From Pseudalkalibacillus berkeleyi (GTDB lineage: Bacteria; Bacillota; Bacilli; Bacillales; Fictibacillaceae): DNA of 64,000 nucleotides. The stretch is from the NCBI RefSeq assembly GCF_021608225.1, contig NZ_JAKIJS010000001.1, positions 1,488,001-1,552,000 of the forward strand, given 5' to 3'. The notes under the pieces are model-generated. The model had not been told where the DNA came from. It searched no databases and saw only the letters and a list, made by a program, of their open reading frames with translations. The position numbers and the translations under genes are program-made. This document shows, piece by piece, positions 1-64,000 of the stretch (position 1 is its first letter; each line of letters begins with the position of its first letter).

Positions 1-946
1 CAGAAATCGGCTCAGAAGTAGCCATTTGTACTGTTTTCGAGATTCCTTTTTGTACTTCTACATCATCAATCATTTGGTGTCTTTCGTACAATTTCTGCGT
101 CTCGTAATTTGCAAAAGCGTAATCGAGCATTTGTGTTACTTGAGCATTCCGTTCTTTCGTTGTAGGTGCACCCATAACAACTGCGATGACACGCATATCA
201 TTCTTTTTCGCAGTTGCTGTCAAACAATATTTCGCCTCATGGGTATAGCCCGTTTTCAAACCATCTACACCAGGGTAAAATTTCACAAGTTTATTTGTAT
301 TTACAAGCCAGAACTTTTTATCCGTGTTCTGACGTAAATAATCTTCATATTTGCCTGTGTATTTAGTAATTTGCTCGTACTTTAACAGCTCTTTGGCCAT
401 CAGGGCCATATCTCTTGCCGTACTGTAGTGTTCCTTTCCAGGTAGTCCGGTTGCGTTTTCAAAATTCGTGTTTTTCAATCCAAGTTCTTTTGCTTTATCA
501 TTCATTAGTTTAACGAAAGCATCGTTCGTACCCGCAATAAATTCTCCGAGCGCAACAGATGCATCATTTCCAGAAGCAAGTGCGATACCCTTCAACATCT
601 CTTCGACTGACATTTCTTCTCCAGCCTCTAAGAAAATTTGAGAGCCTCCCATCGAAGCTGCGTACTCACTCGTTCTCACTTTATCCTTCATGTTGATTTT
701 GCCTTTATGTAAAGCTTCCATCACGAGAATCATGGTCATAATTTTCGTCATACTTGCCGGAGGAAGCTTTTCGTCAGCATTTTTATCAAATAGAACTGTA
801 CCTGTATCTCTTTCAATCAAAATTGCAGAAGACGCTTTATTTGCAAGAGAATTAGCAGTAACATGATCCTCGTTTGCAAAAGCAGCTGGAGATACGACCG
901 TGAAGGCCATCACAACTACAAGAATACTAGTAAAAAAACGTTTCAT
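1..946 (-). CDS. dacF: D-alanyl-D-alanine carboxypeptidase DacF (3' end outside window)
   Basis: Penicillin-binding DD-carboxypeptidase that trims the terminal D-Ala of peptidoglycan stem peptides outside the membrane. The reading frame runs off the left edge, giving 315 residues of a family usually near 390. Residues 1-24 form a signal peptide ending AAFA. The serine-hydrolase triad motifs are visible: SMTK at 65-68, SGN at 125-127 and KTG at 231-233. The ATG follows a GGAGGGATTATGCA leader. In B. subtilis dacF follows the drm-pupG genes and precedes spoIIA; here pdp is inserted upstream and a terminator plus a 21-bp repeat array lie between, so dacF probably has its own promoter. Confidence 0.93.
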   Translation of the reverse strand, partial: MKRFFTSILVVVMAFTVVSPAAFANEDHVTANSLANKASSAILIERDTGTVLFDKNADEKLPPASMTKIMTMILVMEALHKGKINMKDKVRTSEYAASMGGSQIFLEAGEEMSVEEMLKGIALASGNDASVALGEFIAGTNDAFVKLMNDKAKELGLKNTNFENATGLPGKEHYSTARDMALMAKELLKYEQITKYTGKYEDYLRQNTDKKFWLVNTNKLVKFYPGVDGLKTGYTHEAKYCLTATAKKNDMRVIAVVMGAPTTKERNAQVTQMLDYAFANYETQKLYERHQMIDDVEVQKGISKTVQMATSEPIS

Positions 947-1062
947 TGCATAATCCCTCCATTCTTATTATTCTTATTTTTACCAATTTTGGTTGGTTTA
1001 TACTTATATTGGTAATTTGGATTAAGTGGAGGGAAGAGGTTTTTGTTGCGGGAATCACGGTA

Positions 1063-1188
1063 TGCACGATAAAACTTGAGTTTTGCACGATAAATTCCGA
1101 GTTTTGCACGATAAATTCCGAGTTTTGCACGATAAATTCCGAGTTTTGCACGATAAAACCTAATTTGTGCACAATAACCAGTTTTGAA
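1063..1188. repeat. Tandem 21-bp intergenic repeat, 6 copies (array 1)
   Basis: The core TGCACGATAA recurs exactly every 21 bp, starting at 1063, 1084, 1105, 1126, 1147 and 1168. The middle three units are identical and the outer ones diverge, the last being TGCACAATAA. It lies just beyond the pdp terminator and before dacF. Both strands stay open through it (7-residue repeats such as NSEFIVQ), but I see no start signal and regard it as non-coding. Confidence 0.9.
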
Positions 1189-1232
1189 ACTTTGCTAAGT
1201 CATAGTTGCGCGTATGTATACTTTTTTCACAT

Positions 1233-1283
1233 AAAAAAAGGCTGCCCCGTACACCTACTCTCATAGGTGTTTTGGGACAACCT
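1233..1283 (-). terminator. Terminator after pdp
   Basis: On the minus strand a 10-bp stem (AGGTTGTCCC with GGGGCAGCCT, two G-U pairs) encloses a second 7-bp stem (ACACCTA/TAGGTGT) and is followed by a run of seven T. It closes the deoB-pnp-pnp-pdp transcription unit 20 nt after the pdp stop. Confidence 0.85.
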
Positions 1284-1302
1284 GATTTTCATCATAGTCA
1301 GT

Positions 1303-2604
1303 TTACATAATTTCTTTATAGACAAGTGGTGGCGCATCGACTTTTTCAGATGAAATCGTATATGCATCACGTAATTTCTTCAATACGTCATCAACATTTT
1401 CTTGATTGCTGTGTAGAGTTGCGATTGCGTCGCCTTCTTTCACTTCATCTCCAACCTTCTTATGAAGGACGATTCCTACTGCTAAATCAATGACTGATTC
1501 CTTTGTCGCACGGCCGGCACCTAATAGCATTGCTGCAGTTCCTACTTCATTCGCAGTAATTTCTGATACGAATCCGGCTTTGTCTGCTACGAATGGAATT
1601 TGATGTTTTGCCTGTGGCATTTTGCTTGGATCGTCAATAACTGTTTCGTCGCCACCTTGTGCTTTTAAGAATGTCTTGAATGCTTCGATCGCTTTGCCAT
1701 TCTTCATCACATCAATTAGCATTTGGCGAGCTTCTTCTACTGTTTCAGCTTTTTTAGCTAGAACAACCATAAACGAACCAAGCGTCAGGCACAATTCTTC
1801 AAGGTCTTTAGGACCATTACCTCGTAACGTGTCCGCTGCCTCTTTTACCTCAAGCGCATTACCAATCGCAAATCCTAAAGGCTGGCTCATGTCGGAGATG
1901 ACTGCCATTGTGTTTCGGCCCACATTGTTTCCGATTTTCACCATTGCGTTAGCAAGTTCTTCTGCTTGCTCAACTTCTGTCATGAATGCCCCGGCTCCTG
2001 TTTTCACATCAAGTACAATCGCGTCAGCACCAGCTGCAATCTTCTTACTCATAATCGAGCTAGCAATTAGCGGTATTGAGTTAACTGTACCTGTAACATC
2101 ACGAAGTCCGTACAATTTCTTATCAGCAGGCGTTAAGTTACCACTCTGTCCGATAACGGCAATTTTGTTTTTATTAACAAGATCAATAAATTCGTTATTA
2201 TCGATTTCAACATGGAATCCCGGAACCGCTTCAAGCTTATCAATCGTTCCACCAGTGTGTCCTAGACCACGGCCTGACATCTTCGCTACAGGTACATCTA
2301 CCGCTGCAACTAGAGGCGCTAAAACAAGTGTAGTCGTATCACCAACTCCACCAGTAGAGTGCTTATCAACTTTAATTCCTTCTATTGCAGATAGGTCAAT
2401 TTTATCCCCTGAATCAACCATCGCCATCGTAAAGTTAGCGCGTTCTTCCTCTGTCATGTCTGTAAAATAAATAGCCATTGCGAGTGCAGACATTTGATAA
2501 TCAGGAATCTCGTTATTTGTGTAGCCCTCTATGATGAAAGTGATCTCTTCTTTAGAGAGTTCCTTACCGTTACGTTTCTTTTCAATTAAATCTACCATTC
2601 TCAT
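1303..2604 (-). CDS. pdp: Pyrimidine-nucleoside phosphorylase
   Basis: Cytosolic phosphorolysis of uridine, deoxyuridine and thymidine to base and (deoxy)ribose-1-phosphate. At 433 residues it has the usual family length and starts [17 protein letters not shown] like B. subtilis Pdp. The phosphate-binding [12 protein letters not shown] stretch near residues 80-92 and the [13 protein letters not shown] motif near 108-120 are characteristic. It is the last gene of the deoB-pnpB-pnpA-pdp run, 19 nt after pnpA, so its product pentose-1-phosphate feeds DeoB of the same operon. A strong terminator follows. Confidence 0.95.
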
Positions 2605-2622
2605 CCGATATCATTCCTTGTC

Positions 2623-3444
2623 TTAAACTTTTTCAATCACTGAGCGCAGCAATTGTTTAAAGGTCGGTTTCGTTCGGTTTGCTACCTCCACGACCTGTTC
2701 GTGTGTGAGTGGTTCAAGTTCCTCCGCAATCGCCATATCCGTTATACAAGAAATGCCGATCGTTTTCATATCCATATGACGAGCCACAATCACTTCCGGA
2801 ACCGTCGACATGCCGACTGTGTCCGCACCTACTGTTCGAAGCATTTTCAGTTCAGCACGAGTCATGTATGTCGGACCGCTGATTGAGGCATAAACCCCTT
2901 GTTGTAATGAAATGCCTTGTTCCTTACCAACTGATTTAACAAGTTCGATCAGTTCAGGTGTATACGCGGTACTCATGTCAGGGAAACGTGGTCCAAGCTC
3001 TTTATCATTCGGTCCGATTAATGGGTTTGCACCAGTCATATTTAAATGATCTTCAATAATCATTAAGTCTCCTGCTTGGAAATCCGGGTTCATTCCACCA
3101 CAAGCATTCGTTACGATGATCTGTTCAACACCGAGACCCTTCATGACGCGTACTGGGAAGGTGACTTCCTGCATTGTATATCCTTCGTAAAAGTGAAAGC
3201 GGCCTTGCATGGCAACTACAGTTTTACCGCTTAATTCCCCTATAACTAACTTACCTGCGTGACCTTCAACAGTCGATACAGGAAAATGTGGAATTTCAGT
3301 GTAGTCAATGTAAGTAGCGTGATTGATTTCATCAGCAAAATCTCCAAGACCTGATCCAAGAATTAGTCCAATCGTAGGCTGTTGCGCGGATTTCTGATGA
3401 ATCGCTTCAACAGACTCTTGTACTTCCTTCAATAGCTTAGACAC
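2623..3444 (-). CDS. Purine nucleoside phosphorylase paralogue A, altered base pocket
   Basis: Trimeric (NP-I, PNP/MTAP) phosphorylase, 273 residues, with GSGLG at 30-34, GRFHFYEG at 81-88 and the MSTVPEV loop at 212-218. Two residues that bind the 6-oxopurine in human PNP (Glu201, Asn243) are replaced: SGPTYMTRAE has Met194 where PNPs have Glu, and SCITDMA has Asp236 where they have Asn. MTA phosphorylases also lack the Glu and carry Asp at the second site. It may therefore prefer 6-aminopurines (adenosine, MTA). That preference is inferred; membership of the fold is certain. It sits 15 nt after its paralogue B. Confidence 0.85.
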   Translation of the reverse strand: MSKLLKEVQESVEAIHQKSAQQPTIGLILGSGLGDFADEINHATYIDYTEIPHFPVSTVEGHAGKLVIGELSGKTVVAMQGRFHFYEGYTMQEVTFPVRVMKGLGVEQIIVTNACGGMNPDFQAGDLMIIEDHLNMTGANPLIGPNDKELGPRFPDMSTAYTPELIELVKSVGKEQGISLQQGVYASISGPTYMTRAELKMLRTVGADTVGMSTVPEVIVARHMDMKTIGISCITDMAIAEELEPLTHEQVVEVANRTKPTFKQLLRSVIEKV

Positions 3445-3459
3445 GTATACCCCTTCTTC

Positions 3460-4278
3460 CTACATACTTTTTACAACTTGTTGGACAAGGTCCATGAAGT
3501 TGGTTTTAACTTTTTCCGTCGTCTCAATTACTTCATCATGCGTAAGTGGTTGGTCAAGAATACCCGCAGCCAAATTAGAAATACATGAAATACCGAGCAC
3601 TTCCATTCCACTATGCTTCGCAATGATCACTTCTGGTACCGTTGACATCCCAACAGCATCTCCACCAATGATTCGTAGCATTCTTACTTCTGCTGGTGTT
3701 TCATAGGAAGGTCCAGAATTGGCGATGTACACACCTTCTTGTAAGTTCATGCCAAGGTCGGAGGCAACGTCTTTTGCAATGCCTTGCAGACGATTTGAAT
3801 AGGCAGAAGACATATCTGGGAAACGAGCACCAAGATTGTTATCGTTTGGCCCGATCAGTGGGTTATCACCTGTATTGTTAATATGATCAGTGATTAGCAT
3901 AAGATCACCAGCGGAATAGTTTTCATTTATACCACCCGCTGCATTCGTAACAATCAACTGTTCAACACCAATTTCTTTCATCACACGAACCGGGAAGGTT
4001 ACTTTTTGCATGGAGTATCCTTCGTAATAATGGAAGCGACCTTTCATTGCAACGACTGTTTTCCCTTGGATCGTCCCAATGACAAGTTCTCCCGCATGTC
4101 CTTCTACTGTTGAAACAGGAAAGTTAGGGATGTCTCCGTAAGGGAAAGATACTGGATTTTCAATTTTATCTGCAAGCACTCCGAGTCCTGAGCCTAAGAT
4201 CAGACCAACAGTAGGCTTTTCTTCTATCTTTTCCGTAATATATTGTGCTGCTTGTTTTATGGTTTCAAGTTGTGTCAT
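3460..4278 (-). CDS. punA: Purine nucleoside phosphorylase paralogue B (PupG/PunA type)
   Basis: Phosphorolysis of inosine and guanosine and their deoxy forms to base plus pentose-1-phosphate. It has 272 residues, with GSGLG at 29-33, GRFHYYEG at 80-87, YETPAE with Glu193 and SCISNLA with Asn235. Both 6-oxopurine-binding residues are intact, so this is the orthologue of B. subtilis PupG, which also follows drm (deoB). It starts 10 nt after deoB and lies 15 nt before paralogue A. The two copies are clearly homologous over their full length, which indicates a tandem duplication, probably old given the divergence. Confidence 0.9.
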   Translation of the reverse strand: MTQLETIKQAAQYITEKIEEKPTVGLILGSGLGVLADKIENPVSFPYGDIPNFPVSTVEGHAGELVIGTIQGKTVVAMKGRFHYYEGYSMQKVTFPVRVMKEIGVEQLIVTNAAGGINENYSAGDLMLITDHINNTGDNPLIGPNDNNLGARFPDMSSAYSNRLQGIAKDVASDLGMNLQEGVYIANSGPSYETPAEVRMLRIIGGDAVGMSTVPEVIIAKHSGMEVLGISCISNLAAGILDQPLTHDEVIETTEKVKTNFMDLVQQVVKSM

Positions 4279-4288
4279 TGTTAGCCTC

Positions 4289-5473
4289 CTAGGACAATTT
4301 CTCTAAAATGCTTTTGCCATACTCTGGCGCTTGTACGCTGAAATTATCTGAAATGGTAGCACCGATATCAGCAAATGTTTTGCTCGTTGGAAGTTCCTTA
4401 CCGACAGCAAAATTTTTGTTATACGCAAGAAGGGGTACATATTCACGAGTATGATCTGTCCCATGGTGAATCGGATCGTTACCATGGTCAGCAGTAATAA
4501 GAAGTAGGTCATCTTCCCCTAGCTTCTCAAGTAGTTCAGGAAGACGAGCATCATACTCTTCTAATGCTTCCCCATATCCAATTGGATCGCGACGGTGACC
4601 GAATTTCGCATCGAAATCAACAAGGTTCAAAAAGCTGATACCTGTAAAATCACGATCTGCCGTTTCAATAATGCGGTCCATTCCATCCATATTGGACGTC
4701 GTACGTATAGCATCCGTAACACCTTCACCATCATAAATATCGGATATCTTACCAATTGCAATAACGTCATATTCTGCATCTTTTAACTCATTCATCACAG
4801 TCCGACCGAATGGTTTTAATGCATAGTCATGTCGATTTGAAGTACGTTCGAACGCACCTGGTTCACCTACAAAAGGTCTTGCAATTATGCGACCAACCAT
4901 ATATTTTTCATCAAGCGTTAATTCACGTGCCATTTTACATATTTCATATTGTTCTTCGATTGGAACAATCTCTTCATGTGCGGCGATTTGAAGCACAGAG
5001 TCAGCAGATGTATACACAATAAGCGCACCTGTTTTCATATGTTCTTCACCGAGCTCGTCAAGAATTTCCGTACCAGAAGCTGGCTTATTTCCGATGATTT
5101 TACGGCCACTCTTTTCTTCTAGTTCTTGAATCAATTCATCAGGGAATCCATCAGGAAATGTTTTGAATGGGTTTTCAATAAAAAGTCCCATAATTTCCCA
5201 GTGACCTGTCATCGTATCCTTTCCATTAGAAGCTTCTTGCATTTTGCCATAATGCGCTAACGGTTTCTCCGCTTTTTCAATTCCTTGAATTTCACGGATG
5301 TTACTCAAACCTAGTTGTCCCATGTTAGGCATGTTTAATCCGTTCATTTTCTCAGCAATATGTCCAAGTGTATCTGCACCAAGATCATTGAATTGTTCAG
5401 CATCAGGTGCCTCTCCAATCCCAACAGAATCCATGACAATCAGAAACACACGTTTGAATTTAGGTTCACTCAT
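4289..5473 (-). CDS. deoB: Phosphopentomutase
   Basis: Interconverts (deoxy)ribose-1-phosphate and 5-phosphate, linking nucleoside phosphorolysis to the pentose phosphate pathway; a cytosolic alkaline-phosphatase-fold metalloenzyme. At 394 residues it is normal length, with the N-terminal metal motif [13 protein letters not shown] (13-25), DTMTGHWE near 85 and the C-terminal metal site [19 protein letters not shown]. The ATG follows GGGAGGAG at 8 nt. First gene of the operon with two PNPs and pdp. A palindrome (5551-5568) sits upstream as a possible operator. Confidence 0.95.
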
Positions 5474-5550
5474 TAATAAGTCTCCTCCCTAATTTGCACA
5501 CTATTTAATACCATTTCCAGTGAAACGGTCTATCAAACAACAGTCTGAAA

Positions 5551-5568
5551 AGGTCAGAAGTCTGACCT
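5551..5568. promoter_or_regulatory. Perfect palindrome upstream of deoB
   Basis: The arms AGGTCAGA and TCTGACCT are perfect complements separated by two bases, 78 nt before the deoB ATG. A further TCTGA half lies nearby at 5534. Size and position fit a repressor site for the nucleoside operon, but I cannot assign the regulator and saw no convincing -35/-10 pair beside it. Confidence 0.5.
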
Positions 5569-5586
5569 CTATCTTATTGAATTAGA

Positions 5587-5616
5587 AGTGCCCTACTTCA
5601 AGGGCACTTTTTTGAG
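5587..5616. terminator. Hairpin between deoB and xerD
   Basis: Arms AAGTGCCC/GGGCACTT with an 8-nt loop. The T-run follows on the plus strand, whereas xerD, whose stop is 70 nt away, is on the minus strand, where only TTCTAATT follows. It may be a weak bidirectional terminator of xerD. Confidence 0.55.
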
Positions 5617-5685
5617 TGTATCATGTTTTTTATCAGTTCGCACGTACTTTTATCCTGTGCTAAATGACTTATTTTTTAATGTACT

Positions 5686-6576
5686 TTACGCTCTTGGATG
5701 ATAGGTAGAATATACATCCTTTAAGCGAGTTTTCGTCACATGCGTATAGATTTGCGTAGTCGATATATCGACATGTCCGAGCAGTTCTTGGACCGCCCTT
5801 AGGTCTGCACCATTTTCGAGCAAATGTGTTGCAAAAGAATGCCTAAGAGTATGAGGTGTTAATTCCTTCTCAATTCTCGCATTCACAGTCAACTTTTTTA
5901 AAATCTTCCAAAACCCTTGTCTCGTTAATCGGTTACCATGATGATTTAAGAACAACGCATCGGTCGTTTTCTTTTTCAGCATTTTTGGTCGAGCTTCTTC
6001 TATATAATTGGTTAATGCTTTACTTGCCATTCTTCCGACTGGAATAATCCGTTCTTTATTCCCTTTTCCGAGACATCGGATGAACCCCATCGTCAAATGC
6101 GCATCAGACAAATCCAATTGAATCATTTCAGATACACGTATACCAGTCGCATACAGAAGTTCAATCATCGCTTTATCTCTTAAACCGTATGATGTCCCAC
6201 CTTCTGGCGCATCCATTAAGCGGTCTACTTCCTCTGTTGAGAGGATTTTAGGTAGACGTCGCTCTGTTTTCGGCGTTTCAATATGTACAGATGGATCTTG
6301 GTCGGAAGCCTTTTCTCTTAACAAGAATTGATGGAAGGAACGAATGGATGCAATTGTTCTAGCAATTGTAGTTGCAGCTCTACCGGAATCTTTCAAGTGA
6401 TAGAGATACTTCATAATATCGTTTCTCGTGATTGTATTATATGTTGAATGGTTGAGTTCTTTTTGCAAATATAGAACGTACTTTCTCAAGTCCCGTTCAT
6501 AGGATTGCAATGTGTTGTCAGCAAGACCTCTCTCCACTGTCAAGAAATGCATGTAATCCTTCACTTCGTCTAACAT
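5686..6576 (-). CDS. xerD: Tyrosine recombinase XerD
   Basis: Site-specific recombinase that with XerC/CodV resolves chromosome dimers at dif. 296 residues: an N-terminal SAM-like core-binding domain (about 1-85) and a C-terminal catalytic domain. The catalytic set is complete: Arg147 (ATGIR), Lys171 (GKGNK), His242 and Arg245 (PHTLRH), His268 (LGHVD) and Tyr277 (IYTHV). The gene lies between yqzK and deoB as in B. subtilis (ripX). The start has GGAG 10 nt upstream. Confidence 0.95.
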
Positions 6577-6590
6577 GAAGCAACCGCTCC

Positions 6591-6821
6591 TTATTCCCCA
6601 GTATCATAAAACAATTGTAAACGGTCGACCCAATTTATATATTCTTTCTCATGATAAGCTTCAAATACTTTAACTGCACGACCCTCAGGTTCATCGTATC
6701 GATGGAAATCCTGATACTCTTCATTTAACCATAAAAGCCCATAATAAAACAGGAGTGTGCAGAAGATAAACGCCAAAAATACCTTCGTCGTATTAAACAG
6801 TAACCGAATGAACGAAATCAT
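6591..6821 (-). CDS. yqzK: YqzK-like small membrane protein (DUF4227)
   Basis: 76-residue protein of unknown function found between fur and xerD in Bacillus. One hydrophobic segment near residues 6-28 ([20 protein letters not shown]) is followed by a charged tail, so it is probably a single-pass membrane protein. I chose the ATG at 6821 because AGGAGG precedes it at 7 nt; the frame stays open 15 codons further upstream without a ribosome site. It ends 14 nt before xerD and is likely co-transcribed with it. Confidence 0.8.
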
Positions 6822-7045
6822 TGGAAGTCCTCCTAGTTTGTCCTTTGTACAGGATATGCCCGTCAATCATAAGAATATACTAGAAAAAGATGAAAGCTTA
6901 GGAAGTCGTTGATTAGACGTTTAGGGGTGCGAAATTGTTCGTTCGTGTGGTTTTTAAATGTAAAAACGCCTTAAAAGAGGAGGAAAATCTCTATTTTATT
7001 GAAAAGCAGAGTTGAACGTGTATGAAAGACCCAACAAATTGGTGC

Positions 7046-7125
7046 TTATCTAGAAAAAATGAAAATTATCTAGAAAAAAACGATATTATCCAGAAAAATC
7101 CACATTTATCTAGAATTTCCCTCAA
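7046..7125. repeat. Tandem 20-bp intergenic repeat, 4 copies (array 2)
   Basis: TTATC(T/C)AGAA recurs exactly every 20 bp, beginning at 7046, 7066, 7086 and 7106, with A-rich variable sequence between. It lies immediately after the fur terminator. The unit differs in sequence from arrays 1 and 3 but shares their position and near two-helical-turn period. Confidence 0.85.
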
Positions 7126-7139
7126 TTCGATCATCCATT

Positions 7140-7172
7140 AAAAAAGGATTGACCATAGTAGTCAACCCTTCC
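7140..7172 (-). terminator. Terminator after fur
   Basis: Minus-strand stem AAGGGTTGAC/GGTCAATCCTT, 6-nt loop, then TTTTTTA, 15 nt after the fur stop. The stem belongs to the recurring (G)GYTGAC family noted elsewhere in the window. Confidence 0.85.
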
Positions 7173-7186
7173 ATTACTCATTCAGC

Positions 7187-7663
7187 TTATTTTGTCGTAA
7201 CCTCTTGTTCCATTGAAGTTTCAACCTTATCGTGACATCGATAGCAAATGCCGTGGAACGTCAATCGATGGTCCTTTACTTTAAAATTCCAGTCTTTTTC
7301 AACGATTTGTTCAACATCACCTAGTAAATCTTCTTGTATTTCATCAACAGCACCACATTCAATACATACTAAATGATGATGGAAGTGATCGGCACCTTCT
7401 TTGCGAAGATCATACCGTGAAACCCCATCGCCAAAATTGATTTTATCAACAATCTTCAATTCTGTTAGCAATTCTAATGTACGGTAAACCGTGGCGAGCC
7501 CAATTTCTGGAGCCTTATCTTTCACAAGAAGATAAACATCTTCTGCACTAAGATGATCTTCCTCTCTTTCTAACAAAACTCGAACGGTCGCTTCGCGCTG
7601 GGGGGTTAATTTATAGCTTTGAGAATGAAGCTGTTTCTTTATGCTTTCAATACGATTTTCCAA
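7187..7663 (-). CDS. fur: Ferric uptake regulator Fur
   Basis: Fe2+-dependent dimeric repressor of iron uptake genes. 158 residues from the TTG start at 7663, which gives the typical N-terminus (M)ENRIESIKKQLHSQSYKLT; GGGAGGG lies 6 nt upstream and overlaps the GTG that opens the longer frame. Winged helix about 15-85 with the recognition stretch GLATVYRTLELL; metal-binding HFHHHLVC and paired CxxC motifs (CIEC, CYRC) in the C-terminal dimerisation half. The promoter upstream has consensus hexamers overlapped by an AT-rich dyad. Confidence 0.95.
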   Translation of the reverse strand: MENRIESIKKQLHSQSYKLTPQREATVRVLLEREEDHLSAEDVYLLVKDKAPEIGLATVYRTLELLTELKIVDKINFGDGVSRYDLRKEGADHFHHHLVCIECGAVDEIQEDLLGDVEQIVEKDWNFKVKDHRLTFHGICYRCHDKVETSMEQEVTTK

Positions 7664-7686
7664 TTCGAACCCTCCCACACATTATG

Positions 7687-7724
7687 TATAATATCATTAT
7701 AAGCGTGGGTGAAAATAGTGTCAA
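7687..7724 (-). promoter_or_regulatory. SigA promoter of fur with PerR/Fur-like box
   Basis: Minus-strand -35 TTGACA (7719-7724) and -10 TATAAT (7696-7701) are both perfect with a 17-nt spacer. TTATAATGATATTATA (7687-7702) covers the -10 and resembles the 7-1-7 Fur/PerR operator. In B. subtilis fur is repressed by PerR, so peroxide-responsive control is a reasonable inference. Confidence 0.75.
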
Positions 7725-7777
7725 ATTGTAATTATTTTAATCTGTTCTTTATATTAAATATTATCTAATCCTTATTA

Positions 7778-8428
7778 TCAACTGAATAAATGGATCGTTG
7801 ATTTGATCAAAGATGGTGATAGGAAAGCTTCTATAAACGATGCGCTTGCAACCAAAATCATGATTACGATCACGGTCATCGTATACTTAAACAGCAATGG
7901 CATTAGCGGGGTTTTCATTCTATTTGAGAATTGAGCTTTAATCATCGTCAATGAAATCGCCACAGCAGCGGTTGTTACTAGCACGAATGCTGGAATCAAA
8001 ATGAGGTTCTGAGGTAAGACAGAAACGAAAGATAAAAGAAATCCTTGCCACCCCATTTGGTTAACGAGAAATCCAACGGTGAAACCAACAACCATTCCTT
8101 TAAGAAATAATAAAACTAGAATAACTGGCAATCCGATGATTGATAAGCCGAGCAACCAAATTAACCCCATATACTTTAAATAGTGTAGGAAGCTTTGGGT
8201 AAACATGGCGGAAGCACTCGCCACTTCTCCTTCAGAAACTTGTCCGAAGAATCGGCTTAAATAATGAAACAGATCTTCCTTCTGCATTAAGCTCAAGCTA
8301 TTAACGATTACAGCTCCAAACACAATGCCCATCATTAATAAAACGACAGTAAACGTATATAAAGATGAGTGTTCTTGTATATGTTGTGAGAATGATCGTT
8401 TCATGTTTATGGTAAGCCGGTGCTCCAT
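7778..8428 (-). CDS. spoIIM: Stage II sporulation protein M
   Basis: Membrane subunit of the SpoIID-SpoIIM-SpoIIP complex that degrades septal peptidoglycan and drives engulfment in the mother cell. 216 residues against about 214 in B. subtilis, with five to six hydrophobic segments (about 24-46, 84-104, 107-123, 131-160, 186-206) and the conserved GLSIIGLPVILVLLFLKGMV stretch. The start has GAGGGAGG 7 nt upstream. Its place next to fur and endoQ matches B. subtilis. Control by SigE is expected for the family; I did not identify the promoter. Confidence 0.92.
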   Translation of the reverse strand: MEHRLTINMKRSFSQHIQEHSSLYTFTVVLLMMGIVFGAVIVNSLSLMQKEDLFHYLSRFFGQVSEGEVASASAMFTQSFLHYLKYMGLIWLLGLSIIGLPVILVLLFLKGMVVGFTVGFLVNQMGWQGFLLSFVSVLPQNLILIPAFVLVTTAAVAISLTMIKAQFSNRMKTPLMPLLFKYTMTVIVIMILVASASFIEAFLSPSLIKSTIHLFS

Positions 8429-8510
8429 TTTATTGCCTCCCTCTTCATCTCTTAATTCATCATATGAGAGATTTCATAGAGTATGACAACTAGGCAACCA
8501 CATTCTCATT

Positions 8511-9677
8511 CTACGACATTAACTTACCATATTGACCAGCACCTCCTGGCTTAATCTTCATCTCACCACTTCTTGCTTGAATGATCCGCTCTACTAATTC
8601 ATCTGAGAGTACTGTTTTCAGTTGCTCCTGATCTGTCAAATGAATGATTTCCATATCTGTTCCAAATCGTGTTCTTAGTTTTTTGAGTGTCATTTTTCCT
8701 AATCCAGGAATGAACTCAAGTGGAGTGTGGTGTATATAGCTCGGTCTTTCAGGCATCGATCCTTTACCACCATCCGCTAATTCTTGAACTCGATTTGAAA
8801 CCCCTTTTACGATTCTACCTTTACAAAGAGCACAACGATTAGTAGTTTCTACGTTAGTAGTCGATCCACATTTAGAGCAACATGTTTGATAGTACTTACC
8901 TAATTGTGGATGCAGTCCATAGTTTTGATGAATCAATCGCCCACCTCTAGACTTCAAGGCATACTCTAACTCTTTAAAAGAAAGGTCATCTACTCGAATT
9001 CGTTGGTATTCTCGCCCAATCTTCTCTAATGAATGAGCGTCTGAATTCGTAAGGAAAGGAAATACTGCTAGCTCTCTTATTTGGTCAGCCATACGAGTAT
9101 CTGCGCTTAAGCCTAATTCGATACCGTCTATTAATGAAGAATTGAATACTTCTGTCAGGCTACTAGAAACACCTTTCCCATATAAACTTTTAAAAGGAGT
9201 AAATGCGTGAGCGATGATGAACATCCCTCCTAATTGTTTCACTTTCTCTTGCAGCTCAATGGCCGAGCCATAATAACGCTGTGAGGATAGATTTAAATTG
9301 GTCATTCGTTCTTTCAACCATCCGCTGAATTGCCTCATCTGCTCAATATAAGGAAAATAAGCAAGTATATGGATCGGACCAGAACAACTTTCATCATAGA
9401 CCTCAATTTCTGAACCCATTATGATACAAGCTTCATTAGCAATGAGTCCTCCATCTTCATGTTCAGTAAGTTGCTTTAGTTTCACCATATCCTCAATTTC
9501 ATCAAGCACTGCTGGAACTTGGCAATCAATAATGCCTATCATTTGAATCCCTTTCACATTCAATGAATAATCGAGAATCCGTTTGAGTGTTAGTTGTTTA
9601 GAAGCTGAAATTTTCACAGGAGCACCTTCACGGGTGGATCCTAAATGAATATGGAGATCTGCAAAAACGTCAATCAT
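8511..9677 (-). CDS. Endonuclease Q (YqxK family) DNA repair nuclease
   Basis: Characterised EndoQ enzymes cut DNA 5' of deaminated bases (uracil, hypoxanthine) and abasic sites. 388 residues with a PHP-like metal domain: DLHIHLG at 7-13, SEIEVYDE near 109-116, IIAHAFTPF near 154, NSDAHSLE near 211. A four-Cys zinc ribbon follows (CSKCG...CALCKG, about 268-288). A C-terminal FIPGLGKMTLKKL helix-hairpin-helix-like stretch could bind DNA. It lies between spoIIM and nudF as yqxK does in B. subtilis, with one nucleotide between it and nudF, suggesting translational coupling. Confidence 0.88.
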   Translation of the reverse strand: MIDVFADLHIHLGSTREGAPVKISASKQLTLKRILDYSLNVKGIQMIGIIDCQVPAVLDEIEDMVKLKQLTEHEDGGLIANEACIIMGSEIEVYDESCSGPIHILAYFPYIEQMRQFSGWLKERMTNLNLSSQRYYGSAIELQEKVKQLGGMFIIAHAFTPFKSLYGKGVSSSLTEVFNSSLIDGIELGLSADTRMADQIRELAVFPFLTNSDAHSLEKIGREYQRIRVDDLSFKELEYALKSRGGRLIHQNYGLHPQLGKYYQTCCSKCGSTTNVETTNRCALCKGRIVKGVSNRVQELADGGKGSMPERPSYIHHTPLEFIPGLGKMTLKKLRTRFGTDMEIIHLTDQEQLKTVLSDELVERIIQARSGEMKIKPGGAGQYGKLMS

Positions 9678-9678
9678 T

Positions 9679-10221
9679 TTACTTCTGTGCCTCTTTCAAT
9701 TGTAGGAACTGAATCGCGAATGCCGTTTTCGCATCATAAATTTGTTGATTTTGTACCATTTCAATCGCTTCATCTAATGTCACTTCCATCGTTTCTACAA
9801 ACTCATCCTCATCTGGTTGTTCATTCCCAACTTCTAATTGGTCCGTATAGTAAATATGGATGATTTCATCTGCAAATCCTGGAGATGTATAGAAAGATTG
9901 CAAGAACTCTAATTTCTCAGTGCGGTATCCTGTCTCCTCTTCTAATTCCCTCATCGCACATAATTCCGGTGATTCGTTCGGTTCAAGTTTTCCAGCAGGA
10001 ATTTCAATGATTTCTCTATTTAAAGGTTTGCGGTATTGCCTAACGAGAACAATTTTATTTTCCGGTGTTACTGCAAGAACCGCTACTGCACCAGGATGTT
10101 TAACGACTTCTCTTTGTGAAGTATTTCCATCAGGTAGTTCGACCTTCTCAAGATGGAGGTCAATAATTTTTCCATTATAAATCACTTTCGTATCAAGTGT
10201 CTTCTCCTCTAATTGCTTCAT
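9679..10221 (-). CDS. nudF: ADP-ribose pyrophosphatase (Nudix)
   Basis: Hydrolyses ADP-ribose to AMP and ribose-5-phosphate. 180 residues from the ATG at 10221 (AAGGAG upstream; the frame is open 33 codons beyond without a ribosome site). The Nudix box GKLEPNES...RELEEETGY is complete at about 79-101. The motif TLDTKVIYNGKIIDLHLEKV at the start matches YqkG/NudF of Bacillus. Probably one transcript with endoQ. Confidence 0.9.
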   Translation of the reverse strand: MKQLEEKTLDTKVIYNGKIIDLHLEKVELPDGNTSQREVVKHPGAVAVLAVTPENKIVLVRQYRKPLNREIIEIPAGKLEPNESPELCAMRELEEETGYRTEKLEFLQSFYTSPGFADEIIHIYYTDQLEVGNEQPDEDEFVETMEVTLDEAIEMVQNQQIYDAKTAFAIQFLQLKEAQK

Positions 10222-10322
10222 CACAAATACACTCCTTGTACTATTTCTTATCGCTCGTACATAAAGTCTACCATACGCGCTCATGCTAAACCCACAATCA
10301 ATAGATCGAAGGGAGTTCATTT

Positions 10323-10460
10323 ATGAAAGTCTATGTTCAACCGAAAAGCGTCACCTTAGTCGGTAAAGCTTGGGAAGTGAAATATATGCTGAAAAAATAC
10401 ATGAAGGAATACAGTACAGTGCAAGACTGGATCGACGGTAAACCGAGAAAATTGAGTTAA
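10323..10460 (+). CDS. mciZ: Mother-cell inhibitor of FtsZ, MciZ
   Basis: 45-residue peptide starting MKVYVQPKSVTLVGKAW, which matches B. subtilis MciZ (40 residues, with VGKAWE and a C-terminal DWI). MciZ caps FtsZ filaments and blocks Z-ring formation in the mother cell during sporulation. GAAGGGAG precedes the ATG at 7 nt and a terminator follows directly. Position beside nudF and yqkF agrees with B. subtilis, where mciZ is under SigE. The gene is short and easily missed by automatic calling. Confidence 0.85.
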   Translation: MKVYVQPKSVTLVGKAWEVKYMLKKYMKEYSTVQDWIDGKPRKLS

Positions 10461-10488
10461 AAGCACCCTTAACGATGGGTGCTTTTTT
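10461..10488 (+). terminator. Terminator after mciZ
   Basis: AGCACCC/GGGTGCT stem with an 8-nt loop and six T, directly after the mciZ stop. Confidence 0.85.
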
Positions 10489-10578
10489 GCATATTAGACT
10501 TGTTAAAGTTGTTCACCATCCACCTGAATGTTATTCTCCCTTCAATACGTGGTAATGTATGAATAGGAGGTGCTAACA

Positions 10579-11487
10579 TTGCAACGAAACAAACTAGGTT
10601 CTTCAGAACTATATGTATCAGAAATTGGACTCGGGTGTATGTCACTCGGGAAAGATGAAAACGAATCAATAAACATCATACACAAAGCACTTGATGAGGG
10701 TGTAACTTTCATTGATACTGCCGACTTGTACGGATTCGGTGAAAATGAAGAAATTGTTGGTAAAGCTCTAAAAGGAAAACGGGATCAAGCGGTTCTAGCA
10801 ACTAAGGTAGGAAACCGCTGGGATCATGTAAATGAAGGTTGGGAATGGGCACCTAGTAAGGATTACATAACCACTGCGGTAAAAAAATCCTTACACCGAC
10901 TAGGAACCGATTACCTTGACTTGTATCAATTACATGGTGGTACCTTGGATGATCCGATAGATGAAATTATTGAAGCTTTTGAATCGTTGAAACAAGAGGG
11001 ACTGATTCGCGAGTACGGTATTTCTTCCATCCGTCCAAATGTTATCGAAGAATATCTTAAACGTTCGAATATTGTGAGCATCATGATGCAATATAGCATG
11101 TTGGATCGTCGACCAGAGGAGTTACTAGATGAAATACATGAGAATAACGTTTCAGTTATCGCACGAGGACCGCTAGCAAAGGGTAATCTGACGGATCGGA
11201 TTTTTACTGATAAAGCTTCTGAAAAAGGATTCATGGACTATTCAGCAAGTGAAATTCATGACTTAATGCGTAAGGTCGATGAGGTTTCTAATGGGAGAGA
11301 GCTTTCCCATATGTCACTCCGGTATCCGTTGGACCACCCTGCTGTTGCAACCGTAATTCCCGGAGCTAGTACTGTTTCACAACTTGAAAATAACGTAAAG
11401 GCTTCGCATATACAACTTTCTCCTAACGAAATTAACTTAATGAAGCAATGGTCGAAAATGAATTATTACGATCAACACCGCTCATAA
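10579..11487 (+). CDS. yqkF: Aldo/keto reductase YqkF
   Basis: NADPH-dependent oxidoreductase of the AKR superfamily; physiological substrate unknown. 302 residues from the TTG at 10579, 7 nt after AGGAGG, which gives the usual QRNKLGSSELYVSEIGLGCM start. The catalytic tetrad is visible: Asp and Tyr in FIDTADLYG, Lys in LATKVG, His in LYQLHGG. The C-terminal VIPGASTVSQLENN stretch binds the cofactor phosphate. It neighbours mciZ and nudF as in B. subtilis. Confidence 0.88.
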   Translation: MQRNKLGSSELYVSEIGLGCMSLGKDENESINIIHKALDEGVTFIDTADLYGFGENEEIVGKALKGKRDQAVLATKVGNRWDHVNEGWEWAPSKDYITTAVKKSLHRLGTDYLDLYQLHGGTLDDPIDEIIEAFESLKQEGLIREYGISSIRPNVIEEYLKRSNIVSIMMQYSMLDRRPEELLDEIHENNVSVIARGPLAKGNLTDRIFTDKASEKGFMDYSASEIHDLMRKVDEVSNGRELSHMSLRYPLDHPAVATVIPGASTVSQLENNVKASHIQLSPNEINLMKQWSKMNYYDQHRS

Positions 11488-11510
11488 TTTAACATTTTCA
11501 ATATCAAAGG

Positions 11511-11535
11511 GGGCTGACTCAAAATGAGTCAGCCC
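11511..11535. terminator. Bidirectional terminator yqkF / thiolase
   Basis: Perfect 10-bp stem GGGCTGACTC/GAGTCAGCCC with a 5-nt loop between convergent genes; T-rich tracts on both sides are short. Member of the GGCTGACTC stem family. Confidence 0.8.
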
Positions 11536-11559
11536 TCTTCATGTCGAATCTTATGTGCT

Positions 11560-12744
11560 TCAATTCACTCTTTCAATCACCATTGCTATTCCTTGGCCAC
11601 CGCCGATACAGAGACTCGCAACGCCAAATTGCTTGTCTTGTTCTTGTAGCTCGTAAGCGAGAGATAATAAGAGCCGCGAACCACTTGCCCCAACCGGGTG
11701 TCCAAGTGCGACCGCTCCACCGTTGACGTTTGTTTTATTCCGATCAAGCTTTAGTTCCTTCTCTACAGATAAATATTGAGCAGCAAATGCTTCATTGATT
11801 TCGAATAAATCGATATCTCCAGTCGTCAGTCCAGCTCGACTTAATGCCATTTGAATGGCTGGAACGGGACCAATTCCCATCACAGTAGGGTCTACACCAC
11901 ATATGCCCCAAGATTTTATTTTCGCAATGGGTTTGAGACTTCTCTTAGCTACAAACGATTCTGCAGCAACGATGAGTGAGGCCGCACCATCATTAATTCC
12001 GCTCGAATTGCCTGCTGTCACAGAACCATCCTTTTTGAACGTTGGCTTAAGGTTGGATAAACCTTCAACAGTCGTCGACGGACGAACATGTTCATCTGTA
12101 TCGATACGTTTTGTACCTTTCCGTTCTTTCACTTCAACAGGAACGATCTCTCGTTTAAATCGACCTGACTCAATAGCTTTCGATGCCCTTTCATGGCTTA
12201 GCTTTGAAAATTCATCCTGCTCTTCTCGTGTAATTCCGTATTGATCAGCTAGATTTTCAGCGGTAATCCCCATGCCATTACCGATTGCTTCATCTCTTAA
12301 TGTCAACAAGAGCATATCTTGGAATTCAACTCCACCAAGCTTTGGATGACCGAATCGGTTCGAGAATGACACATGAGGACTCATTGACATATTGTCGACG
12401 CCACCTACAAGCGCAACTTCGCCTTCATTTAACATTATGGATTGCGCACCTGAAACGACTGACTGCAGACCAGATCCACAAAGTCTGTTTACAAGCATTG
12501 CCGGCACTTCAACTGGCACTTCCGATTGCGTTGCAATATGACGAGCGACATATGGCGCATTGCCACTACTATGAATGACGTTCCCATAAATCACCTGTTC
12601 TATTTCACTCGGAGATACGCCAGAACGTTTCATCGCTTCCTTAGCTGTTGCAATTCCTAACTCTGTTGGCCCAACCTTGGTAAAAGAACCTCCAAATGAC
12701 GTAAACGCCGTACGAGCCCCATCCAAAATATATACATCGTTCAT
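11560..12744 (-). CDS. Acetyl-CoA acetyltransferase (thiolase), downstream copy
   Basis: Biosynthetic/degradative thiolase interconverting acetoacetyl-CoA and two acetyl-CoA. 394 residues with nucleophile Cys89 in NRLCGSG, NEAFAAQ near 308, catalytic His in LGHPVGASGSR and the second Cys in [10 protein letters not shown] near the end. Last gene of the minus-strand acetoacetate cluster, 102 nt after atoE, so it could also have its own promoter. The other thiolase of the cluster is clearly divergent and not a recent duplicate. Confidence 0.93.
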   Translation of the reverse strand: MNDVYILDGARTAFTSFGGSFTKVGPTELGIATAKEAMKRSGVSPSEIEQVIYGNVIHSSGNAPYVARHIATQSEVPVEVPAMLVNRLCGSGLQSVVSGAQSIMLNEGEVALVGGVDNMSMSPHVSFSNRFGHPKLGGVEFQDMLLLTLRDEAIGNGMGITAENLADQYGITREEQDEFSKLSHERASKAIESGRFKREIVPVEVKERKGTKRIDTDEHVRPSTTVEGLSNLKPTFKKDGSVTAGNSSGINDGAASLIVAAESFVAKRSLKPIAKIKSWGICGVDPTVMGIGPVPAIQMALSRAGLTTGDIDLFEINEAFAAQYLSVEKELKLDRNKTNVNGGAVALGHPVGASGSRLLLSLAYELQEQDKQFGVASLCIGGGQGIAMVIERVN

Positions 12745-12846
12745 ACGAATCCTCCTATGAATGCATAATAAAATCGTTTGTTATGATTATCCAACACTTC
12801 TCCAACCTTCTTCTGGATTGCGAGCGCTTCACACAAAAGGTACATC

Positions 12847-14163
12847 TTAAATAAAAACAAGCCCTATCGAAATGAAGAAACCGCTTACAATCATTGCGAT
12901 TACACAGAAGCCCATAATGTCCTTAGCGGATAATCCTGCAATTGCAAGTGCTGGCAACGCCCAGAACGGTTGAATCATATTCGTCCAAGCGTCTCCCCAG
13001 GCTACAGCCATCGCTGTCTTCGCTGCATCGATACCGAGCTCTTCACCCGCTAGGAGCATGATCGGAGCTTGTACAGCCCACTGACCTCCACCTGAAGGCA
13101 CGAAGAAATTGACAATCCCTGCACTTAGAAAAGCAAAGAACGGGAATGTGAGATCATTAGAAATGCTGACGAACCATTTTGACATTTCAGCTGCAAGACC
13201 TGAAGCTACCATCATACCCATAATTCCAGCGTAAAATGGAAACTGTATGATGATGCCCCCAGCACCCTTCACTGCCTCAGAAACACTGTTGATAAAATTT
13301 CTAGGCGTGCCATGCAATAGAATCCCAAAGAATAAGAAGATGAAGTTAACGATGTTAAGATTCAAGCTGAAGCCGTTGGTCTTAAAGTAGTATACGATGA
13401 AGACCAGTCCTAACAAACCAATAAGGAGTGAAATGAGTTTGCTATTTTCCATTTTCTCTGCCGGTGTATTGGATTCGACAGCTGCAGCTTGAACGTTTGA
13501 ATCATTTAGAATAGATGGATCAATATAGTATGGATTGTCCTTTGCGTTCATCATCAATCGGTTCACAACAGGTAGGACGATGAAAAGTGATAGGACGATA
13601 AATAGATTGAACGGTGCAAAAATCGTTTCCGATGTTGGGACGACACCAATTAAATCTGTTGTAAAATGATCAGGTGTTGCAATCGTTAACGGTATGGAAC
13701 CTGAAAATCCCCCGTGCCATACGAGAAATCCACTATATGCGCTAGCGATTAGAAGTCTATAATCTACCTTCTCCACTTTTTTTGCGAGTTCCTTAGCAAA
13801 TAAAGCTCCAATAACGAGACCAAATCCCCAGTTCACCCAGCTTGCTAGAAGTGAAACGAGCGTAACAAATACAATCGCTTGCCCTGGTTTTGAGACAAGT
13901 GATGCCATCCCCTTTAAAATCCTCTTGAAGAATGGACTGCTAGCGAGTACAAATCCTGTAACAAGAATGAGAACCATTTGCATGGAGAAGGACAAAAGAT
14001 TCCAGAATCCATCTCCCCAGTAGGACACCATATCAACTGGCGTGCTTTTCATAATAAGCATGCCAAGTAAAAATACAACAATTGTCAATAAGACGACAAA
14101 AAGGAAGGGATCAGGCAGATATCTCTGCATGATCCGATTTGATAGTGATGTTATTCTTTTCAC
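12847..14163 (-). CDS. AtoE-family short-chain fatty acid transporter
   Basis: 438-residue polytopic membrane protein, about ten to twelve hydrophobic segments, with the AtoE-type N-terminus (RYLPDPFLFVVLLTIVVFLL) and the conserved VPSGGGQWAVQAPIM and AWGDAWTNMIQPFWALPAL stretches. The family is linked to uptake of acetoacetate and short-chain fatty acids. It lies 17 nt after scoB in the CoA-transferase/thiolase cluster, so it most likely imports the substrate those enzymes activate. Confidence 0.88.
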   Translation of the reverse strand: MKRITSLSNRIMQRYLPDPFLFVVLLTIVVFLLGMLIMKSTPVDMVSYWGDGFWNLLSFSMQMVLILVTGFVLASSPFFKRILKGMASLVSKPGQAIVFVTLVSLLASWVNWGFGLVIGALFAKELAKKVEKVDYRLLIASAYSGFLVWHGGFSGSIPLTIATPDHFTTDLIGVVPTSETIFAPFNLFIVLSLFIVLPVVNRLMMNAKDNPYYIDPSILNDSNVQAAAVESNTPAEKMENSKLISLLIGLLGLVFIVYYFKTNGFSLNLNIVNFIFLFFGILLHGTPRNFINSVSEAVKGAGGIIIQFPFYAGIMGMMVASGLAAEMSKWFVSISNDLTFPFFAFLSAGIVNFFVPSGGGQWAVQAPIMLLAGEELGIDAAKTAMAVAWGDAWTNMIQPFWALPALAIAGLSAKDIMGFCVIAMIVSGFFISIGLVFI

Positions 14164-14180
14164 AAAAATCCCCCTATCAT

Positions 14181-14855
14181 TTAGAAGCCGTTCGTACGTA
14201 CATCATCCCCAATGATGAGCGATGGCTCAGTCACTTCTTGGATGTCTTCAGGTGTGAAACCTTCTGCAACCTCGACAAGTTTCAGCCCGTCTGAGGTGAC
14301 ATCGATAACTGCACGATCCGTTATGATCCGATTTACTACCCCTTTACCTGTGAGAGGAAGAGAGCATTCATTTAGGATTTTCGGCTCACCTTTTTTGTTG
14401 ACATGATCCATGATGACAATAATCCGTTGTGCACCATGTACAAGGTCCATTGCGCCACCCATACCTTTGATCATCTTTCCAGGAATCATCCAGTTTGCGA
14501 GGTCTCCTTTACCAGACACCTCCATACCGCCGAGGATTGCGATATCAATATGCCCTCCGCGTATCATCGCAAACGATTCAGAGCTATCGAAATAAGATGC
14601 CCCTTTCGTTGCTGTAACGGTTTCTTTACCAGCATTAATCAAATCTGGATCTACTTCGTCTTCTGTCGGATAACGACCTATTCCAAGTAAACCATTTTCG
14701 GATTGAAGTACAACTTCTTTATTGTCAGAAATGTAATTCGCAACAAGAGTAGGCATACCGATCCCTAAATTGACGTAAAATCCGTCTTGGATTTCCTTTT
14801 CTGCTCTTCTAGCTATACGTTCACGTACTGCTGCTTTATCTACTTTCGTCATCAT
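14181..14855 (-). CDS. scoB: 3-oxoacid CoA-transferase subunit B
   Basis: Beta subunit of succinyl-CoA:acetoacetate (or acetyl-CoA) CoA transferase; 224 residues. The catalytic Glu is in LQSENGLLG near residue 53 and [14 protein letters not shown] is typical. GAGGAGG precedes two adjacent ATG codons at 4 and 7 nt; the second may be the real start. It lies 13 nt after scoA. Whether the CoA donor is succinyl-, acetyl- or butyryl-CoA cannot be told from the sequence. Confidence 0.92.
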
Positions 14856-14868
14856 AATTCCTCCTCTA

Positions 14869-15558
14869 CTACTTCGTTACTGTTAGACGTTCAATTTTCT
14901 TTTGCTGTTCTCCAACGATTAGCTTTTGTACATATATGCTCGGTGTATGGATTTGATCTGGATCGAAAGCCCCAGTTTCATGAAGTTCTTCCACTTCTGC
15001 AATCGTCACTTTACCTGCTGCTGCAATCATTGGATTGAAGTTACGCGCTGTTTTATTGTAGATAAGATTTCCCATCTTATCTGCCTTCTTAGCCCTAACA
15101 AGACTGACATCTGCCTTCATTCCAAACTCTAGTAAATAATCTTTACCGTCGAAGTTGCGGACTTCACGCCCTTCAGCTAATGGTGTACCTACTCCAGCTG
15201 GTGTATAAAAAGCTGGAATTCCAGCTCCACCTGCACGGATGCGTTCAGCAAGTGTACCTTGTGGAATAAGTTCTACTTCTAGCTCACCAGCAAGTACTTG
15301 TCGTTCAAACTCTTTGTTTTCACCAACATAAGAGCCAACCATCTTTTTGATTTGTTTATTTTTCAAAAGGAGACCTAATCCCCATTCGTCTACTCCACAG
15401 TTGTTTGAGATCACGGTTAAATCTTTCACACCTGTTTCCACAAGGGCTAGGATCAGGTTTTCTGGGATACCGACTAAACCAAAACCACCAACCATAATCG
15501 TGGATCCATCTTTTACTTCTTTTACTGCATCTAGAAATGATGTTTCAATTGGTTTCAT
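14869..15558 (-). CDS. scoA: 3-oxoacid CoA-transferase subunit A
   Basis: Alpha subunit of the same CoA transferase; 229 residues. [19 protein letters not shown] (about 18-36) is the glycine-rich CoA-binding loop; [13 protein letters not shown] and [18 protein letters not shown] are family landmarks. Encoded 20 nt after the first thiolase, before scoB, as expected for the A-B gene pair. Confidence 0.93.
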
Positions 15559-15578
15559 AACTTGTTCATCTCCTCTTC

Positions 15579-16757
15579 TTAAGCTTCATTCTCTATAATT
15601 GTTGCAACGCCTTGACCGCCACCAATACATAGAGTAGCAAGTCCATATTGCTCTTTACGACGTTTCAATTCATGGATCAAAGTAACAAGTACTCGTGTAC
15701 CACTTGCGCCGATTGGATGACCGAGTGCGATCGCTCCTCCATTGACGTTCAAAATATCCTTATTAATGTTCAAGTCTTTCCCTACAGCCAATGACTGTGC
15801 AGCGAAGGCCTCATTCGCCTCGATTAAGTTGATGGAATCCATCGTTAAATTCGCTTTCTCTAGCGCTTTGCGAGTTGCAGGTACAGGTCCGATGCCCATC
15901 ACACTTGGGTCTACACCAGCTGAAGCATTTGAGCGTATTACAGCCAATGGCTTTAAGCCAAGCTCGTCAGCTTTTTGACGACTCATTACAATAACAGCTG
16001 CTGCCCCGTCATTAATACCTGATGCATTTCCAGCAGTAACCATGCCATCCTTTTTGAATGCCGGTCGAAGCTTCCCTAATTTATCAGCTGTGGATTTTTT
16101 CGGATGTTCATCCGTATCAAATACAACCGGGTCTCCTTTACGTTGAGGGATGGAGACGGGTACGATTTCATCTTGGAAACGACCACTTTCGATTGCACTT
16201 GCTGCTTTTTCTTGACTCCAAGCCGCGAATTCGTCAAGCTCTTCCCGCTTTAGTTCATGTGATGTACAAAGGTTTTCTGCGGTAATCCCCATATGGTAAT
16301 CATTGAATGCGCACCATAACCCGTCATGGACCATTGAATCCACAACTTTTTGATCACCCATTTTATATCCATCTCGAGCACCTTGTAATAGGTATGGTGC
16401 TTGACTCATATTTTCCATTCCACCTGCTAAAACGATATCCGCATCTCCGAGTAATATCGATTGAGCAGCTAAGTGTACACTCTTTAATCCTGATCCACAT
16501 ACTTTATTGATCGTCATGGACGAAATGGTTTCAGATAAGCCTGCTTTCATAGCAGCTTGTCTTGCAGGGTTCTGACCAAGACCAGCTTGAAGCACGTTCC
16601 CCATAATCACTTCATCAACTTCTTTAATACCCGCTTTTTGAAGCGCTTCTTTAATGACAATACCACCTAGTTCAATGGCAGGAATTGATTTTAGACTACC
16701 GCCGAACGTACCAATTGGTGTTCGTACTGCACTTACAATTACAGCTTCTCTCTCCAT
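15579..16757 (-). CDS. Acetyl-CoA acetyltransferase (thiolase), first gene of cluster
   Basis: 392 residues from the ATG at 16757 (AAGGAGG 10 nt upstream); the frame is open 33 codons further but that part, [13 protein letters not shown], does not look like thiolase. Nucleophile Cys87 in [25 protein letters not shown] and CIGGGQG are all intact. It cleaves acetoacetyl-CoA produced by ScoAB. A second thiolase ends the cluster, so the operon has one at each end. Confidence 0.93.
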
Positions 16758-16869
16758 CTCTTTGTTGCCTCCTTGAAATATGTAGTTCTTTGTCCTACTT
16801 TGTCTATTTCTAAACCATTTCCGTAATATCCTCCCTATCTCACAATATTTCTTCAAATCATTGAAAATT

Positions 16870-16930
16870 CTTGCTTATCATAAAATTTTCGCGTTACAAT
16901 TGAATTTAGAGTCCATTAAAACGCTTTCAA
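16870..16930 (+). promoter_or_regulatory. Promoter of mvaB with cre-like site in the leader
   Basis: TTGCTT (16870-16875), 18-nt spacer, TACAAT (16894-16899). Between the expected start point and the gene, ATTAAAACGCTTTCAA (16915-16930) read on the minus strand matches the CcpA cre consensus with one mismatch. A CcpA roadblock on HMG-CoA lyase would give carbon catabolite repression; inferred. Confidence 0.55.
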
Positions 16931-16955
16931 ATTTTTGTTGTACACGGAGGTCATG

Positions 16956-17864
16956 ATGAATATTCCTGAAAAAGTGACAATTATTGAAGTTGGACCACGA
17001 GACGGTCTACAAAATGAAAAGAAACAAGTACCAACAGATGCCAAAATATCGTTTATAAAAAGACTTAAGAATGCTGGATTAAAGGAAATGGAGCTGACGT
17101 CATTTGTGTCTCCTAAATGGGTGCCACAAATGGGGGATGCGAAGGAAGTCATCGAAGCTTGCTTAGATAATGAGCGTAACTTTGTGCTTGCTCCGAATCG
17201 AAAAGGGATCGACAGAGTGTATGAAACGGATGTAAAGCATGTTGCAGTTTTCGTTGGTGTAAGTTCTTCCTTTAATAAAAAGAACATTAACAAAACGACC
17301 GAAGAAAGTATGGAAGAGTTAAAGCCGATCATCACTGAACTCAAACAGAAAGGTTACTTCGTCCGTGCATGTATCTCCACATCGTTTTACTGTCCATACG
17401 ATGGCAAAATTGATCCTGAAAATGTGGTTGCCCTCTGTACGCAGTTTGCTGATTACGGTGTAGACGAATTAAGTGTTGCAGATACGATTGGTATGGCAAA
17501 CCCACTTGAAAGCTACGAATTATTTAAGAAACTAAATGACGTTTTAGGAGATCGTTTACTTTTAACTGCTCACTTCCATGATACACGTGGTATGGCACTA
17601 GCCAACGTCTTTGCCAGTCTACAGGCAGGTATCTCAAGGTTCGATACATCAGCTGGAGGACTTGGTGGATGTCCATTTGCCCCTGGCGCAACAGGAAATG
17701 TTGCCACGGAAGACGTCGTCTATATGCTCGAGCAGATGGGCATTGAAACTGGAGTTGATTTACCCGAACTCCATAAGGCAATACAAGGGATTTCAACTCA
17801 TGTTTCTCGGAAGATCGAAAGCAAATATTATAACTTGAATGACAAAACCCATTCACTTTCATAA
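16956..17864 (+). CDS. mvaB: Hydroxymethylglutaryl-CoA lyase
   Basis: Cleaves HMG-CoA to acetoacetate and acetyl-CoA, the last step of leucine catabolism. 302 residues from the second ATG of an ATGATG pair, 5 nt after GGAGG. The DRE-TIM-barrel motif VGPRDGLQNE is at 12-21, HFHDTRGMA carries the metal His pair, and the active-site Cys loop GGLGGCPFAPGATGNVATED is intact. It is divergent from the CoA-transferase/thiolase cluster that would consume its acetoacetate. Other leucine-degradation genes are not in the window. Confidence 0.93.
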   Translation: MNIPEKVTIIEVGPRDGLQNEKKQVPTDAKISFIKRLKNAGLKEMELTSFVSPKWVPQMGDAKEVIEACLDNERNFVLAPNRKGIDRVYETDVKHVAVFVGVSSSFNKKNINKTTEESMEELKPIITELKQKGYFVRACISTSFYCPYDGKIDPENVVALCTQFADYGVDELSVADTIGMANPLESYELFKKLNDVLGDRLLLTAHFHDTRGMALANVFASLQAGISRFDTSAGGLGGCPFAPGATGNVATEDVVYMLEQMGIETGVDLPELHKAIQGISTHVSRKIESKYYNLNDKTHSLS

Positions 17865-17876
17865 AAGAAGAATCAC

Positions 17877-17915
17877 AAAAGATGGTCCGGATTTCAATCT
17901 GGACCATCTTTTTTG
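17877..17915 (+). terminator. Terminator after mvaB
   Basis: Stem GATGGTCC/GGACCATC with a 12-nt loop, A-run before and six T after. Confidence 0.9.
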
Positions 17916-17920
17916 TGTAT

Positions 17921-17949
17921 TCATAATTTCTTAGTAAACGAAGATACTA
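17921..17949 (+). promoter_or_regulatory. Possible SigG promoter of the germinant receptor operon
   Basis: TCATA (17921-17925), 17-nt spacer, GATACTA (17943-17949) resemble the SigG -35 and -10 (CATnntA). gerA-type operons are forespore SigG genes in B. subtilis; one -10 base deviates. Confidence 0.4.
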
Positions 17950-17991
17950 AGAAGAAAATTTCGTATTTAGAAGGGAAGTTGTGGGCTCGTT

Positions 17992-19563
17992 ATGGGTTTC
18001 TTTCGGAAACGTTTTGATCGACAGAACAAACCAAATACACCAACTAAGTTACCTACTTCCCCAATTGAGCAAGTCTCTCGTTCACTTAAAGAAAATATTG
18101 ATGCCGTCCGGACGAGTCTTGGAAATAGTGATGACATCATCATTCGACAATTTCAAATTAATCATCGCGTAGATGCAGCTATCGTATTTGTCGATGGGTT
18201 AGCGGATCGACAGTCTTTACAAGAGTTCATATTAAAAGTAATGATGTACGACCAAGAACCTAGTGAAGTCAAGTTTGATAAGAAACATTACCTTAATGAC
18301 TTGAAGAAACAAGCAATTTCCGTGGGTGAAGTCCATGACGAGACGGATTTCAAAAAAACTTTAAATGATATCTTGTCTGGTGAAACCGCTATTTTCGTAG
18401 ATGGATATCAAACCGCCATTATCGCATCAACTCGAGGATGGGAGCACCGTGAAGTAGCAGAACCAACCACTCAAAATGTCATTCGTGGTCCGAAGGAAGC
18501 TTTCACTGAAAACATCCGTACAAATACGTCTTTAATTCGAAGAAAGATTAAAGACCCAGACTTAAGAATAGAAACACAAGTACTTGGAAAACACACTCAT
18601 ACAGAAGTCTCCATCATTTCGATTGATTCTATAACAAACCCGAAAGTTCTTGAAGAAGTACGGGAGAGAATTAAACAGATCGATATCGATGGCATTTTAG
18701 AAAGTGCATATGTAGAGGAGTTGATTGAAGATAAAACGTCTTCACCCTTTCCTACTGTATTTAACAGCGAACGACCTGATGTTGTTGCTGCTGCATTATT
18801 GGAAGGGCGAGTCGCTATCATTGTGGATGGAACTCCGTTCGTATTAATTGCACCGGCATTATTTATACACTTCTTTCAATCACCTGAAGATTACTATGAA
18901 CGGTCTTTTTTTGGGATCATAAGAATTTTAAGATTTCTAGCATTCTTTGCAGCCCTACTCGTTCCATCCCTATATATCGCCTTGACAACATTTCATCAAG
19001 AGATGATCCCTACCCAGCTCCTTATTGATTTAGCAGCGCAACGGGACGGAATTCCTTTTCCAGCATTGATTGAAGCCTTAATCATGGAAGTCACTTTTGA
19101 AATCCTAAGAGAAGCTGGAATAAGAATGCCACGAGCAGTGGGTCAGGCTATATCAATCGTAGGTGCTTTAGTTCTAGGTCAAGCCGCTGTTCAAGCGGGT
19201 CTCGTATCGCCAACAATGGTAATCGTTGTATCCATAACTGCAATATCGAACTTTGTCTTTCCGTCCTATGATATGGCTATCTCGGTACGAATTTTAAGAT
19301 TTGGATTTATGATTTTTGCTGCAACCTTCGGACTGTTCGGTATTGCGGTTGGCCTATTTATCTTACTGCTTCACTTATGTAGTTTGCGATCGTTCGGTAT
19401 GCCTTACATGTCACCGATGGCCCCACTAAGCCTAATTGATCAAAAGGATGCTGTATTCAGATTCCCAAGAAAAATGCTCATTACTAGACCACGACTCATT
19501 AGCCAGATGAACACAACAAAACAGACAGATCATCATTCCGCACTAGGAAGGAGCAAAAAATAA
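17992..19563 (+). CDS. Germinant receptor A subunit (GerAA family)
   Basis: Spore inner-membrane subunit of a nutrient germinant receptor. 523 residues: a soluble N-terminal domain to about 285 containing the SLKENIDAVRTSLGNSDD start and the ERPDVVAAALLEGRVAIIVDG motif, then four to five membrane segments between about 300 and 465 and a short cytosolic tail. The ribosome site GAAGGGAAG is unusually far (about 15 nt) from the ATG. First of four genes A-C-D-B. Which germinant it senses cannot be inferred. Confidence 0.92.
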   Translation: MGFFRKRFDRQNKPNTPTKLPTSPIEQVSRSLKENIDAVRTSLGNSDDIIIRQFQINHRVDAAIVFVDGLADRQSLQEFILKVMMYDQEPSEVKFDKKHYLNDLKKQAISVGEVHDETDFKKTLNDILSGETAIFVDGYQTAIIASTRGWEHREVAEPTTQNVIRGPKEAFTENIRTNTSLIRRKIKDPDLRIETQVLGKHTHTEVSIISIDSITNPKVLEEVRERIKQIDIDGILESAYVEELIEDKTSSPFPTVFNSERPDVVAAALLEGRVAIIVDGTPFVLIAPALFIHFFQSPEDYYERSFFGIIRILRFLAFFAALLVPSLYIALTTFHQEMIPTQLLIDLAAQRDGIPFPALIEALIMEVTFEILREAGIRMPRAVGQAISIVGALVLGQAAVQAGLVSPTMVIVVSITAISNFVFPSYDMAISVRILRFGFMIFAATFGLFGIAVGLFILLLHLCSLRSFGMPYMSPMAPLSLIDQKDAVFRFPRKMLITRPRLISQMNTTKQTDHHSALGRSKK

Positions 19564-19577
19564 AGGAGTGAATCAAT

Positions 19578-20780
19578 ATGAAAATGTTTAGGTGGTCTAT
19601 CATCATAATAATATTCATTACTCCAATCCTTTCAGGTTGTTGGAACAGTCGAGAATTAAACGAACTCTCGATCACTACAGGGCTCGGAATCGATAAAGTG
19701 GATGATCAATACTTGTTTACAACTCAAATCATCAATCCAGGTGAAGTATCAAAAGAAAGTAATGATGAACGTACAACTGTGACCACTACACAAGAAACCG
19801 GTGATACATTGTTTGAAGCATGGCGAAAGTTAACGAAAACGACATCTTCCAAGCTGTATTTTTCTCACGTTCGGGTCCTCGTCATCGGCGAAGAACTTGC
19901 TGAGGAAGGGGTAAGTAAAATTCTTGATGTCATGCTACGAGATCATGAATACCGGTCCGACTTCTTTGTACTCATTGCAAAAGATAACAAAGCGAATGAT
20001 ATATTATCGATACTGACGACAATGGATCAAATACCTGGAGACAAACTATTCCAATCGTTAAGAAGTTCAAGTACTGCATATGGAACCACCACCGAAGTAC
20101 AATTGGACAAATTTATTACTGATTTAGTAAGTACAGGGAAAAACCTTGTTGTATCAGGTGTATTTATTGTAGGTGATAAAGAAGAAGGTAAATATGAATC
20201 CAAATATAAAGTGATTAATCCAGAGGTCTACTTGAAATACGGACCATTAGCTGTATTTAAACAGGATAAACTTGTTGAATGGATGGATGACAAAGAAAGT
20301 CGTGGTTATAACTTCTCTCAAGGAAACATACAAAGCACTTTAGTCAATGTTCCTTGTATAGATGGTGATGGAATGGTAGGGGTTGAAATCATTAACACCA
20401 AAGCAAAAATATCTGCTGAAGAATTGAACAAACAAATGCAAGGCTCGGTCAATGTGAAGGTCAATGGCAATATAATGGATTCAGAGTGCAAGAATCCACA
20501 AGCATTGAATGATCCGAAGTATATGAATCAATTCCAAGAAAAGATGAACGACACAATTGAAAAGGAAATCAGTGCTTCAATTAAAAAAGCTCAAGAATCT
20601 TACAAATCAGATGTTTTCGGGTTCGGTAGTGCATTACACCGACAACACCCAAAGGTTTGGAAAGAAGTAGAACTAAAATGGCAAGACGTCTTTCCAGACA
20701 TGATGGTGAATGTAAAAGTTGATTCAGCCATTCATAATACTGGATCAATTTCACAATCTCCTGAAGTTGGAGGGGGGTAA
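19578..20780 (+). CDS. Germinant receptor C subunit (GerAC family lipoprotein)
   Basis: 400-residue Ger(x)C protein. The signal peptide ends with lipobox LSGC (Cys20), followed by the diagnostic WNSRELNELSITTGLGIDK. The lipid-anchored domain faces the outside of the spore inner membrane. It follows the A subunit by 14 nt. The gene order A-C precedes B here, unlike the A-B-C order of B. subtilis gerA. AAGGAG sits 8 nt before the ATG. Confidence 0.92.
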   Translation: MKMFRWSIIIIIFITPILSGCWNSRELNELSITTGLGIDKVDDQYLFTTQIINPGEVSKESNDERTTVTTTQETGDTLFEAWRKLTKTTSSKLYFSHVRVLVIGEELAEEGVSKILDVMLRDHEYRSDFFVLIAKDNKANDILSILTTMDQIPGDKLFQSLRSSSTAYGTTTEVQLDKFITDLVSTGKNLVVSGVFIVGDKEEGKYESKYKVINPEVYLKYGPLAVFKQDKLVEWMDDKESRGYNFSQGNIQSTLVNVPCIDGDGMVGVEIINTKAKISAEELNKQMQGSVNVKVNGNIMDSECKNPQALNDPKYMNQFQEKMNDTIEKEISASIKKAQESYKSDVFGFGSALHRQHPKVWKEVELKWQDVFPDMMVNVKVDSAIHNTGSISQSPEVGGG

Positions 20781-20781
20781 T

Positions 20782-21015
20782 ATGCTGTTTTCTGCAAGTA
20801 TCATACTTCTTGCCATATTATTCATCGCTGTTGAATTACCGCCATTGATTCGGGAAAAACGGATCTATCCTAGCATCATCTATATAGTCGTACTTTTGAC
20901 AGGTAGTACTTTATTAGTTCTTTACGGTTTTGATATCAAACTACCTAATCCTTTAGATATAGTCGTTTATATATTCAAGCCTGTTAGTACAAGTATTTTT
21001 ACCTTTTTTAAGTAA
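20782..21015 (+). CDS. Small two-helix membrane protein, germinant receptor D-subunit type
   Basis: 77 residues with two hydrophobic segments (about 2-18 and 30-48) and little else. The ATG lies 1 nt after the GerC stop and GGAGGGGGG is embedded in the end of gerC, so translation is coupled. Small two-pass D subunits are known in some Bacillus ger operons, where they modulate germination; assignment here rests on size, topology and position between C and B. Sequence alone would not identify it. Confidence 0.65.
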   Translation: MLFSASIILLAILFIAVELPPLIREKRIYPSIIYIVVLLTGSTLLVLYGFDIKLPNPLDIVVYIFKPVSTSIFTFFK

Positions 21016-21027
21016 GGAGGGATGAAG

Positions 21028-22122
21028 GTGTTGAAAGATGAGAGAATTAGTCCAAGTCAATTTACATTACTTACGACTCTTTTCACAATCGGGAGTTCCA
21101 TCATTATCATTCCCGCAAGTCTTGTACTCGTTGCTAAACAAGATGGTTGGATTTCTGCTATTGTTGCAACCTTATTCGGTTTATTGCTCATCTATTTCTA
21201 CTCTTCATTTCCAAACAAATATCCCGGAAAAGGATTACCCGAGATTATTGAGCTTGTATTTGGATCGTACTTAGGAAAATTGATCATTGCACTTTATTTT
21301 TTCTTCAGTTTCACTTTAGCTGCTCTTGTATTACGTAATTTTGGAGACTTTTTGAAAACGAAGATCATACTCGAAACACCTCTAGAGGCGATTCATATCA
21401 TGTTTCTCATACCTGTCATTTACGCTGTTAAATTAGGAATAGAAACATACAGTCGAGTTGCAGAACTCACTTTCCCTTTCGTCATCCTTATGTTTATCAT
21501 CCTCATAACACTGACTTCTCCTCAGGCTGAATTTACCAATATTCAACCCATTTTCGGTGAAGAGGCAAAAACAATTGTTGGTGGATCTCTTTCCATGGTC
21601 GGAGTTCCTTTCTTAGAACTAATCTTGTTAACGACTCTCTACTCTTCCATCAATAATCCTAAAAAAACGAGGAAAAGCTTTCTCGTTGGCGTTCTTATGG
21701 GCGCTTCTTTTTTGGTCGTGACGACAATTTATACGATACTTGTCCTTGGTGTTGAACTGACTTCTCTGAAAGTCTATCCGACATATGTATGGGCGAAGAA
21801 AATCAGTATAGCTGATTTTCTGGAGCGGGTTGAAGTGACTATTGCAGCATTGTGGGGAATCACTTTATTCTTTAAATTAGTTATCGCTTATCATGTTTCA
21901 CTTATATTAGTTAGTAAATTATTCAAAATGAAAGACTATCGTATATTAGCAATACCTATGGCATTTATCCTTTACGTATATTCGCTGATTGCTTACCCGA
22001 ATAGCGCTTATTTCATGGACTTCGCAACCAAAACGTGGTTTGCTTATGCGCTATTATTCGGACTCGTATTCCCTGTTCTCCTATGGGGTGTCGGTCTATT
22101 CAAAAAGGACCAGAAAACCTAA
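21028..22122 (+). CDS. Germinant receptor B subunit (GerAB family)
   Basis: Amino-acid/polyamine-organocation-like permease that carries the germinant-binding site in characterised receptors. About 364 residues with ten hydrophobic segments. The upstream ATG at 21022 is only 1 nt from AAGGAGG, so GTG at 21028 (7 nt) is more likely, or TTG at 21031. The N-terminus ISPSQFTLLTTLFTIGSSII is typical. Last gene of the operon, overlapping its terminator. Confidence 0.9.
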   Translation: MLKDERISPSQFTLLTTLFTIGSSIIIIPASLVLVAKQDGWISAIVATLFGLLLIYFYSSFPNKYPGKGLPEIIELVFGSYLGKLIIALYFFFSFTLAALVLRNFGDFLKTKIILETPLEAIHIMFLIPVIYAVKLGIETYSRVAELTFPFVILMFIILITLTSPQAEFTNIQPIFGEEAKTIVGGSLSMVGVPFLELILLTTLYSSINNPKKTRKSFLVGVLMGASFLVVTTIYTILVLGVELTSLKVYPTYVWAKKISIADFLERVEVTIAALWGITLFFKLVIAYHVSLILVSKLFKMKDYRILAIPMAFILYVYSLIAYPNSAYFMDFATKTWFAYALLFGLVFPVLLWGVGLFKKDQKT

Positions 22123-22139
22123 ACGGTTTCTAGTCCTTT
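22105..22139. terminator. Bidirectional terminator gerAB / padR
   Basis: AAGGAC-AGAAA/TTTCT-GTCCTT stem overlapping the last codons of both convergent genes. Confidence 0.75.
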
Positions 22140-22672
22140 AATCTTTGTAATACATCAATGGCCCAGTCACACCACTCAATCCAGGTTTCCATGTAGCGTT
22201 TACCGAATTCTGAGGTGAAATATTCTCCTAGTGCCGCCTTTATATCTTTATCAGATCGATATTCATGTTCCTGCCATATATACATATGTTGGAGCCCTAT
22301 CTTATGGTGTTCCTTGCTTTGTTGTAAAAAACGTATCGCATCATCCGAATCAATAAGGTGAAACATTGAAACACGTAATAGCTGCTGATCTTTCAGCTTT
22401 GGAGGTTCTACTTTGTAATTCAATAGCCACTTTAATAGCTCTTCTCTTCCATCATCTTTAATTTCATAGACCTTTTTATCAGGAGAATCTACCTGAGGGT
22501 AAACAATTGAACTTACCCAGCCCTCTTCTTCCAGCTTAATTAACTCACGATAAATTTGAGTATGGTGGGCGTTCCAATAATGAATCATCGTTTCTTTAAA
22601 CTTTTGATTCAGCTCGTATCCAGTTGATGGTTTCTTCGTTAACAAACCTAATAAAGCGTATCGTAAAGCCAT
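22130..22672 (-). CDS. PadR family transcriptional regulator
   Basis: About 180 residues: N-terminal winged helix (ALRYALLGLL...GYELNQKF, recognition region near 38-60) and a C-terminal dimerisation helix region, the PadR/Vir organisation. The ATG at 22672 is 6 nt from AGGATGG; an ATG two codons upstream is also possible. Divergent from the RND pump, with a palindrome containing ATGT-N8-ACAT between them, which suits a local ligand-released repressor of the pump. Confidence 0.88.
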   Translation of the reverse strand: MALRYALLGLLTKKPSTGYELNQKFKETMIHYWNAHHTQIYRELIKLEEEGWVSSIVYPQVDSPDKKVYEIKDDGREELLKWLLNYKVEPPKLKDQQLLRVSMFHLIDSDDAIRFLQQSKEHHKIGLQHMYIWQEHEYRSDKDIKAALGEYFTSEFGKRYMETWIEWCDWAIDVLQRLKD

Positions 22673-22772
22673 TTCCATCCATCCTTCATTCTAACTTCAT
22701 ACATCTTATCACAAATAATTCATTAAGACAGGTTCAAAAATGTTGCACCTTTAAGTTATTCATTTATACTTG

Positions 22773-22804
22773 AATTATATATGTGATTTTTCACATATAT
22801 AATT
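22773..22804. promoter_or_regulatory. 32-bp perfect palindrome, likely PadR operator
   Basis: Arms of 14 nt (AATTATATATGTGA and its exact complement) separated by TTTT. It embeds ATGT-N8-ACAT, the PadR recognition pattern, and lies 38 nt before the RND gene in the padR-RND divergent promoter region. Confidence 0.7.
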
Positions 22805-22841
22805 AAAAATCGTATTACATAACTTAAGGGGGACGAAACAT

Positions 22842-25800
22842 TTGAGTTTCTTAACGAGATTCAGTTTGAAAAATCCATTCGCAGTCATCATCATCGGTGC
22901 ATTATTGGTGGTCGGCGGTATTTATTCATTTACTAATCTGAAGGTAGACCTACTTCCAGATATCGAATTCCCACAGATGTCTGTGCAAGTTGTCTATCCT
23001 GGTGCATCTACCCAAGACGTCAACGAGAAAGTAACAGATCCACTTGAGGAACAGCTTAAATCATTGAACGATGTTAAGAAAGTGCAAAGCCAATCGTTTG
23101 AAAGCATCTCGGTCATCAATCTTGAATTCCCTTTTTCAACGAACCTAGATGATATCGAACGAGAAATAGAAAGTATGATTGAAGATGCAGATCTTCCTGA
23201 AAATGCAAAACCAGAAGTAAATCGGTTCTCTTTCGGTACATTTCCTATTTATAATATCTCACTCTTCCCATCTGGGGATGAAGAGAATTTTAAAGCATTT
23301 GTAGAAAATGAGCTTGTACCTGAAATGAATAAGATTTCAGGAGTCAATAACATTTCTGTAGGCGGACTTGAAGACGAATCCATTGTCATAACTGTTGATA
23401 AAGATAAAGCAAAGCAGTCGGGATTAAATCTAAATCAAATCAAGGAAGTGATTAACCAGCATTACATGTCTTTCCCTGCTGGATCGATTGAGCAAGATAC
23501 GTTATCTATCCCAGTTAGAGTAGAAGAAAAGATTGAAACGATCGAACAGTTAAAAGCTCTTCAGCTAGATAGTAATCAAGGGTCACAACAACAAGGACCT
23601 TTATCAACTGAAGAATCGGCACCAACGAACACGTCACAATCTACTACGTTAGGCGATATCGCAAAAGTTGAAGCTGCCGCGGACAGTGATGAAATTACCC
23701 GTTACAACATGAATGAAGCATTATCTGCTGCGATTACAAAAAAGCAAGGCGCAAATACTGTTGAAGTTTCTGAAAAAGTCATCTCAACACTTGAGAAATA
23801 TGATGACAAAATTGATTATGCCATCGGCTTCGACCAAGCCTCAGGTATTGAGCAGTCTGTAGAAAAGTTGGTCAAAGAAGGCCTATTTGGTGCCTTGTTC
23901 GCATCACTTGCGGTTTTACTGTTCTTAAGAAATATCCGTGCAACGATCATTGCGATCATATCTATTCCACTCTCTCTGTTGATCGGTGCTATTTTCTTAG
24001 CCCAGCTAGGTATCACACTTAATATTATGACACTCGGTGGAATGGCAGTTGCTGTCGGTCGTGTTGTCGATGATAGCATTGTTGTCATCGAAAACATTTC
24101 CAGACGATTACGGAAAAGTGATGGGACAGAAGATAAAAACAAATTAATCTTAAGCTCAACGAAAGAAATTTTAAAAGCCATCGTCTCCTCAACATTGACA
24201 ACGGTCGTCGTGTTTTTACCACTTGGTTTTGTCGGAGGAGTAACAGGAGAATTCTTCTTGCCATTTGCATTAACAATCGTGTTTGCATTACTTGCATCAC
24301 TCATTGTTGCAGTAACAATCGTACCTATCCTTGCGAAGGTCTCCTTCAAAAAGGTAAACAGTGAAGAGAAAGTGACATGGCTCCAGAAGGTATATGTCAA
24401 CTTGATTAAGAAATCCTTGAATCACAAGGCTGTCGTCATCATCCTCTCGTTCGTATTGTTGGGTGGATCGTTCTTCCTGACTTCACAACTTGGGTTCGTA
24501 TTTCTACCAAATGAACAACAAAAAACATTGATCGCATCGGTTGAGATGCCTTCCTCAACAACCCTTGAAAATACGAATGAAGTTTCATTAGAGGTTGAGG
24601 AATTCTTTGACGGACAAGATGACATTAAAGATGTAACCGCTGCTGTAGGAAGTCGAGACTTCCAAAGTGGTTTAAAAAGAGAAAATGTCGCCAACTATTT
24701 CATTAACTTAAAAGAAGATGCAGATGTTACAGCAGTCATTGATACACTAGAAAATGAAATGAAAGCAATCGTTACTGCAGAAAGCGATGAAGCCGTTGTC
24801 AGCGTGCAAGAACTACAATCTGGTGGACCGCCAACTAATAATGCAGTCAATATTGATTTATACAGTAATGATCTAGAGAAACTACAAGAAGCAGCTTCTG
24901 AAGTTGAAGCTTACATGAAAAAGAACGATGAGTTAGATTATGTCAGTAACAACTTTTCAGAAAAGCAGCCTCAATGGAAAGTAAATATTGACCCTGAAGT
25001 TGCGTCTGAATACGGCGTATCTGGTTATATGATTCTAGGGATCATCAGTGAACAAACAAAGCCTGTTAATATAGGGAATTTACCGATTAACGGTGAAGAT
25101 TCATCTGTAACTGTTCAGTATGATAAGAAATTAAAATCACTTAATGAGCTTGAAGATCTCCAAATCTTCACGAATAAAGGGCCTGTCGCTCTAAGTGACA
25201 TTGCAGAAGTGAAACGTGTAGAAGATGTGTCATCCATACAAAAATTGGATGGAAAAATATTTGCTCGTGTTTCTGCACAAATTTTAGGACAAAACATACA
25301 GAAAGTATCAAGTGATGTTATTAATGGTGTTAAATCAGATGTTGACCTTCCTGAAGGTGTCTCTCTTGAAGGTGGTGGCGGAAGTGATGAAACGACTGAA
25401 ACATTCCAACAACTTGGTCTTGCCATGCTTGTTGCGATTGGTCTTGTGTACTTAACCATGTTAATTACATTCGGTAAAGCTCGCATTCCGTTTATCATTC
25501 TTTCATCACTCATCTTCGTTCCGATTGGGTCTATTGGAGGACTATGGTTGGCGGATGAACCTTTATCCATTAGTGCAATGATTGGTGTACTCATGTTGAT
25601 TGGTATTGTCACAACAAATGCCATCGTACTCGTTGATCGTATTGGTCAGAACCGATTCGAAAAAGGTATGATGATCCGAGAAGCGTTATTGGAAGCTGGT
25701 AAAACTAGATTGAGACCAATCTTGATGACCGCTTTCGCGACAATAGCAGCGCTCTTACCTTTAGCATTTACGACTTCCACTGGAACATTGATCTCTAAAG

Positions 25801-25931
25801 GACTCGCAATTGTCGTAATCGGTGGTTTGACGACTTCCACATTCCTGACATTGATCATCGTGCCAGTCATCTATGAGCTCTTCTTCTTCAAACAAGCACG
25901 GAAAGAACGAAAACAAGAATTGAACGCATAA
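22842..25931 (+). CDS. RND efflux transporter (AcrB/SwrC-like)
   Basis: 1029-residue proton-driven exporter with the RND plan: TM1 near 12-32, porter domain, TM2-6 with GRVVDDSIVVIEN near 405, a second porter domain and TM8-12 near 855-1015. TTG start with AAGGGGG about 9 nt upstream. No periplasmic adaptor or outer-membrane gene accompanies it, as expected in a monoderm. The nearest known analogue is B. subtilis SwrC (YerP), which gives surfactin resistance; substrate here unknown. Probably repressed by the divergent PadR protein. Confidence 0.9.
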   Translation: MSFLTRFSLKNPFAVIIIGALLVVGGIYSFTNLKVDLLPDIEFPQMSVQVVYPGASTQDVNEKVTDPLEEQLKSLNDVKKVQSQSFESISVINLEFPFSTNLDDIEREIESMIEDADLPENAKPEVNRFSFGTFPIYNISLFPSGDEENFKAFVENELVPEMNKISGVNNISVGGLEDESIVITVDKDKAKQSGLNLNQIKEVINQHYMSFPAGSIEQDTLSIPVRVEEKIETIEQLKALQLDSNQGSQQQGPLSTEESAPTNTSQSTTLGDIAKVEAAADSDEITRYNMNEALSAAITKKQGANTVEVSEKVISTLEKYDDKIDYAIGFDQASGIEQSVEKLVKEGLFGALFASLAVLLFLRNIRATIIAIISIPLSLLIGAIFLAQLGITLNIMTLGGMAVAVGRVVDDSIVVIENISRRLRKSDGTEDKNKLILSSTKEILKAIVSSTLTTVVVFLPLGFVGGVTGEFFLPFALTIVFALLASLIVAVTIVPILAKVSFKKVNSEEKVTWLQKVYVNLIKKSLNHKAVVIILSFVLLGGSFFLTSQLGFVFLPNEQQKTLIASVEMPSSTTLENTNEVSLEVEEFFDGQDDIKDVTAAVGSRDFQSGLKRENVANYFINLKEDADVTAVIDTLENEMKAIVTAESDEAVVSVQELQSGGPPTNNAVNIDLYSNDLEKLQEAASEVEAYMKKNDELDYVSNNFSEKQPQWKVNIDPEVASEYGVSGYMILGIISEQTKPVNIGNLPINGEDSSVTVQYDKKLKSLNELEDLQIFTNKGPVALSDIAEVKRVEDVSSIQKLDGKIFARVSAQILGQNIQKVSSDVINGVKSDVDLPEGVSLEGGGGSDETTETFQQLGLAMLVAIGLVYLTMLITFGKARIPFIILSSLIFVPIGSIGGLWLADEPLSISAMIGVLMLIGIVTTNAIVLVDRIGQNRFEKGMMIREALLEAGKTRLRPILMTAFATIAALLPLAFTTSTGTLISKGLAIVVIGGLTTSTFLTLIIVPVIYELFFFKQARKERKQELNA

Positions 25932-25937
25932 TAATAC

Positions 25938-25972
25938 AGGCTGATCCACCGCTTCGAGCGGAGATCAGCCTT
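25938..25972 (+). terminator. Terminator after RND gene
   Basis: GGCTGATC/GATCAGCC outer stem with inner CCGCT/AGCGG, followed by TTGTTTGT. Confidence 0.85.
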
Positions 25973-26096
25973 GTTTGTATTCATTAATTCCGTGATATTG
26001 ATTGATGAATATAAAGATACCGAACCTTTATATTCGTTCCGCGAAATCCCGTATTCCGTTTTTTGGCGGTACAATTGATAATCTTGTACATAAGAA

Positions 26097-26127
26097 AGGA
26101 GTGCACACAATCGGCACTCCTCATTTT
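26097..26127. terminator. Terminator of the flavoprotein operon
   Basis: AGGAGTGC/GCACTCCT stem, loop 8-9 nt. T-rich on both strands (CATTTTTG on plus; TTTCTTA on minus), 11 nt after the stop at 26131. Confidence 0.75.
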
Positions 26128-26130
26128 TGT

Positions 26131-27219
26131 TCATTTAAACGTAGCCATAAATTTCTTGTCAATCTTGTTTTTCAGTTTCCACGCTAACTTACCGGAAGTA
26201 CAAAAGGATCCATATCGTAAATAAGCACGTCTTTCGCCAGTTGATAAGATTGTCAGGTAACGTTTTTGTGGTTGGAAATGGTACCCTTCGCCCGATTGGA
26301 GGAATCCTTTCAGGTTGTCCCAAAGCACACCACCTTGACGTACAGCCATCACACCATTTCGCGGTAGATCCGGATGGTTTTGGATCGTTACACCATTACC
26401 CGATCCGAATATGAAAGGGTATTGTTTCACTTGTAACGTATCCTCCACGAGTAAATAACCTTCTTTATCAATTGGAAGCTTTGAACTCTTATATAACTTA
26501 GGTGCTTCTGAACCCGTCATCCATAACAGTGAATCGTACGAAACCGATTCTCCATTCATATGAACCTTGCTTTCTTTTATCCGTTCAACACGTTCATTTT
26601 CGTGTAGACGAATTCCAGCTTGTATGATCTTTGCTTTTAATGTTTTTTTGCAACGATCATCACTCGATTCCCCGTACAAAGCTGAGGAACTAATCAACCT
26701 CACCGTTCCATCATCATTATTTTTCTTTTTCCATGATTGGATTGAGAAACTCAGCTCAATACCTGCTGCTCCTCCTCCAACAATGACAACGTCTCCTCGT
26801 TTACTTGCTTCATCACCGAGTTCTTTAATCTGTTCTTTTCTGTTCAAGTGAAATATTTGATCGGAATCTGGTAATTCCGATACGCCTTTTCTTTTTGTAC
26901 CAATATCAAACGATAGGACGTCAAAGTTTAATATATCTCCTTTTTCAGTTAGAACCATTTTCTGTTTCGCATCGACACTCAGAGCCGTCCCTTCAACAAA
27001 TTGAATACCGGCTTTCTCACAGAGTGTTTGTAAATCAATTTCTAATTCATCCAATTGATATATGCCTTCCACATATCCTGAAAACATACCAGAGTAATAA
27101 TAAGTTCGAGTAGGGTTAAGTAAAGTGACTTCACAGTCTGCAAATTGGTCTTGTTTAAATTTCTTCAATAAAGAAAGGTGGGCATGGCCACCTCCGATAA
27201 GCAATAATTTCTTTGTCAT
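26131..27219 (-). CDS. FAD/NAD(P)-dependent oxidoreductase (SelD-associated flavoprotein type)
   Basis: 362 residues, NDH-2-like. The FAD dinucleotide motif LLLIGGGHAHLSLL is at 5-18 and the second Rossmann motif VVIVGGGAAGIELSF near 140-154. The start with GGGHAHL and YYYSGMFSGYVEGIY resembles the family named for its fusion to selenide-water dikinase (SelD) in some bacteria; many members, like this, are unfused. Electron acceptor and substrate are unknown. It is the last gene of a run with a HAD hydrolase and a TVP38 protein. Confidence 0.8.
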   Translation of the reverse strand: MTKKLLLIGGGHAHLSLLKKFKQDQFADCEVTLLNPTRTYYYSGMFSGYVEGIYQLDELEIDLQTLCEKAGIQFVEGTALSVDAKQKMVLTEKGDILNFDVLSFDIGTKRKGVSELPDSDQIFHLNRKEQIKELGDEASKRGDVVIVGGGAAGIELSFSIQSWKKKNNDDGTVRLISSSALYGESSDDRCKKTLKAKIIQAGIRLHENERVERIKESKVHMNGESVSYDSLLWMTGSEAPKLYKSSKLPIDKEGYLLVEDTLQVKQYPFIFGSGNGVTIQNHPDLPRNGVMAVRQGGVLWDNLKGFLQSGEGYHFQPQKRYLTILSTGERRAYLRYGSFCTSGKLAWKLKNKIDKKFMATFK

Positions 27220-27242
27220 ACGATCTCCTCAAATCTCATCAC

Positions 27243-27905
27243 CTAGTCAAATAGCTCTGTCAAATCGCTTACGACATGATCAGGGGTGACGCCAAGTTCG
27301 TCCATTATACCACCGGAACGGTTCACCCATGCAACCTGGAAACCGAACGTCTTTGCACCAGCGATGTCCCATGTGTTTGAAGATAAGAATAACACTTCTT
27401 CACGCTCTACGCCAAGTTGCTCTAGTGCGTGCAAGTAGGATGAAGGATGAGGTTTGAATTGTTTAATGCCATTCACTGAAATCAACTGATTGAAATAACC
27501 TTGAAAATGGTGATGCTCGATCAACGGATGCAGCATCTCCTCTGATCCATTTGAGAAAACGGCTAATTGATACCCTTCTAACTGCGAAAGAATACCTTCC
27601 ACTTCCTTATACGGTTCTAACTTCAAATAAGCATCCAGCAGTTTCTCTTCTTTTGTTTCAGTCAATTCAACATCTTCTACCATACATGCATAGGTCAAAG
27701 CATCCTTAGTAATTTCCCAAAACGGCCGATAGTTTCCCATAAGCCCTCTTAAGAAAGAATACTCTAACTGCTTCTTTCTCCAGATTTCACTAATTTTCTG
27801 CCCTCGTTCAGGAAACTGTCTTTCGCACTCTTTTATTACGGAATGTACATCAAAGAGTGTCCCGTAAACGTCAAACACGATTGCTTTAATATTTTGATCG
27901 GACAT
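27243..27905 (-). CDS. HAD hydrolase, haloacid dehalogenase type II-like
   Basis: 220 residues. HAD motifs: nucleophile Asp in VFDVYGTLFD (near 11), Ser/Asn in FSNGSEEM, Lys in FKPHPSSY, and LSSNTWDIAGAKTFGF at the end. The type-II L-2-haloacid dehalogenase signature region SSNxWD is present, so dehalogenation of a 2-halo acid is possible, but the native substrate is often unknown in this group. It is 23 nt upstream of the flavoprotein gene. ATG at 27905 chosen over the adjacent TTG. Confidence 0.82.
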   Translation of the reverse strand: MSDQNIKAIVFDVYGTLFDVHSVIKECERQFPERGQKISEIWRKKQLEYSFLRGLMGNYRPFWEITKDALTYACMVEDVELTETKEEKLLDAYLKLEPYKEVEGILSQLEGYQLAVFSNGSEEMLHPLIEHHHFQGYFNQLISVNGIKQFKPHPSSYLHALEQLGVEREEVLFLSSNTWDIAGAKTFGFQVAWVNRSGGIMDELGVTPDHVVSDLTELFD

Positions 27906-27929
27906 CAATTAATCACTCACTTTTTTCCA

Positions 27930-28592
27930 TTATTGTTCATCCGTTCGAATTGAAAACATTGCAAAGAGCTTTTTCCTAAATAGAATCGGTAACGAGGTAA
28001 GAACGATTAGACTGACGATTGACAAAATGAGAAGTTCATTACCGCCTGAGTACGAACTGCTTCCTAGACCACAATAAATGAATGCACCCGGTATAACACC
28101 TAGTACCGTTGCAAAAAGATAATCACGCATTCGAATATTAGATACAGCACTTAAGTACGTCACTAGTTCGAAATGTAAAAACGGGATCAACCGTAAAATG
28201 AGCAAAATGATAAATCCTTTATCCTCAATTTCTTTGCGAAGTTCGGCATACTTCTCAGACGATGAAATTTTTCCTAATGAAAAACCAAGATTTCGAACAG
28301 CCAAGTATGATAATAACGCCCCAAGAGTTGTTCCAATTATCGTCAACAAGAATCCGTACCAAAATCCGAATGCGAGTCCACCAACCAATGCTAATAAGGA
28401 AGATGGAAATAGAATAAACGGTCTTAAAGCGAAAACCACTAAGTATACCCCTGGTGCAACCCACCCGAAACTCATCACCCAATTCCGAATCTCTTCTGGC
28501 GGGATTTTAAAGAAAGTCTGGTTCAACCAAATGAAAGCAACTATGATTACGATGATGATTCCAATCTTCTTAACCCATTTTCTTTTGTCCAT
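27930..28592 (-). CDS. TVP38/TMEM64 family membrane protein
   Basis: 220 residues with six hydrophobic segments and the SNARE-associated (VTT/DedA-like) core: FILFPSSLLALVGGLAFG and GTTLGALLSYLAVRNLG near 55-110, then LRLIPFLHFELVTYLSAVSNI near 135-155. Related eukaryotic proteins are lipid scramblases, so a role in membrane lipid handling is plausible. First gene of a three-gene minus-strand run, 24 nt before the HAD gene. Confidence 0.85.
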   Translation of the reverse strand: MDKRKWVKKIGIIIVIIVAFIWLNQTFFKIPPEEIRNWVMSFGWVAPGVYLVVFALRPFILFPSSLLALVGGLAFGFWYGFLLTIIGTTLGALLSYLAVRNLGFSLGKISSSEKYAELRKEIEDKGFIILLILRLIPFLHFELVTYLSAVSNIRMRDYLFATVLGVIPGAFIYCGLGSSSYSGGNELLILSIVSLIVLTSLPILFRKKLFAMFSIRTDEQ

Positions 28593-28696
28593 TTATCTAC
28601 CTCGTTTTTGAATTCTATTGATTGAACGACAAGACTTTAATAGTAATCTTCCCTTTACACGCTTGAAGCTAAACGTTCAAGACCTTGCTGTTAAAC

Positions 28697-28732
28697 GAAA
28701 AAGACCGCCGAACTCCTCAAAGTTAGGCGGTC
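28697..28732 (-). terminator. Orphan minus-strand terminator
   Basis: GACCGCC/GGCGGTC stem followed on the minus strand by TTTTTCG. No complete minus-strand gene ends directly before it. Confidence 0.6.
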
Positions 28733-28847
28733 ACTTCATACGATGTTTCCTTCTACCTTAAGTATAACCCTTAAAATCTCTAAATAACAGACTGTTTTTT
28801 ACACAATTTACCTCTTAAGATTAATACTACATGAAGGGGGAATGCCT

Positions 28848-29031
28848 TTGTTTATTGAAGTCTGGAAAAATACGAATTTACGAGTATATTTTGTAGGACG
28901 GTTCCATTGAGCGAGGTTTATTGTATATTGGAATAATTACGCTCATACCATTCCTATTATCTACTTTTCGTTTTCCTGATCGAACACATCAACGTGTTGA
29001 AGAAAAATTTTCAGGACACCCCCACATGTAA
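28848..29031 (+). pseudogene. Remnant of a transporter gene (N- and C-terminal scraps)
   Basis: After AAGGGGG a TTG-started frame reads FIEVWKNTNLRVYFVGRFH, typical of the first residues of MFS permeases, then stops (TGA 28908). A frame shifted by one continues RGLLYIGIITLIPFLLSTF and on through FPDRTHQRVEEKF to a TAA at 29029, typical of a permease C-terminus. The middle is missing. I read this as a large internal deletion of a transporter gene; identity of the parent is a guess. Confidence 0.5.
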
Positions 29032-29082
29032 CGCCAAATACCCGAAACCTATTAGCACAACCCCCTTAAAAGTTATTATTAG

Positions 29083-29130
29083 AAAGGACACTTTTGATGT
29101 AGCATCCCCTGCATCTCAAGTGTCCTTTTT
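29083..29130. terminator. Bidirectional terminator before the ECF sigma gene end
   Basis: AAGGACACTT/AAGTGTCCTT, 10-bp perfect stem enclosing a smaller GATG/CATC hairpin, with T-run on plus. It lies between the transporter remnant (+) and the sigma gene (-). Confidence 0.85.
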
Positions 29131-29145
29131 CTGTACTTATAAAGT

Positions 29146-29676
29146 TTATGTGCTCAATTCAAGTTTTACTTCATTCCGTATTTGTTGTCTTGCTCTGTAC
29201 AATCTTGATTTGACTGTACCAATTGGTAATTTCAAATGTTGGGCTATGCTCTCTTCTTTCATTCCATCCTTATACTTCAATAAAAATACTGTTTTAAGCG
29301 CTGGTTTGAGTTGAAGAATTTCTTGTACAATCTCCTCTTTCAACCAAATCTTCTCAACTTCGGTCTCGACATTGTTCTGTCCTTTTGAGTTATCTGAGAA
29401 AAGAAGATCATCAACTAAAATCATTCCGATTCGCTTCTCTTTTCTGATGAGGTCAATAGCCGTTCTTGATGCGATGGTTGATAACCAGGCACCCATTTTT
29501 TCTATATCTAGAATGGAGTCAATCTTACTTAACGCTTTAATGAATGTTTCTTGCACGATATCTTCTGCCAAGTAAGCATCCTTCGTAATCTTAATCGCGA
29601 CCTTGAACACCTTCTCAGCGAACGCCTCATATAGGTCATTGAAATCTACTCCTTGCACATTCAGTTGTACAGCCAC
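29146..29676 (-). CDS. ECF-type RNA polymerase sigma factor
   Basis: 176 residues. Region 2 about 10-80 (YLAEDIVQETFIKAL, LSTIASRTAIDLIRKEKR), region 4 about 115-165 (LKPALKTVFLLKYKDGMKEESIAQHL, GTVKSRLYRARQQI). GAGGTG is 6 nt before the GTG at 29676; the longer frame starts inside it. No anti-sigma gene follows; instead the gene is fourth in an operon with a GntR regulator and an ABC transporter, 15 nt after the permease. How its activity is held in check is not apparent. Confidence 0.9.
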   Translation of the reverse strand: MAVQLNVQGVDFNDLYEAFAEKVFKVAIKITKDAYLAEDIVQETFIKALSKIDSILDIEKMGAWLSTIASRTAIDLIRKEKRIGMILVDDLLFSDNSKGQNNVETEVEKIWLKEEIVQEILQLKPALKTVFLLKYKDGMKEESIAQHLKLPIGTVKSRLYRARQQIRNEVKLELST

Positions 29677-29691
29677 TTTTCTCACCTCAAC

Positions 29692-31680
29692 CTATTCAAA
29701 ATGTTTCTTCACGAAGTCAGGGACATCACTTGGATAAAAACTTCTTATATCGCGATTACCATTCTTATAATGGAATAAAATTACATATGGATTTGCACCA
29801 AGGTGTCCGGCTGAATTTTCAAGGCTTTCTTCAATTTCATCCTCTGAAGTTACCTTTAGTGCATTATTCATCTTCTGAAATTCTTCACCTGAATATTGAT
29901 AAATATCCTGCGAACCATCAATTTGATCATGGTTTACGACGACTGCATAATCCACATCGTTTGCATTTATGCGAGCATCTTCAAGCTTCCCTTCTTTTTC
30001 TAACCATTTCTCAAATTGAACATAAGATGGTTTAAATTCTCCGAAGTAATCCCTGCCACTTCCAGCAATATCAAACAGTAGAATTGATGTGACCCCTCGG
30101 TTTTGTTTGCGACTATCGAACGTCTCGTTTTTAACGTCTTCTTTTAATACCTCTATCGCTTCTTTAATTTTTTCTGGTGAACTGATCGTAACTCTCTTTG
30201 ATGAAGGGCCTTCGCTATCAATGGTAATTCTAGTAACGTCCTCTGGATTTACTACTAAGATTTTTTCGAAGTTCATTTTATATTCCATAGACTCATAGAT
30301 CGGCTTCAAATACTTATCATACTCACCGTTATCTGGAATCTGGTATTCTCTAATTACTTTTTTATCATTTTTCATTTCATATACGATAAATACATTGCGC
30401 AGGTCTTGATGTCCTGGATACTCCTGATTTAGGGTACTCTTATTTTCAATAATTTCTTCATGTAATTTCATGACTGCACTAATATTACTCGCATCTTGTA
30501 AAAACGGTTTTGGATAAGTATTATTTTCAGGACGATATTTATCTGCATATTCATAATAATGGTTTCCGAAGTAGATCCTCTCAATATTTTCTGCTTCAGG
30601 TACTTTCTTCTCAAAACCTGTTACATCAAACTGCAAGATGAAAATTCCCAATGCTAGGATGATCGCAAATCCAAAATAACCTTTTAGGTGTGTAAACACA
30701 CGCCACGTTTTATGGAGGATCATTTCAGCAACGAAGTAGCCAATAATAGACCCAATTAGATAACCAACTACTAACCATGTTAAGCTGTTTTGCGTTTCTC
30801 CGAAATAAACCCCTCCAACTAGCATGGTACAGAAGGTAACCCCATATTTGAATACTGGTTTTAACGGATTAAATACGAGTGCCTGTGAAACCCCTTCAAG
30901 CTTTCTCCTCTTATAGATGAATAGTCCAAAAAGGAAAAAGAGAATGGCTATAACAAGGTAAATCATCCCTTGTAAAATTGAAAACTCTGAACTTGTATTT
31001 TGCAGCATCGGTGCTGCTATGATAGGTGAATAGTATTCTAATTTCTTATTAAAATAGTAATCTGCATTAAACCCAAACAAATAATGCTTTGCATTCATTA
31101 AGAGGAGCGCTGTAATTCCAGCAGGAAATAACAACAAGATGTAGGTCAGAACACCTTGAACGGCTGTCAATCCTGTCATTGTCCCGATGAATACTGTTGC
31201 TGCGAAGACAAGTATAAGATTAGCGAACGTAATGCCAATCCATTGCGCTACCTCAGACAGTGTATAATAGTGTTCAAGGCCTAGTGCTGCATGTAAAATC
31301 ATTAATATTATGGCTGTAATTAAAATGGGAACGGCTAAGTAAATGATCCCAATACTAAAGTACTGCGTATACATTTTCGTTCTCTTAATTGGTAAGCTGT
31401 GCATAAAATCCGATGCACTTTTCACTTGTAAATAGCGATACAAGAACATGCCGAGTAATACCGGAATTGCAAACATTAACAATAATTGCAATTCAAAGTT
31501 AATAGAAAATACATTTTTAAAATATCTATACTGTTGGTTTTCCTCATTACTCCATATCATCAGTACTTGTAAAGGCATAATCAACAATAATCCGACTAAA
31601 TATATGATGCTCACCCAACCGACGCTGCGGAAGCTTTGGACTATCATTTCTTTATTAATCCAGGACGCTTTGGATTGCAT
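29692..31680 (-). CDS. ABC transporter permease with large C-terminal extracytoplasmic domain
   Basis: 662 residues. N-terminal ABC-2-like half with about ten membrane segments (to about residue 360), then roughly 300 polar residues beginning VTGFEKKVPEAENIERIY, a DUF6449-like domain expected outside the membrane. The frame overlaps the ATPase gene by 26 nt; ATG at 31680 chosen because a GGGGGATGTGGG tract precedes it, though ATG codons 3 and 7 codons upstream are possible. Pairs with the YtrB-like ATPase; substrate unknown (related Ytr/Bce systems answer envelope stress). Confidence 0.8.
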   Translation of the reverse strand: MQSKASWINKEMIVQSFRSVGWVSIIYLVGLLLIMPLQVLMIWSNEENQQYRYFKNVFSINFELQLLLMFAIPVLLGMFLYRYLQVKSASDFMHSLPIKRTKMYTQYFSIGIIYLAVPILITAIILMILHAALGLEHYYTLSEVAQWIGITFANLILVFAATVFIGTMTGLTAVQGVLTYILLLFPAGITALLLMNAKHYLFGFNADYYFNKKLEYYSPIIAAPMLQNTSSEFSILQGMIYLVIAILFFLFGLFIYKRRKLEGVSQALVFNPLKPVFKYGVTFCTMLVGGVYFGETQNSLTWLVVGYLIGSIIGYFVAEMILHKTWRVFTHLKGYFGFAIILALGIFILQFDVTGFEKKVPEAENIERIYFGNHYYEYADKYRPENNTYPKPFLQDASNISAVMKLHEEIIENKSTLNQEYPGHQDLRNVFIVYEMKNDKKVIREYQIPDNGEYDKYLKPIYESMEYKMNFEKILVVNPEDVTRITIDSEGPSSKRVTISSPEKIKEAIEVLKEDVKNETFDSRKQNRGVTSILLFDIAGSGRDYFGEFKPSYVQFEKWLEKEGKLEDARINANDVDYAVVVNHDQIDGSQDIYQYSGEEFQKMNNALKVTSEDEIEESLENSAGHLGANPYVILFHYKNGNRDIRSFYPSDVPDFVKKHFE

Positions 31681-32554
31681 ATCCCACATCCCCCATCTCA
31701 TAAATGAATATTTCTTCTAACGTTAGTGACAACATATCGAAAATCACTGGATTGTACATTGCAAAGTGTTCTTTAATTTCTTCTGTTTGTCCTTTAACGA
31801 TGCAAAGAAGGACACTCCCTCGTTCTTCTTTGTAGAGCACTCTTGTATTTTCGAATACGTTCGCAGGTATGCCATCTTTAAAAGCGACCTGGATTTTATG
31901 GATATCAGATTTGAGATCATCGAGTTCTCTTTCTAATAATAATTTTCCTTTATGTAGGATCCCGATGTGATCGCAAATGTCCTCAATCTCTCTTAAATTA
32001 TGGGAAGAAATAAGTACTGTCATTTCACGCTCAGCAACATCTTGTAAAATTAAGTTCTTCACTTTCTTACGCATAACCGGATCGAGTCCATCAATCGGTT
32101 CGTCTAGTATAAGAATATCTGGCATTGTCGATAGCGAGATCCAAAACGCGACTTGACGCTGCATCCCCTTCGAGAACTTATGAATTTTCTTTTTCACATC
32201 AATTTCAAATACTTCATTAAGCTTTTGAAACCGCTCTTCATTCCAGCTCTTATACATGTTTTTGTAAAAGTTCGCCATTTGACGGACCGTGTACTGCGAA
32301 AAGAAATAAAGCGTATCGGGTATGAAAATCATTCGTTCTTTCAAATCTGTATTTTCAAATACGGGTTGCTCATCTACCTTTATGTCTCCACTTTCTTCTC
32401 TTAATACACCCGCTACAATTCTAAGTAACGTCGTCTTTCCGGCTCCGTTAGAACCGAGCAGTCCATAGATCGATCCTTTTTTGATCGTAAACGAAACGTC
32501 AGTAAGAGCTTCAGTGTCATCCAACATTTTTGAAACACTATTCACTTCAATCAT
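31655..32554 (-). CDS. ABC transporter ATP-binding protein (YtrB-like)
   Basis: 299 residues. Walker A GLLGSNGAGKTT near 32-43, signature FSKGMQRQ near 132, Walker B DILILDEPIDGLDP near 147-160, H-loop SSHN near 182. It directly follows the GntR gene (1 nt gap) and overlaps the permease, so the three are translated together. Confidence 0.92.
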   Translation of the reverse strand: MIEVNSVSKMLDDTEALTDVSFTIKKGSIYGLLGSNGAGKTTLLRIVAGVLREESGDIKVDEQPVFENTDLKERMIFIPDTLYFFSQYTVRQMANFYKNMYKSWNEERFQKLNEVFEIDVKKKIHKFSKGMQRQVAFWISLSTMPDILILDEPIDGLDPVMRKKVKNLILQDVAEREMTVLISSHNLREIEDICDHIGILHKGKLLLERELDDLKSDIHKIQVAFKDGIPANVFENTRVLYKEERGSVLLCIVKGQTEEIKEHFAMYNPVIFDMLSLTLEEIFIYEMGDVGYAIQSVLD

Positions 32555-32555
32555 G

Positions 32556-32936
32556 TCATTCCCCTCCCCCTATTGATCTCTCTAAATCTTCTATTAATGC
32601 TCGTAAATCTTCTGTACTCATCCCCAAATACAGCGCTTCTAAAATCAGTTTGGATAGTTCTTTTTGAACATATTCTAATTTCTCTGTGTTGACAGCATCT
32701 GTCGTTTCACTAACAAAACTACCTTTACCTTTAATTGAATAAATATATCCTTGCATCTCGAGTTCACGATACGCTTTCTGAATCGTATTTGGATTAATCG
32801 TCAATTGCTGTGCCAACACTCTTACAGAAGGGAGTTTCTCATCTTGTTTCATCACATCACTGATGATCAACTCTTTAAACCGTTCCACTAACTGTTCATA
32901 GATCGGTTTCCTACTCCTGACATCTAAATCAAACAT
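32556..32936 (-). CDS. GntR family regulator, YtrA subfamily
   Basis: 126 residues from the ATG at 32936 (GGAGGG 5 nt upstream); the longer frame runs through AT-rich operator DNA and is not coding. Winged helix (PIYEQLVERFKELIISD..LPSVRVLAQQLTINPNTIQKAYRELE) with the very short C-terminal tail of YtrA proteins. First gene of its operon with ATPase, permease and ECF sigma factor. Likely an autorepressor acting at the dyad 32985-33011. Confidence 0.9.
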   Translation of the reverse strand: MFDLDVRSRKPIYEQLVERFKELIISDVMKQDEKLPSVRVLAQQLTINPNTIQKAYRELEMQGYIYSIKGKGSFVSETTDAVNTEKLEYVQKELSKLILEALYLGMSTEDLRALIEDLERSIGGGE

Positions 32937-32958
32937 ATACTCCCTCCAATCTGCATCC

Positions 32959-33043
32959 ACTGTATTATCTGTATCATCCGTACTAACTGTATTATTATTA
33001 TTAATACAGTTATGATTATATACCAGTAATTTCATTTTGGGAA
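32959..33043 (-). promoter_or_regulatory. Promoter and operator of the GntR-ABC-sigma operon
   Basis: Minus-strand -35 TTCCCA (33038-33043), 17-nt spacer, -10 TATAAT (33015-33020). Directly downstream AACTGTATTA (32985-32994) and its perfect complement (33002-33011) form a dyad with a 7-nt spacer, at the transcription start. Another ACTGTATTA half lies at 32959-32967. Position fits repression by the GntR protein. Confidence 0.7.
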
Positions 33044-33208
33044 GGATAATTTTCCAATTTGATAAAAATAAATCAAATACGTTTTTCGAGATAAAAATAG
33101 TAAATATTCAATCCGAGTATGTAGGATATGTTAAGATAAATGAGGTATTGTTAACAAAGGTGTCATTTAAGTTGACAATTATTCAATTCGCTTAATTGGT
33201 GGGATATT

Positions 33209-33625
33209 ATGTATACACTGCGAGGTCATCATCTTTTTTGCCTTCTTGGATATCGAGGTATGGGTTATTCTCAAGAATACGTTGAAAATATGACACGGTT
33301 ACACCGGTCCTTGAGGGACAACCCGAAGACGTGGATTTTACTTGTAAAGGGACCAGATAACCTATGCGAGAAATACCCAAACTCAGGTGAATATCACTGC
33401 CTCGACAAACACATTTATGAAAGAGATGCAGCGATCTTAGAGAAGTTAGGGCTTAGAATTGGTCAAATTTTGAAATGGGAGGATATTGAATCACGGATAC
33501 GAAAGAATGTCGTACCATCCGATATTCAAAGCATTTGTGAATCATGCTCCTGGCGTACATATGGCGTTTGTGAACAAGGCGTACAAGACATTCTTGACTC
33601 AAAGGGATTAAGAGAAGTAAAATAA
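33209..33625 (+). CDS. DUF1284 cysteine-rich protein
   Basis: 138 residues, function unknown. Starts YTLRGHHLFCLLGYRGMGYS, the DUF1284 hallmark, and contains further Cys at NLCEKY, YHCLDKH and CESCSWRTYGVC, a pattern suggesting an iron-sulfur or zinc site. A weak ribosome site (GGTGGGA) precedes the ATG. Stands alone between the GntR promoter region and a terminator. Confidence 0.75.
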   Translation: MYTLRGHHLFCLLGYRGMGYSQEYVENMTRLHRSLRDNPKTWILLVKGPDNLCEKYPNSGEYHCLDKHIYERDAAILEKLGLRIGQILKWEDIESRIRKNVVPSDIQSICESCSWRTYGVCEQGVQDILDSKGLREVK

Positions 33626-33663
33626 GTCCTTCTCATTTTTCAAAATTGATCGGATTATAATTA

Positions 33664-33699
33664 AAAGGAGGCTTCTTTTAGAAAAAGATCCGCCTCCTT
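33664..33699. terminator. Bidirectional terminator DUF1284 / signal peptidase
   Basis: AAGGAGGC/GCCTCCTT stem with an internal TCTTTT/AAAAAGA pairing, between convergent genes. Confidence 0.75.
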
Positions 33700-33729
33700 A
33701 ACGTACATAATTGTTTATCAACGTTTTTA

Positions 33730-34275
33730 TTATTTTATATCTCTAATTTTCGAAAGTGGATAAAAGACAAACTCACTTTCTCCAATAATATAGTCTTTAT
33801 GTATAAATCCTAATCCATTCCGACTATCCATACTGTTTAATCGATTGTCTCCCATCACATAGTAATGATTTTCTGGTACAATTATGGGTCCAATATCTCC
33901 TGTTAAGTTAACCCCTAACTCTTCAGCCTTATTTCGATTAGCTGTAAGATAAGACTCATCCACTTGTTCTTTATTTACATATAACTTGTCTTCTTTCATT
34001 TCGATTCTTTCACCCGGAAACCCAATAATCCGCTTCACATAATTTGTATCTTCTTTCGTGTCTTTAATAATTACAATGTCACCTCTGCTCAATCCATCTG
34101 TAATGGCACCCAGCTTATTGACCAGGATTTTTTCGTGATTATGTAATGTAGGCTCCATAGAAGATCCTTTAACGATATAAGGCGCAAACAAGAAAGTCTT
34201 TACAAGCATCACGATACCAAAGGCAATGATAATAGATTTAATCCAACTAAATAACTCATTTTTTGTTTTTGACAT
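33730..34275 (-). CDS. Type I signal peptidase
   Basis: 181 residues, membrane-anchored serine-lysine protease that cleaves secretory signal peptides. N-terminal membrane segment about 11-31; catalytic Ser in GSSMEPT (residue 40) and Lys in YVKRIIGFPGE (near 81); box E GDNRLNSMDSRNGLGF near 142-157. A B. subtilis SipS/SipT-type enzyme, and an accessory copy judging from its AT-rich neighbourhood. Its 5' end overlaps a small upstream frame. Confidence 0.92.
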   Translation of the reverse strand: MSKTKNELFSWIKSIIIAFGIVMLVKTFLFAPYIVKGSSMEPTLHNHEKILVNKLGAITDGLSRGDIVIIKDTKEDTNYVKRIIGFPGERIEMKEDKLYVNKEQVDESYLTANRNKAEELGVNLTGDIGPIIVPENHYYVMGDNRLNSMDSRNGLGFIHKDYIIGESEFVFYPLSKIRDIK

Positions 34276-34397
34276 GTGTATATAACATCTCCTTCAAAAA
34301 CGAATGACGAAATCACATCGTTAATAATGATAACTGCAGGCCTTAATGGAACACCGAGGTCATAAACTGCACCCGCTAGGTCATTAAGAAGCCCCAC
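34209..34397 (-). CDS. Possible small protein overlapping the signal peptidase start
   Basis: 62 codons from a GTG placed 7 nt after AAAGGAGG, reading (M)GLLNDLAGAVYDLGVPL onward, and overlapping the peptidase gene by 67 nt in another frame. No family recognised. The good ribosome site makes translation plausible; it could be a real peptide, a leader coupled to the peptidase, or the start of a truncated gene. Confidence 0.35.
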   Translation of the reverse strand: MGLLNDLAGAVYDLGVPLRPAVIIINDVISSFVFEGDVIYTCQKQKMSYLVGLNLLSLPLVS

Positions 34398-34420
34398 GAC
34401 TTATCCTCCTTTGCAAAAAA

Positions 34421-34705
34421 TTACAGAATAAACACGAAGAAACCAATAATTGAGGTAACAAAATAGCTTATTAACCCTATTCTTCTATACCTTTTATTTA
34501 TGTTCGCTCGCGTTTCTAACTTTTTTATATAATCATATAAAATAAAAAGACTTATGATAAGAATGGCTCCAAATAAATTACGTTCATTAATCATTACTAA
34601 AGCTAAAGTTGTCAAAATACCAAAGGTAACATTGCTTACTATTGTCCCGATATTAACCCTCCTATTGCTTGCCTTTAAATATTTGCACCATAGCCGATAA
34701 TCCAT
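34421..34705 (-). CDS. Hypothetical membrane protein
   Basis: About 94 residues with three hydrophobic segments (TIVSNVTFGILTTLALVMI, LFGAILIISLFILYDYI, LISYFVTSIIGFFVFIL). No family recognised. Start uncertain: several ATG/GTG codons lie within 12 nt after GTGGTGA; ATG at 34705 chosen for spacing. It follows the acetyltransferase gene closely and is probably co-transcribed. Confidence 0.55.
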   Translation of the reverse strand: MDYRLWCKYLKASNRRVNIGTIVSNVTFGILTTLALVMINERNLFGAILIISLFILYDYIKKLETRANINKRYRRIGLISYFVTSIIGFFVFIL

Positions 34706-34720
34706 GTTCATCACCACTTG

Positions 34721-35161
34721 CTAAATTGTATACTTGAATATGAGTTCTCCGTTCGGGTCTCGTTCATTTATGAATTCAAATCCCATACTCTGGTATAAAC
34801 GATCGGCTATTCTATTTTCCTCTATGATGCTTAAATAAATAACGTTAACTCCATATTCTTTCGAAACGATTTTGATAAGTTTCCTCATAGCTATTCTTCC
34901 TAAACCTTTGCCTTGGTATTGTTTATCGATCATGATCCGATCAATCCAAGTATCTTTATTTCTTCCAAAAGAACCATACATAGCAAATCCAATGATGTTA
35001 TCATCATTATAAATAGCTACGGGACGCCAAGCAGAGTATGTATTAGCTTCCTCTAGACATTCATCTACACTTTCAATAAATTGATCTTGTCCAGGTTTTA
35101 ACTTAAGGTTTCTTACTAAGTATTCGTTCGTGTAATCAATATCTTTGAAATGTACATTCAT
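34721..35161 (-). CDS. GNAT acetyltransferase, spermine/spermidine (BltD-like)
   Basis: 146 residues. Motif A RIMIDKQYQGKGLGRIAM (Q/R-x-x-G-x-G/A) near 90-107; the N-terminal NLKLKPGQDQFIESVDECLEEA with SAWRPVAIYND matches polyamine acetyltransferases such as BltD. Acetyl-CoA-dependent detoxification of polyamines is the likely role. ATG at 35161 is 8 nt after GAGG. Confidence 0.8.
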   Translation of the reverse strand: MNVHFKDIDYTNEYLVRNLKLKPGQDQFIESVDECLEEANTYSAWRPVAIYNDDNIIGFAMYGSFGRNKDTWIDRIMIDKQYQGKGLGRIAMRKLIKIVSKEYGVNVIYLSIIEENRIADRLYQSMGFEFINERDPNGELIFKYTI

Positions 35162-35374
35162 TATCAAGACCTCACAAATGCATTTTCTTTATTGTAGGAA
35201 CAACAAATGATACGGAGAAAAAAGAAACGCTTTTTCCAATTCAAAATCTGTGATTGAAATTTGGTGAATAACCTCTATTCATAACATATTTCAGCGCTTT
35301 CTCTTAAATATGTTGTGATTAGCCTCTAATCCGTTCAATCCAGACAAACTGGTTTTAAACAATGTTTAACTTAC

Positions 35375-35509
35375 TCACTTTTTCTTTATTAATATGAACA
35401 ACAGTGCTGCCAAGAAAATAGCTATTATTCCTAGTATTACATTCGTTACTACTAAGGTTCCGTTTAAGCTATATAATTCAGTTACTATTGCTTGTATTCT
35501 TTGTTCCAT
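35375..35509 (-). CDS. 44-residue single-pass membrane peptide
   Basis: Starts MEQRIQAIVTELYSLNG, has one hydrophobic helix (about 19-40) and ends IKKK. TTAGGAGG precedes the ATG at 5 nt, as good a site as any in the window. No family recognised; not a toxin family I can name. The rest of 35168-35546 holds nothing I can identify. Confidence 0.5.
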   Translation of the reverse strand: MEQRIQAIVTELYSLNGTLVVTNVILGIIAIFLAALLFILIKKK

Positions 35510-35546
35510 AATTTCCTCCTAAAAAAATAACGTTTTCTCAATTAAA

Positions 35547-36221
35547 CTATGTAATATAAGTTAGTAATCTATCAAGAGAATTTATCTCCGCATATGGTTT
35601 TACTTGAGTATCATTTTTAACCTTACGAGGATTGAACCATATGCCGTCTATATTTACATTCTGGCAACCTCCAATATCCTTTTCTAAATCATCACCAACG
35701 AATAATGCTTCTTCTGGTTGTACATTAAGCTTGTTTAATGCTAACTCAAATATACGTTTGTCTGGTTTACTATAGCCTACTTTTTCAGAAATGATTATTT
35801 GGTCAAAATAACGACTTAACTTCGTGTTCATTATTTTTGCTTTTTGTCTCTGAGTTGTGCCATTGGTAACTATCGCCACTTTTACTTCCCTTTTTATCGT
35901 ATTTACGATATTTATTGTGTCTTGGTTTATAGAAAAGCATTGAGGGAAATTGTGATTCCAAAACTCTTGAATGTTATGGTGGGGAAATCTAAATTTGGGT
36001 GGAAATTTATCGAAAAATGATTCCAAAACTTGTGTTTTATTACTAATGCCATAGCTTCTTTTGTCATACTCTTTGAATTTTTGCATCATCGTATTTTTTT
36101 CTGGATGTTTAACATCTCCATAACACTGCTTTAAAATAATTAAAAACAATTTTTCTACTGCCATATCCCTATCCAGCAAGGTATCATCTAAATCAAATAG
36201 CACTGCTTTATAACCACTCAA
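35547..36221 (-). CDS. HAD superfamily hydrolase (subfamily IA)
   Basis: 224 residues. Nucleophile motif VLFDLDDTLLDRD at 7-19, motif II IVTNGTTQRQK near 116, Lys in YSKPDKRIFE near 150, motif IV FVGDDLEKDIGG near 170-181. Helical cap after motif I. A phosphatase, possibly for a nucleotide or sugar phosphate (YjjG-like); substrate not predictable. The start is TTG 10 nt after AAGGAGG. Confidence 0.82.
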   Translation of the reverse strand: MSGYKAVLFDLDDTLLDRDMAVEKLFLIILKQCYGDVKHPEKNTMMQKFKEYDKRSYGISNKTQVLESFFDKFPPKFRFPHHNIQEFWNHNFPQCFSINQDTINIVNTIKREVKVAIVTNGTTQRQKAKIMNTKLSRYFDQIIISEKVGYSKPDKRIFELALNKLNVQPEEALFVGDDLEKDIGGCQNVNIDGIWFNPRKVKNDTQVKPYAEINSLDRLLTYIT

Positions 36222-36285
36222 TTTGACCCATCCTCCTTAAAATTACACTTTCATACTAGTGCTTTAAATACTGCAAATGAATATA

Positions 36286-37173
36286 TCATTTATCCTTCAT
36301 ATGCTTCTTCTGAAAAAATACTAGATCATGCAGTTGTTTAAAACCAACCTTCTTGTATAAACAGATAGCATTTTTATTATTTGAGTTTACACAAAGTGTA
36401 ATAGAAGTCATTTCCTCATATGTAAAGAGCCATTTTAGAGCAACACTTATCAATTTCGTGCCTAACCCTTTTCCTTGCTCCGATTCCTTAACTGCTATAA
36501 ATTCTATACTTGCTTCGCCAAACTCAGGTTCAGCTTCAATATAAATATATCCACTTATATGAATTGAGTCTTTAATAATAAATACTTTTCTATCCTTATT
36601 AAGACGATCAATAATTTGTTGGCCGTTATAATACGTATTTGGAAATACTTGATCATGCAATTGTTTCATCTCTGAGAAATATTCTTCAGTTAAATCCACA
36701 ATAGGTGCATCTCTTAATTTCGTTCTATCATCTCGAGAAAACGTTAGAATGGTTTGCTCACTTTGTTGTGTAAAACCCAACTCCTTAGCGAACCTTTGTA
36801 GACGTAAATTATTCTTATTAGGGAACATACCGATTGTATCGATATCGGAAGGTAGTAATATAAGCATTTCATCCCACAATCGAAATACATCATCCCATTT
36901 ATTTTCTTTCATAAATGGTCCCCATATTTCTACACTATTGTTTTCGAAGTAAGCATCAAATCCTAAAACGCCAACCAATTCACCTTTCTCATAGGCTACT
37001 ACAAAACTGTCAGTATACTTAATATCTGTTATTTCCTTTATAAATGAGTTGGCTATTTCATGCATATCTTTTCCACAATAACCAATGTGCGATTCTTCAT
37101 TGTTATTAAGCTCTGAAATGAGCATAGAGACTGGATCAATATCATCTTTGTGCATTGTTCTAATTTGTACCAT
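36286..37173 (-). CDS. Tandem-domain GNAT acetyltransferase
   Basis: 295 residues. C-terminal GNAT domain with FIAVKESEQGKGLGTKLISV near 224-243 and the NSNNKNAICLYKKVGF motif near 262-277; the N-terminal half looks like a degenerate GNAT domain (VVAYEKGELVGVLGF). Substrate unknown. Lies in an AT-rich accessory stretch with another acetyltransferase and a HAD protein. Confidence 0.8.
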   Translation of the reverse strand: MVQIRTMHKDDIDPVSMLISELNNNEESHIGYCGKDMHEIANSFIKEITDIKYTDSFVVAYEKGELVGVLGFDAYFENNSVEIWGPFMKENKWDDVFRLWDEMLILLPSDIDTIGMFPNKNNLRLQRFAKELGFTQQSEQTILTFSRDDRTKLRDAPIVDLTEEYFSEMKQLHDQVFPNTYYNGQQIIDRLNKDRKVFIIKDSIHISGYIYIEAEPEFGEASIEFIAVKESEQGKGLGTKLISVALKWLFTYEEMTSITLCVNSNNKNAICLYKKVGFKQLHDLVFFQKKHMKDK

Positions 37174-37289
37174 GTCACTCTCTCCCTTAATACCAATTAT
37201 TTCAAATGTACATATCTAACTCAATCTTTAATTTCAATATGTGGAGGGGGTTTATATTCGTCTGCCCTCCTCTTTGCATAAAATTCACA

Positions 37290-37376
37290 CTACACTCCAG
37301 CATTTACAGCAGTTATAAAAACAAATACTGCAAAGATAATAAGTGAAAAGGCAATCACTGAAAAGATAATATTCAT
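37290..37376 (-). CDS. Possible 28-residue hydrophobic peptide
   Basis: Frame MNIIFSVIAFSLIIFAVFVF and seven more residues to a stop. The only ribosome-like sequence is TTAGGAT very close to the ATG. Could be a toxin-like or regulatory membrane peptide, or chance. Nothing else is evident in 37174-37570. Confidence 0.25.
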   Translation of the reverse strand: MNIIFSVIAFSLIIFAVFVFITAVNAGV

Positions 37377-37569
37377 TATCCTAACCGAAAGTGAGAGTCA
37401 CAAGGATGATCGGTAGTAAATATATAAACAAATCAACCCTCCCCCATTTTTGATGATGTTATAGGTTCATTTCTAAATAACCACTCAAACAAACAATACC
37501 ATAAATAGTAAATGATTTATTCGTTTTACTTCTATTAAATCCTTATCCTCTCTCCTTGAAAACTATAAA

Positions 37570-37603
37570 AAATGCCGCTTCCTTTTGTATTGAAGCGGCA
37601 TAA
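37570..37603 (-). terminator. Terminator after vanW-like gene
   Basis: TGCCGCTTC/GAAGCGGCA, 9-bp stem, 10-nt loop, six T on the minus strand, 8 nt after the stop. Confidence 0.9.
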
Positions 37604-37610
37604 CACTATC

Positions 37611-38552
37611 TCACTCTCCTTGTCTTGGGTTGTTTATTTCTTGATCTAATTTGATTTCTTCTGGCAGGTTCGTTGATGCTTTAGGAACTTTTCTTGGTTC
37701 GTAATTGATGACATCAGAAGAGTACAGTTTGACGACCATACTGCCCCCATAACGTTTAGCTCGAATCAAGATGGGTTGGTTATATCGATTTTGAAAACGC
37801 AAATCTGGTCCATACCAACTAACTGTTGCATCACGACCAGGTGGTACATAGGGTACATGCTTACTATGGGAATACCGCTCAACAATTTTGAGTCCTGCCT
37901 TGTCCACCGCATTAAACAATGTCGATGATACCTGACAAATTCCCCCTCCAATTCCTTCGCTCAATTCACCCTTAACGATAATAGGAGCGCGCATATAACC
38001 ATCTTTTTCTGTTCTCTTTCCTACAACTTTATTAAATGAGAATGTCTCACCCGGGAAAATGACGTAATTATCAATTGCCTCTGCAGCGAGTGATATATTA
38101 TTAGAGCGACTTTCGTTTTTGGAATTAAAATACGTCACATACTGCCCAATTTGCTGTATGCGTATATTGGCGATTAGTTCACTATCCACTTTCGGATAGA
38201 GATCCATCTCAGGCACTTTGATTTCTAAGGATCCTTCACCAAAGAAATAGGTGTAAAACTGCCTTCGAAACATCTGTCGATTGAGTCGACTCCCTACCTT
38301 ACCCGGGACAATGTTTCCTTGATCATCAATTCTTGCATTTATTGGGCGACGATAAACCTTTTGATCCATTTTCTCGATGAACTGATTAAATTTGGCCTCT
38401 TCAAGTAATCTTGTACTAGGGATTTCTAATGAAAAATCTTCCCGATCAACTACAGTGATCGTTTCATCTTGCTGCTTGATGGTCAAGCTGTCTGAATGAT
38501 CCGCGACTTGAGCCACCAACAACACCCCAGCCATCCACATATGTAATAACAA
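37611..38552 (-). CDS. VanW family protein
   Basis: 313 residues from a TTG at 38552, 8 nt after a perfect AAGGAGGTGAT; the longer frame to 38606 has no such site. N-terminal hydrophobic segment (LLLHMWMAGVLLVAQVA) suggests export or anchoring. VanW core about 170-270: FPGETFSFNKVVGKRTEKDGY, GGGICQVSSTLFNA, RYSHSKHVPYVPPGRDATV. Function of the family is unknown, with links to envelope and glycopeptide resistance clusters. It follows yolD and may be co-transcribed. Confidence 0.85.
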   Translation of the reverse strand: MLLHMWMAGVLLVAQVADHSDSLTIKQQDETITVVDREDFSLEIPSTRLLEEAKFNQFIEKMDQKVYRRPINARIDDQGNIVPGKVGSRLNRQMFRRQFYTYFFGEGSLEIKVPEMDLYPKVDSELIANIRIQQIGQYVTYFNSKNESRSNNISLAAEAIDNYVIFPGETFSFNKVVGKRTEKDGYMRAPIIVKGELSEGIGGGICQVSSTLFNAVDKAGLKIVERYSHSKHVPYVPPGRDATVSWYGPDLRFQNRYNQPILIRAKRYGGSMVVKLYSSDVINYEPRKVPKASTNLPEEIKLDQEINNPRQGE

Positions 38553-38621
38553 AGGTATCACCTCCTTCAATAGTATGAGCGAGAGAAATACCTTTGATGT
38601 AACCATTAAATTGATTTCCTT

Positions 38622-38954
38622 TTATAAATAACGGATATCGAGAATGTTTTGAAGCTTCAAATCAAGACGGTCACCGAACTCATCAACGATGCGTAGTTCC
38701 TTGCGAAAGGAATCGGCATAGTGAATATTCCCGATTAAAATTTTGTAGTCATAATCCTCAAAATAGACGAAGGAAAGCGTTTGGTTGTGAGCCATTGCCT
38801 CATTAATGATTTCATTCATTTCCTCAAGCTTCTGTTCGTCAAGTTCGGGTCTGTTCCAGATTCGTTCTTCTTCCTTCCAGTCCCTAAGTAGCTTCACGTG
38901 TTCAGGGAGCATCATCGACGTCCATTTAATATTTCCACGATCACGAATACTCAA
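38622..38954 (-). CDS. YolD-like protein
   Basis: 110 residues; RDRGNIKWTSMMLPEHVKLL is the YolD hallmark. YolD-like proteins are encoded next to Y-family polymerases and are proposed UmuD-like partners. TTG at 38954 chosen (AAAGGAG 13 nt upstream) because the GTG at 38963 overlaps that site. It follows uvrX within 20 nt and so should share its LexA control. Confidence 0.85.
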   Translation of the reverse strand: MSIRDRGNIKWTSMMLPEHVKLLRDWKEEERIWNRPELDEQKLEEMNEIINEAMAHNQTLSFVYFEDYDYKILIGNIHYADSFRKELRIVDEFGDRLDLKLQNILDIRYL

Positions 38955-38971
38955 TGGTTCCACGCTCCTTT

Positions 38972-40237
38972 CTACGCTTTATGTCCACCGACAAGACGAC
39001 TGCGATGTCTTGCGGTTCCAGCAGGTGTATAGGATACGGCGCGCAGGAGGGCGTCTCCCCCGTATTTTTCTCGAATTTGGTCCATTGTATAGCCGAGCAC
39101 CCGCTTTTTCGGACGATCGAGTTCAAACAGAGATAGCTGCATTTCATCGTCTGAACAAACATTCGATAAAGTGATTGAAAGCTTTCGAACCGTTTGGCCA
39201 CCGTAAAATTCATCAAACAGTTCGAGACAAACTCGGTATAAGTCCATCGTAATGTTCGTCGGATCTGCAATCGTTCGGGACCGATGGAATCCACCGCCTC
39301 CTTCATCCTTACTATATCCGACACCTAGGCTAATCGTACGCCCCGCTTTCTGAGCCGTTCGCGCACGACGCCCCACCTCCTCACACATTTCCAAAATGAC
39401 GTGCTGGACTTCTTTGCGGTCTTTATAATCTCGGAGTAAAATTTGGCCCTTCCCGTAGCTGATTTGTCCTTGCATAATCGGCGCACCGATTTCTGAGAGG
39501 TCCACACCCCAAGCGTGGTAGTACAGTTGATTGCCCATCACACCGAACTTCTTCTCAATCAGCTTCAATGGATAATTAGCTAGTTGACCGACAGACATGA
39601 TGCCCATACGATTCAATGTCTTTTCAAGTCTCGGACCGATTCCCCACATATTACTAAGTGGTGAAACCTTCCACAACTTCCGCTGCACATCTTCATACGT
39701 CCATTCAGCAATCCCTTTCTTCTTCGCTTCAAGGTCGAGACAAATTTTCGAAAGCAACATGTTCGGACCGATTCCAATTGCGCTTGGCAGGCCATACTTT
39801 CCCCATATTTCTTCTTTAATCCGGCGCGCGATTTCCCAACGATCACCCCAAAGTCGTTCAGTCCCATCCACTTGAAGAAAGCTTTCATCCACGCTATACG
39901 TGTGAATCGAATCCTTTGGTACATACCGGTTAAAAAGACGGGTCAAATCCGTCGAACGCCGCAAATACAGCCGCATCTGAGCATTGACCACATGGATACG
40001 CGGGTCGTCAGGCACTTCGAACAGCCGGCTACCAGTTCGGATGCCAAACTCCTTTTTCATCATCGGAGAGGCGGCAAGCACAACACTCCCTTGCCGTTCG
40101 CTATCCCCAACGACCACCAGATAGCATGTTAACGGGTCTAGTCCTAGCTCCACTGCACTACAGCTTGCAAAGAAACTTTTCATATCAATACATAGAATGG
40201 TTCGTTTTTCAAAGGCTGAATAATCAATCTCCATCAC
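38972..40237 (-). CDS. uvrX: Y-family DNA polymerase, UvrX/DinB2 type
   Basis: 421 residues, error-prone translesion polymerase. Catalytic motifs: ILCIDMKSFFASC (metal Asp near 18) and TYSVDESFLQVDG (Asp-Glu near 116). LIEKKFGVMGNQLYYHAWG lies in the HhH/little-finger junction, and a QLSLF-type clamp-binding motif (MQLSLFELD) occurs near 375. Two LexA boxes precede it. The uvrX-yolD pair matches the SOS mutagenesis cassette of Bacillus chromosomes and prophages; no phage genes are nearby. Confidence 0.92.
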   Translation of the reverse strand: MMEIDYSAFEKRTILCIDMKSFFASCSAVELGLDPLTCYLVVVGDSERQGSVVLAASPMMKKEFGIRTGSRLFEVPDDPRIHVVNAQMRLYLRRSTDLTRLFNRYVPKDSIHTYSVDESFLQVDGTERLWGDRWEIARRIKEEIWGKYGLPSAIGIGPNMLLSKICLDLEAKKKGIAEWTYEDVQRKLWKVSPLSNMWGIGPRLEKTLNRMGIMSVGQLANYPLKLIEKKFGVMGNQLYYHAWGVDLSEIGAPIMQGQISYGKGQILLRDYKDRKEVQHVILEMCEEVGRRARTAQKAGRTISLGVGYSKDEGGGGFHRSRTIADPTNITMDLYRVCLELFDEFYGGQTVRKLSITLSNVCSDDEMQLSLFELDRPKKRVLGYTMDQIREKYGGDALLRAVSYTPAGTARHRSRLVGGHKA

Positions 40238-40255
40238 TCTGTCACTCCCAATAAG

Positions 40256-40304
40256 AACGTTTGTTCTATATCTTATGTCTTATTGTAAGCGAATATACGT
40301 TCGG
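40256..40304 (-). promoter_or_regulatory. Two LexA (SOS) boxes upstream of uvrX
   Basis: GAACGTTTGTTC (40256-40267) fits GAAC-N4-GTTC perfectly. CGAATATACGTTCG (40291-40304) deviates from CGAAC-N4-GTTCG at one base. Between them on the minus strand TTCGCT and TATAGA are spaced by 17 nt as a plausible promoter. Confidence 0.8.
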
Positions 40305-40486
40305 TTTCCACTGGAAATTTTCACCTAGGTGTATTTTCTTGTCAAAAGAGTCTCATTCCTCTTCAATCCATCCCGATCATTCAATATTTATGTGCGAATA
40401 AAGATAAACCATGATACGTAAAATCATTTTTTCTAAGGACTAATGAACTAGAAAACACCGTGAGGAATCATTATGGGGGACCGCTA

Positions 40487-40528
40487 GGAATTGTACGCAA
40501 AGTAGATCACTTAGGCCGCATCGTAAGC
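40487..40528 (+). pseudogene. Remnant of an AbrB-family transition regulator gene
   Basis: The codons read [14 protein letters not shown], nearly identical to the N-terminal DNA-binding strand of AbrB/Abh (GIVRKVDELGRVV), but the frame soon leaves the family and no ribosome site or start ATG fits. It is the only recognisable content of 40305-40560. Confidence 0.5.
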
Positions 40529-40581
40529 CAGCATACTTCCCCTCACCAGTCATACATTATATGGAAAGGGGGAGGATCGTT

Positions 40582-42066
40582 TTGAAAATGAAGCCTGAGG
40601 TTCATGAATATGGCACACTTACTTATCCAAATGACATGTTATCGATTATTAAAAATGGGTTTCCAAAAACGACCGACCCAAAGGAAGTAATCATCATTGG
40701 AGCAGGGATGTCGGGTTTAGTTTCGGCATCACTCTTGAAGGAAGCAGGCCATCAAGTGACTCTTTTAGAAGGGAATAACCGGATTGGAGGACGAGTTTAC
40801 ACCGTTAGAGAGCCATTCTCTAAAGGGAATTACATAGATATGGGTGCAATGAGGTTTCCGAGTACACACGAGCTAGTATTTGAGTATGTACGTAAATTCA
40901 AGTTACCAACAAATAAATTTTTGAATGTGACAGATCAAGATGTACTTTACGTTAATGGCGTCCTCACTACACAATCGCTATATAAGGAAAACCCTCAAGT
41001 CTTAAAGTATCCACTGCCACCTAGTGAACAGGGCAAGACTGCTAGCGAGTTGCTATTATCCGCTGTCGAACCTTTCTTATCCCTATATAATACGCAATCT
41101 CCAGAAAAGCAAAAGCTGTTAAGAAAGAATTTTGACAGTTATTCGTTCGAGGAATTTCTTAGAGAAAATCTAATCGGAGACAAAATTTCACCAAATGCAA
41201 TTCGAATGATCAAAGTCATCTTAGGCATTGAAGGATTCCCTGAATTTTCGTTTGTTGATATCATATTGGATATTGTGAGTACGGTATTTAATGAGGACTT
41301 GAAATTCTATGAAATTACTGGTGGTAACGACCAATTGCCTTACTCTTTCATTCCAATGCTTTATGAGAACATGCTATTGAGTCAAAAAGTGGAAAGGATA
41401 GAACAAAATCACCGAGGCGTAGTTGTAACTTCTAGGGATTTATCAACGAACCAATACCATTCTTTTAATGGAGATTATCTCATATCCACTGTACCCTATT
41501 CGGTGTTTCAATTAATCGATATTTTCCCATACGATTCTTTTTCATTTCAAAAATGGAAGGCGATCCGTGAGCTGAACTATGTAGATGCTGTAAAGATTGG
41601 TTTGGAATTCAGGCGACCATTCTGGGAACAATCCGGTATCGGGAACATCATTACGGACTTTCCGACTCGATTTAGCTATATCCCAAGTCATAAAGTCGAA
41701 CAAGGAAAATCTGGTGTCATGCTAGGTAGTTACAGCTGGGGGCAAAATGCCAGCCTCTGGAGCAGCCAGCCTGAACAAGAAAGAATTTTAGAGGCACTCC
41801 GTGGGCTAGCTAGGATTTATGGCAACGTCGTGTATGAAGAATATTTGCACGGATCCTCCTATAGCTGGAGCCAAAATCGTTTCTCGGCGGGTGGATTCAC
41901 CTTGTTTGCTCCTTATCAAGAACAAGATCTATCAGATGCAGTTTACGTACCTGAAGGAAGAGTTCACTTTGCTGGTGAACACACCTCTCGCTTTCACGGC
42001 TGGGTTGAAGGTGCGATTGAATCAGGAATTCGTGCAGCATACGAGGTCCACTATAGATTGAAATAA
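40582..42066 (+). CDS. Flavin monoamine / L-amino acid oxidase
   Basis: 494 residues from TTG at 40582, about 6 nt after GGGGGAGG (ATG at 40588 also possible). The N-terminal FAD motif [20 protein letters not shown] at about 33-52 is followed by [14 protein letters not shown]; the C-terminal [20 protein letters not shown] closes the flavin site as in amine oxidases. Related to B. subtilis YobN. It would deaminate an amino acid or amine to a keto acid or aldehyde with H2O2 and ammonia. No signal peptide. Confidence 0.87.
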
Positions 42067-42139
42067 CAACCACTAAGCGATTGGCTCCCTCTTCCTATCA
42101 AGTATGGCCGCATAAATACCAGAACATTCCAGGTTATTA

Positions 42140-42217
42140 ATGTGACATAAAAGTAACATAACTGTTGACGAGGTTGATGTATGGTGTTAAGTTATAAATG
42201 TGACCAATAAGTAACAT
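42140..42217. promoter_or_regulatory. Two operator-like repeats flanking the SRPBCC promoter
   Basis: ATGTGACATAAAAGTAACAT (42140-42159) and ATGTGACCAATAAGTAACAT (42198-42217) are near-identical imperfect dyads (TGTGAC-N6-GTAACA), 58 bp apart. They bracket TTGACG (42165) and a poor -10 (TAAGTT at 42188). Probably paired sites for an unknown regulator. Confidence 0.55.
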
Positions 42218-42242
42218 ATAAAAATAAAGGAAAGAGGGATAA

Positions 42243-42677
42243 ATGATGTATAACATGCCACATCAAATTATGATCAATGCATCTCCAGAGAAAGTATACG
42301 AAGCAATCACGACAACAGAAGGGTTTCAAGGTTGGTGGACAACAGATGCGAAAGCGGAAGCTCAAGTAGGTAGTATTGCAGAATTCGGTTTTTACAATCG
42401 TCAAGCGGTATTCCAAATGAGAATTGATGAGCTCGAATCCAACAAATCTGTAGAATGGACAGCACTTCATGAAATGCCAGGTTGGAAAGGTACGAAAATC
42501 CGTTTTGACTTAAGTGTCAATGAAAACGGAGCGACAGTTGTCAACTTCAATCATTCTGGTTGGGACTCAATGGAAGGTCCATATGCAATGATTAATACGA
42601 CTTGGGGTACGCTCATGTATCTATTGAAACAATATGTCGAGGGGAAAAACCCTGGCGCATGGTACCAAGATAAATAA
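42243..42677 (+). CDS. SRPBCC (AHSA1/START-like) protein
   Basis: 144 residues of the Bet v1/START-like fold: INASPEKVYEAITTTEGFQGWWTTDAKA at the start and GATVVNFNHSGWDSMEG in the C-terminal strands. Binds an unknown hydrophobic ligand. AGAGGG precedes two ATG codons (42243, 42246). Preceded by paired operator-like repeats, so it is probably inducible. Followed 26 nt later by a broken gene. Confidence 0.82.
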   Translation: MMYNMPHQIMINASPEKVYEAITTTEGFQGWWTTDAKAEAQVGSIAEFGFYNRQAVFQMRIDELESNKSVEWTALHEMPGWKGTKIRFDLSVNENGATVVNFNHSGWDSMEGPYAMINTTWGTLMYLLKQYVEGKNPGAWYQDK

Positions 42678-42703
42678 GAAAATTTTCAAAATAGGAGGCA
42701 CTT

Positions 42704-42802
42704 ATGAAAACTCAAAACAATGTAGCATTTAATGGGCAGTGTGCATTTGCAGTAAGCTTAGGTAAAAAAGATGTAAAATCCACAGGAAACCACTACGTCA
42801 TG
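42704..42802 (+). pseudogene. 5' fragment of a small conserved gene, truncated
   Basis: AGGAGG then ATG opens a frame starting MKTQNNVAFNGQCAFAVSLG and continuing to about NHYVM, after which the sequence is the antisense of a HAD gene. I think it is the start of a roughly 65-residue YHS-like protein whose end is lost; the family name is from memory and uncertain. The truncation itself is clear from the junction. Confidence 0.55.
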
Positions 42803-42803
42803 T

Positions 42804-43024
42804 CGCCAGCGGTTCCGTTTAAATTCAATCGGCGTTACTTCCCTCTTTTTAAATTGCTCGATGATCGGTTTAGGAACATTCAACTTTATGTTTGTAAAGG
42901 CTACTGGATCAATTGCTTTCGTTACCGAATGCATGCCAAGCGTTTTAATCAATCCTTCTTGGTACCAATCCGAACATAGAAGCGTTTCATCCAAATCGAA
43001 TAACACTAAAGTATATTTACTCAA
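42804..43024 (-). pseudogene. HAD hydrolase, N-terminal fragment
   Basis: TTG-started frame with motif I LVLFDLDETLLCSDW at 6-20, continuing through PIIEQFKKREVTPIEFKRNRW (residue 73). A complete protein of this type (YfnB-like) is about 235 residues. At that point it meets, tail to tail, the truncated gene on the other strand. The core HAD motifs II-IV are missing, so it is not functional. Confidence 0.75.
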
Positions 43025-43062
43025 TTTTTTACTCCATTTCTTATCATAAGATGAGTTTCACC

Positions 43063-43518
43063 TTATAAAATATGCTTGTATAATAACAAGTCTTGAAACA
43101 TCTGCCTTTGGATAGGGAAAAGATTTTGAGGTAATGCAGCTAAAGGAAAAAAGCATGCATTTAGAGATTCTTCATTTAACTTGAGCACACCTGAAAAGTC
43201 TCCACAAGTAAATATGGCAATTACACCAGACAGCTCATCTCCATTATCTAACACTTGATCCCAATGGGGACCAGAATATATTTTAAATAACCTTAGATGA
43301 CGTAAAGTGATTCCAGTTTCCTCAAAAACCTCTCGTCTTGCGGTATCCTCAATCGATTCTCCTAATTCCATAAAACCACCAGGAATCCCCCAGTATCCGT
43401 TATCAGATCGTTGATGAAGTAATACCCTGTCATATTGATCAAAAACAAAGACGCCAGCAGAGACTAAGATTACTTTACTTGTGCCAACCATATTTCTTAA
43501 GTATTTAATATAATCCAT
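43063..43518 (-). CDS. Nudix hydrolase
   Basis: 151 residues from the ATG at 43518 (AGAAGGGAAG upstream). Nudix box GGFMELGESIEDTARREVFEETGI is complete near 50-72; preceding LLHQRSDNGYWGIP is typical. Hydrolyses a nucleoside diphosphate linked to X; substrate unknown. Minus strand, next to the truncated HAD gene but with no sign of damage itself. Confidence 0.87.
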   Translation of the reverse strand: MDYIKYLRNMVGTSKVILVSAGVFVFDQYDRVLLHQRSDNGYWGIPGGFMELGESIEDTARREVFEETGITLRHLRLFKIYSGPHWDQVLDNGDELSGVIAIFTCGDFSGVLKLNEESLNACFFPLAALPQNLFPIQRQMFQDLLLYKHIL

Positions 43519-43617
43519 AACTACTTCCCTTCTGTTCGCTTTGTTTATGAATACAAAAGCTTGAATTAACGCACTCATAAATCAGTTTATGCACCCCCCA
43601 CGATCTGTTTCCAAAAC

Positions 43618-43648
43618 AAAAACTCCCTAAGAAGTAAGGAGTTTTATT
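43618..43648 (-). terminator. Terminator after acetyltransferase (43670)
   Basis: AAAACTCC/GGAGTTTT stem, 11-nt loop, then TTTTTG on the minus strand. Confidence 0.8.
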
Positions 43649-43669
43649 AAATGCTGTTTCATTTTTCAA

Positions 43670-44233
43670 CTATTTGCTAATAGATACACTACGATTCAAA
43701 ACTTGTTTAGACGATCGTAAAGTTGTTATGAATCCATCTAACACTTCATTACTGTATGCAAAGCCTTTTCTTTTATAAAACTCGAGCGCTTGAGCATTAC
43801 CATTGGAGACGAAGACGAAGTAATCCTCAACTTCAGGAAAATCCTTCAACCAATTTAATGACTTATTAAACAAAACTGTTCCAATACCTCTGTCTCGATA
43901 ACCCTCTTCTATGTAAAAATTACTTAAACAACCTACGTACTCATTTTTCACAGAGGATACATCGAAAAACGTGGCAAAATCATTGTCATAGTTTTCTTTA
44001 GCAGATACATTCGAATAAACATATGCGACTGGTTGATCACCATCTTTTGCTACTACCGTATAATTGTGTTTTGCGTTCTTAACCGAAGGAACCATACGCG
44101 TATCAAAATTCATAGTGTCAAAAAGTTCAGGCCGATAATGAGCTTTAGACTGTTGGAATTTCATCAGGTTGTTACATAATTCCCTGCAGCATTCAATATC
44201 TTCATCCTTCACAATTTCATAAGTAATCGACAA
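43670..44233 (-). CDS. GNAT acetyltransferase
   Basis: 187 residues. Motif A LSNFYIEEGYRDRGIGTVLFNKSL near 104-127, then FVSNGNAQALEFYKRKGFAYSN near 142-163. Typical single GNAT domain with substrate unknown. The frame ends in its own terminator and is divergent from the candidate selenoprotein. Confidence 0.83.
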   Translation of the reverse strand: MSITYEIVKDEDIECCRELCNNLMKFQQSKAHYRPELFDTMNFDTRMVPSVKNAKHNYTVVAKDGDQPVAYVYSNVSAKENYDNDFATFFDVSSVKNEYVGCLSNFYIEEGYRDRGIGTVLFNKSLNWLKDFPEVEDYFVFVSNGNAQALEFYKRKGFAYSNEVLDGFITTLRSSKQVLNRSVSISK

Positions 44234-44493
44234 TGCCCGTCACTCCTTATTGTGAAATGGTTTTATAACACTATTATATATGAAGTGCGTGATATGTGTT
44301 TAAAATTAGCCTAGCTAGGTTTAAGCTTTAACATGGTACCAAAATACTGGGAAGCTGTACTAAAACAAATTAAAGCACATAATTCACTTATTTCTTCGTC
44401 GTTCATTAGTGATAAGTAAACCACAACTGAAACGATTCCTTATAATAGACAGTTATACGGATGCAGGCTATTGTTTACTGAGGAGGGATTTTA

Positions 44494-45036
44494 ATGAATG
44501 TTCAATTTGAAACAAAAGAAATGAAGTCGATTACGTTGGATGAAATGATAGATGGACAGTCGAAAACGATGGTGGTGTTTGTTCGTCACCTCGGCTGACC
44601 GATTTGTCGTGAATACCTTACGCAGTTGCGTGAGCGCATAGAAGAATTTAATGAACAAAACGTTAAGATTTATGTGATTGCACCTTCAAATGCTCAATTT
44701 ATTAGTCAGTTTCTTGATGCATTCGGTCCATTTCCATTCCCTATCGTTGGGGATCCAGAACGAGCAGCATATTACGAGATGGGCCACCATACATCCCCTA
44801 AGTGGAAATTGTTATCTAAAGCAGCACTTGGTTTGATATTTGGTAAACTGAAGAATTTCATACCGAAGGATGAACATCAAAAAGAGGTTGTTTTAAAATC
44901 AATGAAAACAGCGGATGTATACATTCAAGGAGGGACCTACCTCTATTCAGAAAATGGGGATTTGTTTTGGCAGCATACCGATTCGTCCCCTGAGGACCAC
45001 GCTAAAATCGACACAGTCTTAGAAAAGCTAACGTAA
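44494..45036 (+). CDS. Peroxiredoxin-like redox protein with in-frame TGA (candidate selenoprotein)
   Basis: From ATG 44494 (AGGAGGG 7 nt upstream) the frame reads to TAA 45034 with one interruption, TGA at codon 35 (44596-44598). Read as selenocysteine it gives FVRHLG-U-PICREYL, a UxxC motif where AhpC/TSA_2 (SelU/SelL-related) proteins have CxxC. The rest is intact: IYVIAPSNAQFISQFL, FPFPIVGDPERAAYYEMG, LFWQHTDSSPEDH; 180 codons in all. A hairpin 18 nt after the TGA fits the bacterial SECIS model. Alternatives: a nonsense mutation, a sequencing error, or translation restarting at TTG/ATG beyond the TGA (136 residues without the active site). No sel genes are in the window. Confidence 0.72.
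44617..44634 (+). promoter_or_regulatory. bSECIS-like hairpin after the in-frame TGA
   Basis: CTTACGC/GCGTGAG, 7 bp including one G-U, with loop AGTT. The loop begins 25 nt after the TGA (accepted range about 16-37) and has G as its second base, as the bacterial SECIS model requires. No bulged U is seen in the stem, unlike E. coli fdhF. Confidence 0.5.
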
Positions 45037-45048
45037 GTTAATTAGAGT

Positions 45049-45084
45049 GCTGACTCAAGGACGGCTAGATGTCCTTGAGTCAGC
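45049..45084 (+). terminator. Terminator of the candidate selenoprotein gene
   Basis: Perfect 14-bp stem GCTGACTCAAGGAC/GTCCTTGAGTCAGC, 8-nt loop, followed by TTAATTT. Belongs to the GCTGACTC family. Confidence 0.88.
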
Positions 45085-45130
45085 TTAATTTATGTGAGAT
45101 TGATCTTACATGTTCAGGACTATATTACTA

Positions 45131-45235
45131 AAATGAGCGAATTAATTGATGAAATGAGCAGATTAATCACCGAAATGAGCAGATTAATCACCGAAATGAG
45201 CGGATTAATCACCGAAATGAGCAGATTGTTGCCTG
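45131..45235. repeat. Tandem 21-bp intergenic repeat, 5 copies (array 3)
   Basis: AAATGAGC recurs at 45131, 45152, 45173, 45194 and 45215, exactly 21 bp apart; the unit is AAATGAGCAGATTAATCACCG. It starts 46 nt after a terminator, like arrays 1 and 2. One frame reads as an EMSRLIT heptad repeat, but there is no ribosome site and I do not call a protein. Confidence 0.9.
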
Positions 45236-45361
45236 AAAAGGTTGGACTAACCTCTTTTACGTCACTCTCATTTCTGAATTCCAATCACTCCCCGCGTCCC
45301 ATATCAATAATATGGTGTTGGGAGGGATAAAGATGGAGTTATTGATCATGGGCGCATCTTA

Positions 45362-46225
45362 TTGCACAAAAAACAGAACCATGGATGTCGTATCGTATCT
45401 AGTACAAAACAAGCCTACGTCAACCAAAAGTTCTTCCGCCCATCCTGCAACCAAGCGTTAAATGTCCGATTTAATTATTCCTTCTTCGATCCCTATTATA
45501 AAAAAGAACCAACAGAAATTGTATTACCCCAATATTTGATGGCGACTCCAGATGATGCGATTATCAATTATTTCAGTGTGTTAAGAGAGGCTGCTCAATT
45601 TTCAGGTGAGAAGTCAGGCGGATGTGGTACGATTGGTGAAGCTACTGTCCCCTACCCCATCGCGTACAACTTTCACACTAAAAATTACAAGAAGAGAATC
45701 GATTTTAAGACATATTATGATTCTTTTCAAAACATAGGTCACATCAATTTGATCAAAGTAAGGCAAACGCCAAGTCCCCCTGAAAATACAGATCAAATAC
45801 GTTATTTTGTTGAGTTAGAAACAATTGAAGGATCAGATAAAGGCATTACGTACTTTGGTTATTACTATGGGTTCATTCTACTAAAAAAAGAAAATGATCG
45901 TTTCATGATTTTTGACTTTACGTTAGAAGGAGAAGACTTCTTATGCGCTCCCTATCATGGATGGAATCACGATGCTGAAGCAATTGTCGGAGTGAAATAC
46001 GGAAATTGGTGCAAACTCGTGAGCAAACGATACCCGATGCATCAACAAGGATATCTAAAACAAGTCTGTTTTGATGGAACAGACGGTTATAGATATTTGA
46101 TTGTTTTTATTGAAATAACGAATGGGTATGACATAGAAATCGCTCAATACCGAATAAATGAAAATGGCTCTTGGGAACCTATCTTTTTTGACCCATTAGA
46201 TTGTGTTAATAAAATAAAAGGTTGA
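45362..46225 (+). CDS. Conserved hypothetical protein, possible N-terminal frameshift
   Basis: About 287 codons; the clearly protein-like part begins VRFNYSFFDPYYKKEPTEIVLPQ and includes ATPDDAIINYFSVLREAAQF, GHINLIKVRQ, GEDFLCAPYHGWNHDAEAIV. Function unknown. The only good start signal, GGGAGGG then ATG at 45333, lies in another frame (starts MELLIMGASYCTKNRT) that stops after 42 codons, whereas the long frame has only a TTG at 45362 without a ribosome site. A frameshift near 45370-45450 is the simplest explanation; the gene may be damaged or the assembly wrong by one base. Confidence 0.6.
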   Translation: MHKKQNHGCRIVSSTKQAYVNQKFFRPSCNQALNVRFNYSFFDPYYKKEPTEIVLPQYLMATPDDAIINYFSVLREAAQFSGEKSGGCGTIGEATVPYPIAYNFHTKNYKKRIDFKTYYDSFQNIGHINLIKVRQTPSPPENTDQIRYFVELETIEGSDKGITYFGYYYGFILLKKENDRFMIFDFTLEGEDFLCAPYHGWNHDAEAIVGVKYGNWCKLVSKRYPMHQQGYLKQVCFDGTDGYRYLIVFIEITNGYDIEIAQYRINENGSWEPIFFDPLDCVNKIKG

Positions 46226-46250
46226 CTCACTCGGAGTCAACCTTCTTCAT
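46218..46250. terminator. Bidirectional terminator
   Basis: AAGGTTGACTC/GAGTCAACCTT, 11-bp stem with a 5-nt loop, between convergent genes; GGTTGACTC variant of the recurring stem family. Confidence 0.85.
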
Positions 46251-46258
46251 ACTACCGT

Positions 46259-48310
46259 TTAATGATTGTGATGCTGATGACCTTTTCCGTGTTGATGTTT
46301 ATGCTTCTTATGTCCTTTGTGTTGCTTTTTTTGTTTTGAAAAGTCGAGTTGATACGTTGCAAATCCACTGTCTTCCTCACGTACGAAGTCGACCTTTTCC
46401 ATATCCTCAGCATACGTTTTTGCTTGCAGCGAAGTCTGGAATGTGACATTCAAGTGCTTTTTCTTAATGTCATCAAAAGACCAATTTTGGTCTGCAGTTG
46501 GATTGATCGTTTGTTTTTCTAAAATATAATCAATCAAAATCTGACGGTTTTCATCTGGTGAATCTATGACAATATTTGAGCCGTCTAGATGAGGGAAGTT
46601 TCCTCCTCCTGTCGCACGGTAATTGTTCGTCGCAATCACAAACGTCATGTCTTTCGTTACTTCTTCCCCGTTATATTTCAACCGTTCGATTCGACTAGAA
46701 TCCGGGTTGATTAAATTCCCTTTCGTATCATATTTTGCTGGCTTTGTTACATCTATTTTATACGTAACACCATCAATGACATCAAAGTTGTAAGAAGGAA
46801 ATTCATTATTAATTAAGGTCTGCTCTGCTCGGTCTTTCTTATCGATTTGATTGAATTGACCAGCGGACATTTCGAGCCAATCTTTCAATTCTTCACCGTT
46901 CATCTTTACTGCTTTTAACGTATTCGGATAGACGTATAGGTCCGCAACATTCTTAATTGCGATGTCTCCAGCTGGAATGTCGGTATAATAACTTGCGCCA
47001 CCTCGTCCACCTGCTTTAAATGGTGCGCCAGCTGAGAGAACTGGAATTCCCTCATATTCCGTACCTTGTAAATGTTTTTCCACATACCATTTTTGTGCGT
47101 TTGTAACGATTTGAATGGAAGGATCATCATTCACAAGCGCAAAATAGCTGTTGATCGGTGCTGTCGTTGTACCAACTGCCGTTCGTACGTAGTCTATCGT
47201 TGCCTCATGATCATCTTTAACCGCATTCACGATACTCATGTCGGTTTCTACAAGGGAAGTACCTGTCGACTTGTCGTAGATCGGTCTTGCGTCTGATTGA
47301 GAGTCTTTCACCGTCCATGTACCATTTTCTTCAGTCAATGTAAGGTCGATAACGCCGAGGTGGTCACCCCAATAGCCAGGCATGACAGAAGCCACTCCGT
47401 TGATCGTCCCTTTTGTAGTATCCACGCCTTGAACGCCCTCAAAGCTACTATCCCCTGGGAAAATTTTATGCGCATGCCCGAACAAAATGGCATCGATTCC
47501 TTCTACTTCACTTAAATAGTAGACCGCATTTTCATCATTGCCTTGTGATGCTGCTTTTTCAAATCCAGAGTGAGGGATCGCAACGATAACATCCGCACCT
47601 TTTGCCTTCATTTCAGGAATGAACTTTTCAGCCGTTTTCACAATATCCTTAGCAATGACTTTACCTTCAAGGTTCGCTTTATCCCATTGCATGATTTGTG
47701 GTGGGACGAAACCGATCACCCCTACTTTTAAGTCGTGTTCTTGACCACTTTCATCCATAACTGTCTTGTCCAACATTAAATACGGCGTGAAATAATTTTC
47801 ATCATTCGTTGGATCGTTATCCTGGTCATCTATATACACATTTGCATTTACATACGGGAAATTCGCTCCGCTCAGGCTTGTGTCGAGAAAGTCTAGACCA
47901 AAATTGAATTCGTGATTTCCTATATTCCCAGCGTCATAACCTAATTGATTCATTGCTTCATAAACAGGGTGAATCTCCCCTGACTGGAGAGGATCAATTT
48001 TCGCTACATAGTCTCCAAGAGGATTACCTTGAATTAAGTCGCCGTTATCAAACAACATGCTGTTCTTTACTTCATCCCGTGCTTGATGGATGAGGGTCGC
48101 TGTTTTCGCTAGACCAAAAGCATCTGTTTCTTGATCTTTATAATAATCATAGTTGACGACGTTTGCATGAATGTCCGTCGTTTCCATAATCCGAAGCTTA
48201 ACCTCAGAATTCGCTGCATCCGCTTGTCCGGAAAGACTGCTGAATGGGAAAGCCAATAGTCCGAGGCTGAGCGTTGCAGCAGCAAACACCTTTTTACTAC
48301 CTTTGAACAT
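46259..48310 (-). CDS. Secreted 2',3'-cyclic-nucleotide phosphodiesterase/5'(3')-nucleotidase with His-rich tail
   Basis: 683 residues. Signal peptide about 1-33 (ending QADA-AN). Calcineurin-like metal site: IMETTDIHANV near 41, DNGDLIQGNP near 92, GNHEFNFGLDFL near 135, FGHAHK near 277. A 5'-nucleotidase C-terminal domain follows (YVYPNTLKAVKMNGEELKDWLE, ATNNYRATGGGNFP). The last 23 residues are almost only His, Lys, Gln and Gly, where relatives have a sortase or other wall anchor; this could bind metal or wall polymers. AGGAGG precedes the ATG. Releases phosphate and nucleosides from extracellular nucleotides. Confidence 0.9.
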   Translation of the reverse strand: MFKGSKKVFAAATLSLGLLAFPFSSLSGQADAANSEVKLRIMETTDIHANVVNYDYYKDQETDAFGLAKTATLIHQARDEVKNSMLFDNGDLIQGNPLGDYVAKIDPLQSGEIHPVYEAMNQLGYDAGNIGNHEFNFGLDFLDTSLSGANFPYVNANVYIDDQDNDPTNDENYFTPYLMLDKTVMDESGQEHDLKVGVIGFVPPQIMQWDKANLEGKVIAKDIVKTAEKFIPEMKAKGADVIVAIPHSGFEKAASQGNDENAVYYLSEVEGIDAILFGHAHKIFPGDSSFEGVQGVDTTKGTINGVASVMPGYWGDHLGVIDLTLTEENGTWTVKDSQSDARPIYDKSTGTSLVETDMSIVNAVKDDHEATIDYVRTAVGTTTAPINSYFALVNDDPSIQIVTNAQKWYVEKHLQGTEYEGIPVLSAGAPFKAGGRGGASYYTDIPAGDIAIKNVADLYVYPNTLKAVKMNGEELKDWLEMSAGQFNQIDKKDRAEQTLINNEFPSYNFDVIDGVTYKIDVTKPAKYDTKGNLINPDSSRIERLKYNGEEVTKDMTFVIATNNYRATGGGNFPHLDGSNIVIDSPDENRQILIDYILEKQTINPTADQNWSFDDIKKKHLNVTFQTSLQAKTYAEDMEKVDFVREEDSGFATYQLDFSKQKKQHKGHKKHKHQHGKGHQHHNH

Positions 48311-48341
48311 AACAATTCCTCCTATGTAATCTTCGAAAGTT

Positions 48342-48365
48342 TTACAATATACGACTCTATTGTAA
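48342..48365. promoter_or_regulatory. Dyad upstream of the nucleotidase
   Basis: TTACAATA and TATTGTAA, perfect 8-nt arms with an 8-nt spacer, 32 nt before the nucleotidase ATG, overlapping a TACAAT -10 candidate on the minus strand. In the rest of 48366-48716 I see only an isolated TTGACA (48633) without a clear -10. Confidence 0.4.
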
Positions 48366-48716
48366 CGGTAAAACTTGTTTGAAAATCTTAGATTATGTAA
48401 AAATTTCGTAAAACAGGAAAAACAATTCCTATGGACTAAATAGTAATGAGGAAGTTCTTACCATGAATATTCGTCACTTTTAAAAAGATTGATAGATGAA
48501 AGGTCCAAGTCGTCCTCAATTAACAAATTGCCCCGGTTGGCGATAAGTACTCATCCCCTAAAATAAATATCTCTACTCATGAAAATCCACTTATATCATC
48601 CATTTGAACTATCGAATTCCATAAAATTCAAATTGACAAAATGGGACTTCATACTTCTTTAACAAATCCTTGGTAAGGTTTAGAAGAAATCGAAATTAAA
48701 GGAGCTGTTGTAAGTT

Positions 48717-50819
48717 ATGTACCAAAAGAAGTGGAATATGTTTTCTTTACTTAGTGTGTTCATACTCAGTATGGCATCCATTTTCTCTCCAATCAGTATG
48801 GTGGATGCAGAAGGTCCATCCGATCCCGCTCCATTCATCTCTCCTGTTGGAACGGATAGCGGGAAGAAAATTCTTTTTGATAACACGCATGGACAAACCG
48901 CTGGTGCTGCTGATTGGGTAATCGATGGAGCTTTCTCTGATTTTGCAAACGCAATTGCAAATGAAGGTCATTATGTAAAAGAATTAAGAAAGAGTACACC
49001 TATAACACTAGATGATTTAAGTACATATGATGTGTTCGTTGTAGGTGAAGCAAATATCCCTTATAAAACCTCTGAACAAGCTGCGATGCTACAATACGTT
49101 CAAAATGGTGGCAGTATCTTCTTTATCGCAGACCACTACAATGCAGACCGAAATAAAAATCGATTTGATTCTTCGGAAATATTTAACGGCTATCGAAGAG
49201 GTGCATGGTCTAATCCTACTAAAGGAATGAGTTCTGAAGAAGCTTCTTCATCACAAATGCAGGACGTAACAGGCTCAGATTGGTTATCCGATAATTTTGG
49301 CGTTAGATTTCGTTACAATGCACTTGGGAATGTTACGGCAAATGATATTGTTGCGCCTGATCAAGCTTTCGGAATCACAACCGGCGTTTCAACAGTAGCG
49401 ATGCATGCTGGTTCAACCCTTGCGGTTACAGATCCAAACAAAGCAAAAGGAATCGTGTATCTACCTCAAACATCTGCTAAATGGACCCATGCAGTAGACC
49501 AAGGGGTTTACAACGGTGGAGGTAGAGAAGAAGGCCCTTACGTTGCGGTTTCCAAAGTCGGACAAGGTAAGGCTGCATTTATTGGGGACTCATCTCCTGT
49601 TGAGGATGCCACTCCAAAATATCAAAGGGAAGAAACAGGATCATCCAAAACAACTTACGATGGTTTTACAGAACAGGACGACGCAACACTTTTAACCAAC
49701 TTGATTGATTGGCTTTCCGTCCAAGAAAACTATACAAACCTCACACAAGTCAGCGGTCTTCAATTGGATCAACCAACTACGCTATTAGCAATGGAAGATC
49801 CACAGTCTTCTACTGAACCAGAAGCTGAGCCTTGGGCAAGTCCTGACCCTGGTTACAAATGGTATGATTCAACAACATTTAAGGCTGGTTCGTATGGGTA
49901 TGCGAGTTCACCAGGTGGTGGCGGAACAACCGAAGAAGAAGTGTACGTTTCTGAATATGTAGAGGGCTCGGGTTACAATAAAGCTCTTGAAATCTTTAAT
50001 GGATCTACAACATCCATTGATTTATCCTCTTATTCTATTGAACTTTCTAATATCACTGGATCGATTCCGCTTTCAGGAACCCTAGCGAGTGGAGATGTAT
50101 ATGTGATTGCGAATCCGAATGCAAGTCCATCTATTTTAGCGGTTGCAGATGCTCAAAACTCTTCTGTATCCTTTAATGGCGATGATGCGGTCTCCTTAAA
50201 GCATAATGGCGTACTGATTGATCAAGTGGGTACGGCAGGCGTGACGTATGGTCAAGATGTAACGTTAGTTCGAGATTCAGCTGTAACTACTGGATCCTCC
50301 ACATACGCTTCAAGCCAGTGGTCTAGCTACTCTACTGACACCTTCACTTACCTAGGTAGTCATAATGGAGCTGTCTCATCAACACCCGTTATTAGCGAGG
50401 ATTTTGAATCAGGCTCAAAAGGAAGTTATACAACCGGAACCGTAGCAACATCCAGCGGAACTTGGACATTCACAAATGCGTTACTAGGAAATTTATCGAG
50501 TGATAAGAAGTACGGAACTCAATCTGCAAGAATAAAATCAGCTGGATCCATCTCAATGGAATTTGATGTGTCATCAGCAAAAGAAGTGGTGTTCTCTCAC
50601 GCAAACTTTAACAACGATTCAGGCGCAACGTGGAAGTTACAGAAATCCACTAACCAAGGTGCCACATGGATAGACGTCACTTCATACACCACAAGCGGAA
50701 GTACGCTCACTGAGGAAACCATTCCAGTGAATGTAAGCTCAACAGTAAGATTCAGGATTATGGTATCAGGAACGAGTGGCGAAAGAATTAATATTGATGA
50801 TTTTAAAGTGCTTGATTAA
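48717..50819 (+). CDS. Secreted protein with GATase-like and lamin-tail domains
   Basis: 700 residues. Signal peptide about 1-31 (cleavage near VDA-EG). Residues about 48-340 look like a DUF4350/GATase1-like sandwich (ILFDNTHGQTAGAADWVI, YDVFVVGEANIPY, GGSIFFIADHYNADRN). A Gly-rich linker leads to a lamin-tail domain about 405-510 (VYVSEYVEGSGYNKALEIFN) as in YhcR-type extracellular nucleases, then a C-terminal beta domain (EDFESGSKGSYTTGTVATSS). No nuclease motif recognised. Divergent from the secreted nucleotidase, suggesting shared work on extracellular nucleic acids. Confidence 0.75.
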   Translation: MYQKKWNMFSLLSVFILSMASIFSPISMVDAEGPSDPAPFISPVGTDSGKKILFDNTHGQTAGAADWVIDGAFSDFANAIANEGHYVKELRKSTPITLDDLSTYDVFVVGEANIPYKTSEQAAMLQYVQNGGSIFFIADHYNADRNKNRFDSSEIFNGYRRGAWSNPTKGMSSEEASSSQMQDVTGSDWLSDNFGVRFRYNALGNVTANDIVAPDQAFGITTGVSTVAMHAGSTLAVTDPNKAKGIVYLPQTSAKWTHAVDQGVYNGGGREEGPYVAVSKVGQGKAAFIGDSSPVEDATPKYQREETGSSKTTYDGFTEQDDATLLTNLIDWLSVQENYTNLTQVSGLQLDQPTTLLAMEDPQSSTEPEAEPWASPDPGYKWYDSTTFKAGSYGYASSPGGGGTTEEEVYVSEYVEGSGYNKALEIFNGSTTSIDLSSYSIELSNITGSIPLSGTLASGDVYVIANPNASPSILAVADAQNSSVSFNGDDAVSLKHNGVLIDQVGTAGVTYGQDVTLVRDSAVTTGSSTYASSQWSSYSTDTFTYLGSHNGAVSSTPVISEDFESGSKGSYTTGTVATSSGTWTFTNALLGNLSSDKKYGTQSARIKSAGSISMEFDVSSAKEVVFSHANFNNDSGATWKLQKSTNQGATWIDVTSYTTSGSTLTEETIPVNVSSTVRFRIMVSGTSGERINIDDFKVLD

Positions 50820-50931
50820 AATAGGGTGAAAGGTACCTCATATGCAGGTTACACGGGGGGATCTTGCTGTCCCTCAAATCGGAAGTGCTCTTTTTTCAGG
50901 GTGAGCGGCACGGTATTTTTTACGACAACAC

Positions 50932-50972
50932 AAAAAGGTCTTAGTCCTAAAGATAGGGGCTAAGGCCTTTTA
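50932..50972 (-). terminator. Terminator after the oxidoreductase
   Basis: AAAGGCCTTAGCCC/GGACTAAGACCTTT imperfect stem, T-run TTTTTG on the minus strand. Confidence 0.85.
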
Positions 50973-50984
50973 CCGTTGTTTTTC

Positions 50985-51947
50985 TCAATATGTGATGACG
51001 ACATTCCCTTTTTTATGCCCTTTGTCGACGTAGTCATGGGCTTCGGCAATTTGTTCCATTGGGTAGCTTCGATCAATGACTGTTTTTACCGTACCAGCTT
51101 CTATTAAATCCTTAAGGAACATTAAATCCTCCGTACTACTGCCTGATAAGCCGCTTATGATCTTTTTGCTTCCAATTTTTGAAGTCCACAATATTTGAAA
51201 AACTTCTCGGTAATTCATGACTGCTGTTACAAAGATACCATTTTGTTTTAACGATTTTCTAGAATGGGAAAACGCAATCTTTCCTACTGTGTCAAAAATC
51301 AGATCATACTCCATTTCGTTTGCTGTGAAATCCTCGTGCGTATAATCAATGACTTGATCTGCACCAAGTGATCTCACCAGCTCTACATTCGAAGTACTAC
51401 AAACACCCGTTACGTTAGCACCAAAATACTTAGCAAGCTGGATCGCATACGTACCTAAACTACCTGATGCTCCGTAAATCAATACGTTTTGACCGCTTTC
51501 AATCTTCCCTTTTCTGAGAAAAGCAAGTGCAGAAAGTGCACCAAACGGAACAGAAGCTGCTTCCTCAAAGCTCATATTGTCTGGCTTAATTGCGACGGGA
51601 CCATTCTCACGCATGCTAATGTATTCTGCATAAGTACCTCCGTAAGACCCGTAAACTTGGTCACCTTTTTGAAATAATGTCACATGACTTCCTACCGCTT
51701 CAATTTCTCCAGCAAAATCCATACCTAAAGTGGTTCTCTTAGGTTTTCTGAGTCCTATTGCGATTTTAGAAATTGGCCACAGAGGAAGTGACTTTCTGTT
51801 GCCATTTCTCATTCTCGAGTCACCTGAAGATACCGTTGTCGCATAAACTTTAATGAGAATTTCATTTTCGTTTACCGTAGGTTGATCAACCTCTTCTAGC
51901 TGAAGCACATCTGGCGAACCGTATTTCGTATACGTGATTACTTTCAT
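50985..51947 (-). CDS. NAD(P)-dependent alcohol dehydrogenase / quinone oxidoreductase
   Basis: 320 residues from ATG 51947 (AGGGGTG upstream; the extra 12 codons to 51983 are unlikely). Zinc-less MDR family: GroES-like N-terminus (YGSPDVLQLEEVDQP), GMDFAGEIEAVG near 76, Rossmann motif VLIYGASGSLGTYAIQLAKY near 138-157, C-terminal AHDYVDKGHKKGNVVI. Substrate unknown; relatives reduce quinones or enones. Single gene with its own terminator. Confidence 0.85.
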   Translation of the reverse strand: MKVITYTKYGSPDVLQLEEVDQPTVNENEILIKVYATTVSSGDSRMRNGNRKSLPLWPISKIAIGLRKPKRTTLGMDFAGEIEAVGSHVTLFQKGDQVYGSYGGTYAEYISMRENGPVAIKPDNMSFEEAASVPFGALSALAFLRKGKIESGQNVLIYGASGSLGTYAIQLAKYFGANVTGVCSTSNVELVRSLGADQVIDYTHEDFTANEMEYDLIFDTVGKIAFSHSRKSLKQNGIFVTAVMNYREVFQILWTSKIGSKKIISGLSGSSTEDLMFLKDLIEAGTVKTVIDRSYPMEQIAEAHDYVDKGHKKGNVVITY

Positions 51948-52082
51948 AAATGCATACACCCCTAGATTTTTCTTCGTATTCATTTCAGCTCCACTAATAT
52001 ATGCTACAGATGTCCAGCTATATCACTTTATAAATTATTTAATTCCACAATGTTGATTCCAAACCCTTTATCTCTTAAACAC

Positions 52083-52122
52083 AAAAGCTGACCCAATCAA
52101 AGGTGATTAGAGTCAGCTGTTT
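52083..52122 (-). terminator. Terminator after the nucleosidase
   Basis: AGCTGAC/GTCAGCT outer stem with AATCA/TGATT inside, then TTTTGTG on the minus strand, 8 nt after the stop. A further AGCTGACTC-type stem. Confidence 0.82.
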
Positions 52123-52129
52123 TAGAGAT

Positions 52130-53023
52130 CTATTTTGTTTTAGTAAGGTTCGTTATATGTTCTTTCACTACTTCAAATACATATTCTTGATTAGCGGCGG
52201 CTGTATCTGGATTGTATTTGCCACCATTTGTTTTGTTGTTGGACAAGATTCGAATTCCTAGGAAAGGTACGTCATAAGCTTTTGCAATTTGCGCGCCAGC
52301 AGCACCTTCCATTTCTTCGACAGATGTTCCAAACTTAGAATGGAACCATTGAATACGGTCCACTTCGTTATTCCAAAAATCTCCTGAGCCAATTGTACCT
52401 TCTACCACTTTACCTTTTTTGTGTTGATCTTTCACAGCTTTTGCGGCTTGGATCAAATCAGGATCGCCCTTGTAATACCGAATTTTCTCAGCATTAGGAT
52501 CTTCCCCAGCACTTCCTTCAGAAGCCATCAAGTCCATCGGTATCCATGTTTTCGGTGCGATGCCCTCGCCTTCCTTTTTATCTGGTGTTTTTAATGAAGC
52601 GATGTTAACTGTTCGTTCACCAATCACGATATCGAATACGTTTAAGTTAGGATCATGCCCACCAGACGTACCTTGATTGATGATTGCGACTGGATCATAC
52701 TTTTCAATTGCTAATGCGGTTGCTGCTGCTGTGTTTTCCATACCTTTACCTGTTTTCGTGACAATCACTGGATAACCGTCTAATTTACCTTTATAGAAGA
52801 CAAATGTCCCTGATTTCTCTTCTTCAACGTCGTCTAACCGCTCTGAAAATTCTTCAGCTTCTATTGGCATTGGACCTTGAACAATAATTGGCCGTTGTTT
52901 CTTTTCTTGATCATTCTTTTGAGCGTTTCCTGATTGAGTCGGACTACATCCCGCAACAACCATTAACGCTAGTAAAGTGAAGAATGCGAAAAATTTCCTT
53001 GTTGTAAACTTTTGATTTCCCAT
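52130..53023 (-). CDS. Secreted lipoprotein nucleosidase (MTAN/NP-I superfamily), guanine-riboswitch controlled
   Basis: 297 residues from ATG 53023 (GGAGAGAG upstream). Lipobox VAGC at Cys26, so it is lipid-anchored outside the cell. Phosphorylase/nucleosidase fold: TKTGKGMENTAAATALAI near 89-106, GTSGGHDPNLNVFDIVIGE near 118-136, EEMEGAAGAQIA near 236. Where MTA/SAH nucleosidases have the catalytic Asp (xISDxA) this has Asn262 (RILSNNKTN), so adenine nucleosides may not be the substrate. The upstream guanine-type riboswitch points to guanosine/inosine salvage; inferred. Confidence 0.8.
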   Translation of the reverse strand: MGNQKFTTRKFFAFFTLLALMVVAGCSPTQSGNAQKNDQEKKQRPIIVQGPMPIEAEEFSERLDDVEEEKSGTFVFYKGKLDGYPVIVTKTGKGMENTAAATALAIEKYDPVAIINQGTSGGHDPNLNVFDIVIGERTVNIASLKTPDKKEGEGIAPKTWIPMDLMASEGSAGEDPNAEKIRYYKGDPDLIQAAKAVKDQHKKGKVVEGTIGSGDFWNNEVDRIQWFHSKFGTSVEEMEGAAGAQIAKAYDVPFLGIRILSNNKTNGGKYNPDTAAANQEYVFEVVKEHITNLTKTK

Positions 53024-53075
53024 AGATCTCTCTCCTTTTTGTAAGTAGTGTTGCCTTATACTCATTATTCAACAA

Positions 53076-53120
53076 TAAAAAAAGGTCTAGAAACGTAGAA
53101 TGCATTCTACCCTCTAGACC
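53076..53120 (-). terminator. Riboswitch-linked leader terminator
   Basis: Minus-strand GGTCTAGA/TCTAGACC stem enclosing an 8-bp GTAGAATG/CATTCTAC stem, followed by eight T, 53 nt before the nucleosidase ATG and downstream of the aptamer. Likely expression platform, although the competing antiterminator was not worked out. Confidence 0.75.
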
Positions 53121-53213
53121 GACAGAGCCAAAGTATAAAAAATAAAGCAAAACAAAAAACGTTGCTTCATAAATGTAGCAGTGACTAAAAAAGCCGAAAG
53201 CTTACATACTTCA

Positions 53214-53285
53214 ACTCGTAGTCCAGTTCTTTCAAATGGGAACCGGGTAGAGACACTCAGACCATATTACCGAGAATATACGAGT
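53214..53285 (-). ncRNA. Purine riboswitch aptamer, guanine class
   Basis: Minus strand: P1 ACTCGTA/TACGAGT, P2 CTCGG/TCTGAG with loop TAATATGG, the conserved junction TCTCTACC, P3 CGGTTC/GAACTG, then GACT before P1 closes. These match the purine riboswitch (xpt type) in order and spacing. The base-pairing position 74 is C (GAC-TAC), not T, so guanine/hypoxanthine rather than adenine. It lies 190 nt upstream of the lipoprotein nucleosidase, with a strong terminator between, consistent with shut-off by guanine. Confidence 0.88.
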
Positions 53286-53378
53286 ATTATTGATGTTTTT
53301 TGAGAACTTCACTGTGCAAATATAGCAAACCAAACAAAAATAATCAACCAAAACTGAACATTTAACCAAAAAAATCTA

Positions 53379-53942
53379 CTATCGTTCGTGTTTAAGTGCG
53401 TCGAAATCCTGTTTTAAGATGGAATACATGTATAAATCATCAAATTTACCACAGGTGTATTCATAATGCCTTAGTAAACCTTCCCTCATAAACCCTTGCT
53501 TCTCTACAAGCTTTTGAGATGGGATATTCGTCGGTTCAATTAAAGCCTCGATTCGCTCGAGTTGGAGCTGCTTGTAGCCATACTCTACAACCGCAGACAA
53601 TGCTTCACTTGCAATCCCCTTCCCCCAATATGGTTTACTCAATTCGAATCCAACTTCAGACCGCTTATGCTTGGTGGTCATATTAAGAAAACCACATGAA
53701 CCAATCACTTCACCTTGCTCTTTTAAGGTAATCCCCCACCTAATGCCTGAAGACTCTCTAAATATAGATTCATACCACTCTATTTCATCTAACGCATCGT
53801 TAATCGTTTCAAATGGATCTAATCCCATGTGTTTTACCACTAATGGGTCAGATAAATACGTCAGCATATCCTGAGCATCCTCTGCTGTCACTTTTCTTAA
53901 AAGTAAACGTTCAGTTTCAATCGTTGGAAAGTCTTTCAACAT
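53379..53942 (-). CDS. GNAT acetyltransferase, RimJ/RimL type
   Basis: 187 residues from ATG 53942 (GGAGG 8 nt upstream). Starts with the RimJ-like FPTIETERLLLRKVTAEDA; ELSKPYWGKGIASEALSAVV near 108-127 is motif A; ALIEPTNIPSQKLVEKQGF follows. Could acetylate protein N-termini or a small molecule. Confidence 0.83.
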   Translation of the reverse strand: MLKDFPTIETERLLLRKVTAEDAQDMLTYLSDPLVVKHMGLDPFETINDALDEIEWYESIFRESSGIRWGITLKEQGEVIGSCGFLNMTTKHKRSEVGFELSKPYWGKGIASEALSAVVEYGYKQLQLERIEALIEPTNIPSQKLVEKQGFMREGLLRHYEYTCGKFDDLYMYSILKQDFDALKHER

Positions 53943-53992
53943 ATATGATGCCTCCATAAATTTCAGTAAATGAACAAGGACGTTTATCTGCT

Positions 53993-55210
53993 TTAAGATA
54001 AACGCCCTATTAGATCAATTAGTATAAAGCATTTGTCGTCATTTTTGTGATAGCCGTTCTCTTCGTCTTTAATTAATTGCAAAAGTTTACCTTTGAATAA
54101 TGAAAATTCATCAAACGGATGTTTCTTAAATAATGAGGAAAGCTTATGGGATTCAAAAGGGTCCATAACCCCATCTGTATATAGGAGTAGCCTTCCTCCT
54201 TTGTTATAAGAAAACCTTTCAGCCTTATACGTTTGCCCTGAAAATGATCCGAGGGGTGGGTTTGTATATGGTAGTTCAAATTGAACACCTTCGTGATCTT
54301 GCCAAATACCTGGTGGATGTCCTGCGTTAATATATTCTACTGTTTGTTGATTTGTATCGACAAACAAATAAATAGCCGTGCAGTAGTGCCACGTTTCCTC
54401 ATTACTTTGAAACAATCCCTGTAGATGATGGTCTAATTCCTCAAAAATTTCTGCAGGCTTATTCCCCTTTAAAATCAATCGTTGAAACAAAGATTGTAAT
54501 GACATGGTGATTAAAGCTGATGAAATACCATGACCCATCACATCTAATATCATAATGCCGTATTTCTCAGGACTAATTTGATAGAAACCGTACATATCTC
54601 CAGATAACTCGCTAGATGCCTTGTAGTACGCATCTATTACGATTTCATTTTGTACAATAGGCTCCGTTAACGAAGTTTCTTGTATGTTTCTCGCTAAACG
54701 TAATTCTTTTTCAGTATCTATTTTAAACTTCATATTCTCTTCATTTAAATCGATTAATTCTGCTTGTTTAACTTCTAGTTCATCGAGTGTATCTTCAAGG
54801 TCTTGATTGGCTTTTCTTTTTGCAGCTAATGCTGACTCTGTTCTTTTCTTTGCAATCAATAATTCATTTTCAAATTCGCTTCTTTTTTGAATGGGAACGA
54901 TAATGCAATCGATTGAATCATGATTTGATCTATATACCGCATTAATTAGTACTGGTATTTCCTCACTGTTATGCGCTTCTAAAGAGATGTACATTTCTTC
55001 AACTGGTCTTTCAGCTTTAATTAACGGAACAAAATAAAGCTGATAAAACATGCGAGCAGGAACGGTGAGTATAAGATTAATATTTTCACCTATTAATTGA
55101 TTTGTTTCATACCCTAGCAAATTCAATAATGTTTGATTCATGGAAAGGATTTTTCCTTGCATTGATAATGTCAAAAATCCACATGGTGCATGATCTAATT
55201 GCTCATCCAT
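53993..55210 (-). CDS. rsbP: RsbP-like PAS/PP2C serine phosphatase
   Basis: 405 residues (B. subtilis RsbP 403). N-terminal PAS domain about 1-115 (LSMNQTLLNLLGYETNQLIGEN), coiled coil about 115-185 (rich in Lys/Glu with heptads), C-terminal PP2C/SpoIIE phosphatase from about 190 with metal motifs SGDMYGFYQ, ILDVMGHGISSAL, NAGHPPG, LLYTDGVMDPF. Dephosphorylates RsbV to free SigB under energy stress. Its start overlaps the stop of rsbQ by one base, and rsbQ-rsbP order equals that of B. subtilis. Confidence 0.88.
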   Translation of the reverse strand: MDEQLDHAPCGFLTLSMQGKILSMNQTLLNLLGYETNQLIGENINLILTVPARMFYQLYFVPLIKAERPVEEMYISLEAHNSEEIPVLINAVYRSNHDSIDCIIVPIQKRSEFENELLIAKKRTESALAAKRKANQDLEDTLDELEVKQAELIDLNEENMKFKIDTEKELRLARNIQETSLTEPIVQNEIVIDAYYKASSELSGDMYGFYQISPEKYGIMILDVMGHGISSALITMSLQSLFQRLILKGNKPAEIFEELDHHLQGLFQSNEETWHYCTAIYLFVDTNQQTVEYINAGHPPGIWQDHEGVQFELPYTNPPLGSFSGQTYKAERFSYNKGGRLLLYTDGVMDPFESHKLSSLFKKHPFDEFSLFKGKLLQLIKDEENGYHKNDDKCFILIDLIGRLS

Positions 55211-56055
55211 TATGTCGCATTACCAGTCTTTAGATGTCTAGGCTTATCGATTCTTTCTTGCAAATACTCACGAATTAATTCAGTGGTCTCTTCAGGAAAA
55301 CTCATATGCGGACAATGCCCCGTAGCATTCATCTGTCTATATGTGCTCAGAGGTAAATGTTGGTGAAGGTATTTCCCAACATTTTCTGGAGCGATCACAT
55401 CTTCAGAGCATTGTAAAATAAGAGATGGGATGGATACATTCGGTAAATCCTCACGATTGTCAGCAAAGAACGCTGTTTTTGCAAATTGAAGAGCAATAAC
55501 CGGATCTGTTGAACAGAATCGATCTTCTAACTCGTTAGCAAGCTCAGGGCGTTCGGCATTTCCCATTACTGTCGATGCGAACACATTCGCCCAGCCAATA
55601 TAATTTTTCTCCATTAAATCTATTAAACCTAGAAGTTCTTCTTTTTCAAAGCCACCAAAGTAATTCGGTGGAACATTTAAATAACAAGGTGAAGGTCCAA
55701 TCATAATCAGGTTTGAAAATGTTTCAGGTTTTTTTAAAGATGCTAACATTCCGATTGTACAACCGACAGAATGACCAACGAACACAGCATCTTTAATGTC
55801 TAAGGCTTCACATACGTCAAGAACGTCTTGAGCATAGCCTTCCAAGGAGCTATATCTCTCTTCGTCATATGCATTTACATCAGATTCCCCTAAACCAACA
55901 TAATCAAATAAGATGACTTGATAGTCTTCAAGGAAAGAATCTGTTACATACTTCCAAACGTTTTGATCGCACCCAAATCCCGGTGCAAAAATCATAGGAA
56001 TTTCACCTTTACCTTTAATTTTCACATTGTTTCGTTTCATTATAGTCTTGTCCAT
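55210..56055 (-). CDS. rsbQ: RsbQ-like alpha/beta hydrolase, SigB energy-stress partner
   Basis: 281 residues. Catalytic triad Ser96 (GHSVG), Asp219 (SEDVIAP) and His247 (TGHCPH) fall at exactly the same numbers as in B. subtilis Rsb[11 protein letters not shown] near 25-34 forms the oxyanion loop. Required for RsbP activity, perhaps by making or binding a small PAS ligand. AAAGGAG precedes the ATG at 8 nt. Upstream partner of rsbP in one transcript. Confidence 0.9.
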
Positions 56056-56165
56056 AACCTAGCTCCTTTCACTATAAATAATATTTCTTCTTATATAGCT
56101 TAGTAGAGAATGGTAAATTCAAATCATCATCAATGCTGTGTCAATATGTTGAAGAAACATTGGTC

Positions 56166-56327
56166 TTAGCGAAAACACGGGATATGAACTTCCATGTCAA
56201 TCATATCAAACTTTCCTCTAAAAAAGTATTCCATCCCCCAATGAGATATCCCTTCCTTTCTAAGAAAAATGATGAATAAATCCTGATCAAGCACTGTTTT
56301 ATGTTCTTTCACAAATGTTTCTGTCAA
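56166..56327 (-). CDS. Possible 53-residue protein
   Basis: TTG start 9 nt after AAAGG; the frame begins (M)TETFVKEHKTVLDQDLFII and ends FDMIDMEVHIPCFR. The composition is protein-like and the frame is open another 20 codons upstream, but no family is recognised. It is divergent from the LSm-like gene. Could be a small gene or a remnant; otherwise 56056-56386 is featureless to me. Confidence 0.3.
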   Translation of the reverse strand: MTETFVKEHKTVLDQDLFIIFLRKEGISHWGMEYFFRGKFDMIDMEVHIPCFR

Positions 56328-56386
56328 ATAACGATTCCTTTCATAACATATAAGAGAGACTTCATAATTATTGGGGAGGTAATCAT

Positions 56387-56653
56387 TTGAAGGAGTTTAT
56401 GGCTCAACACTGTATGCAACATATTGAAAAGCCTGTGGTTATTACTACTTATAGCAAGGAAGTTTATCATGGAATAATTAAAGGTGTAGATTCTGAGAAG
56501 GTATATCTACAACCACTTGAAGAAAGTGACGGGAGATTTTTCCCACTATTAGGTGCAGGGCTTATAGGGCTAGGCCTTGGGACGATTGCAGGCGTAACGC
56601 TTTTTCGTCCCTATCCATACTACCCACCTTATGGATACGGTTATGGTTGGTAA
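56387..56653 (+). CDS. Small LSm-like protein with Tyr/Pro/Gly-rich tail
   Basis: 88 residues, TTG start 7 nt after GGGGAGG. The N-terminal half (KPVVITTYSKEVYHGIIKGVDSE) resembles a single LSm-like strand set, then a hydrophobic Gly-rich helix (LLGAGLIGLGLGTIAGVTLF) and the tail RPYPYYPPYGYGYGW. Similar small proteins occur in Bacillus with unknown role, possibly spore- or membrane-associated. Confidence 0.65.
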   Translation: MKEFMAQHCMQHIEKPVVITTYSKEVYHGIIKGVDSEKVYLQPLEESDGRFFPLLGAGLIGLGLGTIAGVTLFRPYPYYPPYGYGYGW

Positions 56654-56680
56654 ACGTTTCAACCAGTAAATTGAATACGA

Positions 56681-56723
56681 AACAAAATGTCTCATTACCA
56701 TAAACATAATGAGACATTTTGTT
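56681..56723. terminator. Bidirectional terminator
   Basis: 17-bp perfect stem (AACAAAATGTCTCATTA and complement) with a 9-nt loop between the LSm-like gene (+) and the acetyltransferase (-). Confidence 0.9.
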
Positions 56724-57243
56724 ATACATACTTTTCCATACGGATGTCGTACCACATTTGATCCTGCCAATACGTAAAATCTTTAATCCTAGCAATCTCT
56801 TTGTACCCTAATTTCCGGTACAGATGTTGTGCTTGATCATTAAATTCAAACACACCCAATTCAATTCGATTTAAACCGGCTTGCTTGATCTGCTTTTCTA
56901 AAAATTGAATCGCTTGATAGCCGATCCCTTTACCACGACCTTCTGGTTCTCCTATCGTAATACCAATCCATGCGGTTCCCTTTACTTGTTTGTATAGATG
57001 GGCCGGATCAACCATATAATTCATTTCACCAATCAACTTGTCATCCAAATAGATAAGAAAAATTATTTGATGTTCGAGCCGTTGTTTCATCTCATCAACC
57101 GTAGTTTGTACTTGTTGTTCAAGCGCTTCTTTATTTGGGTTTGGACGAATTAATGGAACTAAAGAGGTATCATTTTCCCATCTATTGAAAACCTCCATAT
57201 GATTGAAATCTGGCTCAGTCAGTCTCCTGAAGTGGACTTTCAT
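56722..57243 (-). CDS. GNAT acetyltransferase
   Basis: 173 residues. WIGITIGEPEGRGKGIGYQA near 91-110 is motif A; ELGVFEFNDQAQHLYRKLGYKE near 128-149. N-terminal VHFRRLTEPDFNHMEVFNRWE resembles aminoglycoside 6'-acetyltransferase-like members, but the substrate is unknown. Minus strand, 39 nt after the next acetyltransferase, possibly co-transcribed. Confidence 0.83.
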   Translation of the reverse strand: MKVHFRRLTEPDFNHMEVFNRWENDTSLVPLIRPNPNKEALEQQVQTTVDEMKQRLEHQIIFLIYLDDKLIGEMNYMVDPAHLYKQVKGTAWIGITIGEPEGRGKGIGYQAIQFLEKQIKQAGLNRIELGVFEFNDQAQHLYRKLGYKEIARIKDFTYWQDQMWYDIRMEKYV

Positions 57244-57282
57244 AATGTACTCCTTTCAATGAAAAAATGTACTAGGGATAAA

Positions 57283-57735
57283 CTAACGATCTGCCACTAC
57301 CATCAGCATATCGACATGTGGAATCCCGTCTTCCAAGTACACATCTGTTACTTCTTTAAACCCAAACGAACCATAAAAGTTGCGAAGGTGTTCCTGGCCA
57401 TGGAGCGCTATCGTTTTCACACCATATTCCTGCACGAGTACGTCAATAGCAACATTCATCATTTCACGGGCTATTCCCCGTCCACGGTGTGGCTTCGCAA
57501 TTAGTACCCTGCCAATTGAATAGTCATCATCGCCTTCAAGTGGCGGAACAATACGGCAGTAAGCTGCCATCTCACCGTTAATTTCTGACCAAATATGTAA
57601 GCACTCCTCATCTCGCCCATCCACTTCTGGATAAGGACATTCTTGTTCTACGACAAATATTTCTACCCGCTTTTGCAAAATCGTATATAATTCCCCTTTC
57701 GTCAACTCTTGAAAGGTTTTCTTCACCCATTCCAT
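57283..57735 (-). CDS. ElaA-like GNAT acetyltransferase
   Basis: 150 residues from ATG 57735 (AGGAAG 6 nt upstream). KRVEIFVVEQECPYPEVDGRD is the ElaA signature; IGRVLIAKPHRGRGIAREMM near 75-94 is the acetyl-CoA motif; LHGQEHLRNFYGSFGF follows. Substrate unknown for ElaA proteins. Confidence 0.87.
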   Translation of the reverse strand: MEWVKKTFQELTKGELYTILQKRVEIFVVEQECPYPEVDGRDEECLHIWSEINGEMAAYCRIVPPLEGDDDYSIGRVLIAKPHRGRGIAREMMNVAIDVLVQEYGVKTIALHGQEHLRNFYGSFGFKEVTDVYLEDGIPHVDMLMVVADR

Positions 57736-57939
57736 AGCCATCTTCCTTTCTAATGCTACTAGTACTATAACGAAAGGGAATTCATTTGAAAAGCGTCAAA
57801 CTAGGAGTCATGTCCCCGCACTTGATCTAAGATCGTAATTCACTAATGAATCCGCCCTTTTCTTTGATTCATCTCTATTGATTAGACCTTAACGGGTAAA
57901 TCGCTCATAAGATATACAAACTTTGAAAGGGGATAGAAA

Positions 57940-58071
57940 ATGAACTTTCCATTTAACGGGGGACTTAACGGTTATGTTTGGCCAATAATCGGTTTCAGCT
58001 TTTTATTTGCGATTATCATCATTATTTTCACGTGGATATTCGTGTTCAAATCCTTCAAATTTTTTTATTAA
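57940..58071 (+). CDS. 43-residue single-pass membrane peptide
   Basis: Starts MNFPFNGGLNGYVWPIIGF with a long hydrophobic helix (about 14-37) and aromatic basic tail FKSFKFFY. AAAGGGG precedes the ATG at 7 nt. Short enough to be missed automatically. No family recognised. Confidence 0.5.
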   Translation: MNFPFNGGLNGYVWPIIGFSFLFAIIIIIFTWIFVFKSFKFFY

Positions 58072-58084
58072 GCCCTATACTATG

Positions 58085-58122
58085 AAGTGGCGTATCCTCC
58101 TCAAGGAGAACGCCACTTTTTA
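58085..58122. terminator. Bidirectional terminator
   Basis: AAGTGGCG/CGCCACTT with inner TCCT/AGGA pairing, T-run on plus, between two small convergent genes. Confidence 0.85.
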
Positions 58123-58157
58123 AAGGGATATATTAAAGCTCCCTACAATGCAAGAAG

Positions 58158-58394
58158 CTATTTCTTCTTAATACTGTATATGATTAGTGCCAACCCGGTA
58201 AAAAAGAAAAGAGGTACAAATAAGTTGCTGAAGAAACCACTTGCCTCAACCTCAGGGACTTCACCTGTCATCCTCCCTGAGAAAAAACCCGCCTTTATCA
58301 AACTCGATGAAATCAAGGAAACTCCTCGCTCAAGTGTATAAATAAGACCAGACATTATTGCAAGTAAAAGCCCGGTTATTTTATAAAAATTCAT
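58158..58394 (-). CDS. Small two-helix membrane protein
   Basis: 78 residues, hydrophobic segments about 4-20 and 56-74, basic C-terminus IKKK. AGGAGAG lies about 8 nt before the ATG. No family recognised. Confidence 0.6.
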   Translation of the reverse strand: MNFYKITGLLLAIMSGLIYTLERGVSLISSSLIKAGFFSGRMTGEVPEVEASGFFSNLFVPLFFFTGLALIIYSIKKK

Positions 58395-58506
58395 CAGTAA
58401 TCACTCTCCTAATCCCACAAAATTAACATTGTATTAATACAAATAAGGGTAAATATAGTATCATAAAGTTAGTAAACTTCACCAACTACCAAAGGGGGAA
58501 AATTCA

Positions 58507-58797
58507 ATGGAAGAACGAGTACAGTTACTGCATCCAGATTCCAAGGAAATGCCATCTATAAATAAAGAAAAGTATAATTTGGTAAAAAAAACGATCATAG
58601 ATATCATTAGAGAAAACAACATTATTACCTTTAAAAACCTTTCTAATGAAAGTTCTCATCGTTTAAATGAAATACTAGATGGGTCACCTAGCTGGTATGT
58701 CACTAGCGTCAAACTTGACCTTGAAGCGCGAGGTATCATAGAACGCTTAGCTAAAACTAGCCCTCAACAACTCCAGTTAGTTAAGGATGAGGATTGA
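58507..58797 (+). CDS. DUF6958-like protein
   Basis: 96 residues: VQLLHPDSKEMPSINKEKYNLVKKTI then a winged-helix-like stretch with SPSWYVTSVKLDLEARGIIERL. The WYVxxVKLDLEARG motif is what I associate with DUF6958, function unknown and possibly DNA binding. AAAGGGGG precedes the ATG at 8 nt. Its 3' end is followed closely by a minus-strand methyltransferase. Confidence 0.65.
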   Translation: MEERVQLLHPDSKEMPSINKEKYNLVKKTIIDIIRENNIITFKNLSNESSHRLNEILDGSPSWYVTSVKLDLEARGIIERLAKTSPQQLQLVKDED

Positions 58798-58890
58798 AAA
58801 CTTTTCTTCATACAACAAGTAATGACAACAAGTTACTTCCTAAGAATTTATCTACCATTACTTTTACGTTTGGTTACTTTTGCAACAATC

Positions 58891-58901
58891 GCTCCCTTTT
58901 C
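58891..58901 (-). repeat. Recurring element, copy e (degenerate)
   Basis: Minus-strand GAAAAGGGAGC, 12 nt after the methyltransferase stop; a variant of the GAAAAGGGGGCAyTT element seen at 59728, 59994, 61195 and 62567. Confidence 0.45.
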
Positions 58902-58912
58902 AGGAAGGATAC

Positions 58913-59671
58913 CTATATTTTTTTAGAGATAATAAAAAGTTCTGCAAAATCATTAGTGATTTCCTTAAGAGGATCCAATCGTAAATCCTTTTCCATTTTC
59001 TCCAAACCATTCTCATAGTCTGTTTCACTGATTAAAGTTAGAACAGAAATATCTCTGTTTTGAGCATATTGTATGTAATCATCGACTAATATGTCTTCCT
59101 TACGATATTCAATTCTTTTACGAACTGTAAATCCTCTCTTCAAAAGTTGCTGGTAGATTAACTCATCATCCCAAAACCTTTTTAAATCTTCTTCATAGGC
59201 TGATGGAAAATACTTATAAACCCACCATTCAGGCATTTTATGGATAGCAATATTATGTAATTTATATACTCCATCATTCTTCAAAACACGAGCAATTTCA
59301 TCCAACGCACTGTCTTTGTTTTCGTAATGATGGAATGCATAGTTGTTTGATATGTAGTCCAAAGTGTTAGTTTCAAATGGTATATTTTCAGCATAACCAT
59401 GTACTAAATTCACATTATTAACTTTCTCACTAGCCTTCTTTATATCCTTTGAAGCATCTAAGCCGTTCCAAACGATATTTACATTTGAAAACAGCGGCAC
59501 TTGTTTTGCAAGGTATAAACCAGTGCCACATGATAGATCGAGTACATTATATGAGCCATTATTATGTTGATTTATATATTCTTCTAAGTCGTAATCCTTC
59601 TTTACTTCTTGTATTCTATATTGATTTTTATCATACTTATCCGCAATTATAGAGTAATCTGTCTCTTTCAT
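58913..59671 (-). CDS. Class I SAM-dependent methyltransferase
   Basis: 252 residues. Motif I NVLDLSCGTGLYLAKQ near 43-58, acidic residue in NGLDASKDIKKA, motif IV DYISNNYAFHHYENKDSALDEI near 107-128. Likely a small-molecule methyltransferase; substrate unknown. GAGGGAGG precedes the ATG. AT-rich, and flanked on both sides by copies of the recurring element. Confidence 0.83.
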   Translation of the reverse strand: MKETDYSIIADKYDKNQYRIQEVKKDYDLEEYINQHNNGSYNVLDLSCGTGLYLAKQVPLFSNVNIVWNGLDASKDIKKASEKVNNVNLVHGYAENIPFETNTLDYISNNYAFHHYENKDSALDEIARVLKNDGVYKLHNIAIHKMPEWWVYKYFPSAYEEDLKRFWDDELIYQQLLKRGFTVRKRIEYRKEDILVDDYIQYAQNRDISVLTLISETDYENGLEKMEKDLRLDPLKEITNDFAELFIISKKI

Positions 59672-59727
59672 GCCAAACCTCCCTCAAATCAAAATTTATG
59701 TTATAGGTTTCACTGTTAGCTTTTTAA

Positions 59728-59743
59728 AGAAATGCCCCCTTTT
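59728..59743 (-). repeat. Recurring element, copy a
   Basis: Minus-strand AAAAGGGGGCATTTCT, 44 nt after the stop of the 54-residue protein gene. A direct repeat ATTAGGTCTTTA occurs twice just upstream (59752-59780). Confidence 0.6.
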
Positions 59744-59786
59744 ATGGAGTAAAGACCTAATTTTTTAAAGACCTAATATTATTTTT

Positions 59787-59951
59787 TTATCCCATTGTAA
59801 AAGAGAAAAACAAAGAAAAGGAAAGTGCAACAATTACATCGTGTTGTATTGTTGTTTTTATAGTTGGAATCCATTTAATATAACTTGAAAGACTTACAAT
59901 CCTAGCTATAATGAAAAGGATTATAAAGTAACTTAAGATTGTTAGTCTCAT
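59787..59951 (-). CDS. 54-residue membrane protein
   Basis: Starts MRLTILSYFIILFIIARIVS with a second hydrophobic stretch near the end (VIVALSFSLFFSFTMG). GAGGAG precedes the ATG by 8 nt. No family recognised. Sits between copies a and b of the recurring element, as if a self-contained unit. Confidence 0.5.
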   Translation of the reverse strand: MRLTILSYFIILFIIARIVSLSSYIKWIPTIKTTIQHDVIVALSFSLFFSFTMG

Positions 59952-59993
59952 ATGTTATCTCCTCGTTATGTTTATATGGGGCTTAACTATGAA

Positions 59994-60010
59994 AGAACTG
60001 TCCCCTTTTC
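59994..60010 (-). repeat. Recurring element, copy b
   Basis: Minus-strand GAAAAGGGGACAGTTCT, 22 nt after the stop of the next gene; a CCCC at 59976-59979 on the minus strand could pair with its GGGG. Confidence 0.55.
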
Positions 60011-60031
60011 TTAAATAGAAAAATATATATT

Positions 60032-60313
60032 TTATATAATATTTATAGCAAACAAATGAATTGCTACTACAGTACCAAATGAAACAAATCCAGTAATTTT
60101 TAACGGGTGAGTAAATTTATATTCATTAAATGGAGTAACTCGTTTAACAATTTCCCAGAATAAAATACTACCTATCAAGATAATAAATCCTCCCGCAAGA
60201 AATACTTGATCAAGTAAATTTACAACTCCAATAATGTGATCAATGAAAAGAACCCATAAGTAACCTAAAAATGCATTTAATAGGATAACCTAAAAGAACT
60301 CTTTAAATTTCAT
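60032..60313 (-). pseudogene. Small membrane protein gene with amber codon 8
   Basis: GGGAGGAG then ATG, and 94 codons that read cleanly as a membrane protein (VILLNAFLGYLWVLFIDHII, AGGFIILIGSILFWEIVKRV, FVSFGTVVAIHLFAINII) except for TAG at codon 8 (60290-60292). No other defect, so the mutation is recent, or the gene starts further in. No family recognised. Confidence 0.6.
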
Positions 60314-60554
60314 TGAAACTCCTCCCTTTTTCATTATTTTAGACAGCACGTTCTTAGTGTAAGAATATCTTCATAAGCTTTCCGATCTAGTTAGGATTTT
60401 AGCTTTATAGATGGATTTATTATTGTTTTCATACTATATTAAATACTCCTCTAATTGTTATATTTCTTAAGTCGGTCTTTTCTCTTTATTAGATCAACGC
60501 CTCCGACGGCTCATTACTGGATTTTTTACTTATTAACCTAATTACTGAAGTTGT

Positions 60555-60583
60555 TTGTAACTTGAGATCGACTAGATTATACT
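60555..60583 (+). promoter_or_regulatory. Promoter of acetyltransferase (60618)
   Basis: TTGTAA (60555-60560), 17-nt spacer, TATACT (60578-60583). The remainder of 60314-60617 shows no gene. Confidence 0.55.
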
Positions 60584-60617
60584 CAAATTATATTACAAAT
60601 AATGGAGGAGTAAATTA

Positions 60618-61112
60618 TTGAAATCAACCACTACAAATTCTACGGTCCAACTTATTAAATACAATCATAATTATGATAGAGATCTTTCTAACTTTCACCT
60701 CCCAAATGAGCAATTAATGTTCACAGCTTTACCCTTACAGAAAATTAATGATCCTAACCTTTCAGACCAAACCATACATATTCTAATTCTAAAAGATGAT
60801 AAGGCAGTAGGTTATTTTGCTCTAGAACAAGGTTCTAAATTACACAAATACTCTAGTAATGAAAATGCAAGATTATTAACCGCATTTTCAATTAATAAAG
60901 AAAGCCAAGGCAATGGTTTAGCAAAGTCAGGTCTTAAAATGCTTCCAAGTTTCATAAGCAAAAACTTCCCTAACATAAACGAAGTTGTCCTTGGAGTTAA
61001 TCAAAAAAATTCAGCAGCAATTAGTCTCTATCTGAAAACTGGATTTGTGGACAATAATGAAATATTTAACGGTCCTAAAGGACCACAACATATCTTGCAC
61101 CTGAGTATTTAA
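60618..61112 (+). CDS. GNAT acetyltransferase
   Basis: 164 residues, TTG start 7 nt after GGAGGAG. INKESQGNGLAKSGLKML near 97-114 is the acetyl-CoA loop; GVNQKNSAAISLYLKTGFVDN follows. Substrate unknown. The only plus-strand complete gene of the 59-64 kb stretch. Confidence 0.8.
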   Translation: MKSTTTNSTVQLIKYNHNYDRDLSNFHLPNEQLMFTALPLQKINDPNLSDQTIHILILKDDKAVGYFALEQGSKLHKYSSNENARLLTAFSINKESQGNGLAKSGLKMLPSFISKNFPNINEVVLGVNQKNSAAISLYLKTGFVDNNEIFNGPKGPQHILHLSI

Positions 61113-61119
61113 TTATGAT

Positions 61120-61156
61120 AAAGGACGCTTTCCTTGTTCAAGTTAGGCGTCCTTTC
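61120..61156 (+). terminator. Terminator after acetyltransferase
   Basis: AAGGACGC/GCGTCCTT stem, 18-nt loop, TTTC after. Confidence 0.8.
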
Positions 61157-61194
61157 ATTTAAAATTGTTCTACTTTGAACTGCTCATTTCTTAC

Positions 61195-61211
61195 AGAAAT
61201 GCCCCCTTTTC
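61195..61211 (-). repeat. Recurring element, copy c
   Basis: Minus-strand GAAAAGGGGGCATTTCT, between the plus-strand acetyltransferase and the APH-like gene; same orientation as the other copies. Confidence 0.6.
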
Positions 61212-61256
61212 AATATTTTACCATAAGAAGGTTAATTATTTATTTTTTCCCATTCA

Positions 61257-61288
61257 AAAACCGGAAGATTAAAAAATCTTCCGGTTTT
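61257..61288. terminator. Strong bidirectional hairpin
   Basis: 14-bp perfect stem AAAACCGGAAGATT with complement and AAAA loop. Likely the end of the APH-like transcript, although 174 nt after its stop; the DNA between shows no gene. Confidence 0.8.
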
Positions 61289-61461
61289 GCCTTCTTTTCT
61301 TAAAAACTTGAAACTGAGATACCTCCAATGATATAAAGGGCCACAATTTACTATAATAAAAAATAAATAGGAGAAGGATAAGACCAATTATCCCTCCTAT
61401 AATTTATACAAACACTTTATATGAACATTGACTATTTCATTCATGTAATAGTCAGTTTGAG

Positions 61462-62343
61462 TTATTGATTTAGTTCATAATCCTCCTGAATGATATTAAT
61501 GATATTATATGATTCTTCTGCGATTACTTTGTTAGATCTTCTGTTCCAATTGTAAGTAATTAGAGCTTTCCATAATGCCCATCCTCGTGCCCTGTTCCAT
61601 GTTTCTTCGTCCGTATTTAATGTACGTTTAAATTCCTTTCTGCTTTCGTCATCGAAAAAGGTCCATGCCATGACATAATCACAAGAAGGATCACCTACTC
61701 CTAAAATCCCAAAATCTATAACAGCAGAGAGCTTACCATTTCTAGTGAGAATATTACCTGTAGCCATATCACCATGAACCCAAACAGGGTGACCGAAAAA
61801 TTTAGAGCTCAAAGCAAGATTCCAGATTTCATCTAGTAATGAGGTGTTTAATGTATCTGTGTTCGCGTCAAGAGCATCTCTAGTCTCTTGATCGTATATT
61901 GCAAGATCGCCACCTCTATAAAAATTGTGTTTCCCTGCTAAAGGACCTCCATTAGCATTTACAGATTGAAACTCATTTAAAAATGCTCCCAAGTCTCTTG
62001 CAAATTGGTTAAAATCACGAATATTTTTAGGAGTTAACGTTTCCCCCTCTAACCACTTGAAGATTGACCACGGAAACGGGTATTCCTGATTAGGATCCCC
62101 TTTTGCTATCGGTGTCGAAATTGGTAAAGATAATTCTCTAGCTAATATTGGTAACCACTTTTGTTCTTTCTCAACTTGAGGAACATAATTTTTAGAACTC
62201 GGTAACCTTACACTCATATAATCACCTAAGTGGAAAGTTCTATTATCATTTCCACCATTTCTCACAGGTGTAATATCTAATTCTGACCATTTAGGGAATT
62301 GTTCGTTTATTAACCTTCTAACTAAATCAACATTAATTTCCAT
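61462..62343 (-). CDS. Aminoglycoside phosphotransferase-family kinase
   Basis: 293 residues, APH/choline-kinase fold. Brenner motif VWVHGDMATGNILTRNGKL near 188-206 and metal motif AVIDFGILGVGDPSCDY near 208-224; N-terminal NGGNDNRTFHLGDYMSVRLPS supplies the ATP-binding Lys/Arg region. Phosphorylates an antibiotic or a metabolite; which one cannot be told. GGAG precedes the ATG, and a 20-codon frame with a good ribosome site lies just upstream. Confidence 0.83.
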   Translation of the reverse strand: MEINVDLVRRLINEQFPKWSELDITPVRNGGNDNRTFHLGDYMSVRLPSSKNYVPQVEKEQKWLPILARELSLPISTPIAKGDPNQEYPFPWSIFKWLEGETLTPKNIRDFNQFARDLGAFLNEFQSVNANGGPLAGKHNFYRGGDLAIYDQETRDALDANTDTLNTSLLDEIWNLALSSKFFGHPVWVHGDMATGNILTRNGKLSAVIDFGILGVGDPSCDYVMAWTFFDDESRKEFKRTLNTDEETWNRARGWALWKALITYNWNRRSNKVIAEESYNIINIIQEDYELNQ

Positions 62344-62361
62344 TTAATACTCCTTTACCAG

Positions 62362-62424
62362 TTAAGTTTTCATCACCTTGTTTTCTTTTACTTCAGCCTC
62401 CCATTTAGTTATATATAAGTTCAT
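62362..62424 (-). CDS. Possible 20-residue leader peptide before the APH-like gene
   Basis: AGGGAGG, 8 nt, ATG, then MNLYITKWEAEVKENKVMKT and stop, 18 nt before the APH-like start. Could be an attenuating leader of a resistance gene or a gene remnant. No inverted repeat masking the second ribosome site was found by eye. Confidence 0.3.
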   Translation of the reverse strand: MNLYITKWEAEVKENKVMKT

Positions 62425-62523
62425 TAGAATTACCTCCCTGATATAAATTACCATCATTGTAGCAATAACATAGCTAAGGTTTAAGATTCTAAACCCAAAG
62501 ATATCTCGAAGGAGTCTTCCAGA

Positions 62524-62549
62524 AAAATGCCCAATCCTTATGTATTGGG
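62524..62549 (-). terminator. Terminator after acetyltransferase (62592)
   Basis: CCCAAT/ATTGGG stem, 8-nt loop, CATTTTTC on the minus strand. Confidence 0.7.
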
Positions 62550-62566
62550 AGCAGCTGTTTTATGTA

Positions 62567-62583
62567 ATAAGTGCCCCCTTTTC
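62567..62583 (-). repeat. Recurring element, copy d
   Basis: Minus-strand GAAAAGGGGGCACTTAT, 8 nt after the acetyltransferase stop. GGGGGCA and a TGCTCCC 18 nt later could form a hairpin. Confidence 0.6.
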
Positions 62584-62591
62584 TTGAAGAC

Positions 62592-63143
62592 TCAATATTT
62601 AGATAACACTTGCTGATTCTTATATATAGAATACCTGAGATAATTATTTGTATTATCTTCTTTTGGACTCTCTAATTTGAGGCCAATTTTCTTTGCAACT
62701 TTTTTAGATCCTTGATTTAAGTAATGTATATCAGCTACTATCTTTTCCAGTTCAACGTTATTAAGAGCATGTTGTAATATTACTCTTGCAGCTTCCGTAG
62801 CATAACCTTTACCCCAATATTTTTGTTTTAGTCTCCAGCCAATTTCAATATCAGGGCCGATATTATCAATGGGAATTAATAAGATCCAACCAATAAATTT
62901 TTTATCATTATCTTTTGATTCAACTGTCCAGTACCCTAATCCCTTAGGATAGATTGTTTCAATTCTTTTTCTAATAAAATCCTTATGCTTTATCTGATTA
63001 GAACTTGGTCCATTTATTAGCTCTACTATCTCAGGTATATACTTAACTACCTCCAGATCACGATCCATTTCTACACAGTTTTCCATGTCTTCCAAGGTCC
63101 GTTCACGTAAAATTAATCTATCTGTTTCGAAAGTCTGTAACAT
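62592..63143 (-). CDS. GNAT acetyltransferase, RimJ/RimL type
   Basis: 183 residues. TFETDRLILRERTLEDMENCV at the start; IGWRLKQKYWGKGYATEAARV near 104-124 is motif A; HYLNQGSKKVAKKIGLKLES follows. Substrate unknown. Copy d of the recurring element follows its stop directly. Confidence 0.83.
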   Translation of the reverse strand: MLQTFETDRLILRERTLEDMENCVEMDRDLEVVKYIPEIVELINGPSSNQIKHKDFIRKRIETIYPKGLGYWTVESKDNDKKFIGWILLIPIDNIGPDIEIGWRLKQKYWGKGYATEAARVILQHALNNVELEKIVADIHYLNQGSKKVAKKIGLKLESPKEDNTNNYLRYSIYKNQQVLSKY

Positions 63144-63269
63144 TATGATTTCTCCTATAAAATATTGCTTTTATTTAGCTCTCAATTATTTATAATTAAA
63201 CAACAAGAGACGTAATTCTTTGATTGCTGAAGACCACTTAATAATAGTTTATTATTTTGAGTGATTAAT

Positions 63270-64000
63270 TTATTTCTTTGTTAGTTTAAAATAATCCATT
63301 GTAGAAGTCTCTTTGAAACCACAAGATTGGTAAAGGTTTAAAGCATTCATGTTCTTTACTGCAACTTGTAGCATAATTTGTTGAACTTGTTTTTCTTTTA
63401 ATTTCTCTATAGCTTTCATCAGTATATCTCTGCCAAAACCTTTTCCTCGATATTCTGGAAGTACGCCTAATCCATAAATTCCACCTACACCACTTTGTAC
63501 TTCCATATGAACTTTACCTATAACCGATTGGTTTAGTTCAGCCAGAAAAGTATCCATTCCGTGCTTTGATTCTTCTTCAGTAAGTGTTAATTCTTCCTCC
63601 AAAGAATTCACTTGAAAGTATATAGCATTTTGTCGTGCAATTTCTTTTGCATCTTGATTAAGAGCCTTTCTTAGTTTTAAGTTTTTCATAACTGTGGCTC
63701 CTCTTGCTTCACCTCCCCAAAACATCTCATATTCTGAGTTTTCGTATTGAGCTCCCGTATTCTTAATAAAATTAATTCCAGGTGTAGAAGTGCGATCACA
63801 TAACAAAAGCATATGTTGCGATTTCCTCTTATTCCACTCATCTTGAACTAATGAAAACAAACGTTTGAAGACTCCCATTCTCCTAAAATCAGGATGAACC
63901 ATCCCATTTACTTCTATTGTTTCGGAACCAAATTGACAGATCCCCATATAGCCTATAAGTTTTCCACCATCATAAAACATAAACTCGTTGATTTTATCCT
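63270..64000 (-). CDS. Tandem-domain GNAT acetyltransferase (5' end outside window)
   Basis: At least 243 codons; the frame is open to the right edge (reading DKINEF before the ATG at 63980), so the start lies outside. Two GNAT domains: NGMVHPDFRRMGVFKRLFSL in the first and GLGVLPEYRGKGFGRDILMK with NMNALNLYQSCGF in the second. Substrate unknown. Confidence 0.82.
   Translation of the reverse strand, partial: DKINEFMFYDGGKLIGYMGICQFGSETIEVNGMVHPDFRRMGVFKRLFSLVQDEWNKRKSQHMLLLCDRTSTPGINFIKNTGAQYENSEYEMFWGGEARGATVMKNLKLRKALNQDAKEIARQNAIYFQVNSLEEELTLTEEESKHGMDTFLAELNQSVIGKVHMEVQSGVGGIYGLGVLPEYRGKGFGRDILMKAIEKLKEKQVQQIMLQVAVKNMNALNLYQSCGFKETSTMDYFKLTKK

Follow-up and report, generated by a model that had tools for sequence, protein, structure and literature searches.

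A predicted peroxiredoxin-like selenoprotein with an in-frame UGA codon in Pseudalkalibacillus berkeleyi and other Bacillales

A peroxiredoxin-like gene with an in-frame TGA codon

In a stretch of 64,000 nucleotides from the genome of Pseudalkalibacillus berkeleyi (the whole of the DNA analyzed, called the window below), a gene at positions 44494-45036 raises the question whether a TGA triplet inside its reading frame is read as selenocysteine (Sec). A preliminary description, made from the sequence, had reported one open frame except for a TGA at codon 35, preceded by a good ribosome-binding site. Both observations hold. The translation (MNVQFET...VRHLG*PICREYLTQLRER...EKLT*) shows a single internal stop, the TGA at codon 35 in the context VFVRHLG*PICREYLTQLRER, and the strong ribosome-binding site GAGGAGGG lies 6 nt upstream of the ATG. 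The coordinates of all features are given in Table 1.

By sequence inspection, the gene stands alone and has a terminator-like inverted repeat behind it, which is likely the end of a single-gene transcript. Short tandem repeats (gaaatgagcagattaatcacc) were noticed just downstream of the gene, at about 45137-45230 of the window. A HAD-type hydrolase reading frame on the minus strand (42758-43024) comprises just 88 amino acids and looks cut short; it is possibly a gene remnant.

Table 1. Features of the TGA-containing gene, with positions in the window
Feature	Position	Strand	Evidence
Ribosome-binding site GAGGAGGG	44480..44487	+	Sequence
CDS of a 180-residue peroxiredoxin-like predicted selenoprotein (AhpC-TSA_2 / AhpC-TSA), stop codon TAA	44494..45036	+	Domain matches, orthologues
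TGA codon 35, predicted Sec, first position of UxxC	44596..44598	+	Shared by every orthologue; complete set of Sec genes
Cys38 codon, second position of UxxC	44605..44607	+	Replaced by Tyr in 10 of the 80 loci read
Bacterial SECIS hairpin (predicted), 7 bp, apical loop AGTT at 44624-44627	44617..44634	+	Fold, constraint, covariation, loci read
Perfect inverted repeat of 14 bp, terminator-like, 3' of the gene	45049..45084	+	Sequence inspection

Selenocysteine machinery and further candidate selenoprotein genes

The source genome (G000; 3.5 Mb, 99.97% complete) contains a complete Sec apparatus, located in one region near C1:1.094-1.104 Mb. Both Infernal and ARAGORN detected a tRNA-Sec with a TCA anticodon (59.9 bits, gathering score 47). 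SelB has 646 amino acids and reaches 353 bits (cut-off 242), with the model covered to its end. SelA (556 bits) and SelD (420 bits) are both far above their cut-offs. Thus, the search for selA, selB, selD and selC that the preliminary description had proposed recovered all four genes.

The interval between selB and selD (L007:10546-13993) encodes a PhnCDE-like ABC transporter and a glycosyltransferase whose match to SenB is below cut-off. The binding protein of this transporter resembles a putative selenate-binding family (184 vs 250 bits), and selenium uptake is a possible function of the transporter beside selB and selD.

The selD gene itself (L007:14031-15080, minus strand, on G000:C1) is a second candidate selenoprotein gene. 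It has an in-frame TGA in SSKGGUGCK, the classical Sec site, and the TGA is followed by a hairpin (GCGCA..GU..UUGCG) whose apical part GCGCAAGUGUUGCG resembles the ACGCAGUUGCGU of the window gene. A third candidate is a peroxiredoxin gene (G000:C2:135820-136137; L144 near 1558) whose frame has a TGA at the peroxidatic position (FTPGUIKEITSW), followed by the hairpin CCUCUU-GGA-AAGAGG. The source genome therefore holds at least three candidate Sec genes, a lower bound. Further UxxC candidates occur in the order: a TlpA-like lipoprotein (FTTAGUGLCQ) with the hairpin CAGCUGGUUCAGCUG after its TGA in two genomes of the Fictibacillus group (G026 and G029; L134 and L135), and an AhpC/TSA protein with GTWUPNC in G050 (L136).

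Conservation of the TGA codon

Among 60 relatives, 20 orthologues were found, the window gene included. They show 38-74% identity and contain exactly one TGA each, and none is a Cys form. Across the order, 70 of 397 sampled genomes carry an orthologue, with TGA at this codon in all 70 and Cys in none. In the 80 loci that were read, some of them shared between collections (e.g., L047 and L106), the UGA always stands between the G and P of R-x-x-G-U-P, at the same active-site position. The residue three positions past the UGA is Cys in 70 of these loci and Tyr in 10; the Fictibacillus form is UPYY. At a threshold of E 1e-15, 398 genomes from the whole phylum yielded no Cys orthologue and just two matches, both from the same order.

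The preliminary description had expected Cys or Sec at codon 35 of homologous proteins, and the alignment yielded both: TGA in all orthologues and Cys in distant homologues. The latter belong to other phyla (Phycisphaerales, Verrucomicrobia and Acidobacteria-like genomes); their motif is HLGCxxC, with Cys exactly at the UGA position. The gene thus carries an in-frame UGA at a redox-active position that is occupied by Cys in homologues.

Further disabling mutations in relatives, named in the preliminary description as a sign against Sec insertion, are rare: the remaining frame is undamaged in 69 of the 70 orthologues from the order. The orthologue in G204 (L174) is truncated by a TAG about 48 codons past the UGA, though selB is present in this genome, and this copy is probably in decay.

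These data bear on two other explanations of the TGA. The gene could be a pseudogene, a redoxin gene killed by a nonsense mutation at its Cys codon, as might be thought from the one in-frame stop, the lack of the gene in several sister species and the TAG-truncated copy of the distant relative G204. However, all 70 orthologues, at 37-74% identity, retain the TGA, 69 of them with the rest of the frame intact, and synonymous constraint is strongest after the TGA. Decay of the window gene is therefore extremely unlikely. A sequencing or assembly error in place of TGC or TGT would need a single base and would account for one genome, but the identical TGA was found in independently assembled genomes of many species. 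As the relatives all have the TGA and 69 of 70 are free of other damage, a base-call error is practically excluded.

The hairpin downstream of the TGA codon

Downstream of the TGA, a hairpin (CTTACGC-AGTT-GCGTGAG) was identified, with 18 nt between the TGA and the stem and 25 nt between the TGA and the loop. Its 7 bp stem, the AGTT loop and both spacings agree with the preliminary description. According to the published model of bacterial SECIS (bSECIS) elements, the loop has 3-9 nt and is located 16-37 nt from the UGA, the stem has 4-16 bp, G occurs in loop positions 1-2 and the energy is ≤-7.5 kcal/mol (PMC13188914). With its AGTT loop at 25 nt, 7 bp and an energy of -9.7 to -15 kcal/mol, depending on the stretch that was folded, the hairpin lies within these limits, and it is conserved across the orthologues.

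The fold energy alone is unremarkable when compared with shuffled sequences (z -0.94 and -1.05) and was dropped as a stand-alone proof of a SECIS element. However, an equally good hairpin at permitted spacing follows only 5 of the 2814 TGA triplets on both strands of the window. That the combination of TGA and hairpin exceeds chance is concluded from the comparative evidence, i.e., the TGA kept in 70 of 70 orthologues and the minimum of synonymous change, and not from the energy. When 24 orthologues were aligned by codon, synonymous change at codons 43-48 was 0.18 of the expected value, the lowest in the gene, vs 0.76 for the median window of codons. Gln44 is always encoded by CAG and Leu45 always by TTG in this alignment, despite six Leu codons in use, and the string CAGTTG is present in 79 of the 80 loci read.

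Covariation was analyzed in 36 distinct sequences. In 99.6% of the hairpin cells the bases are paired, 11 compensatory cells occur at one pair, and no shuffle reaches the score; when the partners were slid as a control, pairing fell to 11-64%. Four of the seven pairs are invariant. Therefore, the covariation, which comes mainly from one pair with changes on both sides, is real but narrow.

Co-occurrence with selB and distribution of the gene

A selB gene above cut-off was found in 179 of 397 genomes and 66 of 135 genera of the order, a widespread but patchy distribution. Sec machinery is therefore common in this group and the gene is not unusual for it; the earlier remark that Sec would be unusual for Bacillaceae was wrong. 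In the order set, all 70 carriers of the gene have selB, and the gene is missing from each of the 218 genomes without selB (hypergeometric probability 6e-29, not adjusted for common ancestry). In the set of 60 relatives, the gene is present in 20 of 46 selB-positive and in 0 of 14 selB-negative genomes.

UGA readthrough is known in Bacillus. The codon might be read here without SelB by a near-cognate tRNA (Trp/Cys), or translation might end in a programmed manner and reinitiate at TTG 44626, from which an open frame runs. Both variants are at odds with the finding of the gene only alongside selB (70/70), with the conserved SECIS-like hairpin and with Cys at the codon-35 position of homologues. 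A product of reinitiation would moreover be without the start of the active-site helix and without any of the conserved residues up to codon 44. We regard such a SelB-independent reading as very unlikely.

Since the full machinery is present and the relatives keep both the codon and the hairpin, the product of the gene is almost certainly a peroxiredoxin-like selenoprotein (AhpC/TSA_2, PRXL2-like), with Sec at TGA35. Insertion of Sec at codon 35, as proposed in the preliminary description, is hence strongly supported at the sequence level by the machinery, the conserved TGA, the hairpin and the co-occurrence with selB.

Within the genus, the gene is present in 2 of 8 genomes, its own included, and no full-length orthologue was found in 6 of the 7 others. 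Absence from most of its own genus indicates that the gene is dispensable. The window gene is closer to the copies of Alkalihalobacillus (70-74%) than to those of most family mates (38-47%). Together with the presence in 2 of 8 genomes, this suggests frequent loss of the gene and perhaps lateral transfer. The flanks of 13 orthologues, some of them spanning only 1.5 kb, contained none of the genes that neighbor the window gene. Therefore, no function can be assigned by association, and operon structure or synteny was dropped as a clue to function. Plasmid carriage was considered and rejected, as one partial match of 34% was all that was found.

Proposed function

The UGA35 codon would be decoded by SelB with Sec-tRNA(Sec), directed by the hairpin 18 nt downstream. 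The predicted product is a cytosolic thiol/selenol redox enzyme of 180 residues with a U-P-I-C active site and a peroxiredoxin fold. In this enzyme, Sec35 would be the nucleophile in the reduction of a peroxide or disulfide substrate and would then be resolved by Cys38 or, where this residue is Tyr, by an outside thiol. We infer that Sec35 is the catalytic residue, because U35 is retained where Cys38 has become Tyr.

A more far-reaching proposal, which seems possible but somewhat short of probable, is that of a Sec-obligate redoxin subfamily in one order of mostly aerobic bacilli, without any Cys orthologue, in which Sec replaces the catalytic Thr of peroxiredoxins. In proteins without the second Cys (UPYY in Fictibacillus), Sec would then be the sole catalytic residue and would presumably work with a small thiol such as bacillithiol.

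Selenoproteins in Bacillales

According to surveys, selenoproteins are mainly found in anaerobes and are concentrated in Thermodesulfobacteriota, Synergistota and Clostridia (PMC13188914). A survey of 2006 counted just three selenoproteins in Bacillales (PMC1794560). The inventory of 2026 includes UxxC/UxxU selenoproteins of the Prx-like type (PF00578) as well as a UxxS family, cd02970; Bacilli, Bacillaceae and Firmicutes are unmentioned in its text (PMC13188914). The kind is therefore already known. A literature search for Fictibacillus or Bacillaceae with selenocysteine found no matching paper, and no description of a Sec-only, order-restricted subfamily was found in the literature searched, though it may still have been described elsewhere.

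Of the 397 genomes sampled in the order, 179 have selB, and with it occurs a predicted redox selenoprotein that was never seen in a Cys form. Such genes are likely annotated as pseudogenes or as short downstream reading frames. As bacilli are easily grown, they offer a tractable Gram-positive system for asking why air-living bacteria keep Sec, and also whether Sec is functional without a resolving Cys.

Comparison with known redoxin families

The window protein matches Pfam AhpC-TSA_2 (PF13911) with 50 bits against a gathering cut-off of 27, and AhpC-TSA (PF00578) and Redoxin also pass; all 25 aligned members match these three families. The best curated family is NCBIfam SelL_rel_redox (NF040769). 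Its match covers the whole protein and all 25 aligned members match it, but the window protein scores 97.2 bits against a cut-off of 120, and a search of the source genome with this model found no match over cut-off. SelL is characterized by the motif UxxU. This diselenide motif is absent here: the window protein has U-P-I-C, and the second position is Cys or Tyr in all 80 loci. The name SelL was therefore not adopted for the function, because the score is below the curated cut-off. Of the relationship to SelU and SelL that had been suggested for the gene, the Cys of distant homologues at the codon-35 position stands, whereas membership in SelL or SelU proper is not supported by the score (97 vs 120 bits) and the motif (UxxC).

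The AlphaFold2 model (pLDDT 87.6, pTM 0.85) has a predicted peroxiredoxin-like fold, and the structures that match it, with Z 17.6-18.8, are those of peroxiredoxins and of human prostamide/PGF synthase. The latter is also the best solved relative by sequence (9us9, E 3e-7), and its C44xxC47 aligns with U35xxC38; the title of one structure entry names a C44S/C47S mutant. The PRXL2 family (SelU/PRXL2A, PRXL2B; PF13911) is thus similar in its domain, in the 9us9 match and in fold (Z 18.3). However, identity in the structural alignment is about 16-20%, and the likeness to PRXL2B is distant. In eukaryotic SelU, the SECIS element is located in the 3' UTR and differs in this respect.

Classical 2-Cys and 1-Cys peroxiredoxins (TxxC) and Sec-Prx (TxxU) share the fold (Z about 17-19). 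In a weak profile alignment with the AhpC of the source genome (probability 52%), U35 is paired with the Thr of TxxC, and the peroxidatic Cys is matched by Cys38; the Sec of the window protein therefore appears to be at a different position. The peroxidatic motif PxxxT/SxxC(U) is absent, the sequence being RHLGUPIC with Sec at the Thr position of this weak alignment.

Also among the closest known systems are the Prx-like thiol:disulfide oxidoreductase selenoproteins with UxxC or UxxU (PF00578; PMC13188914 Table 1) and the Prx-like families of PMC2398784, which share the Prx-like domain, the UxxC motif and the PF00578 match. In contrast to these families, here compared by their description, the group of the window protein occurs within a single order, and at the threshold applied it lacks a Cys orthologue. 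From the sequences compared, it appears to be a subfamily of a known kind that is Sec-only and restricted to Bacillales.
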